Source of the DNA: Gemmatimonadota bacterium | GTDB taxonomy: Bacteria; JBHIER01; G020348925 | Length of the DNA: 46,056 nt | Reading direction: 5' to 3' | Assembly: GCA_020348925.1 (NCBI GenBank) | Contig: CP070758.1 | Location: 600,899-646,954, forward strand | In this document: in pieces, positions 1 to 46,056 of the stretch | Layout of the letters: each line of letters opens with the position of its first letter | Position numbering within the stretch: position 1 is the first letter of the stretch | The notes under the pieces: generated by a model | Databases searched by the model: none | What the model was told of the DNA's origin: nothing | Seen by the model: only the letters and a program-made list of their open reading frames with translations | Position numbers and translations under genes: made by a program

Positions 1-152
1 TAAGGGGGCTGATGTAATATGATGTCTTTAAGGGGGCTGATGTAATATGATGTCTTTAAGGGGGCTGATGTAATATGATGTCTTTAAGGGGGCTGATGTA
101 ATATGATGTCTGTAAGGGGGCTGACGTAATATGATGTCTGTAAGAGGGCTGA
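1..152. repeat. 28-bp direct tandem repeat array, five full units plus a partial sixth
   Basis: Five head-to-tail 28-bp units start at 1, 29, 57, 85 and 113. A decayed sixth starts at 141 and loses similarity after about 12 bases. Each unit begins TAAGGGGGCTGATG and ends ATATGATGTCTT or ATATGATGTCTG. Units 1-3 are identical, unit 4 differs only in its last base, and unit 5 has two substitutions. There are no spacers, so this is not CRISPR, and 28 is not a multiple of three, so it is not an in-frame coding repeat. The array begins at base 1 and may extend beyond the window. Its function is unknown. Confidence 0.95.
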
Positions 153-759
153 ATAGAACATCTGCAGTTTTACTCTCTCGATGCTTACGAGGTTACAAAA
201 TCGAGTTATGACAAACTTATTCAAATATACTCTATTCTTTAGTTATTGTCAAGCATTATGAAACATAAACTAACAATATACGTTGTGTTTCTTTCCTCAA
301 GCCACTCTAAATTGTGCTCCTTTATTGTCATTCTAACTCCCGAAACAAGCTCGAGACAAGCTCCTTGGAGGCATCTGGCTTCGTAACATCGACAGATTTC
401 TCGACACGCCTGTGCCGACCTCCACTCGGAACTCAGTTTCACCTTTGGGTCGGACCAAGTTAACTCATTGGTATTCAATGAAAACTTGCTAAAAATACGA
501 TGAATTTTATCCTTAGAACAACATTTTCAGGGTTGAAATCGGGCCTATAAGGTTGATTTTATCAAGAAAAGAGGACACATTTTATTCTCAAATCCTTTTT
601 GATTTCACTTTTGAAAGGGAGAGAATGGTTAATTGGGATATGGTACTAACACCTCTCTAAATCTCCCCTTCGTAAAGGAGACTTGAACATATGCCCGATT
701 AGGATCTTGAATTGGGGAACCTCAGAAAAGGATCCCGAAAAGCATCGGGACGATCTGCT
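153..759. other. gene-poor AT-rich intergenic stretch
   Basis: I see no supportable gene here. A 79-codon minus-strand frame (239-478) lacks a ribosome binding site and any recognisable motif. Two small imperfect palindromes occur: TCTCC/GGAGA arms around 664-684, and TCCCGA/TCGGGA arms around 732-750. They resemble the short intergenic palindromes often scattered through FCB-type genomes. The stretch lies beyond the terminator of the minus-strand gene at 1022-2509. Confidence 0.5.
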
Positions 760-796
760 AAAAGAAAAAGCCCTTCAGTTAACTACCGAAGGGCTT
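760..796 (-). terminator. intrinsic terminator downstream of the propeller protein gene
   Basis: Read on the minus strand, a perfect 9-bp stem AAGCCCTTC/GAAGGGCTT with an 11-nt loop is followed by a T-rich tract TTTTTCTTTT. It lies about 225 nt past the stop codon of the minus-strand gene at 1022-2509, which it probably terminates. It also argues against the small plus-strand frame 683-907 that runs through it. The remaining 797-1021 shows nothing else. Confidence 0.8.
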
Positions 797-1021
797 GAAT
801 TTCAATGGCGGGCCTTATTAAATTATTTTAAAACTTTTATCCACTCTCCAGACATTAGAATATTAATCCAGACTTATCCAAAAAGTTTTCGATGGATCAC
901 TTCTTGAAAGTGTCGGAAGGTATTAAGTTAACCCCTTTCTTCAAAGTGATGAATATCAAAGATAACACACACTTTCCTCGTATGTAAAGAAACTGCATGT
1001 TTCGGCCAAAATTGGCAGAAT

Positions 1022-2509
1022 TTACTTCAGCAATATCATACGCTTGGTGTCAGTAAAATTGCCACTTGTCAGCCGATAGAAATAGATACCGCTGGCAACA
1101 TGGGCTCCGAACTCATTTCTGCCGTTCCATTGAACATTATAATATCCAGGAACTTGAAATTGATCGACCAGATTCTTAACCTCTTGTCCCAAGATGTTAT
1201 ATACCGTTAAAATCACATGGCTTTGGTGTGGGATTTGGTATTTTAATGTCGTAGCCGAATTGAAGGGATTGGGATAGGGGGAATGGAGGCCAAATTCGTA
1301 TGGATGGTGGAGACTTGGATCAATTTCCACAGCCGTTTCACTGTCAAGGCGAATCAAGTAGCCGTCTGCATCACCGGCGCCAAAGGACTCTGTGTGTCCT
1401 GCAATGATATACCCCTCATCATCTGTTTGCTGGACGCTCATACCAACATCCCGCTCGCTTCCCCCAAAAGTGCGGTTCCATAGCTCGTTGCCCAAGGAAT
1501 CGGTATTTATCACCCAGATATCTTCTTGACCGGCGCCGAAGGACTCAGTTTCTCCGGTGATGATATATCCCCCATCACTGGTCTGCTGAACGCTGTTTCC
1601 CTGATCCCAATGGCTTCCCCCGAAGGTTTTGTTCCAATCTTCGTTGCCAAGAGAATCGGTCTTGATAAACCAGACGTCTGCGCTGTCAGTGCCAGAGGAA
1701 ATAGTAAATCCAACAATAATATACCCACCGTCGGTTGTTTGATCAACGCTGTTGCCCCCATCCCCACTGCTTCCCCCGAAGGTTTGGTTCCAATCTTCGT
1801 TGCCCAAGGAATCGGTCTTGATTAACCAGACATCATAACTACCGGCGCCAAAGGACTTAGTTACTCCAGTAATGATATATCCTCCATCAACAGTCTGCAT
1901 TACGGTAACGGCCCAATCCTCCTTGCTTCCCCCGAAGGTTTGGTTCCAATCTTCGTTGCCTAAGGAATCGGTCTTGATTAACCAGACATCATAACTACCG
2001 GCGCCAAAGGACTCAGTGAATCCTGCGATGATATATCCTCCATCGGTGGTCTGCTGAACGCTGTAACCATAATCCGAAGAGTTTCCCCCGAAGGTGCGGT
2101 TCCATTCTTCGCTGCCCCCAGCATCAGTTTTAATCAACCAGATATCTACTTGACCAGCGCCAAAGGAATCAGTTTGTCCTGTCATGATATATCCTTCATC
2201 GTCAGTCTGCTCAACATCCCAAGCTCCTTCTGCACCACTTTCCCCGAAGGTTCTTGTCCAAAGGCTGTCACCGTTCCCATCTGTCTTAATCATCCAAACA
2301 TCACCACTGCCAGCACCATAAGAATGTGTCGATCCCGTAATGATATATCCCCCATCGGTGGTCTGCTGAACGCTGGTGAAAACGTCAGTACTCCATTCCC
2401 CAAAAGTTTGGGTCCAGAGGATTTCGAGTGGCTGAGCGTAAGTGATGGAAACAGTCAGGAGAAGCACGGAAAGAACGGTCAGCAGAGATTTAATGGATCG
2501 AGTTTTCAT
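1022..2509 (-). CDS. secreted seven-repeat beta-propeller-like protein with T9SS sorting signal
   Basis: The 495-residue product has a signal peptide (residues 1-25, charged MKTRSIK then a hydrophobic core ending TYAQ). Seven consecutive repeats of about 52 residues span residues 32-395, each with the pattern W-x-x-TFGG, then SVQQT-x-DGGYII-x-G and D-x-WLIKTD. Seven repeats of this length suit a closed seven-bladed propeller. Residues from about 405 form a T9SS type A C-terminal domain with [25 protein letters not shown] and the ending MILLK. The start is supported by GGAGGT eight bases before the ATG. The protein is inferred to be exported and anchored to or released from the cell surface. 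The ligand is unknown. It stands alone with its own terminator near 760-796. Confidence 0.9.
1325..2416 (-). repeat. seven in-frame 156-bp coding repeats
   Basis: The propeller region consists of seven 52-codon (156-bp) units in tandem. Units 3, 4 and 5 are especially alike at the DNA level: the stretch encoding the Asp-x-Trp-Leu-Ile-Lys-Thr-Asp segment and the following Ser-Leu-Gly-Asn is nearly identical from unit to unit. This suggests recent duplication or gene conversion between blades. Confidence 0.85.
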
Positions 2510-3631
2510 GGCTTACCTCCATGTTATTTGATCGGTCATGCCAAATAGAACGGACTCAGGATAAGGAGACACGCAATGAACGCTATCCAGTGTCTTGACA
2601 TCATTCCCTCCTCCATTGTATTTATTGTCCGATACTATTCTTGCTCTAACGGCTCACAATGACTATCCTCTCTGCAGGCTAATGATAAAGCATCAAACTT
2701 GAGTAATACAAAACCTATTCTCTTGAAGCTTTTCAGAAACATCATAGCCTCAGATTCAAGGGTAGCGATAAGGGCACTTCTACATCCTTTAGGGAATTAT
2801 CTTTAAAATTTAGAACAAGATCTGGATCAATTGGGTAAGTCAGGAGAGTAACTGGTTATTTGACAATTCAGGATTTACATCACCTTCAAGTCCGCTTCAA
2901 CAGTCCAATAGCAGATTCCTAACAATTTGAAATCTACCTTGTCAAGGTCTATTTGTCAAGTAATTTTATATCCCCAAAGATTGACAAGTTTCACCCAAAA
3001 TAATCACAAAATTGTCGAAATTCAAAGCGAGTCTTTCTTACACTATTCGAGACTATATCCGGTCGAGATTCCGTGATTGATCTGTTCCCTGTGAGAAATG
3101 AAAAATCATATGTAATAAAAGCAAATGAACTGTCAATGTCAAGACTTTTTAAATGCCGAAATATGAATAAAATTGACCGCGAAAATGGAGATGTGACCGG
3201 AAAAACCTTCATTGTCAATATTCCCATGTGTGTGAAAAGAGGTCGTTTTCATTTCGGGAAAAATTTTCAATTTTTATGCCAGATTTATGCCATGTTTTGC
3301 CTGACCTGATCCGGGGACAATACTCGCGTTTCAGCCTGAAGCGTCACCTTGAAAACCCTGATGGACCTTGAAGGATCCTGTGCCAAGAGGGGGGAAAATC
3401 ATGAGCGCAACAATAATGAAGACAATCCGAAAGAAGAACTTGACTCTAAGGAAAATTCACATTAACTTTAAAAGCCTGAGATCCTTGACTTTCAGACAGT
3501 CAGCCATCACACAGCGATGGGACTTGCCTCTGAAGAGCAATAAGGTAAGTCCCCTTTGTGTTCACGGGGGACACAAATGATGGTGTTCTTGTCAATTCTA
3601 TTGTATTTATAACCGAAGGGAGAACGCTAAG
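2510..3631. other. long AT-rich intergenic region between divergent genes
   Basis: This 1.1-kb gap should carry the promoters of the minus-strand propeller gene and of the EF-G-like gene. I could not assign either with confidence. The best small-ORF candidate is an ATG at 3401 preceded by a G-rich run (GAGGGGGG) that would give a basic 59-residue peptide ending at 3580. It has no recognisable motif and I do not call it. Frames around 2991-3309 overlap on both strands and look like chance. Confidence 0.5.
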
Positions 3632-5692
3632 GTGAAGGAGTATACCACAGATCAATTGAGAAATATCGCCCTCATTGGGCATGGCGGGGTCGGCAAAACC
3701 ACCCTCAACGAGGCCGCTCTTTTCACGGCAGGCGAGACGAACAGACAGGGGACGGTTGATGATGGAACCACCGTCTCCGACTATAATGAGGACGAGATTG
3801 AGCGCAAGATATCCATCAGCGCTTGTCTCAGCCATCTTGACTGGAAGAACCACAAGATCAACATAATAGACACACCCGGGTATACCGATTTCACCGGCGA
3901 GGTCATCGGTGCCTTGCGCGTCGTGGAAGGGGCCGTGGTCCTCCTCAACGCCGTCACCGGTGTTGAGGTCGGTACCGAGAAAGTGTGGCGGGATGCCGAG
4001 AAAAACGGTGTCGCCCGACTTCTCTTTATCAACAGCATGGACAAGGAGCATGCCGATTTTTACAAGGCCTTGGACATGGCCCGGGATCGGTTCGGCACGG
4101 CCGTTGTGCCGCTTCAGCTGCCTATCGGGCAGGCGGCCGATTTCAAGGGGGTCGTCGATTTGGTCAGCATGAAGGCCTTGCTCTTTGAGTCGGGTTCCGG
4201 AAAATTCACGGAGGGGGATATCCCCGAGGATATGAAAGGAAAGGTGGATGAGTATCGGGAGAAGTTCGTCGAGGGTGTGGCCGAGAGCGACGATGAGCTC
4301 CTCGAGATCTTCTTCGAGGCGGGCGATCTGACCGACGAACAGATGAAGAAGGGCCTGAAAAAAGGCATCCTCAGCGGACAGGTCTACCCGGTTTTCTGTG
4401 GGGCTGCCGAGGACAACATGGGCACCGGTGCGCTTCTCGATGCTATCATCGATTACGTTCCCTCACCCTCGCAGGTTCCGATTGACGATGGGACCCTGGA
4501 ACCCAAAGCCGATGGGCCGGCAGCCGCCCTGGTCTTCAAAACGATTTCAGAACCCCACGTGGGCGAGCTGTCCCTCTTTCGGGTCTACTCCGGGACGATC
4601 AAGACAGGGGCCGATATGTTCAATGTGACCAACGATCAGAGCGAACGCATCGGACAGATCTCCACGCTCAAAGGCAGAGAGAGAAAAGAGATCGGGCTCG
4701 TGACCGCCGGTGATATGGGCGCTGTGGTCAAATTGAAGAACACCCATACCGGTGACACCCTCAGCGACAAAAAAGCCAAAATCGCCTTGAAAGGTATCGA
4801 CTTCCCAGAGCCCAATATCAGAATTGCCATTGAGCCCAAAGCCAGGGGCGACGAGGAGAAGATCTCGAACGGATTGCAGAGTCTCCATGATGAGGATCCC
4901 ACTTTTATCGCCAAGTACGATCCGGAGCTGAAGCAGATGATTATCTCCGGCCAGGGTGAGCTCCATCTGACGGTGATCATCGATCGTCTCAAACGCAAGT
5001 TCAAGGTCGAGGTCAACGAGCTGCAACCGAAGATTCCCTACCGTGAAACGATTACTGCCGTGGGCGATTCCAAGTATCGCCATAAAAAACAGACCGGTGG
5101 AGCGGGCCAGTTTGCGGAGGTCTGGATGCGGGTCGAGCCTTTGGAGAGAGGATCAGGCGTCCAGTTCGAAAGCGAAGTGGTCGGCATGGCCATCGACCGG
5201 GTCTTCATCCCTTCCATCGAAAAAGGGGTCCGTGCCGCCGCTCAGGATGGGGTTATCTCCGGGTGTATTGTAACCGACGTCAAGGCCGTCGTCTACGACG
5301 GCAAGCAGCACCCCGTTGATTCCAAGGACATCGCCTTTCAGATCGCCGGACGCGAAGCCTTTAAGGAAGGGTTCCAAAAGGCCAAACCGATTCTCTTGGA
5401 GCCGATCTACGATGTCGAGGCGACGGTTCCTGAGGCCTATACCGGTGATGTCGTGGGAGACCTCAACAGCCGTCGTGGCAGAATCCTCGGCATGGAGGCC
5501 CAGGGTCCGTTCCAGGTGGTCAAGGCCAAGGTCCCATTGGGTGAGATGTACAAATATTCAACGACCCTGAGGTCGCTGACCCAGGGAACAGGCGGGCACG
5601 TAATGAAATTCTCCCATTACGAGGAGGTTCCGAGAGACGTTCAGGAGAAGATTATTGCCCAAGCGAAGGCTGAAAAGGAGAAGAAGGAATAG
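3632..5692 (+). CDS. fusA: EF-G-like translational GTPase (EF-G2 type)
   Basis: The 686-residue protein is collinear with elongation factor G through the GTPase, OB, III, IV and V domains, including KFKVEVNELQPKIPYRETI and GRILGMEAQG. Its G1 motif is GHGGVGKTT (16-24), not the AHIDAGKTT of canonical EF-G. Its G3 is DTPGY (80-84), with Tyr where canonical EF-G has the catalytic His. G4 reads NSMD (134-137), with Ser for the usual Lys. The first two changes are typical of the EF-G2/EF-G-like subfamily; the G4 change is less usual. Start is GTG at 3632 with GAAGGGAG about 10 bases upstream. It lies outside any ribosomal-protein operon and ends at a strong terminator. It probably acts on ribosomes or in a specialised translocation or recycling role, but it is not the main EF-G. 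The symbol is family-level only. Confidence 0.9.
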   Translation: MKEYTTDQLRNIALIGHGGVGKTTLNEAALFTAGETNRQGTVDDGTTVSDYNEDEIERKISISACLSHLDWKNHKINIIDTPGYTDFTGEVIGALRVVEGAVVLLNAVTGVEVGTEKVWRDAEKNGVARLLFINSMDKEHADFYKALDMARDRFGTAVVPLQLPIGQAADFKGVVDLVSMKALLFESGSGKFTEGDIPEDMKGKVDEYREKFVEGVAESDDELLEIFFEAGDLTDEQMKKGLKKGILSGQVYPVFCGAAEDNMGTGALLDAIIDYVPSPSQVPIDDGTLEPKADGPAAALVFKTISEPHVGELSLFRVYSGTIKTGADMFNVTNDQSERIGQISTLKGRERKEIGLVTAGDMGAVVKLKNTHTGDTLSDKKAKIALKGIDFPEPNIRIAIEPKARGDEEKISNGLQSLHDEDPTFIAKYDPELKQMIISGQGELHLTVIIDRLKRKFKVEVNELQPKIPYRETITAVGDSKYRHKKQTGGAGQFAEVWMRVEPLERGSGVQFESEVVGMAIDRVFIPSIEKGVRAAAQDGVISGCIVTDVKAVVYDGKQHPVDSKDIAFQIAGREAFKEGFQKAKPILLEPIYDVEATVPEAYTGDVVGDLNSRRGRILGMEAQGPFQVVKAKVPLGEMYKYSTTLRSLTQGTGGHVMKFSHYEEVPRDVQEKIIAQAKAEKEKKE

Positions 5693-5730
5693 TTATTCCA
5701 TTGGCCATAACACTGACTCTGATACAACGA

Positions 5731-5760
5731 AACGGTGCTCTTGACGGGAGCACCGTTTTT
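5731..5760 (+). terminator. intrinsic terminator after the EF-G-like gene
   Basis: A perfect 10-bp stem AACGGTGCTC/GAGCACCGTT with a 7-nt loop runs straight into T residues. It begins 38 nt after the EF-G-like stop codon. The next gene starts only 14 nt beyond it. Confidence 0.92.
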
Positions 5761-5774
5761 CATGGTTCCCAACG

Positions 5775-6704
5775 ATGATTGCGCTCTCCACCCTGTGGAA
5801 CGCCACCAGACATGAGAACGGCCTTGACCTCGTCCGGGAGGCCGTGGAGCTCGGATTTCCTGCCATCGAGGTCAACTACAAGATCACCGAACGAATGTTC
5901 GGGGAGATCACCGCTTGTGTCGCTAGAGATGAGATCCGGGTCGTCAGCCTCCATAACTTCTCACCCCTTGCGGAATCTCTTACGAAGAATGACGGCAGCG
6001 GGGATCTGTATTTGCTCTCATCGACAGACGAAAAGAGGCGTACCGAGGCTGTGGAGCAAACGAAGCGGACCATCGATCATGCCCTCGAGGCAGGGGCAGA
6101 AGCCGTCGTTGTGCATCTGGGGAAATCGGAAGAGGACGTTCGTCAACAACAAGCACTGGAGCAAGAGCTGAGAGCCCTGACCGCTTCCGGTGACAAAAAC
6201 CGGGCCGTGACCGGTAGGCTGAGAGCCGCGCTGATCACCATGAGGGAGCGGGCCAAAGGGCCTTGTCTTGAGGCGGTTGTCCGAAGCCTTGACGAACTGG
6301 CGGAGTACGCATCGCAACACAGGGTCATGCTGGGCATTGAAAATCGGGCCCACTTCTGCGAAATCCCCAGCTTCGAAGAGATCGAAGCCCTTTTGGAGCG
6401 CTTCGACGCCTCGGTCATTGGATATTGGCACGATACCGGACACGCCCAGATCTTTGAGAATTTAGGATTCGTGCCCCACCAGGAATACTTGAAACGTTAC
6501 AGCTCAAGGCTGCTCGGCATTCATCTCCACGACTCGCGGGGCAATCACGACCATCTTGCTCCGGGGACAGGGAGCAATCATTTCGAAATGGTCGCCCGGT
6601 ATGTGGACCCCACAACCCTCAAAGTACTGGAGGTGAAGAGCACAGTATCGGCGCCAGAAATTCAACAGGGACTTACCTTTCTCAGGGATCGGGGCATTCA
6701 ATAA
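5775..6704 (+). CDS. xylose isomerase-like TIM-barrel protein (sugar phosphate isomerase/epimerase family)
   Basis: This 309-residue protein resembles the AP-endonuclease-2/xylose-isomerase-like TIM-barrel superfamily. Likely metal-site and barrel motifs are VVHLGKS, GIENRAHF, YWHDTGHA, GIHLHDSRG followed by HLAPGTG, and LEVKS near the C-terminus. They supply the His, Asp and Glu ligands usual for this fold. There is no signal peptide, so it is cytoplasmic. The substrate cannot be read from the sequence; members act on sugars, sugar acids, inositols or abasic DNA. The ATG at 5775 has no evident Shine-Dalgarno sequence and lies 14 nt past the EF-G terminator stem, so expression may depend on readthrough or a promoter within that segment. 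Confidence 0.8.
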   Translation: MIALSTLWNATRHENGLDLVREAVELGFPAIEVNYKITERMFGEITACVARDEIRVVSLHNFSPLAESLTKNDGSGDLYLLSSTDEKRRTEAVEQTKRTIDHALEAGAEAVVVHLGKSEEDVRQQQALEQELRALTASGDKNRAVTGRLRAALITMRERAKGPCLEAVVRSLDELAEYASQHRVMLGIENRAHFCEIPSFEEIEALLERFDASVIGYWHDTGHAQIFENLGFVPHQEYLKRYSSRLLGIHLHDSRGNHDHLAPGTGSNHFEMVARYVDPTTLKVLEVKSTVSAPEIQQGLTFLRDRGIQ

Positions 6705-6775
6705 TTTTGTTGCTGGAGATACTATTATCTTTTATTTTTTCAAAAAAATAATCTATTCGACGAGGAGGAACGACG

Positions 6776-7522
6776 ATGTCTGGCCATTCGAAATGGAGCT
6801 CGATCAAACATAAAAAGGGGAGGATGGATGCCCAGAGGGGTAAGATTTTCACGAAGCTGATCAAGGAGATCACTGTGGCTGCCCGCGCAGGGGGAGGCGA
6901 CCCTGGCGCCAACCCGAGACTGAGAACCGCCGTTCAGTCGGCGAAGGATGCCAACATGCCGGCGGATAATATCGAACGGGCCATTAAGAAAGGAACCGGC
7001 GAGCTTCCGGGTGTGAAATACGAGGAGTTCGCGTACGAGGGGTATGGGCCCAACGGAGTCGCAATCCTCGTGGAAACTCTATCGGACAACAAGAACCGCA
7101 CGACAGCGGATATCCGCCACATTTTCGGAAAGTACAACGGCCGTCTTGGAGAGGCGGGCTGTGTGGCCTGGATATTTGAACAGAAGGGCTTGATCCTCGT
7201 TGATGAAGAGAAATGCGATGAGGATACGCTCCTCAGCGTCGCCCTTGAAGCCGGAGCCGACGACGTCAAGCCCGAGGATGGCACTTTTGAAGTCGTGACG
7301 ACGCCCGCCGATTTTGAGAAAGTCCGTCAGGCCATTGCGGACGGTGGTATCGAGTACCTGCAAGCCGAAATGACGAAAATCCCCCAGTCGCTCGTCAGGC
7401 TGGACGGCTCCGAGGCCCAGAAGACGTTGCGCTTAGTCGAAGCCCTTGAAGATCACGACGATGTTCAGAAAGTGCACGCCAACTTCGACATCGACGAAAG
7501 CATCATGGAGACGATGGAATAG
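6776..7522 (+). CDS. yebC: YebC/PmpR family protein
   Basis: The 248-residue length and the N-terminal signature [15 protein letters not shown] with [10 protein letters not shown] are diagnostic for YebC. Conserved blocks [36 protein letters not shown] and NRTTADIRH follow. YebC proteins are variously described as DNA-binding regulators and as translation factors that relieve ribosome stalling. A strong GAGGAGGA lies 7 bases before the ATG. The gene precedes ruvC and ruvA, an arrangement common across bacteria. Confidence 0.97.
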
Positions 7523-7602
7523 CATGCATTTTCCTGTCCCGGTAAAACAGGGCGCTCTCATTTCTTTCATAATACCTCTTGTCTCAATTATCGGAGCGTA
7601 TG

Positions 7603-8112
7603 ATGGTCATACTTGGCATTGATCCCGGTATTACTGCAACCGGCTACGGTATCATTAGGCTGCATGAGGGGGGGCCGACGATGGAGGAGTGCGGGACCAT
7701 CAAGCCTGAAGCCAAGATGCCTTTCCCGCAACGGCTGAACGAGATTTATGGCGGCGTTTCCAAAATCATCGCCGCGCACAAACCGAATCGTATCGCCATT
7801 GAAGACGTCTTTTACGGAAAGAACATCCGCTCCACATTGGCCATAGGCCAAGCCAGAGGTGTGGCCATCTTAGCCTCGGTGAGGGCCGGAATTGAAATCT
7901 CCGAATATTCCCCCCGGGAGATCAAGAGATCCGTGGTGGGCTCAGGAGCGGCCTCCAAGGAACAGGTCCAATTCATGGTGAAGGAGCTCTTAGGGTTGGA
8001 GAATCCACCATCTCCGGCTGACGCGGCCGACGCCCTGGCCGTGGCATTGTGTCACGCCAACAGGGTGAGTATGGACGAGCTCAAAGAGAAGCTCGAGAGA
8101 GGAGGTTGTTGA
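7603..8112 (+). CDS. ruvC: Holliday junction resolvase RuvC
   Basis: RuvC cleaves Holliday junctions as a dimer guided by RuvAB. The protein starts MVILGIDPG and is 169 residues, normal for the family. The four catalytic acidic residues are visible: D7 (GIDPG), E67 (AIEDVF), D140 and D143 (PADAADALAVALCH). A TTG at 7579 would add eight residues. I prefer the ATG at 7603 because GGAG lies 6 bases upstream and because it matches the usual RuvC N-terminus. It lies 80 nt after yebC and is followed by ruvA. Confidence 0.95.
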   Translation: MVILGIDPGITATGYGIIRLHEGGPTMEECGTIKPEAKMPFPQRLNEIYGGVSKIIAAHKPNRIAIEDVFYGKNIRSTLAIGQARGVAILASVRAGIEISEYSPREIKRSVVGSGAASKEQVQFMVKELLGLENPPSPADAADALAVALCHANRVSMDELKEKLERGGC

Positions 8113-8280
8113 AAAAAGCCTGAAATGATACATCGTTTCAGCTCGATCCAATGAATCGATTCCGTTCAAGAAAGTCAAGACATGGGATGCAGCGATCCAT
8201 CGCTGTTCCGGTGGCGGATATATTCCGTCACGTCAATAGGAATTACACAAGATTTTTTCACTTCAGAGACGAATCCGGCA
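8113..8280. other. ruvC-ruvA spacer with a small hairpin
   Basis: The 168-nt spacer contains a hairpin at 8120-8141 (CTGAAATG/CGTTTCAG with one G-U pair and a 6-nt loop). The open frame of ruvA extends back to 8182, but that upstream part has no RuvA similarity. Confidence 0.4.
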
Positions 8281-8877
8281 ATGATCTCAACGCTCCAAGG
8301 TAGACTGATCCAGAAAAATCCCACCCACTTGGTCATCGACGTCAACGGTGTCGGCTATGCCGTTCATATTCCGCTGTCCAGTTATCAACACGTCGGTCCT
8401 GTCGGCTCTGAGCTCCGGCTCCTCACCTATCTTCACGTTCGAGAGGATATTCTTCAACTCTATGGATTTGCGTCGGAGGAGGAGCGAGATCTCTTTCAGA
8501 TGCTTATTGCCATTTCGGGCATCGGCCCCAAAATGGCTCAATCGATTCTGTCCGGGATCTCCGCACAAGATTTCAAACGGGCCATTATCGACTCCAACAT
8601 TGACCTGCTGGTCACCATCTCCGGGATCGGCCGCAAAACGGCCCAGCGGCTGATGGTAGAATTGAAAGAGAAATTCGGAGATACCGGAGAGGGCATCTCA
8701 ACGGCGGCTCCCTCCATTCGGACGGACGCGACACTCGCAGAAGAGGCCATTTTGGCACTGGTCTCTCTGGGATATAAAAAAACGAAAGCCAAGCTGGCCG
8801 TGCAGAACGTGCTCGAAGACAGCTCCGAAACGTTACCTGTGGAGGAGGTCATTAAACGTGCACTCCGTCATACGTAA
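8281..8877 (+). CDS. ruvA: Holliday junction branch migration protein RuvA
   Basis: RuvA binds four-way junctions and loads the RuvB motor. The start at 8281 gives MISTLQGRLI and VIDVNGVGYAVHIPL, matching the family N-terminal OB domain. Helix-hairpin-helix segments ISGIGPKMAQSILSG and ISGIGRKTAQRLMVEL follow. A C-terminal RuvB-interacting domain (EEAILALVSLGYKKTKAKLAV) completes a 198-residue protein of normal length. The open frame extends upstream to 8182, but those residues are not RuvA-like. No strong ribosome binding site is visible. ruvB, often next, is absent here. Confidence 0.95.
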   Translation: MISTLQGRLIQKNPTHLVIDVNGVGYAVHIPLSSYQHVGPVGSELRLLTYLHVREDILQLYGFASEEERDLFQMLIAISGIGPKMAQSILSGISAQDFKRAIIDSNIDLLVTISGIGRKTAQRLMVELKEKFGDTGEGISTAAPSIRTDATLAEEAILALVSLGYKKTKAKLAVQNVLEDSSETLPVEEVIKRALRHT

Positions 8878-8933
8878 GACGGTCCATGAATTGCATCCTT
8901 TTCACCCTTCAAAACGATTGCACAGGTGATCCA

Positions 8934-9998
8934 ATGATGAACAGAACCGCTCCTCTTCCCATTTTTGTCCTGATCTGCACTTCTCTTGTTTTCGTCTCAT
9001 GCTGGAAACAGCAGAGTCACGAGTCGCAAGGTCCCGAGTTGCCCAATTATAAGGTCTCCGGACACGTTTTTCACAGCGTTACGAATGAACCCCTGCCAGA
9101 GGCTACCGTCACCATAGACGACCAGGAGTCCCTCACCGACAGCTCCGGCTTCTACTCGATTTCGGATGTTCTCGGTGGCAACGATTATATCATAATCGTC
9201 GCCAAAGATAATTTTGAGACGTACGCCAATCCCTTCCAACTGGGCTACTCCGACCTCGATTTCTTCGATATTGCTCTGGGCAAAATCCTCTATTTCACCG
9301 ATCGCACCCGAGCGCCTTCATATGAGCCGAATTCACTGGTCTGGGCCGGAAATACGCCGTGGTCGTGTGATGGATTGCGAAAGCGAATTTATGCGCTCGA
9401 CGAAACCAACGGACTGTCGTGGATCAAGTATTTCGATTCACCCGGCTCCTTTCCTGACAAAGGTCACTACACGACCCCGTGCGGTTTGACGGCCACCCAA
9501 GAAAACGGAACCGACTATCTCTGGATTTCTGTCGAATACGAAGAGTCGCCCCCGCGTATTTACAAGATGGCCGTCAGGAACGATACCACCCTTTCAACGG
9601 AGGGCTGGTACGATACTCCGGAAAGCGCCCTCTTCCCGGGAGAAAAAGTGCTTCTCGACGATCTCACCTACGACGGGAATTCCATCTGGTCGTGTTCATC
9701 GAGTGAAGGAAAAATTTACAAGCACGGCCCGGATATGTCTGTGGTGGGACAATTTGACTCCCCCGAAGGGGCCCCCTCAGGCATCACCTGGGACGGCCAA
9801 CAGCTGTGGTTGTGTGAAAAAGGATCCAACAGGCTTTCCATGCTCAACGTCGAAACACTCGAGCTGCAAGGATTTTACGTCATTCAGGAAACGCCTGTGA
9901 TGGGAGTGTGTTACAGAAAAGGCTATATCTGGGTGTGCAAGCACGGCACAGAGATAGACGGCCTCCCTTCCTGGTTCTACAAATATCGAGTGAAATAA
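8934..9998 (+). CDS. exported lipoprotein with carboxypeptidase-regulatory-like and propeller domains
   Basis: The ATG at 8934 (or the adjacent one at 8937) gives a lipoprotein signal peptide with cleavage before C23 (FVSC). Residues about 38-110 form a carboxypeptidase-regulatory-like beta domain (VSGHVFHSVTNEPLPEATV, then GFYSI). The remainder has repeated W-D-G-x-x-LW and LDDLTYDGNSIWSC segments like those of glutamine-cyclotransferase or YncE-type propellers. The open frame extends to 8886, but that extension is less signal-like. It ends convergently, 36 nt from the minus-strand B12 operon. Likely periplasmic or outer-membrane located; the ligand is unknown. Confidence 0.8.
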   Translation: MMNRTAPLPIFVLICTSLVFVSCWKQQSHESQGPELPNYKVSGHVFHSVTNEPLPEATVTIDDQESLTDSSGFYSISDVLGGNDYIIIVAKDNFETYANPFQLGYSDLDFFDIALGKILYFTDRTRAPSYEPNSLVWAGNTPWSCDGLRKRIYALDETNGLSWIKYFDSPGSFPDKGHYTTPCGLTATQENGTDYLWISVEYEESPPRIYKMAVRNDTTLSTEGWYDTPESALFPGEKVLLDDLTYDGNSIWSCSSSEGKIYKHGPDMSVVGQFDSPEGAPSGITWDGQQLWLCEKGSNRLSMLNVETLELQGFYVIQETPVMGVCYRKGYIWVCKHGTEIDGLPSWFYKYRVK

Positions 9999-10034
9999 AT
10001 CCGCTTTGGTTGAAAAACGGAACCATTGCGTGTC

Positions 10035-11846
10035 TTACGGACAGTCTTCCCTTCCGAGGGAAATGTTCAAAATCTTGATAATATCCAAGACATTGATGTC
10101 ACCATCGCCCTCGCACTCCTGACCGTCGCAATCGGAGCGCAGCAGCTCGACGGCCGTGGGCACACGTTCTCCCAGAACAATCTCGACCAGGTATAACGCA
10201 TCGAGAACATCGATCTGGAGATCGGCGTTAACGTCACATTTGAAGGGGATTTGAGGTGGCTCCTCGAGACCGTGAACCGCCACCACTGCGTCCAGATCGA
10301 AATCACCGTTCGAGGGACCTTCCCCAACAATATCCCCAGCGTCAGTGATTTTTACGAATCGAACGTAGGGAAAACCAACATCGGCGAGATCGAAGGAATC
10401 ACCGCCCGAGACGCTCGGATCGGTGGGATGCTGGTTGTCCTTCGTGGGCGTGACGCCGGCGAATCCTTCAAAGGTGACCGTGTCGTAAGCGAAGGAGACG
10501 AATCGCACACCATCCATGCTCACGGATACGACACCGGCTTCAATGAACGGATCCTCCGTTCCCAAGAGAAAGAACGGATTTTCGAAGACGGTGAAATCAA
10601 CCCCGTCGCCATCGACGATCGCGTTGTCGGAGAACTTCAATACAATCTCTCCGCCGTGTCCCAAGGACAAAATTTCCTGCGGCTTCGCGCTGGAGGAAAA
10701 GACCGTAAGGGTGGGATCCGGATCAGGCGGCCCCAAAACATTCTCCGGGAAAAAATTCTCTCCGAAGCGACTCCAGTCCTCCCCAGGTGCAAAAGACACC
10801 ACCTCGTCGGCCCAGGGATCGGTCTCTAAAATTGGTTCAAGAATGGCCATATCCTGAGCCCCATCACCAAAATTGAACGTCTGCAGCACCGCTCCCCCTC
10901 CAGAGTCGATACGCTGGACAGTGTCATCCGCGAAATTGGAGACGTAGAGATCTCCGCTCCTCGCATCCCACAAAAGCCTCATAGCCCCTTTGCCCACACG
11001 AAGGGGATGCGTAGCATCGTGAAGGATCTCCCCGGTAAATGTATCGTACGAATAGAGAAATCCGTTCCTCTCATCCCCCCAATCAGTCACATACCCGATA
11101 CCCTCGGAAGTGATCGCAATATCCCCAGGGAAGCCGCCGAGAAGAACGCTGTCCACCACCATCGGTGTCCAATCTGCGTCACCGTAAGGATCGATGACGT
11201 ATACTTTCCCACCGTTTCCTCCCCACATTCCGGAACAAAGCACGTGAACCTTTCCATCCGGCGCCACAGCCAGTTCCTGGGGATTCATCGCCACGGCCAG
11301 CGTTTTCGTCACGGTCTTTGAAAGAACATCGATGACACAAACAGTGGCAGGATCGTAATCCGGCCAACCACCCGTGTTGGCCACATAGGCTGTATTGCCC
11401 ACTATCAAAAGACCCTGCGGCCCCTCGCCCACATCGATTTCTCCTGTGACCGTTCCGGTCTCAAGGTCAACGACGGCTATCGTGTTGGCCACATAAAGGC
11501 TCACGTACGCCTGTCCGGCAGCGCTAAAGACGATATCCCATGGATTGCTGCCCTCCGGCAGTGGAATCCTCTTCGCGACCGATTCAGTACGTCCGTCAAT
11601 CACCATCACTTCAGGTGGTATAGAATTGACAACGTATATCTTATCGTTGCGGATCCGAATCCTACTCGGGATATCACCGACGACGAACATGTCATTGACG
11701 ATGTCTCCGCTTTCCACATTCATCTTTGACAGGGTGCGTGCCAGCGCATTCATGACATACATGGTGCGGGGGATATCCTGTCCGCTCGGACTGGATACGG
11801 CACAAAGAAGGCCGACAAGCGCAATAAAAAGTGCGGTCTTTTTCAT
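10035..11846 (-). CDS. secreted YncE-like propeller with dockerin-like tail, candidate B12-binding (BtuG-like) protein
   Basis: The product is 603 residues. A signal peptide (MKKTALFIALVGLL) is followed by a YVTN/YncE-type propeller (residues about 25-340) with units such as MVIDGRTESVAKRI, VVDLETGTVTGEIDVGEG and VCVIDVLSKTVTKTL. A beta-rich domain (about 360-535) has IVLKFSDNAIVDGDGVDFTV and FPYVRFVKITDAGD. The last 65 residues hold two dockerin-type calcium loops (DVNADLQIDVLDA and EGDGDINVLDI). The start at 11846 is chosen because AAAGGAG lies just upstream; the frame extends to 11909. As third gene of a cobalamin-riboswitch operon behind a BtuB-like receptor, it plausibly captures B12 at the surface, as the propeller protein BtuG does in Bacteroides. 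It has no lipobox, unlike BtuG. The B12 role is inference. Confidence 0.8.
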   Translation of the reverse strand: MKKTALFIALVGLLCAVSSPSGQDIPRTMYVMNALARTLSKMNVESGDIVNDMFVVGDIPSRIRIRNDKIYVVNSIPPEVMVIDGRTESVAKRIPLPEGSNPWDIVFSAAGQAYVSLYVANTIAVVDLETGTVTGEIDVGEGPQGLLIVGNTAYVANTGGWPDYDPATVCVIDVLSKTVTKTLAVAMNPQELAVAPDGKVHVLCSGMWGGNGGKVYVIDPYGDADWTPMVVDSVLLGGFPGDIAITSEGIGYVTDWGDERNGFLYSYDTFTGEILHDATHPLRVGKGAMRLLWDARSGDLYVSNFADDTVQRIDSGGGAVLQTFNFGDGAQDMAILEPILETDPWADEVVSFAPGEDWSRFGENFFPENVLGPPDPDPTLTVFSSSAKPQEILSLGHGGEIVLKFSDNAIVDGDGVDFTVFENPFFLLGTEDPFIEAGVVSVSMDGVRFVSFAYDTVTFEGFAGVTPTKDNQHPTDPSVSGGDSFDLADVGFPYVRFVKITDAGDIVGEGPSNGDFDLDAVVAVHGLEEPPQIPFKCDVNADLQIDVLDALYLVEIVLGERVPTAVELLRSDCDGQECEGDGDINVLDIIKILNISLGREDCP

Positions 11847-11992
11847 CAAAAACTCCTTTCGTCTCAAGTCCGAATTCAAGGAGACATGTTTGTTGAAGGT
11901 ACGGCGCATCCTGATTCCCGGTTTCCCGTGGACGACGGACTTGCCAGGATGTTCTCATCTCCCCTCATACGCACAGTGGCGTTCACGCCCTA

Positions 11993-14227
11993 TCAGAAAC
12001 GCGCCTCCATACTCCCCCGCCAATGCCTGCCGGGCAGGGGCGCACGCTCGATCATCTCGTATTCTTCATCCCAGAGATTCAGAACAGAAACCTTGAACCG
12101 TATATCACCTCCCATCACTCCTGTGGAAAACAGCGCACTGATGTCATCCGCAACATACGGCTCCATGCGAACGGTATTGGCTTCCGTCACGAACCGCTCA
12201 CCGATCATTCGCCTTCTATAATCGATTGAAAAGGCCCCGACATCGAGCCCGACGCCAATTTTCGTTGTGCGTTCCGCTTGATAGGGGAGCACCCTGTCGT
12301 GCGTGGTCCGCTCGCCACTCTTGTTGAGCGGTTCAAGAACGACATGACTCAGGGACATGTTCAATCTGTCCTTCCAGGGGTGCCAGTTTCCGCAAAATTC
12401 CCAGCCGGATATGAGGGCATCCGTATTGAATGGCGAAAAAGTGGCGAAGGAGCCCATGCGCCAGACGATGAGATCGTCGATATCGCGGCGAAAGTAGCCG
12501 CCCTCCAACTCAAACCAGCCGTAAACCGGAACACCCAACCGAACACCGACATCAATATTGACGCTGGACTCAGCCTTCACGTCGGGATTCCCCCGAACAC
12601 GGAAATCCTGATAGAAGAGATCGGCCAATGTCGGTGCCCGAAAGGACTGCCCCCAATTGGCTTCGAGAGCCAGGGCATATCCCTGATTTCTGGAGATATG
12701 AAGCCCGAGATGGGGGCTGAATTCCTCCTCCGTGCGCGCTGTCCCTCCGTTCTTGAAATCAATCGCATCATAGCGGAGCGACGACGACAGGCTCCCTCGG
12801 GTCCCGGAGAGAGGCAGCCCGAATCGAGCTTCGGAATGCAGGCCGAAACCTCGGCTGTTATTCAGCGCCCGACCAACACCGCTCGTTCCTGGCCCCAAAA
12901 GATCTCTATCCTCCAGCTCATCACGCCGAAGAGTGGCATTGCATCCGAATTTCAAAACCTTTGATGGATTCCAATCGAACCGAATTCCACCCTGATGAGA
13001 AGTGAGCGCATACAGATTCTGGTACGGCGGTTGGCTTCGATCCTCAAGGGGCGCATCGATCGGTGGAAGATGGCGATATTCCGTATCATTCTCGTGGCGA
13101 GAGAGATGTCCCCTCCAGTGCCACGTGCGCCCTTCGAATCGGTGGTCGAGGATGAAGATCCGCCGATCGGTTTCGGCCCGGGCGTGTGGCGTCAAAGCAA
13201 AGATCAAGCCCGGAAGTCCTCGCTCTGAGTCATACAGGTTCGCTTTGAACGTCACCTCATGTCCGCCCCTCTGGAAGGCGACGGTACCGAACAAATTGTG
13301 GTCGCTGAAATCAGCATTCCGCCTCCTGGTTTGAACGATCTCGCTATCGCCCTTCACGGTTTCGAAGACATACCTTCCCCCGTCCTTCATGTGGTCGTAT
13401 TGCCCGAAAAAGGAGAACTCCTTCCACCTGCCTGAGCAACCGGGATTGATTCCCCAGGCCTGAAAATTCCCGCATGTCAGTTTACAACGTACATCATTTA
13501 GGGAATTGCTCCTCGTCACAATATCGATGACACCACCCAGAGCCCCACTGCCGTAAAGGTGAGAGCCACCGCTCTTCGTAATTCTGACCTCTTTCACCAT
13601 AGACAGGGGTATGAGGGACAGATCGACATCCCCGGTCAGCGGGTCGCTCAAGGAGACACCATCCACGACAACGATCACGTGATTGGAGCGACTGCCTCGA
13701 ATCGAGATGCGTTTTCGGCCCGATCCTCCCCCCTCATCGATGATGTCAACGCCGGATACATGCTCCAGAAGCTCACCCACTGTACGGGCATTGCTCTTCT
13801 CAATCTCTTCGAACGTCAGGCGTTTTACGAAGTTCGAAGTCTCGAGCTGAGATCCAACTCCCTCTGCGACAATCTCATCGACAGGGAGAAAAATCCTGCG
13901 CAGCTCGAAATTGACTGCAGCTATTGTCTCACGACGTACGACGACAGTCTTCGTATGCTGCGTCTCATATCCGACAAACCGTGCCCGCAGGGAGTATTCT
14001 CCGGCAAAAAGATTCTCGATGCTGTAAAATCCCCTCTCATCCGTAAAAGCCCCATAGCCGGTGCCCTCGACGAGGATGGTGGCGCCCACGAGGGGCACTT
14101 TCGTCTCCGCATCAACGACACGGCCAACAATCTTAATTGTTGACTGGGCATCCAGTGTGCTCAGTGTCAGGCACACCAAAGCCACCGACATGAAGAGCTG
14201 GCACAAGATTCCCACCGGTCTCAACAT
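11993..14227 (-). CDS. TonB-dependent receptor, BtuB-like, predicted cobalamin transporter
   Basis: After a signal peptide (MLRPVGILCQLF to LDAQ), residues about 30-110 form a carboxypeptidase-regulatory-like domain (VGRVVDAETKVPLVGATILVEG). A TonB plug follows with ISIRGSRSNHVIVVVDGV and GSGALGGVIDIVTR. A beta-barrel of about 520 residues ends in aromatic Phe (EARF), as outer-membrane barrels do. It is 744 residues from the ATG at 14227. A TTG at 14248 would add seven residues and neither has a strong ribosome binding site. The gene sits between the S component and the propeller gene, all behind a cobalamin riboswitch, so B12 or another corrinoid is the likely cargo. Energy would come from TonB-ExbBD, not encoded here. 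Confidence 0.88.
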   Translation of the reverse strand: MLRPVGILCQLFMSVALVCLTLSTLDAQSTIKIVGRVVDAETKVPLVGATILVEGTGYGAFTDERGFYSIENLFAGEYSLRARFVGYETQHTKTVVVRRETIAAVNFELRRIFLPVDEIVAEGVGSQLETSNFVKRLTFEEIEKSNARTVGELLEHVSGVDIIDEGGGSGRKRISIRGSRSNHVIVVVDGVSLSDPLTGDVDLSLIPLSMVKEVRITKSGGSHLYGSGALGGVIDIVTRSNSLNDVRCKLTCGNFQAWGINPGCSGRWKEFSFFGQYDHMKDGGRYVFETVKGDSEIVQTRRRNADFSDHNLFGTVAFQRGGHEVTFKANLYDSERGLPGLIFALTPHARAETDRRIFILDHRFEGRTWHWRGHLSRHENDTEYRHLPPIDAPLEDRSQPPYQNLYALTSHQGGIRFDWNPSKVLKFGCNATLRRDELEDRDLLGPGTSGVGRALNNSRGFGLHSEARFGLPLSGTRGSLSSSLRYDAIDFKNGGTARTEEEFSPHLGLHISRNQGYALALEANWGQSFRAPTLADLFYQDFRVRGNPDVKAESSVNIDVGVRLGVPVYGWFELEGGYFRRDIDDLIVWRMGSFATFSPFNTDALISGWEFCGNWHPWKDRLNMSLSHVVLEPLNKSGERTTHDRVLPYQAERTTKIGVGLDVGAFSIDYRRRMIGERFVTEANTVRMEPYVADDISALFSTGVMGGDIRFKVSVLNLWDEEYEMIERAPLPGRHWRGSMEARF

Positions 14228-14260
14228 TATGTTATCCGATTTCGTCAATCTCTGAATCGC

Positions 14261-14803
14261 TCAAGATTCTGTCTTTTCCCCTTCGATCTTCATCACTCTC
14301 ACCAAGGCCGGAACGAGTGTCCCAAACAGAGCCGTATTCGTAACCAAATGGATGGACGAAAAGACGACGCCGGCAGCGACGATTTTCAACCATTGAGACA
14401 TGAAACCGGCGCTCAGAGCGAATCCGACATTCGTTCCCACATCATACAGGAGCGTGAGGATCAAGCCCGTCCCCGCAAGGCCCGCTATGTTCAGAGGACA
14501 AAAGGTGCTTTTTCGTACCCATCTTCTCCATATTCCGCCGGCGAAACCTGCCACTCCCATGAAAAGGACCTGCGCCATCAGAACGGGTATGAAGGGAACC
14601 CCCAACGGATTGAAGAACGAAAACAAAAACATGGATACCGCACCGACCAAAGTGCCACGCGCACTCCCGAGGAACAGACCCGACAGAAACGTAAGGGACG
14701 TGATCAACTCAAAATTGGGAACATGAAGGAGTGCGAAACCGGCGGCGACAGTCAGGGCAATGCATATCCCCAAGAGCGTAATATCTTTTGTGGAACATTT
14801 CAT
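14261..14803 (-). CDS. ECF-type transporter S component, predicted for cobalamin
   Basis: This 180-residue protein has about five or six hydrophobic segments and the layout of ECF substrate-binding (S) components: LLGICIALTVAAGFALLHVPNF, FLGSARGTLVGAVSMFLFSFFNPLG, and LVTNTALFGTLVPALVRV at the end. These proteins bind a vitamin in the inner membrane and work with the EcfT-EcfAA' module, not encoded in this window. It is the first gene after a cobalamin riboswitch and is separated by only 33 nt from the BtuB-like receptor, which argues for B12 or a precursor as substrate. It could replace BtuCDF. No strong ribosome binding site is visible (GAAAAAGA precedes the ATG). Confidence 0.82.
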   Translation of the reverse strand: MKCSTKDITLLGICIALTVAAGFALLHVPNFELITSLTFLSGLFLGSARGTLVGAVSMFLFSFFNPLGVPFIPVLMAQVLFMGVAGFAGGIWRRWVRKSTFCPLNIAGLAGTGLILTLLYDVGTNVGFALSAGFMSQWLKIVAAGVVFSSIHLVTNTALFGTLVPALVRVMKIEGEKTES

Positions 14804-14853
14804 TCTTTTTCATATCCGCAGCCGGGCGATTTCTCAGACCTATTTACGGACAT

Positions 14854-15009
14854 TGTCATGCCGACGAGGCCCATTCGACTCGATTTCAAACCTTTGTTTC
14901 ATTCTGAGCGGAGCCCCGAATCACGTCCGGGAGACAGTCCGCGAACGTGAACAATCGCCTCTGCCAGGCTTGAGATTCGACGCCCGGCACACCGGACTCA
15001 GGATGACAT
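14854..15009. repeat. possible small palindromic (REP/MITE-like) element in the B12 leader
   Basis: A 156-nt block is bounded by TGTCAT (14854) and ATGACA (15004) in inverted orientation. It contains TTTCATTCTGAGCGGAGC (from 14895), similar to widespread intergenic palindromes with a TGTCATTCTGAGCG core. It lies between the riboswitch terminator and the ECF start codon. The terminal inverted repeat is short, so support is modest. Confidence 0.35.
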
Positions 15010-15052
15010 ACTGGTCTTTTTTGCCAAGAATTGCCCTGTTCGTGTATATACA

Positions 15053-15081
15053 AAAAAATCCCACCCTCAAGGGATGGGATC
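15053..15081 (-). terminator. intrinsic terminator, likely expression platform of the cobalamin riboswitch
   Basis: On the minus strand, ATCCCATCCC pairs with GGGTGGGAT (one bulged T, loop TTGA), followed directly by seven T residues. It lies about 60 nt downstream of the cobalamin aptamer and 250 nt before the first start codon, the position expected for a B12-induced transcription terminator. Confidence 0.88.
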
Positions 15082-15140
15082 GCATTCCTGTAGATACAAA
15101 AATGTCGTCTAACCTCCCCTCGAAGGCCAACGAGTTAAAC

Positions 15141-15330
15141 GACACAGGCAGGTCTCCTGGCTCACGGTATCACCTTCTCCCGACCTTCCCATCCTGTGAT
15201 TCAGGACAGTGGTCCCACGGAGAAGCGGAGGAGCTGTGCTCCCTCAAACCGATTACAGTGGCGGGGCCGCGACGGAATCTCACCGTCTTCCCTTATTCTC
15301 CCCGAAGTATCGGGGCACCCGCGTCGATTC
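15141..15330 (-). ncRNA. cobalamin riboswitch
   Basis: On the minus strand, the conserved core GCCACTGTAATCGGTTT (complement of 15246-15262) is present, with AAGGGAAGACGGTGAGATTCC upstream in two adjoining parts and the B12 box GAGCCAGGAGACCTGCC (complement of 15148-15164) at the 3' end. Order and spacing match the cobalamin aptamer. It is transcribed toward the ECF S component, the BtuB-like receptor and the propeller gene. An intrinsic terminator follows, so B12 binding is expected to switch the operon off. Confidence 0.96.
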
Positions 15331-15347
15331 TCTTCAATTGTGCGCAC

Positions 15348-15376
15348 AAAATAGAATAATACGACAGTAAAGTCAA
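15348..15376 (-). promoter_or_regulatory. sigma70-type promoter of the B12 operon
   Basis: On the minus strand, TTGACT and TATTTT are separated by exactly 17 nt. The predicted transcription start is near 15341, about 10 nt before the 5' edge of the cobalamin riboswitch. Confidence 0.6.
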
Positions 15377-15615
15377 GATGTTTTTCGGTCTTTAACGCCT
15401 TTTTTACGAAAAATCTCTTGATCGCCCAGTACATGTGTGCTGGGCGAAAAAGTATTTCGGGATTTCTATCCCGTCAAACTCTTACTACATCTCCAGGCCT
15501 CACGATTCGATCACCGCTTCGGAACACCGACACTTCGTGCCTTCTGAACATCTCGACAACGAAAGAATGCAATGTCCCCGCACATTCTTAAGACGAAATA
15601 TGTTCTTAAAATACC
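15377..15615. other. spacer between thiosulfate operon and B12 leader, with a hairpin
   Basis: The only structure I see is a perfect 7-bp hairpin at 15423-15446 (CGCCCAG/CTGGGCG, 10-nt loop). On the minus strand it has no T-tract after it, so it is at best a weak candidate for the end of the thiosulfate operon transcript. No gene is apparent. Confidence 0.4.
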
Positions 15616-16806
15616 TCAACACCCCTCTCTTTTATACTGCCTTGTGAGTTGATCCTTCTTCTCAATGAACCGAGGCTGCCCGCCAAAATATCTGCTGATC
15701 TTCATTCTCTTTTCCTTCTGGTCCTCATTCATTTCTGCCGAACCGGAAATATCGGGAAAGAGTATCGTTTCCATCCACGCGTTCAATCCACCTTTCAAAC
15801 AATATATTTCTTCCGTACCGATTTCACCCAGAGCCATTAAAGTCTTTCTCGGAACTGTTCCATACTGGGTGTATACGATAATAACCTCCTTGTCGACGAC
15901 GGATCCATCGCGCACGGAACCTTCCGGAGCGTGTTTGGCAAACGGGATATGATACGTTTCAAACTGCATTTTCGAACGCACGTCCAATATATCGAAATCG
16001 TCTTTCTTCTCCATGATCCGATCAGCCAGCTCCTGTACCTCAAGATATCTCAGGGTGACCCCATCAAACCTTTCCTCCAATACTGTGATGCTTGAGCCAC
16101 GATTGTCCTTCGATGGATTTCCGACGACTGCACTGAACAAGGCAAGCACAAGGGCACCGAGGGCAAGCACTCTTTGAAGGCGAAACTTTCCAGGCGAAAT
16201 GCCCATGGCGTGACTGTTCTGTACTCGAAGCTTTCTCCGTTCAATGAGTTCGGCTCCGGCGAACCCTCCCAGCGCCATCATTACAACGCCCAATACGATG
16301 AGCCCTTGAGGAATGTGAAGCAACCGGGGAAATGTGACATGCCCCCATGAGGTGAAATACAAGACATCGTCAAAAAGCGCGAAGAGCTCTCCGAAAGCAA
16401 AAATCCCGAAAAATATCCCCAGCAGGGCAACGAGCCCGTCAATCTTCCCCGTGGCCGAAGCCACCAGGCACGTCCCCGGACAGAGACCCCCTATCACAAA
16501 ACCGACGCCGAAAATCAAACCGGCAATGAGCTGAGGAAAAACATACGTGGGATTGACATACACGAGCGAGTCGTCAACAAGACCCAACCAGGAAAGCCAA
16601 AAAAGACCGAGCATCGCCGTGACAATTGCCGTGAACATAACTTTGAAAAACGCAAGATCGGTAAAGTAGAACTGGGCCGCCATTTTCTTCGCATTCCCCA
16701 GTCCACCTCTTTCCAAGAAAAAGCCGAAGGCAAAGCCAACGGCTAAGGCGACAACCAAACTGGCATCGAAATTGAAAAAACCGAATTTATAGAACGGGGC
16801 TGTCAT
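15616..16806 (-). CDS. YeeE/YedE-family transporter half fused to a cysteine-less rhodanese domain
   Basis: The 396-residue protein begins with a membrane domain of about six helices (residues 15-230) of the YeeE/YedE (TsuA-like thiosulfate uptake) family, with the cysteine motif LCPGTC (C109, C113). Residues about 240-350 form a rhodanese-like domain (ILDVRSKMQFETYHIPFA, LKGGLNAW). Its active loop reads YTQYGTVPR, with Thr at the place of the catalytic Cys (T313). It could bind but not covalently carry sulfur. The start ATG at 16806 has AAGGAGG upstream and overlaps the previous stop by 4 bases (ATGA). Probably pairs with the other half-transporter to import thiosulfate. Confidence 0.85.
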   Translation of the reverse strand: MTAPFYKFGFFNFDASLVVALAVGFAFGFFLERGGLGNAKKMAAQFYFTDLAFFKVMFTAIVTAMLGLFWLSWLGLVDDSLVYVNPTYVFPQLIAGLIFGVGFVIGGLCPGTCLVASATGKIDGLVALLGIFFGIFAFGELFALFDDVLYFTSWGHVTFPRLLHIPQGLIVLGVVMMALGGFAGAELIERRKLRVQNSHAMGISPGKFRLQRVLALGALVLALFSAVVGNPSKDNRGSSITVLEERFDGVTLRYLEVQELADRIMEKKDDFDILDVRSKMQFETYHIPFAKHAPEGSVRDGSVVDKEVIIVYTQYGTVPRKTLMALGEIGTEEIYCLKGGLNAWMETILFPDISGSAEMNEDQKEKRMKISRYFGGQPRFIEKKDQLTRQYKREGC

Positions 16807-17378
16807 GTCCACTGCCTCCTTATAAAATGAGCCGCTGCATAAGCACCTACAAAAACGGAAATCATGAAAATCCAGCTCCCGACGCTCAGGAGCGCACCGC
16901 CGGTCAACGCCTGCCCACTGGTGCACCCGCGGGCCATCTTGGCGGCAAAACCCATCAGTGCACCACCACCGAATGCGAAGAACAACCTGCCGGTCGAAGA
17001 GATCCTCGGTCCTCGGATTATCGACACCCGTAATCTTCCGGCAAGAAGGCCGGAGAGAAATCCACCGACGAGAACACCGAGAATTTCGAAAACGAGCCAA
17101 TCCTTCAGAGGATTTTTGTTTTCGAGATACGTGCTGTACATTCCGTTCGCCTGCGCATGCTCTGGAGCTAACGTGTGAACAGCCGTTGACACGATCGCCG
17201 TGTATCCTCCCGAGGCCCCCAGGCCACGACCCATTATGACAAAAGCGGCCAGCAGCGTAAGCCCCAACCCGATCCCGGCGAGATACGGATTCCAATACCT
17301 CCGAGGTGCTTTCTTCGTTCTTTCTCCTTCCTCCAAATCCGAACCGTACGTCTCGATATCATCACGTTCAGAGTACAT
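16803..17378 (-). CDS. YeeE/YedE-family transporter, N-terminal half
   Basis: This 191-residue membrane protein has a basic cytoplasmic N-terminus and about four or five helices, including the conserved FGGGALMGFAAKMARGCTSG with the transport-associated cysteine. Family members such as TsuA carry both halves in one chain. Here the halves are separate genes with a 4-bp ATGA overlap, which suggests translational coupling and a heteromeric transporter. The start at 17378 has AAGGAGG upstream. It lies 19 nt after the exported sulfurtransferase gene, so all three form one operon. Confidence 0.87.
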   Translation of the reverse strand: MYSERDDIETYGSDLEEGERTKKAPRRYWNPYLAGIGLGLTLLAAFVIMGRGLGASGGYTAIVSTAVHTLAPEHAQANGMYSTYLENKNPLKDWLVFEILGVLVGGFLSGLLAGRLRVSIIRGPRISSTGRLFFAFGGGALMGFAAKMARGCTSGQALTGGALLSVGSWIFMISVFVGAYAAAHFIRRQWT

Positions 17379-17397
17379 ACCCCCTCCTTGGAGTCTG

Positions 17398-18330
17398 TTA
17401 TTGATACGGTCGTATCTTCACAGGCTCTATTACCGGTAAAGTCTTATCACCGGTCCATTCCTGAAATGAGCCGTCGTAAAAGCGAACGTCATACCCGAGA
17501 TACTTGGCCGCAAAGTAAACCGGGCTGGCCCATATTCCCGTACCGCAGTAGATCACTAAAACCGAGCCCGGTTTCGCACCGTTGTCCGAAAATATCTCGG
17601 CCAATTCCGCCGCATCTTTCAATTGAGACGGCGAGTCCTCAGTCATCAACTCAAAGAACGGTATATTGAATGCTCCGGCAATATGTCCGCGTCTCTTAGA
17701 ATGACTATCCCTTTCAATACCGGTGTACACCTCCTCCGGCCTGGCGTCTATGATGACGATATTTGGATTTCTGATATTGTCGTTGATCCATTTTCCATCG
17801 ACAAAAACATCCGCATTCGGTCGAGGAGTATAATTTCCGGTTAATGCTTCCGGTAATTCTGCTGTCAGCTTCCGATTTTCGGCTTTCCATCGAGGAAACC
17901 CACCTTGAAGCATCGACGTACTGTCCCCCAGACCAGCATAATCCAGGGTGAGGAGAAGGCGGGTGGCCAACGAAATTCCTCTTGATTCCGCATAATAGAC
18001 CACAATCCTTGAAGTGTCACTCACCCCTGCTGATTTCAGAACGGAATCGAGTTTTGCGATGGGAGGCCTTTCGTGAAAGAGCCCATTCGGGGAATTCACA
18101 ACAACCTCAAGCAGCGAAAAAATACGCGCACCAGGAATATGCTCCTTGTCATACCCCTCCTTTCTCCCGACATGCAGGAGCAACAGAGAAGGATCGGCCA
18201 AGTGTTCTTCCAACCATTGCGTCGTGACAAACATTGATTCAACCGGACTTTTGCCGGAGACGGTTGATATTGAAATGCATGAAAAGATGAGAATGGCTGC
18301 GATCGTAATCCTAAATCCCGGTTTATTCAT
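17398..18330 (-). CDS. exported two-domain sulfurtransferase (rhodanese / mercaptopyruvate sulfurtransferase type)
   Basis: The 310-residue protein has a signal peptide (MNKPGFRITIAAILIFSC, ending near SGK) and two rhodanese domains. The C-terminal active loop is YCGTGIWAS with the catalytic C262. The N-terminal domain has YYAESRG and lacks Cys, as in classical two-domain enzymes. The enzyme would transfer sulfane sulfur from thiosulfate or mercaptopyruvate to an acceptor in the periplasm. AAGGAG precedes the ATG. It heads an operon with the two YeeE/YedE genes, so thiosulfate handling at the envelope is the likely role. The signal sequence could alternatively act as a membrane anchor. Confidence 0.88.
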   Translation of the reverse strand: MNKPGFRITIAAILIFSCISISTVSGKSPVESMFVTTQWLEEHLADPSLLLLHVGRKEGYDKEHIPGARIFSLLEVVVNSPNGLFHERPPIAKLDSVLKSAGVSDTSRIVVYYAESRGISLATRLLLTLDYAGLGDSTSMLQGGFPRWKAENRKLTAELPEALTGNYTPRPNADVFVDGKWINDNIRNPNIVIIDARPEEVYTGIERDSHSKRRGHIAGAFNIPFFELMTEDSPSQLKDAAELAEIFSDNGAKPGSVLVIYCGTGIWASPVYFAAKYLGYDVRFYDGSFQEWTGDKTLPVIEPVKIRPYQ

Positions 18331-18423
18331 TTTTTCTCCTTGTAGCGTTCACCATTTTTTGAGCCATGATACCCTGATTGCCTCTCACAAGCTCGTTTGG
18401 GGGTTCACGATCCTTCGGCCATT

Positions 18424-20316
18424 TCAATCGAGCCTGGTTGCCGGCTGGTCTATACCGTTCTGGTGCAGCACGAGGTGGGTGACTTGACCACGGCCGTCTT
18501 TCACAAACGTCAATTGCGCATCAATCAAGGCATAACAGAAGTCCGTCTCCGACTCCGCGTACATCTCGAGCTCCTGCTGACCCGTGAGCTGTGAGTAGAG
18601 TTTCCTCCCTTCAGCTTTGACGGAAAGAATGATCCCCGGAACGAACTCATACCGACCGGCGTAGGTTCGGAGAATTTCCGGATCCAATTCAATCACTTTG
18701 CGTCCGGCCGGTGGCTGAGTCTTTTGTGCGGCCGGCTTCCGTGTGTCGGCTTGGGTGGCAGGGGACGATTCCGTCAGATGTTCACGGGAGAGCATATGAT
18801 CGAGATTTGCAATTCCCAGGGCCCCCCAAGCGATCACCGTTGCGGAGTGTTTCTGGTACTCGGGAACAACCATATCATAGGTGTCGAATTGCGTGTGATG
18901 GCATCTCCAGTACGGGGTATCCCCCGACTGATCCCACATAAAGGACGGCACACCGGCCCCCAGAAAAACCATGTGATCGCTCATACAAAATGCAGCGCGA
19001 GTCGAGCCACAGCCCGCATGTAAGGCCGCTTTTCCGCCAGGGGACGCCTCGGGGCTTCCGTTGCCCGAAGCGCATGACGGTGTCCTCGGGTTGGGATTGC
19101 AGCAGCTTGTAGAATACAAAGGCAGGCGGTCCACCTGTTCTATGTCAAAGGGCATATCCTGGTTCAGGGTTCTGACAGGAGAAAATATCCCCTCAAAATC
19201 TTCCACCATAGCCTCGGTGGCGAGAATGCCGGAAATGTAGTCGCTCCCGTAGTCCATGTTCAGGACGGCCGAGATTTGTGGCATCAGCTCTGAGTGATCG
19301 GCCACATACCCCTTGGAACCGAACAAGCCTTGCTCGTGACCGCCGAAGAGAATAAAGCGAATCGTTCTGCGGGGCCTGGCTCCGGATTCCATCAGTATTC
19401 GTGCCGCTTCCATGGCCGCGGCGACCCCTGTCCCGTTGTCGCAAGCGCCGCTGGCCCCATCCCAGGAATCCAGATGAGCCCCAACGATCACATATTCATG
19501 CGCCAGGTCCGTCCCGGGAATTTCGGCCACCACATTGTAGATGGGAATGGGACCCTTCTTAAAGTAATTCCGGATGTCAAAGGCGAGAACGACCTCTTCA
19601 TTTTCAGATATGTAATTCGCAATCTCCTTCCACTCCTGTCCCGGGAGGATGATCACAGGAGTCTCCGGCAACGCTTCCCATTCAATAAGATAGTTGCCGA
19701 AGGATTGCAGGAGCTCATCATCCACTGATGGAATGAGTACACCGGCTAGAGTGAGATTGAGTTCCTGTCCCTTTTTCAAATATTCGGCGCTCCTGCCTCT
19801 TTTTTTGTCGGGATCCCATACGATCCAAGATCCTTGAAATTCCGAACGTCTCGTCTCCAGTTCATCCACCGTCTCTGGCCCCATGACGGCACGCGCCACA
19901 ACCCGACCGCTTGTTCCCGCTGTCCACGCCGGTGTGGTGAAATGGAGATCCTGGGTCACAGGGTTCATGATGGATCCGTACGATTGCCCTCGATTGAAGC
20001 CGACCGGCATCTCAGCGCACTTCTCCAAATGGACGTTTGTCAAGCCGAAGCTTTGAAACCTGTCAAGGGCCCATTCACAGGCATTCCGCAGGTTGTCGGA
20101 ACCCGTCAAACGCGGACCGATCCTGTTGGTCAGATGATCCAGGTGCTCCATGACTCTGTTGTCGTTTCTACCAATTGTAAGAATGCGCTCCTGAAGATCC
20201 TGACCGTCGACGAGGGCGGATGTGCCGCAGAGGTATCCCGAAATAATAAAAATGATCACTATCATCAAGCCTGAGTAAGACCTCATAGTGACGAGACTTT
20301 CTCTTCCTTTTCTCAT
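18424..20316 (-). CDS. exported M28-family peptidase-like protein with catalytic Glu replaced by His
   Basis: This 630-residue protein has a signal anchor (residues about 12-35), an M28 aminopeptidase/carboxypeptidase Q-like fold with PA insert, and a C-terminal DUF3471-like beta domain (about 550-630). Zinc ligands are visible: H281 and D293 (GAHLDSWDGASGACDNGTG), E328, Asp of NMDYGSD, and His of CHHTQFDTYD. The family motif GEE, whose first Glu is the general base, reads GHE (H327). The protein may be inactive or use another base. A Cys-containing insert (STSCCNPNPRTPSCASG) precedes the SDHMVFLGAG strand. Start supported by AAGGAGGAA. It is paralogous to the gene at 22977-25037. Confidence 0.87.
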   Translation of the reverse strand: MRKGRESLVTMRSYSGLMIVIIFIISGYLCGTSALVDGQDLQERILTIGRNDNRVMEHLDHLTNRIGPRLTGSDNLRNACEWALDRFQSFGLTNVHLEKCAEMPVGFNRGQSYGSIMNPVTQDLHFTTPAWTAGTSGRVVARAVMGPETVDELETRRSEFQGSWIVWDPDKKRGRSAEYLKKGQELNLTLAGVLIPSVDDELLQSFGNYLIEWEALPETPVIILPGQEWKEIANYISENEEVVLAFDIRNYFKKGPIPIYNVVAEIPGTDLAHEYVIVGAHLDSWDGASGACDNGTGVAAAMEAARILMESGARPRRTIRFILFGGHEQGLFGSKGYVADHSELMPQISAVLNMDYGSDYISGILATEAMVEDFEGIFSPVRTLNQDMPFDIEQVDRLPLYSTSCCNPNPRTPSCASGNGSPEASPGGKAALHAGCGSTRAAFCMSDHMVFLGAGVPSFMWDQSGDTPYWRCHHTQFDTYDMVVPEYQKHSATVIAWGALGIANLDHMLSREHLTESSPATQADTRKPAAQKTQPPAGRKVIELDPEILRTYAGRYEFVPGIILSVKAEGRKLYSQLTGQQELEMYAESETDFCYALIDAQLTFVKDGRGQVTHLVLHQNGIDQPATRLD

Positions 20317-20408
20317 TGAGTTCCTCCTTATCTCTGTGAAGCAGATACTCCGTTCTGGTCGGCCGGGCCTCCGGCATGGTCAACCGACTTAGTGTCTTGA
20401 ATCCTTTT

Positions 20409-21572
20409 CTATTCTCCAGTAAGGAATGCTTCGATCTTTTCAATCACCGGTTTCGCGCCGAGATCATAATTTGACATGACAGCCACAGTATACCCGGCAT
20501 TCATGTACATGGCAAGGTGGGAATGTATCCCTGCAGCACCTCCACTGTGACCGATAATGCGTTGGCCGTTTACGATTCTTTCCTGGAAGAGATAGGCATA
20601 TTTACGGTTCAAATCCTTCTTGATTTCTCCAGTCATCGTAGGAAGAGCTTCAACGACCTTTCCCTTGGTCAGTATTTCAAAGTGTTTCTTGTCAAGAAGC
20701 TTGTAATTCCGGAGTGCAATATCGAAGCGAAGAAGATCCTCGACGGTCGAATACCCGCCCCCTGCCGGGCACCCCTTGGTGGGATTGGCAAAAAGATTAT
20801 TGTGCCAGCTCTCGTATTGTCCACCGAAAATATTCATTTTGGTGTATCCAATGGCCAGATTCGGAACTGGTTCATCCATCTCGTAGCACTCGGTATCGAT
20901 CATCCCTGCCGGTTCGGTCACATGCGATCGGATATAATCGTGATAACTCATTCCGGATATCCTCTCTATGATGAGCCCGAGGACCAGGGGTCCGCAATTA
21001 CTGTATTGAAATCGTTCTCCCGGCTCGAAATCGAGGGGTTTTGTGTTTGTCAAATCATCGAAATCCTTGACGGTTTTCAACTGCGCCCATTGAGGGTTCT
21101 GAAAAAATTCCATCCAGTAGAGCCCCATACCGGAGGTGTGCGTCAGGAGATGGTGTATTGTGACTTTCTCTCTCACCTCCCGATTGGGGTAGTCGGGAAG
21201 ATGCGCCCCGACGTAATCATCATAAGAAAGCTTTCCCCCTTGGACAAGCTGCGCTATCGCCACGCCGGTAAACATCTTGTTCATGGAACCGAGGTTGAAC
21301 TTTGTGTCGACCCGGTTGGGAACGCCGTATCGTTTGCACGCTTCTCCTACGGCTCTTTTGTAAATCGGAACGCCGTCTTTGGCAACGAGGACTGTTCCCG
21401 AGAAACGATCCTCCTCAACAAGTCGGTCGAGACACTCATCAATGACAGTGTTTATCTCTTGAGTTGTTTCTTCTATGGGAGACGCCTGCAGAAAAATTCC
21501 AGAAGAGATAAAGACTATGAAACCACATATGGAGACCGATGTGATTGTATGTAATAACAACGAGAAATTCAT
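20409..21572 (-). CDS. exported serine hydrolase of the class C beta-lactamase fold
   Basis: The 387-residue protein has an N-terminal signal segment (about 1-30). The class C/PBP-like catalytic set is present: SMNK (S96 nucleophile, K99), YSN (Y190-N192) and GHSGGAAG near residue 350 as the third motif. Such proteins include esterases, D-aminopeptidases and D-Ala-D-Ala carboxypeptidases, and true beta-lactamase activity cannot be assumed. AGAGGT precedes the ATG. It lies 47 nt after the aspartyl protease gene and 92 nt before the M28-like gene, in a run of four exported hydrolases on the same strand. Confidence 0.85.
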   Translation of the reverse strand: MNFSLLLHTITSVSICGFIVFISSGIFLQASPIEETTQEINTVIDECLDRLVEEDRFSGTVLVAKDGVPIYKRAVGEACKRYGVPNRVDTKFNLGSMNKMFTGVAIAQLVQGGKLSYDDYVGAHLPDYPNREVREKVTIHHLLTHTSGMGLYWMEFFQNPQWAQLKTVKDFDDLTNTKPLDFEPGERFQYSNCGPLVLGLIIERISGMSYHDYIRSHVTEPAGMIDTECYEMDEPVPNLAIGYTKMNIFGGQYESWHNNLFANPTKGCPAGGGYSTVEDLLRFDIALRNYKLLDKKHFEILTKGKVVEALPTMTGEIKKDLNRKYAYLFQERIVNGQRIIGHSGGAAGIHSHLAMYMNAGYTVAVMSNYDLGAKPVIEKIEAFLTGE

Positions 21573-21619
21573 ATAGAAACCTCTTTTCGCTAAATCGACT
21601 CTTAATGATAATAGGGAGG

Positions 21620-22858
21620 TTAAATTAACCGGCGGAGTTTCAAACGGACTCTCTTTCGTTCTTCATCGCGCAGAATTTCAAGAGTTACCCAATCGCTTTC
21701 ATTCTTCAACAACTCTTCGACGTCATCCTCCTTCACATGAACTGCCGGCAGATCATTAATTTCAGTGACGACATCATTTGCCCGCAGCCCGGCTTCACTT
21801 GCAGGGGAATTCGGCACAACACGGTCAATTATAAAAGTACCCTTGTCAGTTTTTGTCAATTGTACTCCGGCCATGTTGAATTCGAAGGGATCGTTGTAAT
21901 GCCTGTTGGGTTCCAGGATCATGAGCTCGTTGGTATAGTCGAAGATGACATGGAATCGACGAAGAACATCCGTCCCTAAATTTCCCTCCTTTCCCACCCC
22001 TCCCCCACCACAGGCAGCAAGTGCACCCGTGCTGAATGATGTCACAACATCCTCCAACGTGTATGGATCGAGAGTGAGACTCTTGATGCGACCGACGTAT
22101 CCGTCCACATCACCACCGACACCTGTTCCCAAACGAAATTCGATGGCATTGTCAGGAACAACAATGCTCTCATGCGCTCCGACACTCAACGAAAGTGCAT
22201 GGGTAGCCCCAAGATCCACAACAAGTTGCAGTGGAACTCTCTTTCCATCCGTCATTTCCACCGTGCAATCCAGATACGGAAAACCGCCATTGAAGGAGAG
22301 CGGCAGTTCCCGCCCGGAACCTGAGTATTTGAACCCCTCTGGTTCGGTCAGACGAATCACCATCTTCTCGAAGTCGATCTCAACAACAAAAAGACCGAAC
22401 AGCGAATACCCGATGACTCCATCCATCTCAAATCGATTCTGAAAGGGATTGTTCGGCATCACGATAACGTTTTGATCCGTCAACTCCAAGCCGGGAAACT
22501 GAATCGTAACTCCCGTTGAAAAGTCGGCAGGAACCGGTTCACCTCCAGCACCACCGACCATGATCTGGCCCACGGACTCGAGATCAAGCTCCTCCACTCG
22601 TGCGTTGTCAAACAACATCGCACCAGGGATGGGACACCCGGTGTCTAAAACCAGTCGAAAATTTTTTCCACCCACTTTCGCCTGAACAAGAACTTTATTC
22701 CTTTCCAACTCGAAAGGGATTGTTGCACTTCCATTATCGGATAACATCTTATATGTCCCACTCGAAAAAACATTACCGCATTGTGCTTGTGTATTGGAAT
22801 ACATATTGGCGAGCAGGAAGACGGAAGTAGAAATTGTGATCAGTGTAAGTACCCTCAT
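21620..22858 (-). CDS. exported retropepsin-like aspartyl protease with PDZ domain
   Basis: The 412-residue product has a signal peptide (MRVLTLITISTSVFLLAN to TQAQ). Two retropepsin-like halves follow: the first has the classical active motif LDTGCP (D72), the second reads VVDLGATHAL (D215), where Leu replaces the usual Thr/Ser of DTG. A PDZ domain (about 320-405: VVPNSPASEAGLRANDVVTEIN) closes the protein. A glycine run next to a cysteine (ACGGGGVG) lies between the halves and the PDZ. The frame extends to 22894, but the ATG at 22858 is preceded by AAGGGG and starts the signal peptide. Expected periplasmic or surface protease or peptide binder. Confidence 0.85.
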   Translation of the reverse strand: MRVLTLITISTSVFLLANMYSNTQAQCGNVFSSGTYKMLSDNGSATIPFELERNKVLVQAKVGGKNFRLVLDTGCPIPGAMLFDNARVEELDLESVGQIMVGGAGGEPVPADFSTGVTIQFPGLELTDQNVIVMPNNPFQNRFEMDGVIGYSLFGLFVVEIDFEKMVIRLTEPEGFKYSGSGRELPLSFNGGFPYLDCTVEMTDGKRVPLQLVVDLGATHALSLSVGAHESIVVPDNAIEFRLGTGVGGDVDGYVGRIKSLTLDPYTLEDVVTSFSTGALAACGGGGVGKEGNLGTDVLRRFHVIFDYTNELMILEPNRHYNDPFEFNMAGVQLTKTDKGTFIIDRVVPNSPASEAGLRANDVVTEINDLPAVHVKEDDVEELLKNESDWVTLEILRDEERKRVRLKLRRLI

Positions 22859-22976
22859 TCGTTTCCCCTTCAAAGGTGTTTGTTCTTCACTCATTTTTGC
22901 GAAAAGGGATGCAACTGATCAGAGAAAACTCAGTTACATCCCTGTTTTTTGGTGTAAGATAAGTCTAAAACGATCC

Positions 22977-25037
22977 TCAGATACTGCGGCCGCAGCAGCT
23001 TTGCGTTTTCGAGGATGAACTTCCAGGCGGACAGCAATCCTTGCTCTGAGTCGGGCAGCAGCCGCTCTCCCCCTGCGGACAACAATCACCATTTCTTTGT
23101 CCGGCCGTGCAACATCCTGACGGACAACATCCGCTTGCTTTCGGATCCGGAGTCCCTGTTGTTTTCGAGCTGTGAGGATAATACCCCGTCTCAACTGATG
23201 TGGATTTGATCAGTGAGGATTGTTCCTCGAACAGGAACGAACCGGAGCCGGCAGGCTTCGATGACGTTTCATCGTCAACCAAGTTTTCCCTTAAAAGCAG
23301 ATGATCAAGGTTGGCAACGCCGAGTGCCGCCAGGGCAATCACTGTCGCGGAGTGCTTCTGGTATTTTGGAATCACCTGCTCGTACGTGTCCCTTTGCGTA
23401 TGTGGATAGTATGGAACAGGATTCTCACCCTGCTGCATCCACATGAAAGCCGGCACACCGGCCGCCAGAAACTGAGCGTGATCGCTCGAACCCACCGCCT
23501 TGACAATCCGCTTGCGAGTAGTAGTAGCTTTCTCCTCAGCGGTCACGTTCTGTTTCGTAAAGGCTTGCCCTCCGCACCCACCACCTCCACATCCCCCACC
23601 TCCCTCTGTGTTTTTCACCAGGGACTGTCCTCCGCAGCCGCCACCCCCACCACCGCATCCTCCTCCACCCCCGCCTGAATCCGTCACAAGGGAGGGGCTT
23701 CCGCAGCCACCACCGCCGCATCCGCTATCGGCTATTTTTTCCTTGATAACAGTTTTGCCAACACCACCAACCATCAGTGGAGAACGGGCCGGTCCGTTTC
23801 CACAGCAGTCTGTTATTGTCTGGGGCAGGCTCTCGACCAATCCAATTCCGAAAGGCATATCTTCATTCAGAGATTTGACCGGGGCGAAAATCTCCTTAAA
23901 ATCCTCCAGCATCGGCTCGGTGGCAAGAATGCCTGAGATGTAATCGGCACCCTGGTCCATGTTGAACATGGCCGAAATTTTATCCAATTGATCTGAGTGG
24001 TCCGTTACATAGGCCCTCGAACCCAGCATGCCCACTTCTTCCCCAGCGAAGAGGACAAAACGGATTGTTCGTCGGGGACGGATTCCGGCCTCCGCGAGGA
24101 TTCTCGCTGCCTCCATGGCAGCAGCCACACCAGTACCATTATCCGCAGCTCCCGTGGCTCCGTCGTGAGAATCAAGATGCGCTCCGACGATCACATACTC
24201 ATCCGGCAGCTCGGTACCGGGGATGTCTGCGACCACATTATAAATCGGTATCGGCCCTTTCTTGAAATAGTTCCGGATATCGAACTCAAGCGTAACCTCC
24301 TCACCTTCTCCCAACAGATCGGCTATCTCTTCCCATTCCTCCTGCAGAAGGATTATGCTGGGAGTCGTGGGTAGGTCGTCCCACTCGAGGCCTCGATAAT
24401 TGCCAAAAGTATGAATGAATTCCCCCGAAGAAGGAAGGATGACACCTGCTACGTCAAAGTTCAGTTCATCCCATTTTTCGATGTACGATGCATTCTTCTC
24501 CGGGTCGTCGAAGGGACGCCACAGTATCCATCTCCCTTCGATATCCGCACCCATCTTCTCCAGGTCATCCTCGGATTCGGGGGCAAGTACAGCTCGAGCA
24601 CTCGTACGACCACGAGTCCCCGCAGTCCAGGCATGGGTCGAGAAGTGAAGGCGCTTGTTCTTCGGCGACAGAATGGCTCCTGATGAGGTGCCGCGATTAA
24701 AGCCGATGGGAATTTCCGCAACCCGCTCCAGATGAGCATTGGACAGGCCGAAGCGTTTAAACTGATCGCGGGCCCATTCACTGGCTGTTTGATAGTTGTC
24801 CGAACCGGTTTGACGGGGTCCTATCCGGTTCGTAAGATGGTTCAGATGGTCCATGACTCTGCTGTCTTTTGTACCGACAGAAATGATCCGGTCATGAACA
24901 ACGCCGCTTTCGATGAAGCTGGACTTTCCCGCATGGCTCTTTGCCATCATAGCGTTGTTGGATGTACACGAGATGATACCTGCGGCCAGAAACACAAAAG
25001 CAGCGAAATATACAAGAGTTCTCGATATTTTTCTCAT
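22977..25037 (-). CDS. M28-family peptidase lipoprotein with Gly/Cys-rich insert and CC-rich tail
   Basis: The 686-residue lipoprotein (lipobox before C24, AAGIISC) is an M28 carboxypeptidase Q-like enzyme with intact residues H287, D299 (GAHLDSHDGATGAADNGTG), E333-E334 (AGEEVGMLGS), NMDQGAD and YPHTQRDTY. Two features are odd. An insert of about 55 residues (437-491) is almost only Gly and Cys (GCGGGGCG, GGCGGGGGGCGG, GGGCGGGGCGG), just before the SSDHAQFLAAG strand. The C-terminal about 54 residues hold six CC pairs (SGCCPSGCC, DCCP, GCCP, DCCP, SCCG). Both could bind metal or form disulfides. The frame extends to 25100, but the ATG at 25037 has GAGGAGGTG and the lipobox. Paralogue of the gene at 18424-20316. 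Confidence 0.88.
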   Translation of the reverse strand: MRKISRTLVYFAAFVFLAAGIISCTSNNAMMAKSHAGKSSFIESGVVHDRIISVGTKDSRVMDHLNHLTNRIGPRQTGSDNYQTASEWARDQFKRFGLSNAHLERVAEIPIGFNRGTSSGAILSPKNKRLHFSTHAWTAGTRGRTSARAVLAPESEDDLEKMGADIEGRWILWRPFDDPEKNASYIEKWDELNFDVAGVILPSSGEFIHTFGNYRGLEWDDLPTTPSIILLQEEWEEIADLLGEGEEVTLEFDIRNYFKKGPIPIYNVVADIPGTELPDEYVIVGAHLDSHDGATGAADNGTGVAAAMEAARILAEAGIRPRRTIRFVLFAGEEVGMLGSRAYVTDHSDQLDKISAMFNMDQGADYISGILATEPMLEDFKEIFAPVKSLNEDMPFGIGLVESLPQTITDCCGNGPARSPLMVGGVGKTVIKEKIADSGCGGGGCGSPSLVTDSGGGGGGCGGGGGGCGGQSLVKNTEGGGGCGGGGCGGQAFTKQNVTAEEKATTTRKRIVKAVGSSDHAQFLAAGVPAFMWMQQGENPVPYYPHTQRDTYEQVIPKYQKHSATVIALAALGVANLDHLLLRENLVDDETSSKPAGSGSFLFEEQSSLIKSTSVETGYYPHSSKTTGTPDPKASGCCPSGCCTAGQRNGDCCPQGESGCCPTQSKDCCPPGSSSSKTQSCCGRSI

Positions 25038-25164
25038 AAGCACCTCCTCTCTCATAAAATTACCATGACTGTCTGACGGCTTTTTCCATCTCAATTCCAT
25101 GTCTCAGTTTATAACATTCGGACCACCTCCTATTACATCAGATCCCAACTTTATTATTCTCATC

Positions 25165-25623
25165 TTATATCCTTGATTCTTGCACTGATCGAACCATGAC
25201 CGTTGCCGTCTCGGGGCAGATTGTTGAAAATTCAGACGATTCTTTGATTTCGTCCGGGACAGAAGATCGATTAACAGCACGAAATCCGAACCGTTTGAAA
25301 TAGTGGTCGGCATCTGTGGTAATAAGATACACGTCTGACAATTCATTCGCTCTGGCCCATGACAGGCGATTCTTTACAAGAGCTTCCCCGATCGATCTCT
25401 TTCGCCATTCAGAGTCAACCGCGCAGGAGCGCAGTAAACCGTGCGACCCATAAACTTCGATCCCGGCGACTCCGATGATGTGATCTTGGGACTCAGCAAC
25501 ACAGTAGGACTCCTCAAAATGCTCATCAACGCCTTCAAGGGGAAGATTGGAGTCCAACAGCAATCCCTTCACACTCTGTTCATCTTTACCCCGTGCAGGT
25601 CTTATGTGATATGATCGTTCCAT
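25165..25623 (-). CDS. GNAT-family acetyltransferase, ArsN2-like
   Basis: The 152-residue protein has the pattern of ArsN2-type N-acetyltransferases: LLLDSNLPLEGVDEHF at the start, VAGIEVYGSHGLLRSCAVD, an acetyl-CoA loop RKRSIGEALV, YLITTDADHYFKRFGF, and a C-terminal CPETATVMVRS. ArsN proteins are linked to arsenic, and in ArsN1 to phosphinothricin-type arsenical, detoxification. No other ars gene is nearby, so the substrate is uncertain. The ribosome binding site is weak. It lies downstream of a bipartite upstream element also found before the ABC ATPase gene. Confidence 0.82.
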   Translation of the reverse strand: MERSYHIRPARGKDEQSVKGLLLDSNLPLEGVDEHFEESYCVAESQDHIIGVAGIEVYGSHGLLRSCAVDSEWRKRSIGEALVKNRLSWARANELSDVYLITTDADHYFKRFGFRAVNRSSVPDEIKESSEFSTICPETATVMVRSVQESRI

Positions 25624-25656
25624 TTTTCACATTTCAATCGAAATACGTTACACACA

Positions 25657-25804
25657 GCTTCTCCGGTCCGTATTCCCTTTGACTCAAAAACTCCCAAAAA
25701 GTTGCAAATGACAACTATAATTATCCGCAATCACTTCTTTGGAAAAACAATTCCACTTAGAGGTAATGCTGTACATTGAATGGAAGTGACTGGACCGGAG
25801 AAGC
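25657..25804. repeat. perfect 13-bp inverted repeat pair, 122 nt apart
   Basis: GCTTCTCCGGTCC at 25657-25669 is exactly matched in inverse by GGACCGGAGAAGC at 25792-25804. The pair encloses the bipartite element at 25678-25716, upstream of the acetyltransferase gene. A further imperfect hairpin (GAAGTG/CACTTC arms, 25783-25816) overlaps the right arm. It could be the ends of a tiny mobile element or a long-range RNA or DNA structure. No gene is seen in 25624-25900. Confidence 0.6.
25678..25716 (-). promoter_or_regulatory. bipartite upstream element, copy 1 (before acetyltransferase gene)
   Basis: On the minus strand: AGTTGTCATTTGCAACT (an inverted repeat AGTTG/CAACT), then 14 nt, then GAGTCAAA. 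The second copy at 29163-29201 has the same parts with the same 14-nt spacing. It lies 55 nt before the acetyltransferase start codon. Confidence 0.55.
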
Positions 25805-25900
25805 CTCAGCCACTTCATTGCTGCGGGCAGTTTTTCTTATCGGAACCGCCTCCTCTGAAGTTTCATACATTGTCAGGCATTTGCATCCTTCAGCGGATAT

Positions 25901-28309
25901 TTACTCATACTTGATTGCATTTACCGGATTCGTCTTGGCGGCCTTGACAGCCTGATAGCTCACAGATACCATCGCGATACATATGGCAAGAATTCCTGCC
26001 AGAAAAAACGTCTCCAGACCCATATGCAACCGATAGGGATAATTCTCAAGCCAGCGATACATGACGTAGTATGCAATCGGCCAGGCAAGAATATTTGCGA
26101 TTGCCACCAGAATCAGAAACTCTTTTGAAAACAATTGAACAATGCCCCCAATGGAAGCACCGAGGACTTTCCGAACTCCGATCTCCTTTGTCCGCTGCTC
26201 TACGGCGTACGAGGACATGCCGAACAGACCAAGGCACGCGAGAAAGACCGCCAATACACTGAAAGAGAGTGCAATATTACCCAGGTTCTCTTCGGCGCGA
26301 TATTGGCCCTCAAGGGATTCGTCCAGGAAGTAGTAATCGAAGGGCCGACCGGGAGCGATTTCCTCCCATTTTTTCTTCAACTGAGCTATCGTCGTTGGTA
26401 CATTGTCAGATGCGATCCGAACTGCAATAAGATTGAAACTGTGAGCGGCATTGCCGATAAAAAGTGGTTCGATTTCAATGTGGAGGGAGGCCAGATGAAA
26501 ATCCTTGACCACACCGACGACCCTTCTCGGTGACCATTCCACCTGGCCCGCTCTCAGATTGACACGTCGCCTGATGATCTTTCCGATCGGGTCCTCCCAG
26601 CCGATTTCCCTGGCAGCCGTTTCATTGATGATTGCTGACTCCATGCTGTCCGTCGCAAATTCGGCAGAGAAATTCCTCCCGGCCACCATATCCATACCCA
26701 TCGTTGAAATGAACCTGTCGTCAATATCCATCATCCTCATCATCTTTGTTTCATCTTCCGAAAATCCCTCCGGCAGAAAAGGTGCCATCATTCCGCCTCG
26801 GCCGGGGATCCCTGTTGATGCACTGACGTTTCTCACTCCAGGCAAACGGGCAAGCTCATTTCTGATTCCATGAATGGGCAAACGTTCGGAATCACCAACA
26901 TTTGGTAAAACAACTACGTGCTCTTTGTCAAAACCGAGCATTTTGTTTTTCATAAACCGTATCTGTTCGAATACCGTCATCGTTCCAATGATGAGAGCGA
27001 TGGAAATTGCAAACTGTGTGACGACGAGAACACTCCGAAATCGAGACTTCGAGGAACCGGTTCGAACACGACCTTTCAAAGCCCTGACCGGTTGAAAGGA
27101 TGACAGAAAGAAGGCGGGATAGCTGCCGGCGATAAACCCGACGAAGAGCGCCAATCCGACAAATCCAGGAAGGATCCACGGTTGTCGTATGTAGTTCACA
27201 TGCAATTCGCACCCGGCGAGGGAGTTAAATATAGGCAGAGCCAAAGGGAGGAGTATTGATGCAAGAAAGACAGAAAGCAAGCCGCAGATTATGGATTCAC
27301 AAAGAAATTGCCCCACCAATTTGCCACGACTGGCTCCCAGTGTCTTTCTCATCCCGACCTCGTTGGCGCGCGTCGCCGAACGGGCCGTGGTGAGATTGAT
27401 GAAGTTGATACAGGCTATCAGCAAAATAATGAAGGCAATCCCAGAGAACAGGTATACATAGACAATATCTCCTCTTCCTCCGGGATCGCTCTGGAGATTC
27501 GAGCGGAGATGGATGCTGGTTATGGGTTGGAGAAACAGCTCCAATGTGCCTCCGACCGCTCTCAACTTTTCGCCGGAGTATGTTTCGACGAAGTCGGGGA
27601 GCTTTCGCTCCAGGTTCTTGGGGTCGCTTCCTTGAGCGAGCAGAAGATACGTATAATAGCCCAACCATCCCCAGACCTCCATTCCTGGGCGCTTCTCAGC
27701 GTACAGCGTTTCGAAGGAACAGAGCACATCAAACGTAATATGCGAATTCTGAGGCACATTATGTATGACGCCCGTAACGGTGAAGTTCGTCTCTCCGTCG
27801 AATTCGAGAATCTTACCAACCGGATCTTCTTCATCGAAGAACTGACGGGCCACATCTTCGGTAAGGACGACCGAATGGGCGGTCAAGAGCGCAGAAGCAG
27901 GATCACCGCTTATCATGGGGAATGTCAACACTTCAAAAATCGAGCTGTCGGCATAGCGAACCTCCTCAATTTGGAGTTGCTTGTCTCCGTGCTTCACTGA
28001 GGAACTGGACTCAGGCGTAATCCTGACGGCGTTGACAACCTCCGGATAATCCCGGATCAGACCAAGTGCCATAGGAGGGCTCGTCATCGGCGCACGCCGA
28101 TTCGCTCCACCGAGAGTGAGATCCGTGCCCAGACGGTATATTCGATCCGCTTTCGTATGAAACCGGTCAAAACCCAGTTCATTGGCAATCCACAACATAA
28201 TCAAAAGGCAGCACATGATACCAATAGCCAGACCCGCTATGTTTAAAAAGGAATACATTTTAAACTTTCTGAAATTTCGAACGGCGACTTTCACATAGTT
28301 TTCATACAT
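25901..28309 (-). CDS. ABC transporter permease, MacB/FtsX type
   Basis: The 802-residue protein has the layout of long FCB permeases: an N-terminal helix (YSFLNIAGLAIGIMCCLLIM), a periplasmic MacB-like domain, a three-helix FtsX block (about 290-430), a second periplasmic part, and a last FtsX block with RTKEIGVRKVLGASIGGIV. The family is usually mechanotransmitting, moving peptides, lipoproteins or drugs without a channel. The start is the ATG at 28309 giving MYENYVKVAVRNFRKFK, the usual N-terminus; an upstream TTG at 28315 is less likely. It lies 87 nt after the matching ATPase. The substrate is unknown. Confidence 0.9.
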   Translation of the reverse strand: MYENYVKVAVRNFRKFKMYSFLNIAGLAIGIMCCLLIMLWIANELGFDRFHTKADRIYRLGTDLTLGGANRRAPMTSPPMALGLIRDYPEVVNAVRITPESSSSVKHGDKQLQIEEVRYADSSIFEVLTFPMISGDPASALLTAHSVVLTEDVARQFFDEEDPVGKILEFDGETNFTVTGVIHNVPQNSHITFDVLCSFETLYAEKRPGMEVWGWLGYYTYLLLAQGSDPKNLERKLPDFVETYSGEKLRAVGGTLELFLQPITSIHLRSNLQSDPGGRGDIVYVYLFSGIAFIILLIACINFINLTTARSATRANEVGMRKTLGASRGKLVGQFLCESIICGLLSVFLASILLPLALPIFNSLAGCELHVNYIRQPWILPGFVGLALFVGFIAGSYPAFFLSSFQPVRALKGRVRTGSSKSRFRSVLVVTQFAISIALIIGTMTVFEQIRFMKNKMLGFDKEHVVVLPNVGDSERLPIHGIRNELARLPGVRNVSASTGIPGRGGMMAPFLPEGFSEDETKMMRMMDIDDRFISTMGMDMVAGRNFSAEFATDSMESAIINETAAREIGWEDPIGKIIRRRVNLRAGQVEWSPRRVVGVVKDFHLASLHIEIEPLFIGNAAHSFNLIAVRIASDNVPTTIAQLKKKWEEIAPGRPFDYYFLDESLEGQYRAEENLGNIALSFSVLAVFLACLGLFGMSSYAVEQRTKEIGVRKVLGASIGGIVQLFSKEFLILVAIANILAWPIAYYVMYRWLENYPYRLHMGLETFFLAGILAICIAMVSVSYQAVKAAKTNPVNAIKYE

Positions 28310-28396
28310 CCGCAATTTATCCTAAAGTATCTATCCCATTCGTATCAGTTATTGTTTCCTGAGAGAATGCAAACGACATTCCGAAGTTTCAATGTT

Positions 28397-29086
28397 TTAA
28401 AGATGAAATGTATTCACATCGTTTTCAGCAATAAGCCTACCGTCAAAAATGTGGACTGTTCTGTTGCAGAACTCCGCGTATGCTGGGGAATGCGTCACCA
28501 TAAGGATGGTCGTTCCACCCTCATTCAACATTTTCAACAGATTCATTACATCATCGCCATGTGTTGAATCGAGATTTCCTGTCGGCTCATCAGCCAGAAT
28601 AAGTTTTGGATGAGCGACGACGGCCCGAGCCACGGCAACCCTTTGCTGCTGGCCACCTGATAATTGCACAGGAAAATGATTTCTCCGGGCCATTATCTCC
28701 ATTCGATCAAGAATTTCATCCACACGCCTCTTCCGTTCAGAGCCGGCTATTCCTAAATAGAGAAGGGGCAGTTCGACATTCTCGAAGACGGTCAACTCGT
28801 CGATCAGATTGAAGCTTTGAAAAACAAAACCGATATTGCCTTTTCGAAACTGAGCTCGACGCCTTTCCGAGTACTGTGTGACATCTTCACCGAGTAAGAG
28901 ATATGTTCCCTCCGTCGGATTATCCAGAAGACCCAACAGATGGAGAAGAGTCGATTTACCGCATCCGGAAGGTCCCATAATGGCCGTGAACTCGCCCTCT
29001 TTCACCTCTAAATTGACGCTGTCGAGGGCGGTCGTTTCAACCTCATCAGTGTAAAACACCTTTTTCAAATTGTCTGTTCGAATCAT
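28397..29086 (-). CDS. ABC transporter ATP-binding protein, MacB/LolD type
   Basis: The 229-residue ATPase has Walker A GPSGCGKST (38-46), signature LSGGQQQR (142-149), Walker B LILADEP (162-168), the D-loop of GNLDS and H199 of the switch. The block LGLLDNPTEGTYLLLG and FNLIDELTVFENVELPL place it in the LolD/MacB branch that partners FtsX-type permeases. AAAGGA precedes the ATG. Probably one transcript with the permease gene. Expression is probably controlled by the bipartite element upstream, with the MarR gene 161 nt further up. Confidence 0.93.
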   Translation of the reverse strand: MIRTDNLKKVFYTDEVETTALDSVNLEVKEGEFTAIMGPSGCGKSTLLHLLGLLDNPTEGTYLLLGEDVTQYSERRRAQFRKGNIGFVFQSFNLIDELTVFENVELPLLYLGIAGSERKRRVDEILDRMEIMARRNHFPVQLSGGQQQRVAVARAVVAHPKLILADEPTGNLDSTHGDDVMNLLKMLNEGGTTILMVTHSPAYAEFCNRTVHIFDGRLIAENDVNTFHL

Positions 29087-29162
29087 ATCTGTGTCCTTTC
29101 TGTCAAAACGCGAGGAGATTTTCTCTATAAAAGTTACTCAGGCCCTATTCTATTCTACTCAA

Positions 29163-29201
29163 TTTGACACATATCGGAAATTAAAGTTGCAGGTGACAAC
29201 T
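29163..29201 (-). promoter_or_regulatory. bipartite upstream element, copy 2 (before ABC ATPase gene)
   Basis: On the minus strand: AGTTGTCACCTGCAACT, then 14 nt, then GTGTCAAA, matching copy 1 (25678-25716) in both arms and spacing. It lies 77 nt before the ATPase start codon. A possible -10 hexamer TAGAAT follows downstream near 29147-29152. Confidence 0.55.
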
Positions 29202-29246
29202 AAAATTTCCACATTCTTCTCATTTTCAGAAAGGGTGTATTTGTTC

Positions 29247-29735
29247 TTAAGGTGAGGAAAATCGTTTTGATGCTGCGCGCGCCAGTCGAGCGACGAGACG
29301 GATAGTGGCCTGTCTTATGTCCGGATCGAAGTCAGTGATCATCTTCTTCATCTCACCGGCCAACTCCTTCTCAATCCTGTCATGGAGGTCCTTGCCCCGC
29401 TGAGTCACCTCAAGGCGCAAGGCCCGGCCATCTTTTGGATCCGCCGAGCGTTTGACGTAGCCTTTGCGCTCCAAGGAGTCAACGACTCTACTGGTCGTGC
29501 TTTTGTCGAGGAAAAGCTCGGCAGCCAGCATATTCAACGACATCGTGCCGAGACGAGAAAGTGCGTCTATGGCGTAGCACTGGGTTATAGAAACATCCTG
29601 GTAGCAAATGCGTTTGCGGTCTCGAAACTGATACACCCGAACGAGCTCGCTCAAGGCCTCATGGAGCTCCCAGGCATCCTGTTCAAGGGTATTGCCCTGA
29701 ATGAGACTTCCCGATTCTTTCGCGGTTGATGGCAT
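29247..29735 (-). CDS. MarR-family transcriptional regulator
   Basis: The 162-residue protein has a winged helix-turn-helix (LSRLGTMSLNMLAAELFLDKSTTSRVVDSLERKGYV) followed by the wing (SADPKDGRALRLEVTQRG) and a helical dimerisation end. MarR proteins are usually ligand-released repressors. An upstream GTG at 29750 is in frame, but it contributes the AGGAG that serves as ribosome binding site for the ATG at 29735, so I use the latter. A long palindrome over its own promoter points to autorepression. The ABC transporter downstream on the same strand is a likely target or operon partner. Confidence 0.92.
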   Translation of the reverse strand: MPSTAKESGSLIQGNTLEQDAWELHEALSELVRVYQFRDRKRICYQDVSITQCYAIDALSRLGTMSLNMLAAELFLDKSTTSRVVDSLERKGYVKRSADPKDGRALRLEVTQRGKDLHDRIEKELAGEMKKMITDFDPDIRQATIRLVARLARAASKRFSSP

Positions 29736-29759
29736 AAATTCACTCCTCACTCGAATCGC

Positions 29760-29790
29760 ACATTATCATTGTTACTAACAACAATAATGT
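29760..29790 (-). promoter_or_regulatory. palindromic operator of the MarR gene
   Basis: A 31-bp palindrome has outer arms ACATTAT/ATAATGT and inner arms TTGTTA/TAACAA: 13 of 15 positions pair around a single central base. It overlaps the -10 hexamer (29781-29786) and runs past the predicted start site, the classic place for an autorepressor. Confidence 0.7.
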
Positions 29791-29809
29791 CCGACGCGCC
29801 TCTTGTCAA
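29781..29809 (-). promoter_or_regulatory. sigma70-type promoter of the MarR gene
   Basis: On the minus strand, a consensus TTGACA (29804-29809) and TATTGT (29781-29786) are spaced by 17 nt. The transcription start is expected near 29774, about 40 nt before the ATG at 29735. Confidence 0.7.
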
Positions 29810-29994
29810 TACTTTTTTCATAGGAACGGGGAAGGTTGGATTTGATGGCCAAAAAACCTTGAATCCTACGTAATCAGAGGTGCAAAAAATATTTATGAGC
29901 AAAACTTATCTTCAGTTGTCAAGCGCCTAAAGGAAATGTGAACTTATGCCTAAGATCGCAGAATTATAGCGTTCCACGCCAATTTAAAAAAAAC

Positions 29995-30023
29995 TTGACA
30001 CAGACCAAGAAACCTCTTACATT
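29995..30023 (+). promoter_or_regulatory. sigma70-type promoter of the GbsR-like regulator and acyl cluster
   Basis: Consensus TTGACA (29995-30000) and TACATT (30018-30023) are separated by 17 nt. The start is predicted near 30030, directly at the palindrome. The rest of the 29810-30068 gap between the two divergent regulators shows nothing further. Confidence 0.65.
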
Positions 30024-30029
30024 CTGAAT

Positions 30030-30047
30030 GTTCAAAATATTTTAAAC
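30030..30047 (+). promoter_or_regulatory. palindromic operator overlapping the transcription start
   Basis: The 18-bp sequence GTTCAAAATATTTTAAAC is a near-perfect palindrome (8 of 9 pairs) beginning at the predicted +1 of the promoter at 29995-30023 and 22 nt before the regulator's ATG. It is a likely site for autoregulation by the GbsR/MarR-type protein. Confidence 0.55.
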
Positions 30048-30068
30048 GTTTATATAAAAGGTAACCTT

Positions 30069-30578
30069 ATGATTGAAGAACTCAAAGAGATGCGAGATGT
30101 AGCCGTCGAGGATTTTGGGAAAGCTTACAATAACTGGGGATTGAGCAAACTGAAGGGCAGAATCGTCGGATTACTCCTTTTCAACCAGATGCCTCTATCC
30201 TTGGATGATATTGCCAACGAGCTTCATGTTACAAAGGGTTCTGTGAGCACTGTCGCTCGTCAATTGGAGGAGGGCGGTCTCATTCGTAAAGTCTGGGTGA
30301 AAGGGGATAGAAAAGATTACTATGAGATTGTATCGGATGTTTTTAGCACTACGAGCGAACACAATCTCAAACTGTTAAAGGATAATCTACTCATTGCACA
30401 GAAGTATAAAAACTTTTTGTCGAGAATACTGGATTCGGCTTCACCTGAGGACAAATTGGAACTGGAGGTCTATCTCGACAGAATGACCGAAATGCAAGAG
30501 TTCTATGCTATGTTGGTCGATACGTTTGAAAGATTTATCACAGAGTGGAAGGGGAAATTCGAAGTAGCTATGCAGTGA
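30069..30578 (+). CDS. GbsR/MarR-type helix-turn-helix regulator
   Basis: The 169-residue protein has a winged helix-turn-helix at about residues 30-85 (LLFNQMPLSLDDIANELHVTKGSVSTVARQLEEGGLIRKVWVKGDRKDYYEI), like GbsR-family choline/osmo-responsive regulators and their many orthologues. A long helical C-terminus (about 100-165) would give dimerisation. It is the first gene after the promoter and operator at 29995-30047 and lies 74 nt before the alpha/beta hydrolase that opens the acyl cluster. It probably regulates that cluster. The effector is not predictable. Confidence 0.88.
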   Translation: MIEELKEMRDVAVEDFGKAYNNWGLSKLKGRIVGLLLFNQMPLSLDDIANELHVTKGSVSTVARQLEEGGLIRKVWVKGDRKDYYEIVSDVFSTTSEHNLKLLKDNLLIAQKYKNFLSRILDSASPEDKLELEVYLDRMTEMQEFYAMLVDTFERFITEWKGKFEVAMQ

Positions 30579-30652
30579 GTATCGGTTAACAGGCGGAATA
30601 CTTTTTTCAGCTTCTCAAAATTTAAATCGATTCTTCCTCTTTGAGAGGGATC

Positions 30653-31453
30653 ATGCCCAGAGTAAAGGTCAACAATATCCAAATGTATTACGAGATTCAC
30701 GGCCAAGGGTTCCCTCTGGTTCTCATTGCCGGTTACGGATGCGGTTCGTGGTTGTGGTTCAAACAGCTTCCCCACCTTTCCAAAACGTTTCAGACCATTG
30801 TTTTCGATAACCGCGGTGTCGGGAAGACGGACAAGCCTGATGATGCATATTCCGTTCGGATGTTCGCCGATGACACCTCAGGATTGTTGAAACATCTGAA
30901 TGTCAAAAAATGCCACATCCTGGGTATATCCATGGGAGGAATGATTGCGCAACAAGTAGCCTTATCATACCCTAAATTGGTCGAGAGGCTGATTTTGTGT
31001 TCGACAACATTCGGAGGTCAAAACAGCATACCCATACCCGAAGGCACACTCAGGATCTTAGCCTCCAGTGCACGACTCCCCCGCGAAGAAGGCTTACGAC
31101 GCAACATGGCTACGGCCTTTTCCGCAGAATACATAAGAGATAATCCCGAGGTTTTTAACAGAGTGATTTCTCACCTTCTGTCCAACCCGCAACCACTCTA
31201 CGCGAACCAACTCCAGTTCCGGGCTCTAAAGGATTTCGATGTTGAGAAACGACTTCACGAGATATCTTCTCCAGTATTGATTCTGGCTGGTGATAGAGAC
31301 GAGGTCATTCCCACCGGTAATTCCCAGTTGTTGCACGAAAGAATCGAAGGCTCTGAGTTAGTTGTATTCAAGGGGTGCGGCCACCTCATCATCATAGAGA
31401 GGGCGGAGGAATTGAATACGAAGATCACCGATTTTTTATTAGGCTCACATTGA
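30653..31453 (+). CDS. alpha/beta hydrolase (enol-lactonase-like)
   Basis: The 266-residue cytoplasmic protein shows the complete triad: S93 (GISMGG), D216 (AGDRDEVIP) and H244 (GCGHL), with the HG-like oxyanion segment IAGYGCGSW. Its closest family feel is 3-oxoadipate enol-lactonase and related C-C or ester hydrolases (VFDNRGVGKTDKP). I choose ATG 30653 because GAGAGGGA lies just upstream; the frame extends to a TTG at 30641. First enzyme of the acyl cluster, followed 29 nt later by an SDR. Confidence 0.88.
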   Translation: MPRVKVNNIQMYYEIHGQGFPLVLIAGYGCGSWLWFKQLPHLSKTFQTIVFDNRGVGKTDKPDDAYSVRMFADDTSGLLKHLNVKKCHILGISMGGMIAQQVALSYPKLVERLILCSTTFGGQNSIPIPEGTLRILASSARLPREEGLRRNMATAFSAEYIRDNPEVFNRVISHLLSNPQPLYANQLQFRALKDFDVEKRLHEISSPVLILAGDRDEVIPTGNSQLLHERIEGSELVVFKGCGHLIIIERAEELNTKITDFLLGSH

Positions 31454-31482
31454 GATTGCTATTTCCATGAAGGAACGGAAAA

Positions 31483-32223
31483 ATGAGACTTAAAGAGAAA
31501 GTGGCCATTATTACGGGCTCGGCCCAGGGAATCGGAAAGGAAGCCGCACTGACTTTCGCTCAGGAAGGCGCCAAAGTAATAGTCTGTGACGTCATCGAGG
31601 ATGCTGGCCGACGGACGGTCAAGGAGATTCAGGAGCGGGGTGGCACCGCTCTCTTCGTGATGTGTGATGTGACCCGCAGGGATAGCGTGCGGCACATGGT
31701 GGATCAGGCTCTGAGGGAATTCGGGCAGATCGATATTCTGGTGAACAACGCCGGTATTCTTCAGGATGCGACCCTTCTCAAGATGACCGAGGATCAGTGG
31801 GACGCGGTCATCAACGTCAATTTGAAAGGCGTCTTCAACTGTACCCAGGCCGTTGCCCAGATCATGGTCGAGCAGGGCTTCGGCAAGATCATCAACACCT
31901 CATCCGTCGTAGGTCTTTACGGCAATTTTGGGCAGACCAATTATGTCGCCACGAAGTCCGGCATTATTGGTATGACAAAAGTCTGGGCCAAAGAGCTGGG
32001 CCGGAAAGGCGTCAACGTCAACGCCGTTGCTCCGGGTTTCATTGCCACGGAAATGGTCAAGAAGATGCCAGAAAAAATCCTGACTATGATGAAGGAAAAA
32101 ACGCCTTTGAATCGATTGGGACAGCCGCGGGATGTCGCCCACGTATACCTCTTTCTGGCTTCGGACGAGTCGAATTTCATAAACGGCGCCGTCATTAGCG
32201 TTGACGGCGGCGTTGTCTTATAA
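31483..32223 (+). CDS. short-chain dehydrogenase/reductase, FabG-like
   Basis: The 246-residue protein has the cofactor motif TGSAQGIG (11-18), the NNAG motif (88-91), N113, and the catalytic S141, Y154 and K158. The C-terminal SNFINGAVISVDGG block is typical of 3-oxoacyl-ACP/CoA reductases. It would reduce a keto group with NAD(P)H or run in reverse. GAAGGAA precedes the ATG. It lies between two alpha/beta hydrolases and before the KAS III-like gene, so an acyl-CoA or acyl-ACP ketone or hydroxyl is a plausible substrate. The genuine fatty-acid fabG is probably elsewhere. Confidence 0.9.
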   Translation: MRLKEKVAIITGSAQGIGKEAALTFAQEGAKVIVCDVIEDAGRRTVKEIQERGGTALFVMCDVTRRDSVRHMVDQALREFGQIDILVNNAGILQDATLLKMTEDQWDAVINVNLKGVFNCTQAVAQIMVEQGFGKIINTSSVVGLYGNFGQTNYVATKSGIIGMTKVWAKELGRKGVNVNAVAPGFIATEMVKKMPEKILTMMKEKTPLNRLGQPRDVAHVYLFLASDESNFINGAVISVDGGVVL

Positions 32224-32252
32224 AACAGGAACTCTTCTCAGGAGAATATATT

Positions 32253-33158
32253 ATGATTTTCGTAAGTCTCCTCCTGTCATTGATGCTCAATCTCTCCGCG
32301 GAACAGCCTGACACCCTCACTTTTCAGCAGATACCGTATCTCTATGAAACCGATTTCTGCGAAATCGATAGCATAAAAGTGGCATTCATCGATAAGGGAC
32401 AGGGTGAACCCATCCTTTTCATCCACGGCGTGGGCTCGGATCTCTCTCAATGGGATTTGAACTATCCGGATCTCGCTCAAAAGTACCGAGTACTGGGTAT
32501 CGATCTCCCAGGATTCGGAAAGTCCGACAAGCCCAGGATCGATTATACGATGAATTTTTACTCCGCCGTCATCGAAACGCTCTTGACCAGACAAAAAATA
32601 GAGAAGGCAACCCTCATTGGCCACTCCTTCGGAGGACATCTGGCCGCCTACTTTTCTCTTCACCATAAGGAGAGGGTGAAAAATCTGATCATAGTCGATG
32701 GGGCGGGTATTCAGGAATTCACCCCGGAGCAGAAACAATTCATACTCACCCAGTACGATCTCCATAAGTTATCCAATCCGAATCCCAACGAGCTTCGTTT
32801 CGGATTGCAAATGGGCTTCGTGAAATGGGAGGATACCTATGAGAAAACGGTTCAGGAACGAATCGCCCTCTCCAAATCGCCTGAATACAAAGACTACGCT
32901 TTTGCGGTCAACAAATGTGTGATGGCCATGTTGGATAAAAACGTAAAAAAGGAATTGCCACAGGTGAAGGCGCCGACACTTATCGTGTGGGGGGCCAAGG
33001 ACGCACTTGTTCCGATAAGTGTCGCACAAGAGGCTCACGAGTTGATCGCAGGGTCGGAATTGACCGTCATCCCGGAGTGCGGCCATTTTCCTATGATAGA
33101 GAAGAGCGGAGAATTTAACAGAATCATCGATACGTTCTTGGGAGGAAAGGATGAGTAG
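32253..33158 (+). CDS. alpha/beta hydrolase with N-terminal signal-like segment
   Basis: The 301-residue protein starts with a short hydrophobic segment (MIFVSLLLSLMLNLSA), which may export it or anchor it. The hydrolase core has HG oxyanion FIHGVGSD, nucleophile S125 (GHSFGG), D250 (WGAKDALVP) and H278 (CGHFP). DLPGFGKSDKP is shared with many esterases and haloalkane-dehalogenase-like proteins. AGGAG lies 8 bases before the ATG, and its 3' end overlaps the KAS III-like gene by 8 bases, so they are co-translated. It could cleave an ester of the cluster's substrate in the periplasm. Confidence 0.88.
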   Translation: MIFVSLLLSLMLNLSAEQPDTLTFQQIPYLYETDFCEIDSIKVAFIDKGQGEPILFIHGVGSDLSQWDLNYPDLAQKYRVLGIDLPGFGKSDKPRIDYTMNFYSAVIETLLTRQKIEKATLIGHSFGGHLAAYFSLHHKERVKNLIIVDGAGIQEFTPEQKQFILTQYDLHKLSNPNPNELRFGLQMGFVKWEDTYEKTVQERIALSKSPEYKDYAFAVNKCVMAMLDKNVKKELPQVKAPTLIVWGAKDALVPISVAQEAHELIAGSELTVIPECGHFPMIEKSGEFNRIIDTFLGGKDE

Positions 33159-34143
33159 ATCGGCCATTATAGCGGGTACAGGGGCTTATGTTCCGGAAAA
33201 AGTATTGGATAACAAGTATTTCAACGAATTGCTGGGCGAGAATGTCGATGCGTGGCTCAGGCCCATGAATTATATCGAACGCCACATCTGTTCTGAAAAC
33301 GAGAGCAGTGCCGACCTGGCAGCATCCGCAGGTCAAAGTGCCCTGGAGAACGCCGGTGTGAAGCCTACTGAGGTCGATCTTATCATTGTCGCTACGGACA
33401 CACCCGAGTACATCTCTCCGGCGACCGGTTCCGTGGTTCAGCATCGTTTGGGTGCCGTCAACTCCGCCAACTACGATATCAACTGCGCCTGTGCCGCCTT
33501 CTGCACGGCGGTGGACCTGGGAGCCCGTTACATCATGACCGATTCCGCCTATTCCAACGTCCTCGTCATCGGCGTCTACGCCATGTCCAAATACTTGGAC
33601 TGGACCGACAAAACAACCTGTACCATCTTTGCCGACGGTGCTGGCGCAGTGCTGTTACAGGCATCCGAGACGAAGCCTGGATTTTTGGGCGGGATACTTA
33701 TTGCCGATGGCAGTTATCACGACTATATGGGTATTTATATGGGGGGAACGAAGACACCCCCCTCCCACGAGGCCATCGATAGGGGCGAGCATTTCCTACG
33801 TTTTCTCAAGAAGTTTCCCCCTGATACCAACTCCAGCCGCTGGCCCACGTTGGTCCGGGATGTGACGAAAAAATGCGGCCACACAGTGAAAGATATCGAT
33901 TTCATTCTGTTCACTCAGATCAACATCACCACCATCAAAGAGGTGATGCAAGAATTGGGACTCCCGCTGAAAAAAACCCACTGGATTATGCACAAATACG
34001 GTTATACGGGTTCGGCCTGCATCCCTATCGCATTGGATGATGCGACGAATGAGAACAAACTGAAGGAGGGTGATCTGGTCTGCTTCGTCGGCTCGGGCGG
34101 CGGTTTCTCCATGGCGACTGTCCTGTTCCGATGGGCATACTGA
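33151..34143 (+). CDS. KAS III-like (FabH/OleA superfamily) protein with altered active site
   Basis: The 330-residue thiolase-fold protein resembles 3-oxoacyl-ACP synthase III throughout: VIIAGTGAYVPEKV-type start, SADLAASAGQSALENAG, ATDTPEYISPATGSVVQHRLG, DINCACAAF and the last GGGFSMATVLFRW. The nucleophile C114 is kept. By alignment to FabH, the catalytic His (normally PHQAN) is T255 (FTQIN), and the catalytic Asn (normally GNTSAAS) is Y285 (GYTGSAC). Decarboxylative condensation by the usual mechanism is therefore doubtful. It may be an acyltransferase, a hydrolase, or use other residues. GGAGGAAAGG precedes the ATG. It lies among hydrolases, an SDR and a CoA ligase. Confidence 0.87.
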   Translation: MSRSAIIAGTGAYVPEKVLDNKYFNELLGENVDAWLRPMNYIERHICSENESSADLAASAGQSALENAGVKPTEVDLIIVATDTPEYISPATGSVVQHRLGAVNSANYDINCACAAFCTAVDLGARYIMTDSAYSNVLVIGVYAMSKYLDWTDKTTCTIFADGAGAVLLQASETKPGFLGGILIADGSYHDYMGIYMGGTKTPPSHEAIDRGEHFLRFLKKFPPDTNSSRWPTLVRDVTKKCGHTVKDIDFILFTQINITTIKEVMQELGLPLKKTHWIMHKYGYTGSACIPIALDDATNENKLKEGDLVCFVGSGGGFSMATVLFRWAY

Positions 34144-34154
34144 GGACTATCAGC

Positions 34155-35687
34155 ATGCTTTTTTCTTGGATCTTATTCATCATCTATGTCGTCGTTACCT
34201 TTTACCTGGCCTGGCTCGGCTCGAAGAGGACGAAGTCCTTGGACAGCTTTGCCATCGGCAACCGTGATTTAAATCCCTGGATTGTCGGGATAACCCTCGC
34301 AGCCAGCATGACCAGCACGGCCACCTTCGTCATCAATCCCGGGATCGTATACGCCACCGGCTGGTCGGCCATCATGGGCTACGGCGTCTCGGCCGGCATC
34401 GGCCTCATCTCCGGTATCATCATTCTGTCAAAGGGATTCCGCAGATACGGTGTGCCCTCGGCGGCCCTGACCGTGCCCCAATGGATCGGGAGCCGCTACC
34501 AGGACAGACGGCTGACGCTCTTCTATGCCGTGGTGAGCCTCTTTATGATCGCCATGGTTGTCCTCATCTGCTACGCCATATCCGGCGTTCTGGTCGCCAC
34601 TCTCAATCTCCCCGCTCTCGTCGGCGCACACAGTTTCGAGATCGCTCTGGCCATAACGATCCTCTTCGTCTTCACCTACATCATGTTCGGCGGCACCTAT
34701 GCCCACGCTTACACCAACACGGCTCAGGGCCTGATTATGATCGTGGTGGCCGTGGCCCTCATCGCTTCCGGGATTCATCTCATCGGAGGTGGACTCCTCG
34801 GTGCCTTGCGCGAAATAGATCCAAATCTGGCCACACTAACAAATCCCAACAGCATTCTGTTCCGGAACTACTTTGAGGTCTTTGGAGCAAATTTTGTTGT
34901 GGGTTTCGCCCTGGCTGTGCAGCCCCATTTCATCACCAAGTCGCTCTACGTGAAGAGGGACAAAGATGTGAATCTGTACCTGGTGGTCACCTGTGTTATC
35001 GGAGTCCTCTTCTCCATGGTCCTGCTCTGCGGCCTGTTTGCCAGAATCAAGGAAACGGAATTTATCACACAATTTATTACGGCCAACAAAATGGGGATCG
35101 ACGGTGTGATGCCTGCGTACATCATTAAAACCTTCTCCCCCGTATCGGGGGCGCTGATTTCCCTGGCCATTTTAGCGGCAGGGATGTCCACCATGGACGG
35201 TATCCTGGTAGCCCTCTCGGCCATCTTCGCCAACGACATCTATCTCGTTCTCTCGGAAAAGAAGCTCCAAAATTTTTCCCAGCAGGAGAAGCTGCGCATC
35301 GCCTTGAAAGTAGGACGCTACGGTCTCATAGGATTAGGCGTCTTGGCCTACGTCATCTCGTTGCTCCAGCACCATTACAAAGAGTTCTCCGTGGCCATCT
35401 TCGCCCAGGAGGGGGTGTACGCCCTGTTTGCGGCCACCTTTGTGCCCCTGTTGTTCGGCATGTTCAAACGCGACGTCCATAAAGTGCCGGTCTTTGTGGC
35501 CTCCGTGAGCGCGCTGGTGATCCATTTTGGATTTCGATACGGGAAACTGACCCTGGCCACATCGGCCGACTACACGAATCCCGGGCTCACGGCGGCCTAC
35601 GGATTGCTCTTCAGCGTGGTCGTGATGTTGGCCTACACTATCGGCAGGAAGCTCTTCACCGGAAGATCCGTGCGACGCTCTCCATGA
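34155..35687 (+). CDS. sodium:solute symporter (SSF) family protein
   Basis: This roughly 510-residue protein has about 13 membrane helices and SSF family marks: an early ITLAASMTSTATFVINPG, the YGVSAGIGLISGIIILSKGFRR loop, and AAGMSTMDGILVALSAIFANDIY near the middle-to-late helices. The substrate could be a carboxylate, sugar or amino acid; the sequence does not tell. I take ATG 34155 because GAGGA lies about 8 bases upstream. The ATG at 34131 is inside the previous gene without a ribosome binding site. In the cluster it would bring a product of outer hydrolysis into the cytoplasm. Confidence 0.9.
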   Translation: MLFSWILFIIYVVVTFYLAWLGSKRTKSLDSFAIGNRDLNPWIVGITLAASMTSTATFVINPGIVYATGWSAIMGYGVSAGIGLISGIIILSKGFRRYGVPSAALTVPQWIGSRYQDRRLTLFYAVVSLFMIAMVVLICYAISGVLVATLNLPALVGAHSFEIALAITILFVFTYIMFGGTYAHAYTNTAQGLIMIVVAVALIASGIHLIGGGLLGALREIDPNLATLTNPNSILFRNYFEVFGANFVVGFALAVQPHFITKSLYVKRDKDVNLYLVVTCVIGVLFSMVLLCGLFARIKETEFITQFITANKMGIDGVMPAYIIKTFSPVSGALISLAILAAGMSTMDGILVALSAIFANDIYLVLSEKKLQNFSQQEKLRIALKVGRYGLIGLGVLAYVISLLQHHYKEFSVAIFAQEGVYALFAATFVPLLFGMFKRDVHKVPVFVASVSALVIHFGFRYGKLTLATSADYTNPGLTAAYGLLFSVVVMLAYTIGRKLFTGRSVRRSP

Positions 35688-35734
35688 TGGGAGGATACGC
35701 TGGACGTTTGCGAGCAAGAGAAGAATGCTATCAC

Positions 35735-37063
35735 ATGAAGCTATTGAAAAACAGACATGAGACTCCGAGGCGTCCCCTTCCATGGGGATCTCTATTTCTC
35801 TTGATTCTCTTTCTGTTCGCCTGCCACAGAGAGAAACCCACGAGTCTCCCTAAGAAATCAACGGGAGGGCAGACCTCCAAAGCCAGTACTCCCACTGCAG
35901 TGGAGGTTGGTGGATCAAACGAAAACCCTTCGAACCGTCTCCCTTCCAAGGTCGCTCTTTTGAGCCCAGAACACGACTCCACCTTCCGTTTTGGCAGCAT
36001 CGAACAGGAGTTGATCTTTACGTGGTGTTCGTCAAAGGATCCAGACGGAGATGTCGTCAGTTATGTGTGGTTTCTCCGAGATGCTGAAAAAAATCGAACC
36101 CTTCTTTGGGAAGATACCGATCAGGACACCTTTTCCATTTTCGACGGATGCTCCATCGCCGGTCTCTTTCCCACGATGGAGAGTGTCTACGATCTCCAGT
36201 GGGAGGTTCGGGTCACGGATGGGAGATCCGCCATCTCCAGCGATAAATCCGGACTCTTCCTGCTGTCTGACATCGACACGGAATACACGCTTCCCTCAAA
36301 CTTCCCCGGAGATTTTTCCCCACCGGAGGACCAGCTCACCGGATCCGTGCTCGGCGGCTGGGGTGGCAGTGAGGGGTGCCTCATTCATACACCCATCGTC
36401 TTCCTCCACGGGAACTGGCAGACGGCCGACACCTGGAACCTCACAGCCCAGAGATTTCTGGAGAACGGTTATTACCCCAGAGAGCTTTGGGCCATAAGCT
36501 ATATTGAAGTTTTCGGCGGCGATTCCGCCAACTCGAACATGGCCAATGTGGAGGATATCGATGGCTTTGTCAAGGGCGTCCTGGACTACACCGGAGCTGA
36601 AAGGGTGAACCTGATCGCCCATTCGCTGGGCGTAACCGTAGCTCGAGCCTGGATGGAGGCAAAGGATGCCCACGGTAAAGTCGAGCACTTCATCGCCATT
36701 GCTGGCCCCAATCACGGGGTTCATTTCTGTTTCGGACCCCAGGCGGGGACCGCCCTCTGTCAGGAGATCGGGCATCCCAACACGGATTTTCTAAACTCTC
36801 TGAACGATCCCGATGAGACACCGCTGGATGACCTCGTCGCCTACATGACGATTTACGACGGCACCGGCGCCGATATCTTTTATCCTGCCTACGCCTTCTT
36901 CAGCGACGGCAGCACGGGAAGCTTGTTGGAGAGCCCACGGCTGGGGGGAGCCGCGAACGTCCAACTTCCGGGGAAAGACCATTTTGAGCTGAAAGACAGC
37001 CAGGAATCCTTTGATCTTATGTTCAATTTTCTGAATTCGAACGGATATTATGTACAAGACTGA
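35735..37063 (+). CDS. lipase-like alpha/beta hydrolase lipoprotein
   Basis: The 442-residue product is a predicted lipoprotein (ILFLFAC, lipid-carrying C30). An Ig/fibronectin-like domain comes first (about 70-180: FTWCSSKDPDGDVVSYVWFL). The C-terminal half is a class 2 lipase-like hydrolase with oxyanion FLHGNW and nucleophile S297 in IAHSLG, followed by IAGPNHG. It probably cleaves esters at the outer membrane or periplasm. The frame extends to 35684 with a 4-bp ATGA overlap with the symporter, but the signal peptide supports 35735; neither has a strong ribosome binding site. It overlaps the CoA ligase gene by 14 bases. Confidence 0.83.
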   Translation: MKLLKNRHETPRRPLPWGSLFLLILFLFACHREKPTSLPKKSTGGQTSKASTPTAVEVGGSNENPSNRLPSKVALLSPEHDSTFRFGSIEQELIFTWCSSKDPDGDVVSYVWFLRDAEKNRTLLWEDTDQDTFSIFDGCSIAGLFPTMESVYDLQWEVRVTDGRSAISSDKSGLFLLSDIDTEYTLPSNFPGDFSPPEDQLTGSVLGGWGGSEGCLIHTPIVFLHGNWQTADTWNLTAQRFLENGYYPRELWAISYIEVFGGDSANSNMANVEDIDGFVKGVLDYTGAERVNLIAHSLGVTVARAWMEAKDAHGKVEHFIAIAGPNHGVHFCFGPQAGTALCQEIGHPNTDFLNSLNDPDETPLDDLVAYMTIYDGTGADIFYPAYAFFSDGSTGSLLESPRLGGAANVQLPGKDHFELKDSQESFDLMFNFLNSNGYYVQD

Positions 37064-38570
37064 TTGGCTGGAGAAGAGGGAACTGTTAACGCCCAATCGG
37101 ATCGCTCTCATCGATGTGGCTGCAGGCACGAGATACACCTATCGGCACATGAACCGCCGAGCCAATCGACTGGCCCACGTGCTCGTGGATCGTTTCAACA
37201 TTGAAAGAGGCGATCGCATCGCCATCCTGTCCCTGAACTGCTCCGAATTTTTGGAGACCCTCTTCGCGGTGGCAAAAGCGGGCGCCATTCTCGTGCCGCT
37301 CAACCACCGCTTAGTATCGGAAGAATTGGAATACATCATCAACGACTGCCAGCCGAAAGTTCTGATCTACGAGGGCCATTTCGAAGAAAAGGTGAAGGAC
37401 ATACAGCCAAGGGTAAACATTGAGTTCTATGTTAGGCTTCACGGCCATGGTGGATCGGGTCACGTCAAAGAATACGAGGGGCTTCTAAATACTGCTCCGG
37501 TGACCCCGGTCCACGATACAACCGTTGAGTTCGAGGACCCCTTTCAAATTCTCTACACTTCGGGAACCACAGGAAAACCGAAGGGGGTCGTTCTCTCCCA
37601 TCGAATGATCTTTTGGAATTCTGTGAACACAATGATCCGGGACATCCTGCCCACAGATATCACCCTCACCCACACCCCTCTCTTCTATACGGGTGGGCTC
37701 AACGTTTACACCCTGCCTCTCTTTCATCTTGGGGGAAGGGTGGTCTTAATGCAATCATGGGATGCCGACCTGGCTTTGGATCTGATTGAAAAAGAGAAGA
37801 TCACCATGTTTTTCGCTATTCCGACACAGTTTCAGATGATGCTCGATTCGCCCCGGTTCCATGAAACCGATCTCTCCTCCCTTCGCTTCGTTGTTGCCGG
37901 CGGAGCCCCCTGCCCCAGCCCGGTCATGGAGGCTTTCCGAAAGAAGGGTGTCATGTTCAAGCAGGGATACGGTCTGACCGAGGTGGGTCCGGGCGTCACG
38001 GCCATGGAATTTGAGGATGCCGAGCGCAAAACCGGATCCATCGGGGTGCCCAACTTCCACATGGAAGCCCGGATTGTCGATGACGAGGGCCAAACAGTAG
38101 AGACCGGAGGCATCGGCGAGCTCATACTCAGAGCTCCCAGCATGTGCTCGGGCTACTGGAACGACCCGGGTGCAACCCGCGAAGCCTTTCAGGACGGCTG
38201 GTTTCACACCGGCGACCTGGCCCGCCAGGACGAGGAGGGATTCCTCTTTATTGTGGGCCGGAAAAAGGACATGTTCATCAGCGGCGGGATGAACGTCTAC
38301 CCGGCCGAGGTGGAGTCCGTCCTGTACCGAAATCCGAAGATAGCCGAGGTCGCGGTGATCGGGGTGCCCCACGAGAAATGGGGGGAGGTAGGCATGGCAT
38401 TTGTGGTCTGCAAGAATGGAGAGCAGCTGACGTCGGACGAAGTTATCCAATCCTGTCACAACAAGCTGGCAAAATATAAGATACCCAAGGAGGTGAAATT
38501 CATGGATGCTCTCCCGAAAGGACCCTCGGGAAAGATCTTGAAAAAGGAGTTAATAAAAAGAGGTGGATGA
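37050..38570 (+). CDS. acyl-CoA synthetase (AMP-dependent CoA ligase)
   Basis: The 506-residue enzyme is a complete ANL-family ligase: the P-loop YTSGTTGKPKG, GYGLTEVGPG, the hinge region GRKKDMFISGGMNVYPAEVE, and the C-terminal catalytic Lys in PSGKILKKEL. It would activate a carboxylic acid through an acyl-AMP to its CoA ester. Chain length or aromatic preference is not readable. It overlaps the lipase-like gene by 14 bases and precedes a TonB receptor by 53 nt. In the cluster it is the obvious step that turns a freed acid into CoA-bound form. Confidence 0.93.
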   Translation: MYKTDWLEKRELLTPNRIALIDVAAGTRYTYRHMNRRANRLAHVLVDRFNIERGDRIAILSLNCSEFLETLFAVAKAGAILVPLNHRLVSEELEYIINDCQPKVLIYEGHFEEKVKDIQPRVNIEFYVRLHGHGGSGHVKEYEGLLNTAPVTPVHDTTVEFEDPFQILYTSGTTGKPKGVVLSHRMIFWNSVNTMIRDILPTDITLTHTPLFYTGGLNVYTLPLFHLGGRVVLMQSWDADLALDLIEKEKITMFFAIPTQFQMMLDSPRFHETDLSSLRFVVAGGAPCPSPVMEAFRKKGVMFKQGYGLTEVGPGVTAMEFEDAERKTGSIGVPNFHMEARIVDDEGQTVETGGIGELILRAPSMCSGYWNDPGATREAFQDGWFHTGDLARQDEEGFLFIVGRKKDMFISGGMNVYPAEVESVLYRNPKIAEVAVIGVPHEKWGEVGMAFVVCKNGEQLTSDEVIQSCHNKLAKYKIPKEVKFMDALPKGPSGKILKKELIKRGG

Positions 38571-38623
38571 ACGACATCCTGACCTCGGATATTCGAACGC
38601 TACATCATGATTAGGCGAAAACG

Positions 38624-41356
38624 ATGACGATAAAAAAACTGTTGTGCTACAGTTGTGTTTTGGTCTATATCCTCCTTCCTCTTTTGCCGGTCTCTGCCGG
38701 CACAACCGGGAAAATCGTAGGCTCGGTCACCGATGCCAAGACAGGGGAACCTCTGCCGGGAGTGAACATTATTGTTGAGGGAACAACACTGGGGGCGGCC
38801 ACGAACACGAAAGGTGACTACATGATTTTGAATGTCACACCGGGAGTCTACAGCTTGAGGGCATCGATGATCGGATATACCCCCATGGTCGTCCAACAGG
38901 CGAGGGTGACTTTAGACCTGACCACAACGGTCAACTTCCCTCTGACCTCCACGGTTATAGAACTCGAGGAAGTGGTCACGGTGACGGCGGAGCGACCTCT
39001 CATTCAGAAAGACGTGACCTCTTCGGTGAACATCGTCAATCAGGATCTGATCGAAACCATGCCGGTGGAGGATTACACCGAGGTGCTGGCCCTCAACCCG
39101 GGTATCACGAGAGATTTTCGTGGGTTTCATCTCAGAGGCGGTCGCGAGAGGGAGGTCGTCTTCGAAGTCGACGGTATCCCGGTGCAGGAGCCCAATTACG
39201 GGACCTCATACAGCGGCATTTCGGTTCTCAGCCTCAACAACACGGCCATCTCGGAGATGGTCGTACAGAGCGGTGGGTTCAATGCCGAGTACGGGAACGC
39301 TCAATCTGGAGTGGTCAATATCATCACAAGAGAGGGCGGAGAAACTTTTCACGGCTCGTTGAACGCAGAAACGGAGTTGGATCTGGACGAGGGGAAAAAG
39401 GGGCGGGACTATCACACCGGCTTCCGCAAGTATCGCCTCAATCTCAGTGGACCGGTGCCGCATCTGCCTCAATTGAAATACTTTTTGTCTACGGAAATCA
39501 TTACCGCCGATGATGGTTTTCCTTCCCGAGAGAGGACCCCGTCGGAGCTGAATGAGTTGAATGTGACAGGAAAACTCACCTATCAGATGACACCCCAGAT
39601 TAAATTGACTCTCAGTAGCGTTTTCTCGGATAAAGAATATTCCCTCTACGACGTCCGGCGGAAACCATTCCCTGATACCTTTCAACTGAGGGACACGAAC
39701 GTTAAGAATTTTTCTGTAAATTTTAACCACGCTTTGAGTCATGATACATATTACAATGTGTTGTTGGGCTACAGTCGAACTCACTATAACGCCGCCCAGC
39801 GGGACAAAAGATACGATATCACCCAGAGCTGGGACTGGAACACCTATTCCGGGTCCGGCGATACCCTCTTTTCACACTGGGCTATTGACACGCGCGACAC
39901 AATCACCGTCTTGCGCGGCGATACCCTTGAGTTGATGCGCGACAACAACCTCTTCCGATATTCGGAGATGATTACGTACCTGGGAGAGGCCAACATCACG
40001 AAACAGGCGGGGAAACATCATCAGTTCAAAGGCGGACTGGAGATCCACGTCTACGATGTGGAATACGAGGCCGTCTGGTACTTCGCCGCCCTTCCCTTCA
40101 CATACTGCTACGGCCTTGGGCAGGATGAGCTCTTCCTGCCCGACATAAAACCGAAATCGTACAGCATCTATGTGCAGGACAAGATGGAATTTGAGGGCGT
40201 GATTGCCAACGTCGGCCTACGATTCGATGCCTTTGATCCCGATGCCGAGATCCCTTCGGACTCCTATCGGCCTTACTACGATTTCCCTCCGACAGGCCCT
40301 CCCACCCCAACCACCCCCGACACCTTCTGGGTGGGCCCGGAGAAAGACATACCGACGCCGCGAGATTGGGTACGGGCTTCGACAAAGTACAGCATCAGCC
40401 CGCGGCTCGGGGTTTCGCACCCCGTGACGGACAGAGACAAGCTCCATTTCACCTACGGTCATTACCATCAGATGCCGGAATTTTACCTCCTGTACAGAAA
40501 TTACAATTACAGTTACGATATCTGGGCCCTGGGACCCAATGCCGATCTCAAGCCCGAGAAAACGGTCTCCTATGAAATCGGTGTGGAGCACCTTCTGTCC
40601 GACTCCTGGCTGGTGAATGTGACGGCCTTTTTCAAGGACATCGACAATCTGGTTGAAGAATATCTGGCCAACGACCCCCGGGACCCCGAGTTTCAGGAGG
40701 CCATGGAGGATTCGACCGATCCTCCTCTGGACTGGCCCTACTGGTACATTGCCGACAACGCGGCCTGGGGGAAGGTGAAAGGTCTGGAGTTTTACCTCCT
40801 CAAGCAGGCATCGCCCCGGGATCACATCTCCCTCAACCTCTCCTACACATACATGATAGCTCGGGGGAAATCCTCGAACTATCACGAGGGGTTCCTGCGC
40901 GATCTGCGGAACGAGGTGCCCCCGGTGAAGGATTTCTACTTGGACTGGGACCAGCGGCACACGGTTTCCCTCAATCTCGACTACAGGGTTCCGGGCAACT
41001 ACGGCCTCAGCCTGCTTTTCCGATACGGCTCAGGTACGCCCTACACGGGCTACACGGGCTGGTTCGGGGAGTCCCGCAGCCCGGTGGAGAACAACGAGCG
41101 CCTGCCCGAAACTTTCACTGTTGATCTCAAACTGAACAAAATGTTCCGGGTTTCGTCGAACATGTCGGCCAACGTCTACATCCTCGTGGACAATCTTCTG
41201 GATCGGGAGAACGTGTACCGATTCGACGACACCAATATCTTGATTCCCATGGTGGAATATCTGCACGAGACCGGAGACTTCAGTGGCCCGTACGACGACC
41301 CTACCGTCTTCGGTTCGCACCGGGAAATCAAAGGAGGCGTCTCTTTTTCATGGTAA
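38624..41356 (+). CDS. TonB-dependent receptor with carboxypeptidase-regulatory-like domain
   Basis: The 910-residue outer-membrane protein has a signal peptide (MTIKKLLCYSC to SAG), a regulatory-like domain (KIVGSVTDAKTGEPLPGVNIIVEG, residues about 30-110), a plug with IETMPVEDYTEVLALNPGI and SGVVNIITREGG, and a long barrel ending GGVSFSW. Repeated Tyr-rich strands in the barrel are normal for large receptors. No SusD-like partner lies beside it. It follows the CoA ligase by 53 nt and is followed by secreted and PorV-like genes, a common trio in FCB genomes. Likely cargo: the ester or lipid-like substrate processed by the upstream enzymes, which is inference from position only. Confidence 0.9.
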   Translation: MTIKKLLCYSCVLVYILLPLLPVSAGTTGKIVGSVTDAKTGEPLPGVNIIVEGTTLGAATNTKGDYMILNVTPGVYSLRASMIGYTPMVVQQARVTLDLTTTVNFPLTSTVIELEEVVTVTAERPLIQKDVTSSVNIVNQDLIETMPVEDYTEVLALNPGITRDFRGFHLRGGREREVVFEVDGIPVQEPNYGTSYSGISVLSLNNTAISEMVVQSGGFNAEYGNAQSGVVNIITREGGETFHGSLNAETELDLDEGKKGRDYHTGFRKYRLNLSGPVPHLPQLKYFLSTEIITADDGFPSRERTPSELNELNVTGKLTYQMTPQIKLTLSSVFSDKEYSLYDVRRKPFPDTFQLRDTNVKNFSVNFNHALSHDTYYNVLLGYSRTHYNAAQRDKRYDITQSWDWNTYSGSGDTLFSHWAIDTRDTITVLRGDTLELMRDNNLFRYSEMITYLGEANITKQAGKHHQFKGGLEIHVYDVEYEAVWYFAALPFTYCYGLGQDELFLPDIKPKSYSIYVQDKMEFEGVIANVGLRFDAFDPDAEIPSDSYRPYYDFPPTGPPTPTTPDTFWVGPEKDIPTPRDWVRASTKYSISPRLGVSHPVTDRDKLHFTYGHYHQMPEFYLLYRNYNYSYDIWALGPNADLKPEKTVSYEIGVEHLLSDSWLVNVTAFFKDIDNLVEEYLANDPRDPEFQEAMEDSTDPPLDWPYWYIADNAAWGKVKGLEFYLLKQASPRDHISLNLSYTYMIARGKSSNYHEGFLRDLRNEVPPVKDFYLDWDQRHTVSLNLDYRVPGNYGLSLLFRYGSGTPYTGYTGWFGESRSPVENNERLPETFTVDLKLNKMFRVSSNMSANVYILVDNLLDRENVYRFDDTNILIPMVEYLHETGDFSGPYDDPTVFGSHREIKGGVSFSW

Positions 41357-41388
41357 TCATCCATATCGGGAAAGAAAGTTTGAGAACT

Positions 41389-43026
41389 GTGAAATATCTT
41401 AAATTACCAGCATTCATTCTGTTATCACTTATGAGTGTGGGAGCGATCCAATCGTGCCGTGCTCAACCTCAGGAGCTTGAGAAACCGGCCGCCCTGACAT
41501 CCATCAAAATCGGGAAGCTGTGGGGGCGGAACAACGTCTCCAACTTCGGGTACATCGGCACCCTGGAGTATCCGGGTTCCAGCGGAAACGAGTATATCTC
41601 CACGGCCGCCGGTGTCCTCCTCAGCGGGACGGTCTCCTCGGGTCGGACAACCTTCATCGGCTTCTACGAGCCCTATTTCGATTTTGCCTACCATGACTTT
41701 TTGAGGGAGAGCTGGCAGCAGCGCGGGGACGGAATCACGACTTCCACTCTCACAGCCAGGGCCAACCTGCAGGGTCATCCCGACGGTATGGGTATTGAGA
41801 TGGAAACGGAGATCATGGCCTGGAGCTATCCCCAGTACGATGACTTTTTTATCCTCCGCCACACCTTCACCAATAAGGGGGAGGAGGACATCACAAATTT
41901 CTGGTTCGGATACACACTGCCGGCCGACTGCGGACCCACCGATGTCTGAGAGTGGTACATGGATGATCTCTGCGCCTATGACCGTGAGAGGGGTCTGATC
42001 TATATGCATGATGACGATGGCGACGGCGGGCTCTCCCCGTACTATATCGGTGAGGCCCTTCTGTTGGCACCACCGGTCAACGGAACCTCCGACGATCCCG
42101 CGATCACTTCACAGAAGTGGACAACTTTTCACTACTTCACCATCAGCAATCCCTTGTCCGGCAGAGAGGACGTCTATTCCCGGCTCACCTCAGGCATTAT
42201 GAGCAATGCCTCCACCCCCGGGCCGTATGATGCCCTGTGCGGTGTCGGCCCGTACACCTTGAAAACCGGGGGCTCTCTGTCCTTCACGGTGGCCATCCTC
42301 TACGGAGAGGGCCTTTCAGAATTGGCCAAAACTACCGATAGGGCAGCCCTCTTGGCGGCCTCGGATTTCGCCGTTCCGGAAATCGACGTGCCGCCGACCA
42401 TACCCCGGATTACGGAGGCGACAGTGGAAGAGGACAGAATTTCCATATTTTGGAGCGATGAAGCCACCTCCGAAAGCGATTTCGCAGGGTTCAGATTGTA
42501 CAGAAGCGACGTCTCTCAACTGGGTCCCTGGATCGAGATCTTCGAGACACCGTCGGAGATCTCCTACGTCGATCAGGGGAGGATCGGCTTCCCGCAATAC
42601 TATCTGATCACGAGCTACGATACCGACGGGAACGAATGCGGCACATGGGGTGACCGGAATCGAACCATCGAGCCGGTCTACGCCGCTCACGGCTCCGAAA
42701 AATCGGTTGAGAAAGTGAGAGTGGTCCCCAATCCCTATCTGGGCAGCGCCGCCTGGGAGCGGGAGGTCTACGAGAGCCGGCTCTATTTCACCCGTCTTCC
42801 GGAAAGATGCACAATCTCCATCTACACTCTCACCGGGGACCTGGTGAACACCTTGTACCACAACATGGACGGTGATCCCACTCCTGACGGCAGCGGTGAC
42901 GAGGCCTGGGACCTGCTGACCCTCAACGAGCAGTCGATTGTCACCGGCCTGTACATTTTCCGGGTCGTCTCGGACAACGGTGAGACGCATACCGGAACAT
43001 TCGCCGTAGTCAAGGGACAGAGATAA
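41389..43026 (+). pseudogene. secreted protein gene interrupted by an in-frame TGA
   Basis: One reading frame of 546 codons runs from GTG 41389 to TAA 43024-43026, broken once by TGA at 41947-41949. The upstream part (to 41949; open back to an ATG at 41350) has a signal peptide (KYLKLPAFILLSLMSVG) and a beta-rich region. The downstream part (first ATG at 41959) continues the same frame and domain (YMDDLCAYDRERGLIYMHDDDGDGG in two parts), then a fibronectin-like segment and a C-terminal domain with KVRVVPNPYLG and GLYIFRV. The sequence is continuous on both sides, so this looks like one gene with a nonsense substitution, a sequence error or recoding. Other genes here end in TGA, so TGA is not globally reassigned. 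Confidence 0.7.
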
Positions 43027-44018
43027 TGGACCGGTTGATGAACATAAAGAAGATGAAGACTGTTCTCCCCGTGATAGCATTCCTCATCCTTTCGGCTGTG
43101 AACACTCAGGCCATCAACAAAGTGGGCACAGTGGGTGCCCAATTCCTGAAGCTCACCGTTGGCGCTCGATACGTGGGCATGGGAGATGCGTATACCTGCG
43201 CCGTCTCAGATGCCAACGCCGTCTTCTGCAACCCCGCAGCCATGACCGGGATCGAAGGGTACGACGCGACCTTTTCCCACCGAGGCTGGATCGCCGGGAT
43301 AACCCACGAGGCTGCGGCCGTGGTGCGAAACGTCGAGGGTATCGGAAGTTTCGGCCTGGGAGCTGTCATGCTGGGTGCCGACGATATGGAGATCACCACC
43401 ACGGCTCAACAGGACGGCACCGGCTCCTATTTCACCTACCGGGACATAGCCGTGAGCTTCTCCTATGCCCGGCGTCTGACGGACAAGTTCTCGACCGGGC
43501 TAACCGTAAAATATATCGACCAGCAAATATACACCGTCCACGCCAAGGGCTGGGCTTTTGACGTGGGGACCTATTACTGGACCGGATTTAAGACCTTGCG
43601 CTTCGGTATGACCATCCAGAATTTCGGACCGGATATGACCCCCGGAGGCAGTTATCTCGACACGCAGGTGTCCGGACTGTTCCTGGAGGAGAAGGAATTC
43701 TCCTACGGGGAATACCCTCTGCCCGTCAAATTTACCGTGGGCCTGGCCTACGATTTTCGTATCACCGAGACCATAAAGACCACCCTGACCGTGGACGCCC
43801 TGCATCCCAACGACTACACCGAGAGAGCCCACGTGGGGGTGGAAGGGATGTACCTAAAGGTCCTGGCCCTCAGAGGAGGATACAAGATCAACTACGAAGA
43901 GGAGGCCTTCACCGCTGGATTCGGCCTGAAATACAGGAACATGGCCTTCGACTACGCCTATTCGGACGTGGGGGTGTTCAAAGGAACGAGCACCTTTTCC
44001 CTCGGCTTCTCTTTCTAA
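43026..44018 (+). CDS. PorV/PorQ-family outer-membrane barrel protein
   Basis: The 330-residue protein has a signal peptide (KMKTVLPVIAFLILSAVNTQA) and the typical PorV-like opening GTVGAQFLKLTVGARYVGMGDAYTCAVSDANAVFCNPA, in which G-ARYVGMGDAY and NPAAM are family marks. Beta-strands to the end (TSTFSLGFSF) fit a FadL/PorV barrel. PorV is a shuttle for T9SS cargo in Bacteroidota; in FCB phyla many paralogues sit beside TonB receptors. Its ATG overlaps the preceding stop in TAATG, so it is translationally coupled to the broken gene. A downstream Met (43041) is an alternative start. Confidence 0.88.
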   Translation: MDRLMNIKKMKTVLPVIAFLILSAVNTQAINKVGTVGAQFLKLTVGARYVGMGDAYTCAVSDANAVFCNPAAMTGIEGYDATFSHRGWIAGITHEAAAVVRNVEGIGSFGLGAVMLGADDMEITTTAQQDGTGSYFTYRDIAVSFSYARRLTDKFSTGLTVKYIDQQIYTVHAKGWAFDVGTYYWTGFKTLRFGMTIQNFGPDMTPGGSYLDTQVSGLFLEEKEFSYGEYPLPVKFTVGLAYDFRITETIKTTLTVDALHPNDYTERAHVGVEGMYLKVLALRGGYKINYEEEAFTAGFGLKYRNMAFDYAYSDVGVFKGTSTFSLGFSF

Positions 44019-44074
44019 GGACAAAAGATACAAACACCTTTCTTGGAGAAACGCCCTAACAAAGGAGGATTATT

Positions 44075-45112
44075 ATGAGAACGGGAGCACTTCCACTCAT
44101 CCTCATCTCCTGTCTCCTTCTGCTGTCATTCACCAATCTCTGCGGGCAGATTGAAATCCTGTGGAGCGACAACTTCAGCGATGAGGAGTACACGGACAAT
44201 CCTCCCTGGTGGATCTGGGAGGATGAGGACGGGAACAAGGCCGGCAAGGCCAGGGTGGAGAACGGGGAGCTCATCCTGTTCGAGCCCAATCCCGTTTTCA
44301 GACCAGCCTTCAACCTTGTATGGACCGGCGGAGACACTTTGAATCACAGATACACGCGGACCGATTTCTATCTGACCTGCAAGATGATGATGACGGCCAA
44401 CGGGGATCCTTACAACAGTGAGATGCCCCACATTTACACCCGGGCCTCTCTGGACGCGCGGGTCTGGTATGTCGTCATCTTCGCCCCACGGGGGAGTCGG
44501 GGTGCGGGGATGTACATCTTCTCTTATGAACAGACCGTTCACTTTGTGGCCGATCCTTTGGTGCAGCCCGGTTCCTCTTTCAACGTGGCTCTCAAGGTCG
44601 AAGCCGACACCATCAACTGCTCGGTCTACCAAGGCCCTTTCCCCCCTGAGGAGTGGGAGCTCACCTACGTCCTGCCTGAAGAAGATCACGTCGAGCCGGA
44701 GGAGGCCGTCGCTCTTCTCACTTTAGGCGGCTGGTATCTGGACGAGCTGCACATCGATAATGTCGTCTACTGGAGCGTAGGGGAAGAGACCGGCGTGAAC
44801 ACCTCCGTATCTTCATCAATCCCTGACGCTCTATCCCTCGTACAGAATTACCCCAACCCCTTCAATTCGAACACAGAAATCAGGTACCACATACCCGATG
44901 TCCCTTCACCCATCCCAACCACTTTGAAGATTTACAGCATCTTGGGACAGGAGACAAGGACACTCATAGACAGACCCCATGAGGCGGGCCACTTCACCAC
45001 CTCCTGGAATGGCAGGGATAATTTTGGGGACGAGGTGGCCAGCGGCGTCTATTTCTATAGGTTAACGGCCGGTGACTATCATATGATGAAAAAGATGATT
45101 CTACTCAAATAA
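44075..45112 (+). CDS. T9SS-sorted secreted protein with a jelly-roll-like domain
   Basis: The 345-residue protein has a signal peptide (MRTGALPLILISCLLLLSF to CGQ), a beta-rich domain (about 25-235: LWSDNFSDEEY at the start, KVEADTINCSVYQGPF, and WYLDELHIDNVVYWS at the end) of the kind found in concanavalin-like or glycan-binding modules, and a T9SS type A C-terminal domain (YPNPFNSNTEIRYHIP, YSILGQETRTL, ASGVYFYRL, ending MILLK). AAAGGAGG precedes the ATG. It is probably exported by the type IX system. Its ligand is unknown. Confidence 0.88.
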   Translation: MRTGALPLILISCLLLLSFTNLCGQIEILWSDNFSDEEYTDNPPWWIWEDEDGNKAGKARVENGELILFEPNPVFRPAFNLVWTGGDTLNHRYTRTDFYLTCKMMMTANGDPYNSEMPHIYTRASLDARVWYVVIFAPRGSRGAGMYIFSYEQTVHFVADPLVQPGSSFNVALKVEADTINCSVYQGPFPPEEWELTYVLPEEDHVEPEEAVALLTLGGWYLDELHIDNVVYWSVGEETGVNTSVSSSIPDALSLVQNYPNPFNSNTEIRYHIPDVPSPIPTTLKIYSILGQETRTLIDRPHEAGHFTTSWNGRDNFGDEVASGVYFYRLTAGDYHMMKKMILLK

Positions 45113-45317
45113 GCACGAAGGAGGATCGAACCATGGGGTAGGCCATGGAAGCGCGATTGTCAGCCTGAAAACGGAGAAAGGAGGTGAGAGAGGGCAGATT
45201 CCAGACGCAGATTTACCTCTGTTGTTTGTTCACTTTATCAACATGAGAGGGGGTGATGCCCGGCAACAAATGTGGTCACTGTCTCACTAAAAAGTAGGTC
45301 TTGAAAAGGAGGGTTCA

Positions 45318-46056
45318 ATGAAACGGTTCACTTTCATAGTGGTATTCACAGCGTGCCTGAGTATGTTGGCAGGGATGAATACCTTTGCTCAGGAAATCCC
45401 CTCGGAGCTGGTCGGAACCTGGGTGGCCGATGGCAGCCAGGGGAGCTTGGGATCAGGACTGGGCAGCCTGGCCATGGCCGGCTGGTCCGACTACTCCCTC
45501 ACATTGAATGGCGACGGCACCTATCTGGCCACCGGCAACAACATTTATCAATTCGAGGACGCCTCAGGCGTCATCACCCACAGTGGGACGTTTACACTGG
45601 ATCCGGAAGCCTCGCCGGCCCAGATCGATCTCATCATCGATGCCACGAACAGCTCGACATACTTCGCCGTGGGCGAGTCCCAGCCCAGCATCTACGAGCT
45701 GATCAACGACGATGAAACCATGAAGATCAACTTCGGCTCGTCCCAATTCGGAGTCCCCAGACCGACCGATTTTGTCCCAGGCAACGAATTGGCCAAACAG
45801 GGTGTCGGACCGCAGCCCATCCCCGAGGCGCTGATCGGAACCTGGATGGCCGATGAGGCACAGGGGAGCTTGGGTGAGGGCATGGGCAGTCTGGCCATGT
45901 CCGGTTGGACCGACTACTCCCTGACATTGAATAGCGACGGGACGTATGAGGTCAGCGGCAACAACATCTACCAGGGTGGCGTCATCACCCACAGCGGAAC
46001 ATTCACGGTTGACGCCACGGCCTCGCCGGCCCAGATCGATCTCAACATCGAAGAGA
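45318..46056 (+). CDS. secreted protein with duplicated lipocalin-like domain, 3' end outside window
   Basis: An ATG at 45318 with AAAAGGAGGG upstream opens a frame that runs to the window edge without a stop (246 codons). The product has a signal peptide (MKRFTFIVVFTACLSMLAG to FAQ). Two copies of a domain of about 140 residues follow: the first starts IPSELVGTWVADGSQGSLG, the second IPEALIGTWMADEAQGSLG, each with WxDYSLTLNxDGTY and a closing ITHSGTFT, later SPAQIDL. The pattern resembles the lipocalin-like TIGR03067 family; no ligand is assigned. The domain copies are about 70% alike by eye, so they may be recent duplicates. The preceding gap 45113-45317 has no convincing gene. Confidence 0.85.
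   Translation, partial: MKRFTFIVVFTACLSMLAGMNTFAQEIPSELVGTWVADGSQGSLGSGLGSLAMAGWSDYSLTLNGDGTYLATGNNIYQFEDASGVITHSGTFTLDPEASPAQIDLIIDATNSSTYFAVGESQPSIYELINDDETMKINFGSSQFGVPRPTDFVPGNELAKQGVGPQPIPEALIGTWMADEAQGSLGEGMGSLAMSGWTDYSLTLNSDGTYEVSGNNIYQGGVITHSGTFTVDATASPAQIDLNIEE

Follow-up and report, generated by a model that had tools for sequence, protein, structure and literature searches.

The operon and its genetic setting

On the minus strand, reading from 15376 to 10035, a cobalamin riboswitch is followed by three genes, the first for an ECF S component, the second for a TonB-dependent receptor, and the third for a long secreted protein. The window, meaning the whole 46,056-nucleotide stretch that was analyzed (C1:600899-646954), is part of a genome assembled as a single contig of 5.04 Mb. 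The completeness of this genome is 96.3 percent, and the absence of a gene from it is therefore no proof. The bacterium itself seems to belong neither to the Bacteroides group nor to Bacteroidota. The features of the operon are given below.

15348-15376, minus strand: sigma-70-like promoter match upstream of the aptamer (9 of 12 matches)
15130-15337, minus strand: cobalamin riboswitch aptamer (RF00174, 114 bits, E 5.9e-28, full length)
15057-15081, minus strand: terminator-like hairpin with a T tail just downstream of the aptamer, likely the expression platform (10 pairs, 5 of them G-C)
14261-14803, minus strand: ECF S component, CbrT-like, 180 aa (PF07155, 30.2 bits with a cut-off of 26.7; profile A8)
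11993-14248, minus strand: BtuB-like TonB-dependent receptor with an N-terminal CarbopepD_reg domain, 751 aa from a TTG start (PF00593, PF07715, PF13715)
10035-11846, minus strand: secreted protein with a BtuG-like propeller, a BtuH-like domain, and a dockerin-like tail, 603 aa (Pfam, profiles, models)
10830-11771, minus strand: seven-bladed BtuG-like propeller, residues 26-339 (profile A2; model)
10242-10829, minus strand: BtuH-type domain, residues 340-535 (model; profile A9)
10578-10580, minus strand: codon of Asn423, aligned with Asn399 of BtuH2 (weak HMM alignment; inferred offset)
10035-10241, minus strand: C-terminal tail with two degenerate dockerin type I-like calcium loops, residues 536-603 (PF00404)

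No other Rfam match was found in the window, and no other cobalamin riboswitch in the genome. Promoter-like sites are about as frequent in the window as in shuffled sequence (4 found, 3.9 expected), as are terminator-like sites (10 found, 7.1 expected), so it is placement alone that argues for a switch acting through transcription termination, with the hairpin at 15057-15081, judged by its position, as the likely expression platform. The end of the operon at 10035 is set by the next gene (8886-9998), which is convergent with it. A reading of this DNA made from its sequence only had proposed the order of riboswitch, ECF S component, BtuB-like receptor, and propeller, and RF00174, the Pfam matches, and the gene order all agree with it.

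A BtuG-like propeller fused to a BtuH-type domain

The open reading frame of the secreted protein as listed begins at 11909, but the true start is likely the ATG at 11846, which gives 603 residues and a signal peptide. BtuG carries a lipobox and a lipoprotein export signal (PMC6143338, partial text). Neither was recognized here, as the sequence-only reading had held: the sole cysteine of the signal region, examined by eye, is preceded by two leucines (VGLLC), and leucine directly before the cysteine is not a canonical lipobox.

Profile A2, made up of six propellers of this type, was searched against the PDB. Its top match is a generic archaeal YVTN propeller (2e-50), followed by the BtuG chains 8ptf and 8ptd (both 5e-18) and 8blw_B (8.6e-18), with further chains including 8p97_B, 8okv_B, 8bai_A, 3dsm_A, 8bmy_A, 8bmx_D, and 8bn0_A down to 7e-12. 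The matched chains are described as BtuG, as B12-bound, or as a related surface-layer protein. The propeller model likewise aligns with BtuG chains at Z scores of 31.5-35.8, the highest being 8blw_B at 35.8, while an archaeal S-layer propeller reaches 37.2 and a 6-phosphogluconolactonase 35.0. Because generic propellers score like BtuG, the seven-bladed YVTN fold alone does not discriminate between them. Like the BtuG gene, moreover, this gene neighbors that of a BtuB-type receptor and belongs to a cobalamin-riboswitch operon. Mapping the aromatic residues of the BtuG2 B12 pocket onto the propeller did not succeed; conserved aromatic positions do exist among its relatives. By analogy with BtuG, the propeller may cap the BtuB-like receptor and bind B12 tightly.

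Residues 340-535 form a separate and highly conserved domain, hereafter the H-domain, which matches independently in other genomes and has no Pfam family. Its model, built from an alignment of 85 sequences, has a mean pLDDT of 94.3. With VIA-align, the two closest structures are residues 390-660 of 8blw_B (Z 13.9; 156 residues, 2.6 Å) and BtuH2, 7biz_A (Z 13.9; 153 residues, 2.9 Å), and the next family, PAPP-A, reaches 10.1. Foldseek also places 8blw_B first (9.2e-6), with the discoidin domain of muskelin at 4.5e-5, and 7biz is absent from the 50 matches listed. The globular C-terminal fold of BtuH is thus recovered by the Z scores, the margin with Foldseek alone being small. CBM32 and discoidin domains share the fold class but score at most about 8.7, with the BtuH chains well above them. 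DUF4465/BtuJ was also considered for this domain and dropped; none of 7 members matches DUF4465 at E values up to 1, and BtuJ chains are absent from the 50 matches listed in each fold search, which leaves room for a distant link.

A relationship to BtuH is also detected by sequence profiles. Profile A6 holds 85 relatives (L103 was excluded as a fragment), and the broad profile A9 holds 46 rows, namely the window, 20 chosen A6 rows, and the new sequences that remained after L164 and L178 were excluded from 27. Searched against the PDB at E values up to 10, A6 has a single match, 8blw_B at 0.0025. Below an E value of 1, A9 matches only 8blw_B (4.2e-5) and 7biz_A (0.027), and the next chain is at 1.3. 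Of 195 positions, the A9 match to BtuH spans about 70; taken by itself, the stretch aligned with 7biz has an i-E of 0.077. The relationship is visible solely in these deeper profiles, because the shallow profile A1 of the second domain matched nothing in the PDB at E values up to 10; in Pfam, A1 gave one weak match, to F5/8 type C (0.033), in one member.

In BtuH2, B12 is contacted by Asn399, Phe401, Gln333, His476, Tyr510, Trp511, Trp577, and Leu578 (PMC8941943, partial text). The weak A9 alignment to 7biz places the motif DFxVFENxF over DFCVQGNAF of BtuH2. Chain positions 299 and 301 were equated with Asn399 and Phe401 by one inferred offset, which fits both residue types in the available part of PMC8941943. 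On this weak alignment and inferred numbering, the two contacts correspond to Asn423 and Phe425 of the secreted protein, and the remaining six fall outside the aligned stretch. The Asn423 column is asparagine in every row of both profiles (85/85 in A6 and 46/46 in A9), and the Phe425 column is phenylalanine in 72 of 85 and 38 of 46 rows. On its predicted fold and sequence relationships, the H-domain would bind cobalamin.

For the full-length model, the top Foldseek match is again 8blw_B, a chain comprising BtuG1 and the H-domain fused to it (E 2.8e-23, 636 columns). With Foldseek TM scores of 0.53 and 0.46 and an rmsd of 12.7 (11.5 in a second comparison), the two domains of the model are arranged differently from those of 8blw_B. 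As judged from profiles and models, the secreted protein is of BtuGH architecture, with a dockerin-like tail replacing the lipid anchor, because the model of the second domain, its profile, and the Asn399 alignment all point to BtuH. The sequence-only reading had described the protein as a BtuG analogue. The propeller agrees with that description in both profile and model, but the description was incomplete, as the protein is a fusion of BtuG and BtuH types. The domain at residues 340-535 had been missed altogether, and a BtuG-BtuH fusion is stronger evidence than a lone propeller.

Relatives behind cobalamin riboswitches

Three overlapping counts of relatives were made, in which some loci are the same contigs (e.g., L043/G045 and L063/G007). 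In the first set, a search among genomes of the same taxonomic domain, 11 of 59 genomes match, the window's own included, and each of the other 10 has a cobalamin riboswitch upstream of the match and on its strand. The riboswitch model R1 was built from the riboswitches of this set. A scan of named genomes confirmed at least 350 relatives of the second domain, and of the best 80 of these, 63 have a same-strand riboswitch upstream, within 4 kb in 58 cases; the weak riboswitch of L070 was confirmed by Rfam. Seventeen of the best 80 lack one. Nine of the 17 were rechecked with Rfam and none was found, and in three (L039, L044, L103) the contig begins inside the gene. In a broad sample, 34 of 386 genomes, including that of the window, carry the domain, and a riboswitch accompanies it in 28 of the 33 others (6 from the first set and 22 of 27 new), with strand and order read by eye. 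Rfam confirmed the weak riboswitches of L166, L172, L173, and L174 but not that of L175 (30.2 bits with R1), which makes the strict count 27 of 33. The other five (L155, L157, L170, L171, L178) have no riboswitch with either R1 or Rfam.

The genomes in which riboswitches were counted (n=4) have one or two cobalamin riboswitches each, and with so few per genome the proximity is far beyond chance; Corallococcus-type loci are an exception, holding three. The propeller and the second domain are thus kept in the cobalamin-riboswitch operons of relatives, conservation that the sequence-only reading had named as a check on its proposal. Fusion of the H-domain to a propeller is seen in 14 of the best 80 of at least 350 relatives, and a separate propeller gene is present in the locus in 38 others; in many loci the separate propeller and H-domain genes adjoin. 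A TonB receptor is present in 45 of the 80, and neither propeller nor receptor in 15.

By name, 49 of these best 80 fall outside Bacteroidetes and its sister classes. They comprise Myxococcus and its kin (13), Fermentibacteria and kin (10), KSB1 (7), Planctomycetes with Kuenenia (5), Deltaproteobacteria (4), Sumerlaea (3), Calditrichota with Caldithrix (2), and one locus apiece from Zixiibacteriota, Electryonea, Binatia, Actinomycetota, and Comamonas (the Actinomycetota and Comamonas titles may be wrong). A further 13 are named Ignavibacteria, Melioribacter, Kapaibacteria, or Chlorobi, all of which GTDB counts within Bacteroidota. The rest are titled Bacteroidetes (4) or only bacterium (14).

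Surface attachment and the division of labor between domains

The tail is dockerin-like but divergent. Searched alone, it matches PF00404 with an E value of 3.7e-4 and 21.1 bits, just under the Pfam cut-off of 22.9, and the whole secreted protein has no PF00404 match at E 0.001. Both of the dockerin-type calcium loops described in the sequence-only reading can be seen, but they are degenerate: the first is without the usual glycine and the second has a cysteine-containing insertion. The genome is rich in potential partners. A cohesin-like partner had been suggested from the sequence, and at least 73 cohesin matches over the cut-off were found among the 109 listed, a cut-off that only 1 of 14 control genomes reaches. 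The genome also has at least 153 dockerin matches (150 of 525 candidates scored), and the tail of the secreted protein is absent among those listed. Taken together, the tail probably holds the protein at the surface through a cohesin-bearing protein.

It is a real possibility that the tail does not dock to cohesins at all and is instead a secretion or stability module, exchangeable with FlgD/T9SS-like tails, in which case the protein would be released into the medium. All 14 fused homologues among the best 80 of at least 350 relatives carry, in the corresponding position, an FlgD/T9SS-like tail with an N[YF]PNPFN motif (checked by Pfam on L028 and L029), and this, together with the degenerate loops and the absence of the tail from the listed dockerin matches, fits such a module. 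The abundance of cohesins and dockerins in this genome, with cohesins over the cut-off in so few controls, speaks for docking. Among other homologues, the tails of L031 and L117 are dockerin-like but below the Pfam cut-off, the tail of L085 has no PF00404 match, and several myxobacterial single-domain homologues look lipoprotein-like by eye.

An unlikely alternative concerns the division of labor: the system would still import B12, but the H-domain alone would bind it, and the propeller, as a generic YVTN scaffold, would serve to cap the receptor or to space the domain. This would fit the high scores of generic propellers and the 66 of the best 80 of at least 350 relatives in which the H-domain has no fused propeller. 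It sits poorly with the A2 matches to BtuG chains at 5e-18 to 7e-12 and with the propeller homologues lacking a detected H-domain that are also found behind cobalamin riboswitches (L029, L031, L032, L034). In the favored reading, propeller and H-domain would each contribute a binding site.

The receptor and the probable route across the inner membrane

Pfam identifies both a TonB plug and a barrel in the receptor. Its best NCBIfam family is TIGR01779, TonB-B12, at 149.2 bits against an equivalog cut-off of 599.7, and a heme family is second at 126.5 bits. The S component was compared with known structures through profile A8, made from seven S components of the family, which matches ECF-CbrT (6fnp_A; PMC5997447, partial text) at 8.4e-10 and RibU next at 0.076. 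Import of another ligand such as heme or flavin, with the riboswitch merely reporting B12 status, would accommodate the receptor's heme-family matches and the placement of the S component in the riboflavin group of Pfam (PF07155), but it is very improbable given that the E value of A8 is eight orders of magnitude better for CbrT than for RibU and that the H-domain matches B12-binding chains.

The remaining parts of an ECF transporter are present in the genome. There is one EcfT (PF02361, 156.4 bits), and two tandem ECF-type ATPase domains lie in one TIGR04520-like frame of 581 aa (309.9 and 249.9 bits, cut-off 315), which is the best of 34 ATPase matches. The possibility of an adjacent ECF module serving this operon alone was rejected, EcfT being located elsewhere in the genome. 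No FecCD/BtuC-type permease (PF01032) was detected in the genome by a search that was positive in 13 of 14 control genomes. Nine matches to the B12-binding domain PF02310 suggest that the cell uses B12. From these sequence relationships, the S component together with the ECF module would carry cobalamin.

S components of the same family also occur in L029, L042, and L048-L051. The genes adjoining them in L048-L051 begin, by eye, like outer-membrane receptors, and the receptor profile did not list them. Pairing of a TonB receptor with an ECF-type step had been called uncommon; uncommon it is, but with a precedent in BtuM (PMC6072759, partial text).

Proposed model of cobamide salvage and comparison with known systems

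The operon is very probably a riboswitch-controlled cobamide salvage operon with BtuGH-type capture, a BtuB-like receptor, and CbrT-type ECF uptake. When intracellular B12 is low, the riboswitch would permit transcription. The secreted protein, non-lipidated and held at the surface by its dockerin-like tail through one of many cohesin-bearing proteins, would capture extracellular corrinoids at two sites, the BtuG-type propeller and the fused BtuH-type domain, and hand them to the neighboring BtuB-like receptor, from which TonB would drive them into the periplasm. The CbrT-like S component, with the ECF module encoded elsewhere, would then take over the role of BtuCDF and bring them into the cytoplasm.

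One of the closest known systems is that of Bacteroides thetaiotaomicron, where BtuG1 has been renamed BtuGH (8blw_B) and each half binds cobalamin (PMC12751083; PMC10404256; both partial text). As here, one protein contains a BtuG propeller and, after it, a BtuH domain, and its gene adjoins a BtuB-type receptor in a cobalamin-riboswitch operon. In contrast to BtuGH, the protein described here has no lipobox and ends in a dockerin-like tail, its H-domain is shorter (196 modelled residues compared with a chain range of 390-660), its operon pairs with an ECF S component rather than BtuCDF, and its host is apparently not a member of Bacteroidota. BtuH2 of B. thetaiotaomicron (7biz) shares the H-domain fold and the Asn399 and Phe401 equivalents, but it is a lipoprotein with Ig-like PKD domains and no propeller (PMC8941943, partial text).

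At the inner membrane, the S component belongs by profile to the family of ECF-CbrT of Lactobacillus delbrueckii (6fnp), and in both the ECF parts are encoded elsewhere in the genome; the S component of the window differs in that its partner at the outer membrane is a TonB receptor. BtuM of Thiobacillus denitrificans is also an S-component-like B12 transporter, described from bacteria with BtuB and without BtuCDF (PMC6072759, partial text), but it works without an ECF module, whereas EcfT and ECF-type ATPases are encoded in the genome studied here. The BtuJ/DUF4465 jelly rolls are likewise secreted domains of B12 loci, present in several phyla, where they lie close to propellers and TonB receptors (PMC13398666, partial text), and they differ in that the H-domain has no DUF4465 match and has BtuH chains as its best fold matches.

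Implications for vitamin B12 capture

In the available parts of the literature, BtuG is confined to Bacteroidetes among 313 gut genomes (PMC6143338), lipoprotein-capped receptors are seemingly exclusive to Bacteroidetes (PMC10404256), and BtuH domains with propellers are already recorded in gut Bacteroidetes (PMC8941943). The B12-binding DUF4465 domain spans eight clades, and PF16819 propellers are found near 40 percent of its larger cluster (PMC13398666, partial text), and B12-linked propellers beyond Bacteroides are therefore already implicit in that work. A partial search of the literature found no description of BtuH-type domains outside Bacteroidetes, and prior reports may exist.

The H-domain, often with a propeller, stands behind B12 riboswitches in KSB1, Calditrichota, Zixiibacteriota, Fermentibacteria, Planctomycetes, Myxococcus, and others, and the anchors of these proteins vary and may be C-terminal or N-terminal. 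An unannotated domain thereby becomes a testable B12 binder, and the BtuB-lid mechanism becomes testable without lipidation, in a case with TonB on the outside and a CbrT-type ECF transporter on the inside. We tentatively suggest that BtuG and BtuH may be widespread B12-capture parts rather than inventions of gut Bacteroidetes, with the anchor swapped among lipid, T9SS/FlgD-type, and dockerin forms, and here connected to a cohesin scaffold. If true, the B12 catchers of this lineage would be mounted on a surface scaffold that bears cohesins, much as in a cellulosome but for vitamin capture.

Genes flanking the operon

The minus-strand operon, with its cobalamin riboswitch, S component, BtuB-like receptor and secreted propeller protein, is bordered on both sides by other genes:

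15616-18330, minus strand (that of the operon), upstream of it: YeeE/YedE-type sulfur transport genes and rhodanese-domain proteins
8886-9998, convergent with the operon: lipoprotein-like gene

The latter has a weak carboxypeptidase-regulatory-like match of 30.7 bits, under the cut-off of 32.3, and by eye contains propeller-like repeats.

Related loci in other genomes

The genomes compared in the search for relatives share the taxonomic domain of the window's organism and nothing nearer, so its lineage seems to be without a close relative among them. At five loci of other genomes (L029, L048, L049, L050, and L051), a gene encoding 584 to 658 amino acids comes after that of the S component and may specify an extra outer-membrane component. 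The L029 gene matches the window receptor with an E-value of 6e-11, and those of L048 to L051 are receptor-like by eye only.

Corallococcus-type loci (L093, L095, L096, L098, and L109) each hold two BtuH-type domain genes, every one preceded by its own cobalamin riboswitch, and a TonB receptor that sits behind a further one. The arrangement of genes and riboswitches at L067, on a contig titled Comamonas sp. KCTC 72670, is the same as that of the Myxococcus loci; this label may be wrong.

Cohesins and dockerins

The organism's own genome, which also has a TonB receptor, contains 73 cohesin matches above the cut-off, as well as at least 153 dockerin matches, a count for which 150 of the 525 candidates received scores. 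These numbers resemble those of the largest cellulosome systems (78 cohesins according to PMC5590126).

A possible link to Leptospira lipoproteins

NCBIfam NF033170, the LIC_13355 lipoprotein family of Leptospira, is matched by 84 of the 85 members of our profile of the BtuH-type domain (best E-value 2.7e-13); the window member (10242-10829) reaches 31.7 bits, under the cut-off of 120. The LIC_13355 lipoproteins may bind B12 as well.

Follow-up and report, generated by a model that had tools for sequence, protein, structure and literature searches.

The question raised by this locus is what two cysteine-rich segments are doing in an exported zinc peptidase of the M28 family, and whether the genes around it indicate a ligand for them. 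The gene lies in a stretch of 46,056 nucleotides from a Gemmatimonadota bacterium (the window), and the features discussed here are collected in Table 1.

Table 1. Positions of the peptidase gene, its cysteine segments, neighbouring genes and palindromes in the window
Feature	Position	Strand	Remarks
M28 paralogue	18424..20316	-	shorter Cys-bearing insert, catalytic Glu replaced by His; 2.7 kb downstream of M28 gene
M28 zinc-peptidase lipoprotein	22977..25037	-	686 aa, 21 Cys
C-terminal tail, residues 636-686	22980..23132	-	six CC pairs, predicted disordered
Cys-bearing insert, residues 411-517	23487..23807	-	about 107 residues, 8 Cys, directly before S518-D519-H520
Gly/Cys block of insert, residues 439-490	23568..23723	-	three CX4-6C units
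arsN2-type N-acetyltransferase	25165..25623	-	NF040501, 146 bits, cut-off 125; directly upstream of M28 gene
Palindrome before arsN2-M28	25700..25716	.	exact 17-bp AGTTGYN5RCAACT
MacB/FtsX-type duplicated permease (ADOP-like)	25901..28315	-	
ABC exporter ATPase	28397..29086	-	
Palindrome before ABC exporter	29185..29201	.	exact 17-bp
MarR regulator	29247..29750	-	conserved C49 and C58
Palindrome overlapping -10 of MarR promoter	29768..29782	.	one mismatch to GTTGYN5RCAAC

The peptidase and its cysteine segments

The M28 gene starts at an ATG (25037) preceded by a strong Shine-Dalgarno sequence, GAGGAGG, and its product matches the Pfam profile PF04389 (Peptidase_M28) with 130 bits (cut-off 21.3). 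The metal ligands of the family (His, Asp, Glu, Asp, His) and the Glu base are intact as H287, D299, E333, E334, D361 and H546, and AlphaFold gives a confident core, mostly above pLDDT 90, for which the top Foldseek match is 3iib (E 1.2e-30). Together with a lipobox (GIISC, Cys24), these features bear out the first-pass annotation of an otherwise intact zinc M28 lipoprotein, and the protein is predicted to be an exported, lipid-anchored zinc exopeptidase. The Asp of the S518-D519-H520 motif is invariant in an alignment of 40 homologues, and in M28 aminopeptidases the region of this motif borders the substrate pocket.

Apart from the lipobox residue, the cysteines fall in the insert (8; residues 411, 412, 440, 445, 461, 468, 483 and 488) and in the tail (12), with none at all in residues 25-410 and 516-636. 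The tail residues form exactly the six CC pairs described beforehand, at 637/638, 642/643, 652/653, 660/661, 668/669 and 681/682. An insert of 55 residues of nearly pure Gly and Cys had also been described; the insert is real, but it extends over about 107 residues, with a Gly/Cys block of 52, and "nearly pure" is an overstatement since Gly (30) and Cys (6) make up 69% of that block. Within the block, a CX4C or CX6C motif with SLV-like letters after it can be read three times in degenerate form. With Cys at a background frequency of 1.1%, the binomial probability is 3e-5 for at least 8 Cys in the 107 residues of the insert and 1e-13 for 12 Cys in 47 residues of the tail, both values being descriptive only because the segments were chosen by eye. 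Residues 410-515 and 595-686 are predicted by AlphaFold to be disordered. The protein is not itself a metallothionein: it is a 686-residue enzyme, rather than a small Cys-rich protein matching a metallothionein profile, and Pfam gives only M28/M20.

Two trivial origins of the insert were considered and ruled out. Repeat expansion or an assembly artefact is contradicted by mixed Gly codons (13 GGA, 12 GGT, 6 GGC, 5 GGG), by a longest exact DNA repeat of 10 nt, with TRF reporting just 2.3 copies of one 15-mer, and by the presence of the insert in other lineages. Nor does the genome have a general fashion for GGCGG: there are 20 matches, including four inside the M28 gene, and the reversed control has 17.

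The insert among M28 homologues

Searching of a genome collection, with alignment, yielded two close homologues, at loci L043 and L015, in unclassified bacteria. Both contain a Cys-bearing insert at the identical site, so that the proposed check, a search for the same insert in M28 homologues, had a positive outcome; the inserts open with CC, contain further Cys, and are filled with acidic rather than Gly-rich sequence. A Cys tail is present again at the C-terminus of the L043 protein and is missing from that of L015, and AlphaFold predicts the L043 insert with too little confidence for its Cys to be placed. Within the window, the insert of the M28 paralogue, STSCCNPNPRTPSC (CC...C...GC), corresponds to that of the M28 protein and occupies the same site. 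The paralogue has GGHEQG in place of the base Glu, keeps all metal ligands, ends in a C-terminal DUF3471 domain, and is perhaps a non-catalytic binding partner. A theme of Cys shared with the adjacent proteases had been suggested, and it holds for this paralogue only; the ACGGGGVG stretch of the aspartyl protease, with one Cys, looks incidental.

In the alignment of 40, the three M28 proteins linked to MarR, together with the paralogue in the window, have 55-125 residues with 4-8 Cys at the insert site, where all 36 others have 8-15 residues and no Cys. The insert is therefore an old trait of one M28 branch, most extreme in the Gly/Cys version seen in the window, and the concern that it is an artefact of one strain or assembly, absent from all relatives, is not upheld. 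Only about four of the insert Cys look conserved, because the filler differs fully between lineages. Further relatives were sought in 98, 192 and 5 more genomes, which gave only distant M28 proteins or genomes already known; the distant proteins of genome G004 (L009, L010) have no insert, and P0001 searched against plasmids gave one distant match. Elsewhere in the genome that contains the window, eight M28-like genes with open frames of about 1000 aa lie within 24 kb (G000:C1:2574933-2598639).

Gene neighbourhood

The window genes run on one strand throughout in the order MarR, ABC ATPase, duplicated permease, GNAT (arsN2) and M28, shortened to MarR-arsN2 (GNAT)-M28 in L043 and to MarR-M28, with arsN2 absent, in L015. 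The curated NCBIfam family for arsN2 is matched above its cut-off in L043 also, with 139 bits. No adjacent ArsR, ArsC or ACR3/ArsB gene was found among the scanned window genes, arsN2 being the sole classical ars gene beside the M28 gene. The gene run closes with a YeeE/YedE-type sulfur transporter-rhodanese fusion and a two-domain rhodanese (15616-18330, minus strand), and beyond it a cobalamin riboswitch (114 bits; 15130-15337, minus strand) precedes a TonB-dependent receptor gene (11993-14248).

All three genomes encode ACR3. In that of the window, a second ars operon about 0.4 Mb from the M28 gene (L132 6509-11816; G000:C1:201-207 kb) encodes ArsR, ACR3, an ArsP-like permease, a DsbD/CcdA-type membrane protein and two thioredoxin-like proteins, one of which has a lipobox-like Cys. 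The expectation of a matching Dsb system is thus partly borne out, and the DsbD-type and thioredoxin-like proteins could provide periplasmic reductant for an exported thiol protein.

The MarR regulator and its putative operator

The MarR proteins of L043 and L015 are 62% and 57% identical to that of the window. The nearest annotated MarRs, encoded on Pseudomonas plasmids and 43-55% identical, are in ars loci: that of P. nitroreducens adjoins arsN1, arsD and arsA, that of Pseudomonas sp. XWY-1 is near arsC, ACR3 and arsH, and that of P. amygdali faces the arsinothricin genes arsQ-arsL-arsM. The MFS protein beside the P. nitroreducens regulator was considered as a possible ArsQ and rejected, as it is ArsK-like, with a score below cut-off. 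On three Deinococcus plasmids a distant MarR (26-28% identical) stands directly before arsN2, with ArsR and ArsC genes also nearby at two of the three. C49 and C58 are invariant in the eight MarRs aligned, and several of the plasmid proteins have CC or CXC at the C-terminus. The MarR group occurs in 2 of 386 sampled genomes (those of the window and of L015), and none was found in viral contigs. In NZ_CP127046.1 (L119 5815-6013) a MarR of this group lies opposite the arsinothricin operon arsQ-arsL-arsM, with the palindrome described below in between, and is a candidate arsinothricin sensor.

A palindrome scan of the upstream regions revealed one recurring site, GTTGN7CAAC. It overlaps the -10 element of good sigma-70 promoters before the MarR gene in the window (TTGACA-17-TATTGT, 29809-29781), in L043 and in P. 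nitroreducens; it also precedes arsN2-M28 in L043, and in L015 it stands before the M28 gene itself. The Deinococcus MarR promoters have two or three copies each, placed around the MarR start and in some cases in the first codons (L140 4461-4539, L141 4482-4544, L142 4239-4301). Because the motif was first noticed partly on sites of the window, L043 and L015, counting was done with a consensus, GTTGYN5RCAAC, that can be derived from four Pseudomonas sites alone, with expectations from first-order shuffles. Exact matches number 2 in the window (0.10 expected), 2 in L043 (0.03) and 1 in L015 (0.008), and all of them stand before the expected genes. The 17-bp form has no further copy in the three genomes (about 13 Mb searched).

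The M28 gene thus appears, from its upstream sequence, to share a putative operator with an ars-associated regulator, which ties it to the MarR regulon by evidence independent of its Cys; membership in that regulon is very probable. The regulator-operator pair itself seems to be spread over several phyla.

A proposed role in arsenic defence

A switch common to the M28 gene and an arsenic-resistance gene in three distantly related bacteria suggests that the peptidase is a so far overlooked part of arsenic defence. The MarR protein is likely an arsenical-responsive repressor, and the M28 protein its extracytoplasmic effector. We infer that MarR, with its two conserved Cys, would repress itself, the ABC exporter and arsN2-M28 from GTTGYN5RCAAC sites over their promoters, and would come off the DNA when its thiols bind a trivalent arsenical, whether inorganic, methylated or arsinothricin-like. 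The peptidase, located beyond the inner membrane, would then expose 20 Cys in two flexible segments, of which the insert adjoins the SDH motif. These might trap As(III) species, which are thiophilic; such arms could plausibly serve as ligands, given that both vicinal and spaced thiols bind trivalent arsenic. The peptidase, if active, may cleave a small peptide that bears arsenic or is linked to it. Since ArsN1 acetylates arsinothricin, a glutamate analogue, and arsN2 products more closely resemble N-acetylglutamate synthases, an arsenical of peptide or amino-acid type is an attractive candidate substrate; the acetylation study concerned ArsN1 only, not ArsN2 (PMC6465285).

Taken whole, the proposal of an arsenical-responsive MarR regulon in which the M28 protein acts as exported effector and binds trivalent arsenicals through its Cys segments is given a probability of roughly 0.5. 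The main doubts are that arsN2 is the only adjacent ars gene, and one for whose product a substrate is not established; that three genomes only are involved, with both arsN2 and the Cys tail missing at L015; and that MarR proteins sense drugs and oxidants too, an arsenical being only the presumed ligand of this one. The thiols of an exported protein could also be prone to oxidation. With regard to the functions first suggested for the segments, metal storage or sensing is narrowed to arsenic by the putative operator that the M28 gene has in common with arsN2 and a Cys-bearing MarR related to regulators of ars loci, with binding still presumptive, and a disulfide-linked surface layer found no support. 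A wider and more tentative proposal, with the odds against it, is that Cys-bearing MarR repressors with the operator GTTGYN5RCAAC may be multi-phylum arsenical sensors, which in some deep lineages would drive a Cys-armed secreted M28 peptidase that captures and processes organoarsenicals.

Alternative explanations

The module could instead confer resistance to an antibiotic of peptide or amino-acid type, whether or not it contains arsenic, in which case MarR would sense the compound, the ABC pump export it, the acetyltransferase cap its amino group and the peptidase hydrolyse it outside, with the Cys segments shaping or gating the active site or forming disulfides. A MarR protein with an exporter, an acetyltransferase and a peptidase is indeed a familiar type of drug-resistance set, the catalytic residues of the peptidase are intact, and the ABC genes match the darobactin exporters DarD/DarB, with scores below cut-offs. 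However, the related MarRs and ArsN genes are found in ars loci, and gating would need fewer than twenty Cys in disordered segments, which makes this explanation unlikely. Less likely again, the segments might bind another soft metal (Zn, Cu or Cd) or buffer redox, arsN2 then being linked to the gene through a general regulon for thiol or metal stress. Many soft metals are ligands of Cys-rich segments, some MarR proteins sense redox state through their thiols, and the gene run ends in rhodaneses and a sulfur transporter; the palindrome regulon, however, comprises MarR, the ABC exporter and arsN2-M28 only, with no copper or zinc gene, and in two other phyla plasmid-borne MarRs of this group are found in ars loci.

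That the insert is a tolerated low-complexity loop devoid of function, with the peptidase alone being of importance, would agree with a filler that is not conserved across lineages and with the predicted disorder of insert and tail, but is improbable given Cys at the same site in four of four branch members and none of the 36 others, the lack of a DNA repeat, the avoidance of Cys in the rest of the mature protein, and the recurrence of tail Cys in L043. Finally, maturation as a Cys-rich peptide, that is, the Gly/Cys block being cut out by proteolysis to yield a modified peptide, of thiazole type or another, is hardly credible in spite of a composition resembling Gly/Cys-rich heterocyclised peptides such as microcin B17, as the block is embedded in an otherwise intact enzyme rather than a short precursor, no peptide-modifying enzyme is present among the window proteins scanned, and the Gly block is missing from the homologues.

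Significance

All arsenic defences known to us are either cytoplasmic or based on efflux. An exported peptidase that has Cys arms and is controlled by an arsenical-type regulator would, if true, be a new kind of arsenic effector, and extracytoplasmic capture or processing of organoarsenicals a detoxification step so far undescribed. The MarR group, with its defined operator, is a likely arsenical sensor that is testable in cultured Pseudomonas and Deinococcus, and the MarR-arsN2-M28 linkage offers a lead on ArsN2. The open-licence articles searched contain nothing relevant that links MarR to arsinothricin or ArsN, or M28 peptidases to arsenic.

Comparison with known systems

Each part of the system comes from a known family; none of the open-licence articles searched describes their combination, an M28 peptidase with Cys arms within an arsN/MarR regulon. 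By sequence and fold, the peptidase is best matched by the group of PDB 3iib (Shewanella amazonensis Peptidase M28), with which it has the metal ligands in common. In 3iib, however, a Cys-free loop of about 10 residues leads up to the conserved Asp, at the place of the long insert of the window protein; the group has no CC tail and is not known from ars loci. Metallothioneins and other Cys-rich metal-binding peptides likewise have a high local density of Cys and vicinal Cys pairs, but the segments in the window belong to an exported enzyme and matched no such family. The ars loci on Pseudomonas and Deinococcus plasmids resemble the window in having a MarR with C49 and C58, GTTGN7CAAC at the MarR promoter and an acetyltransferase neighbour, but contain transporters (the ArsK-like MFS protein, ArsQ) and flavoproteins in place of an M28 peptidase.
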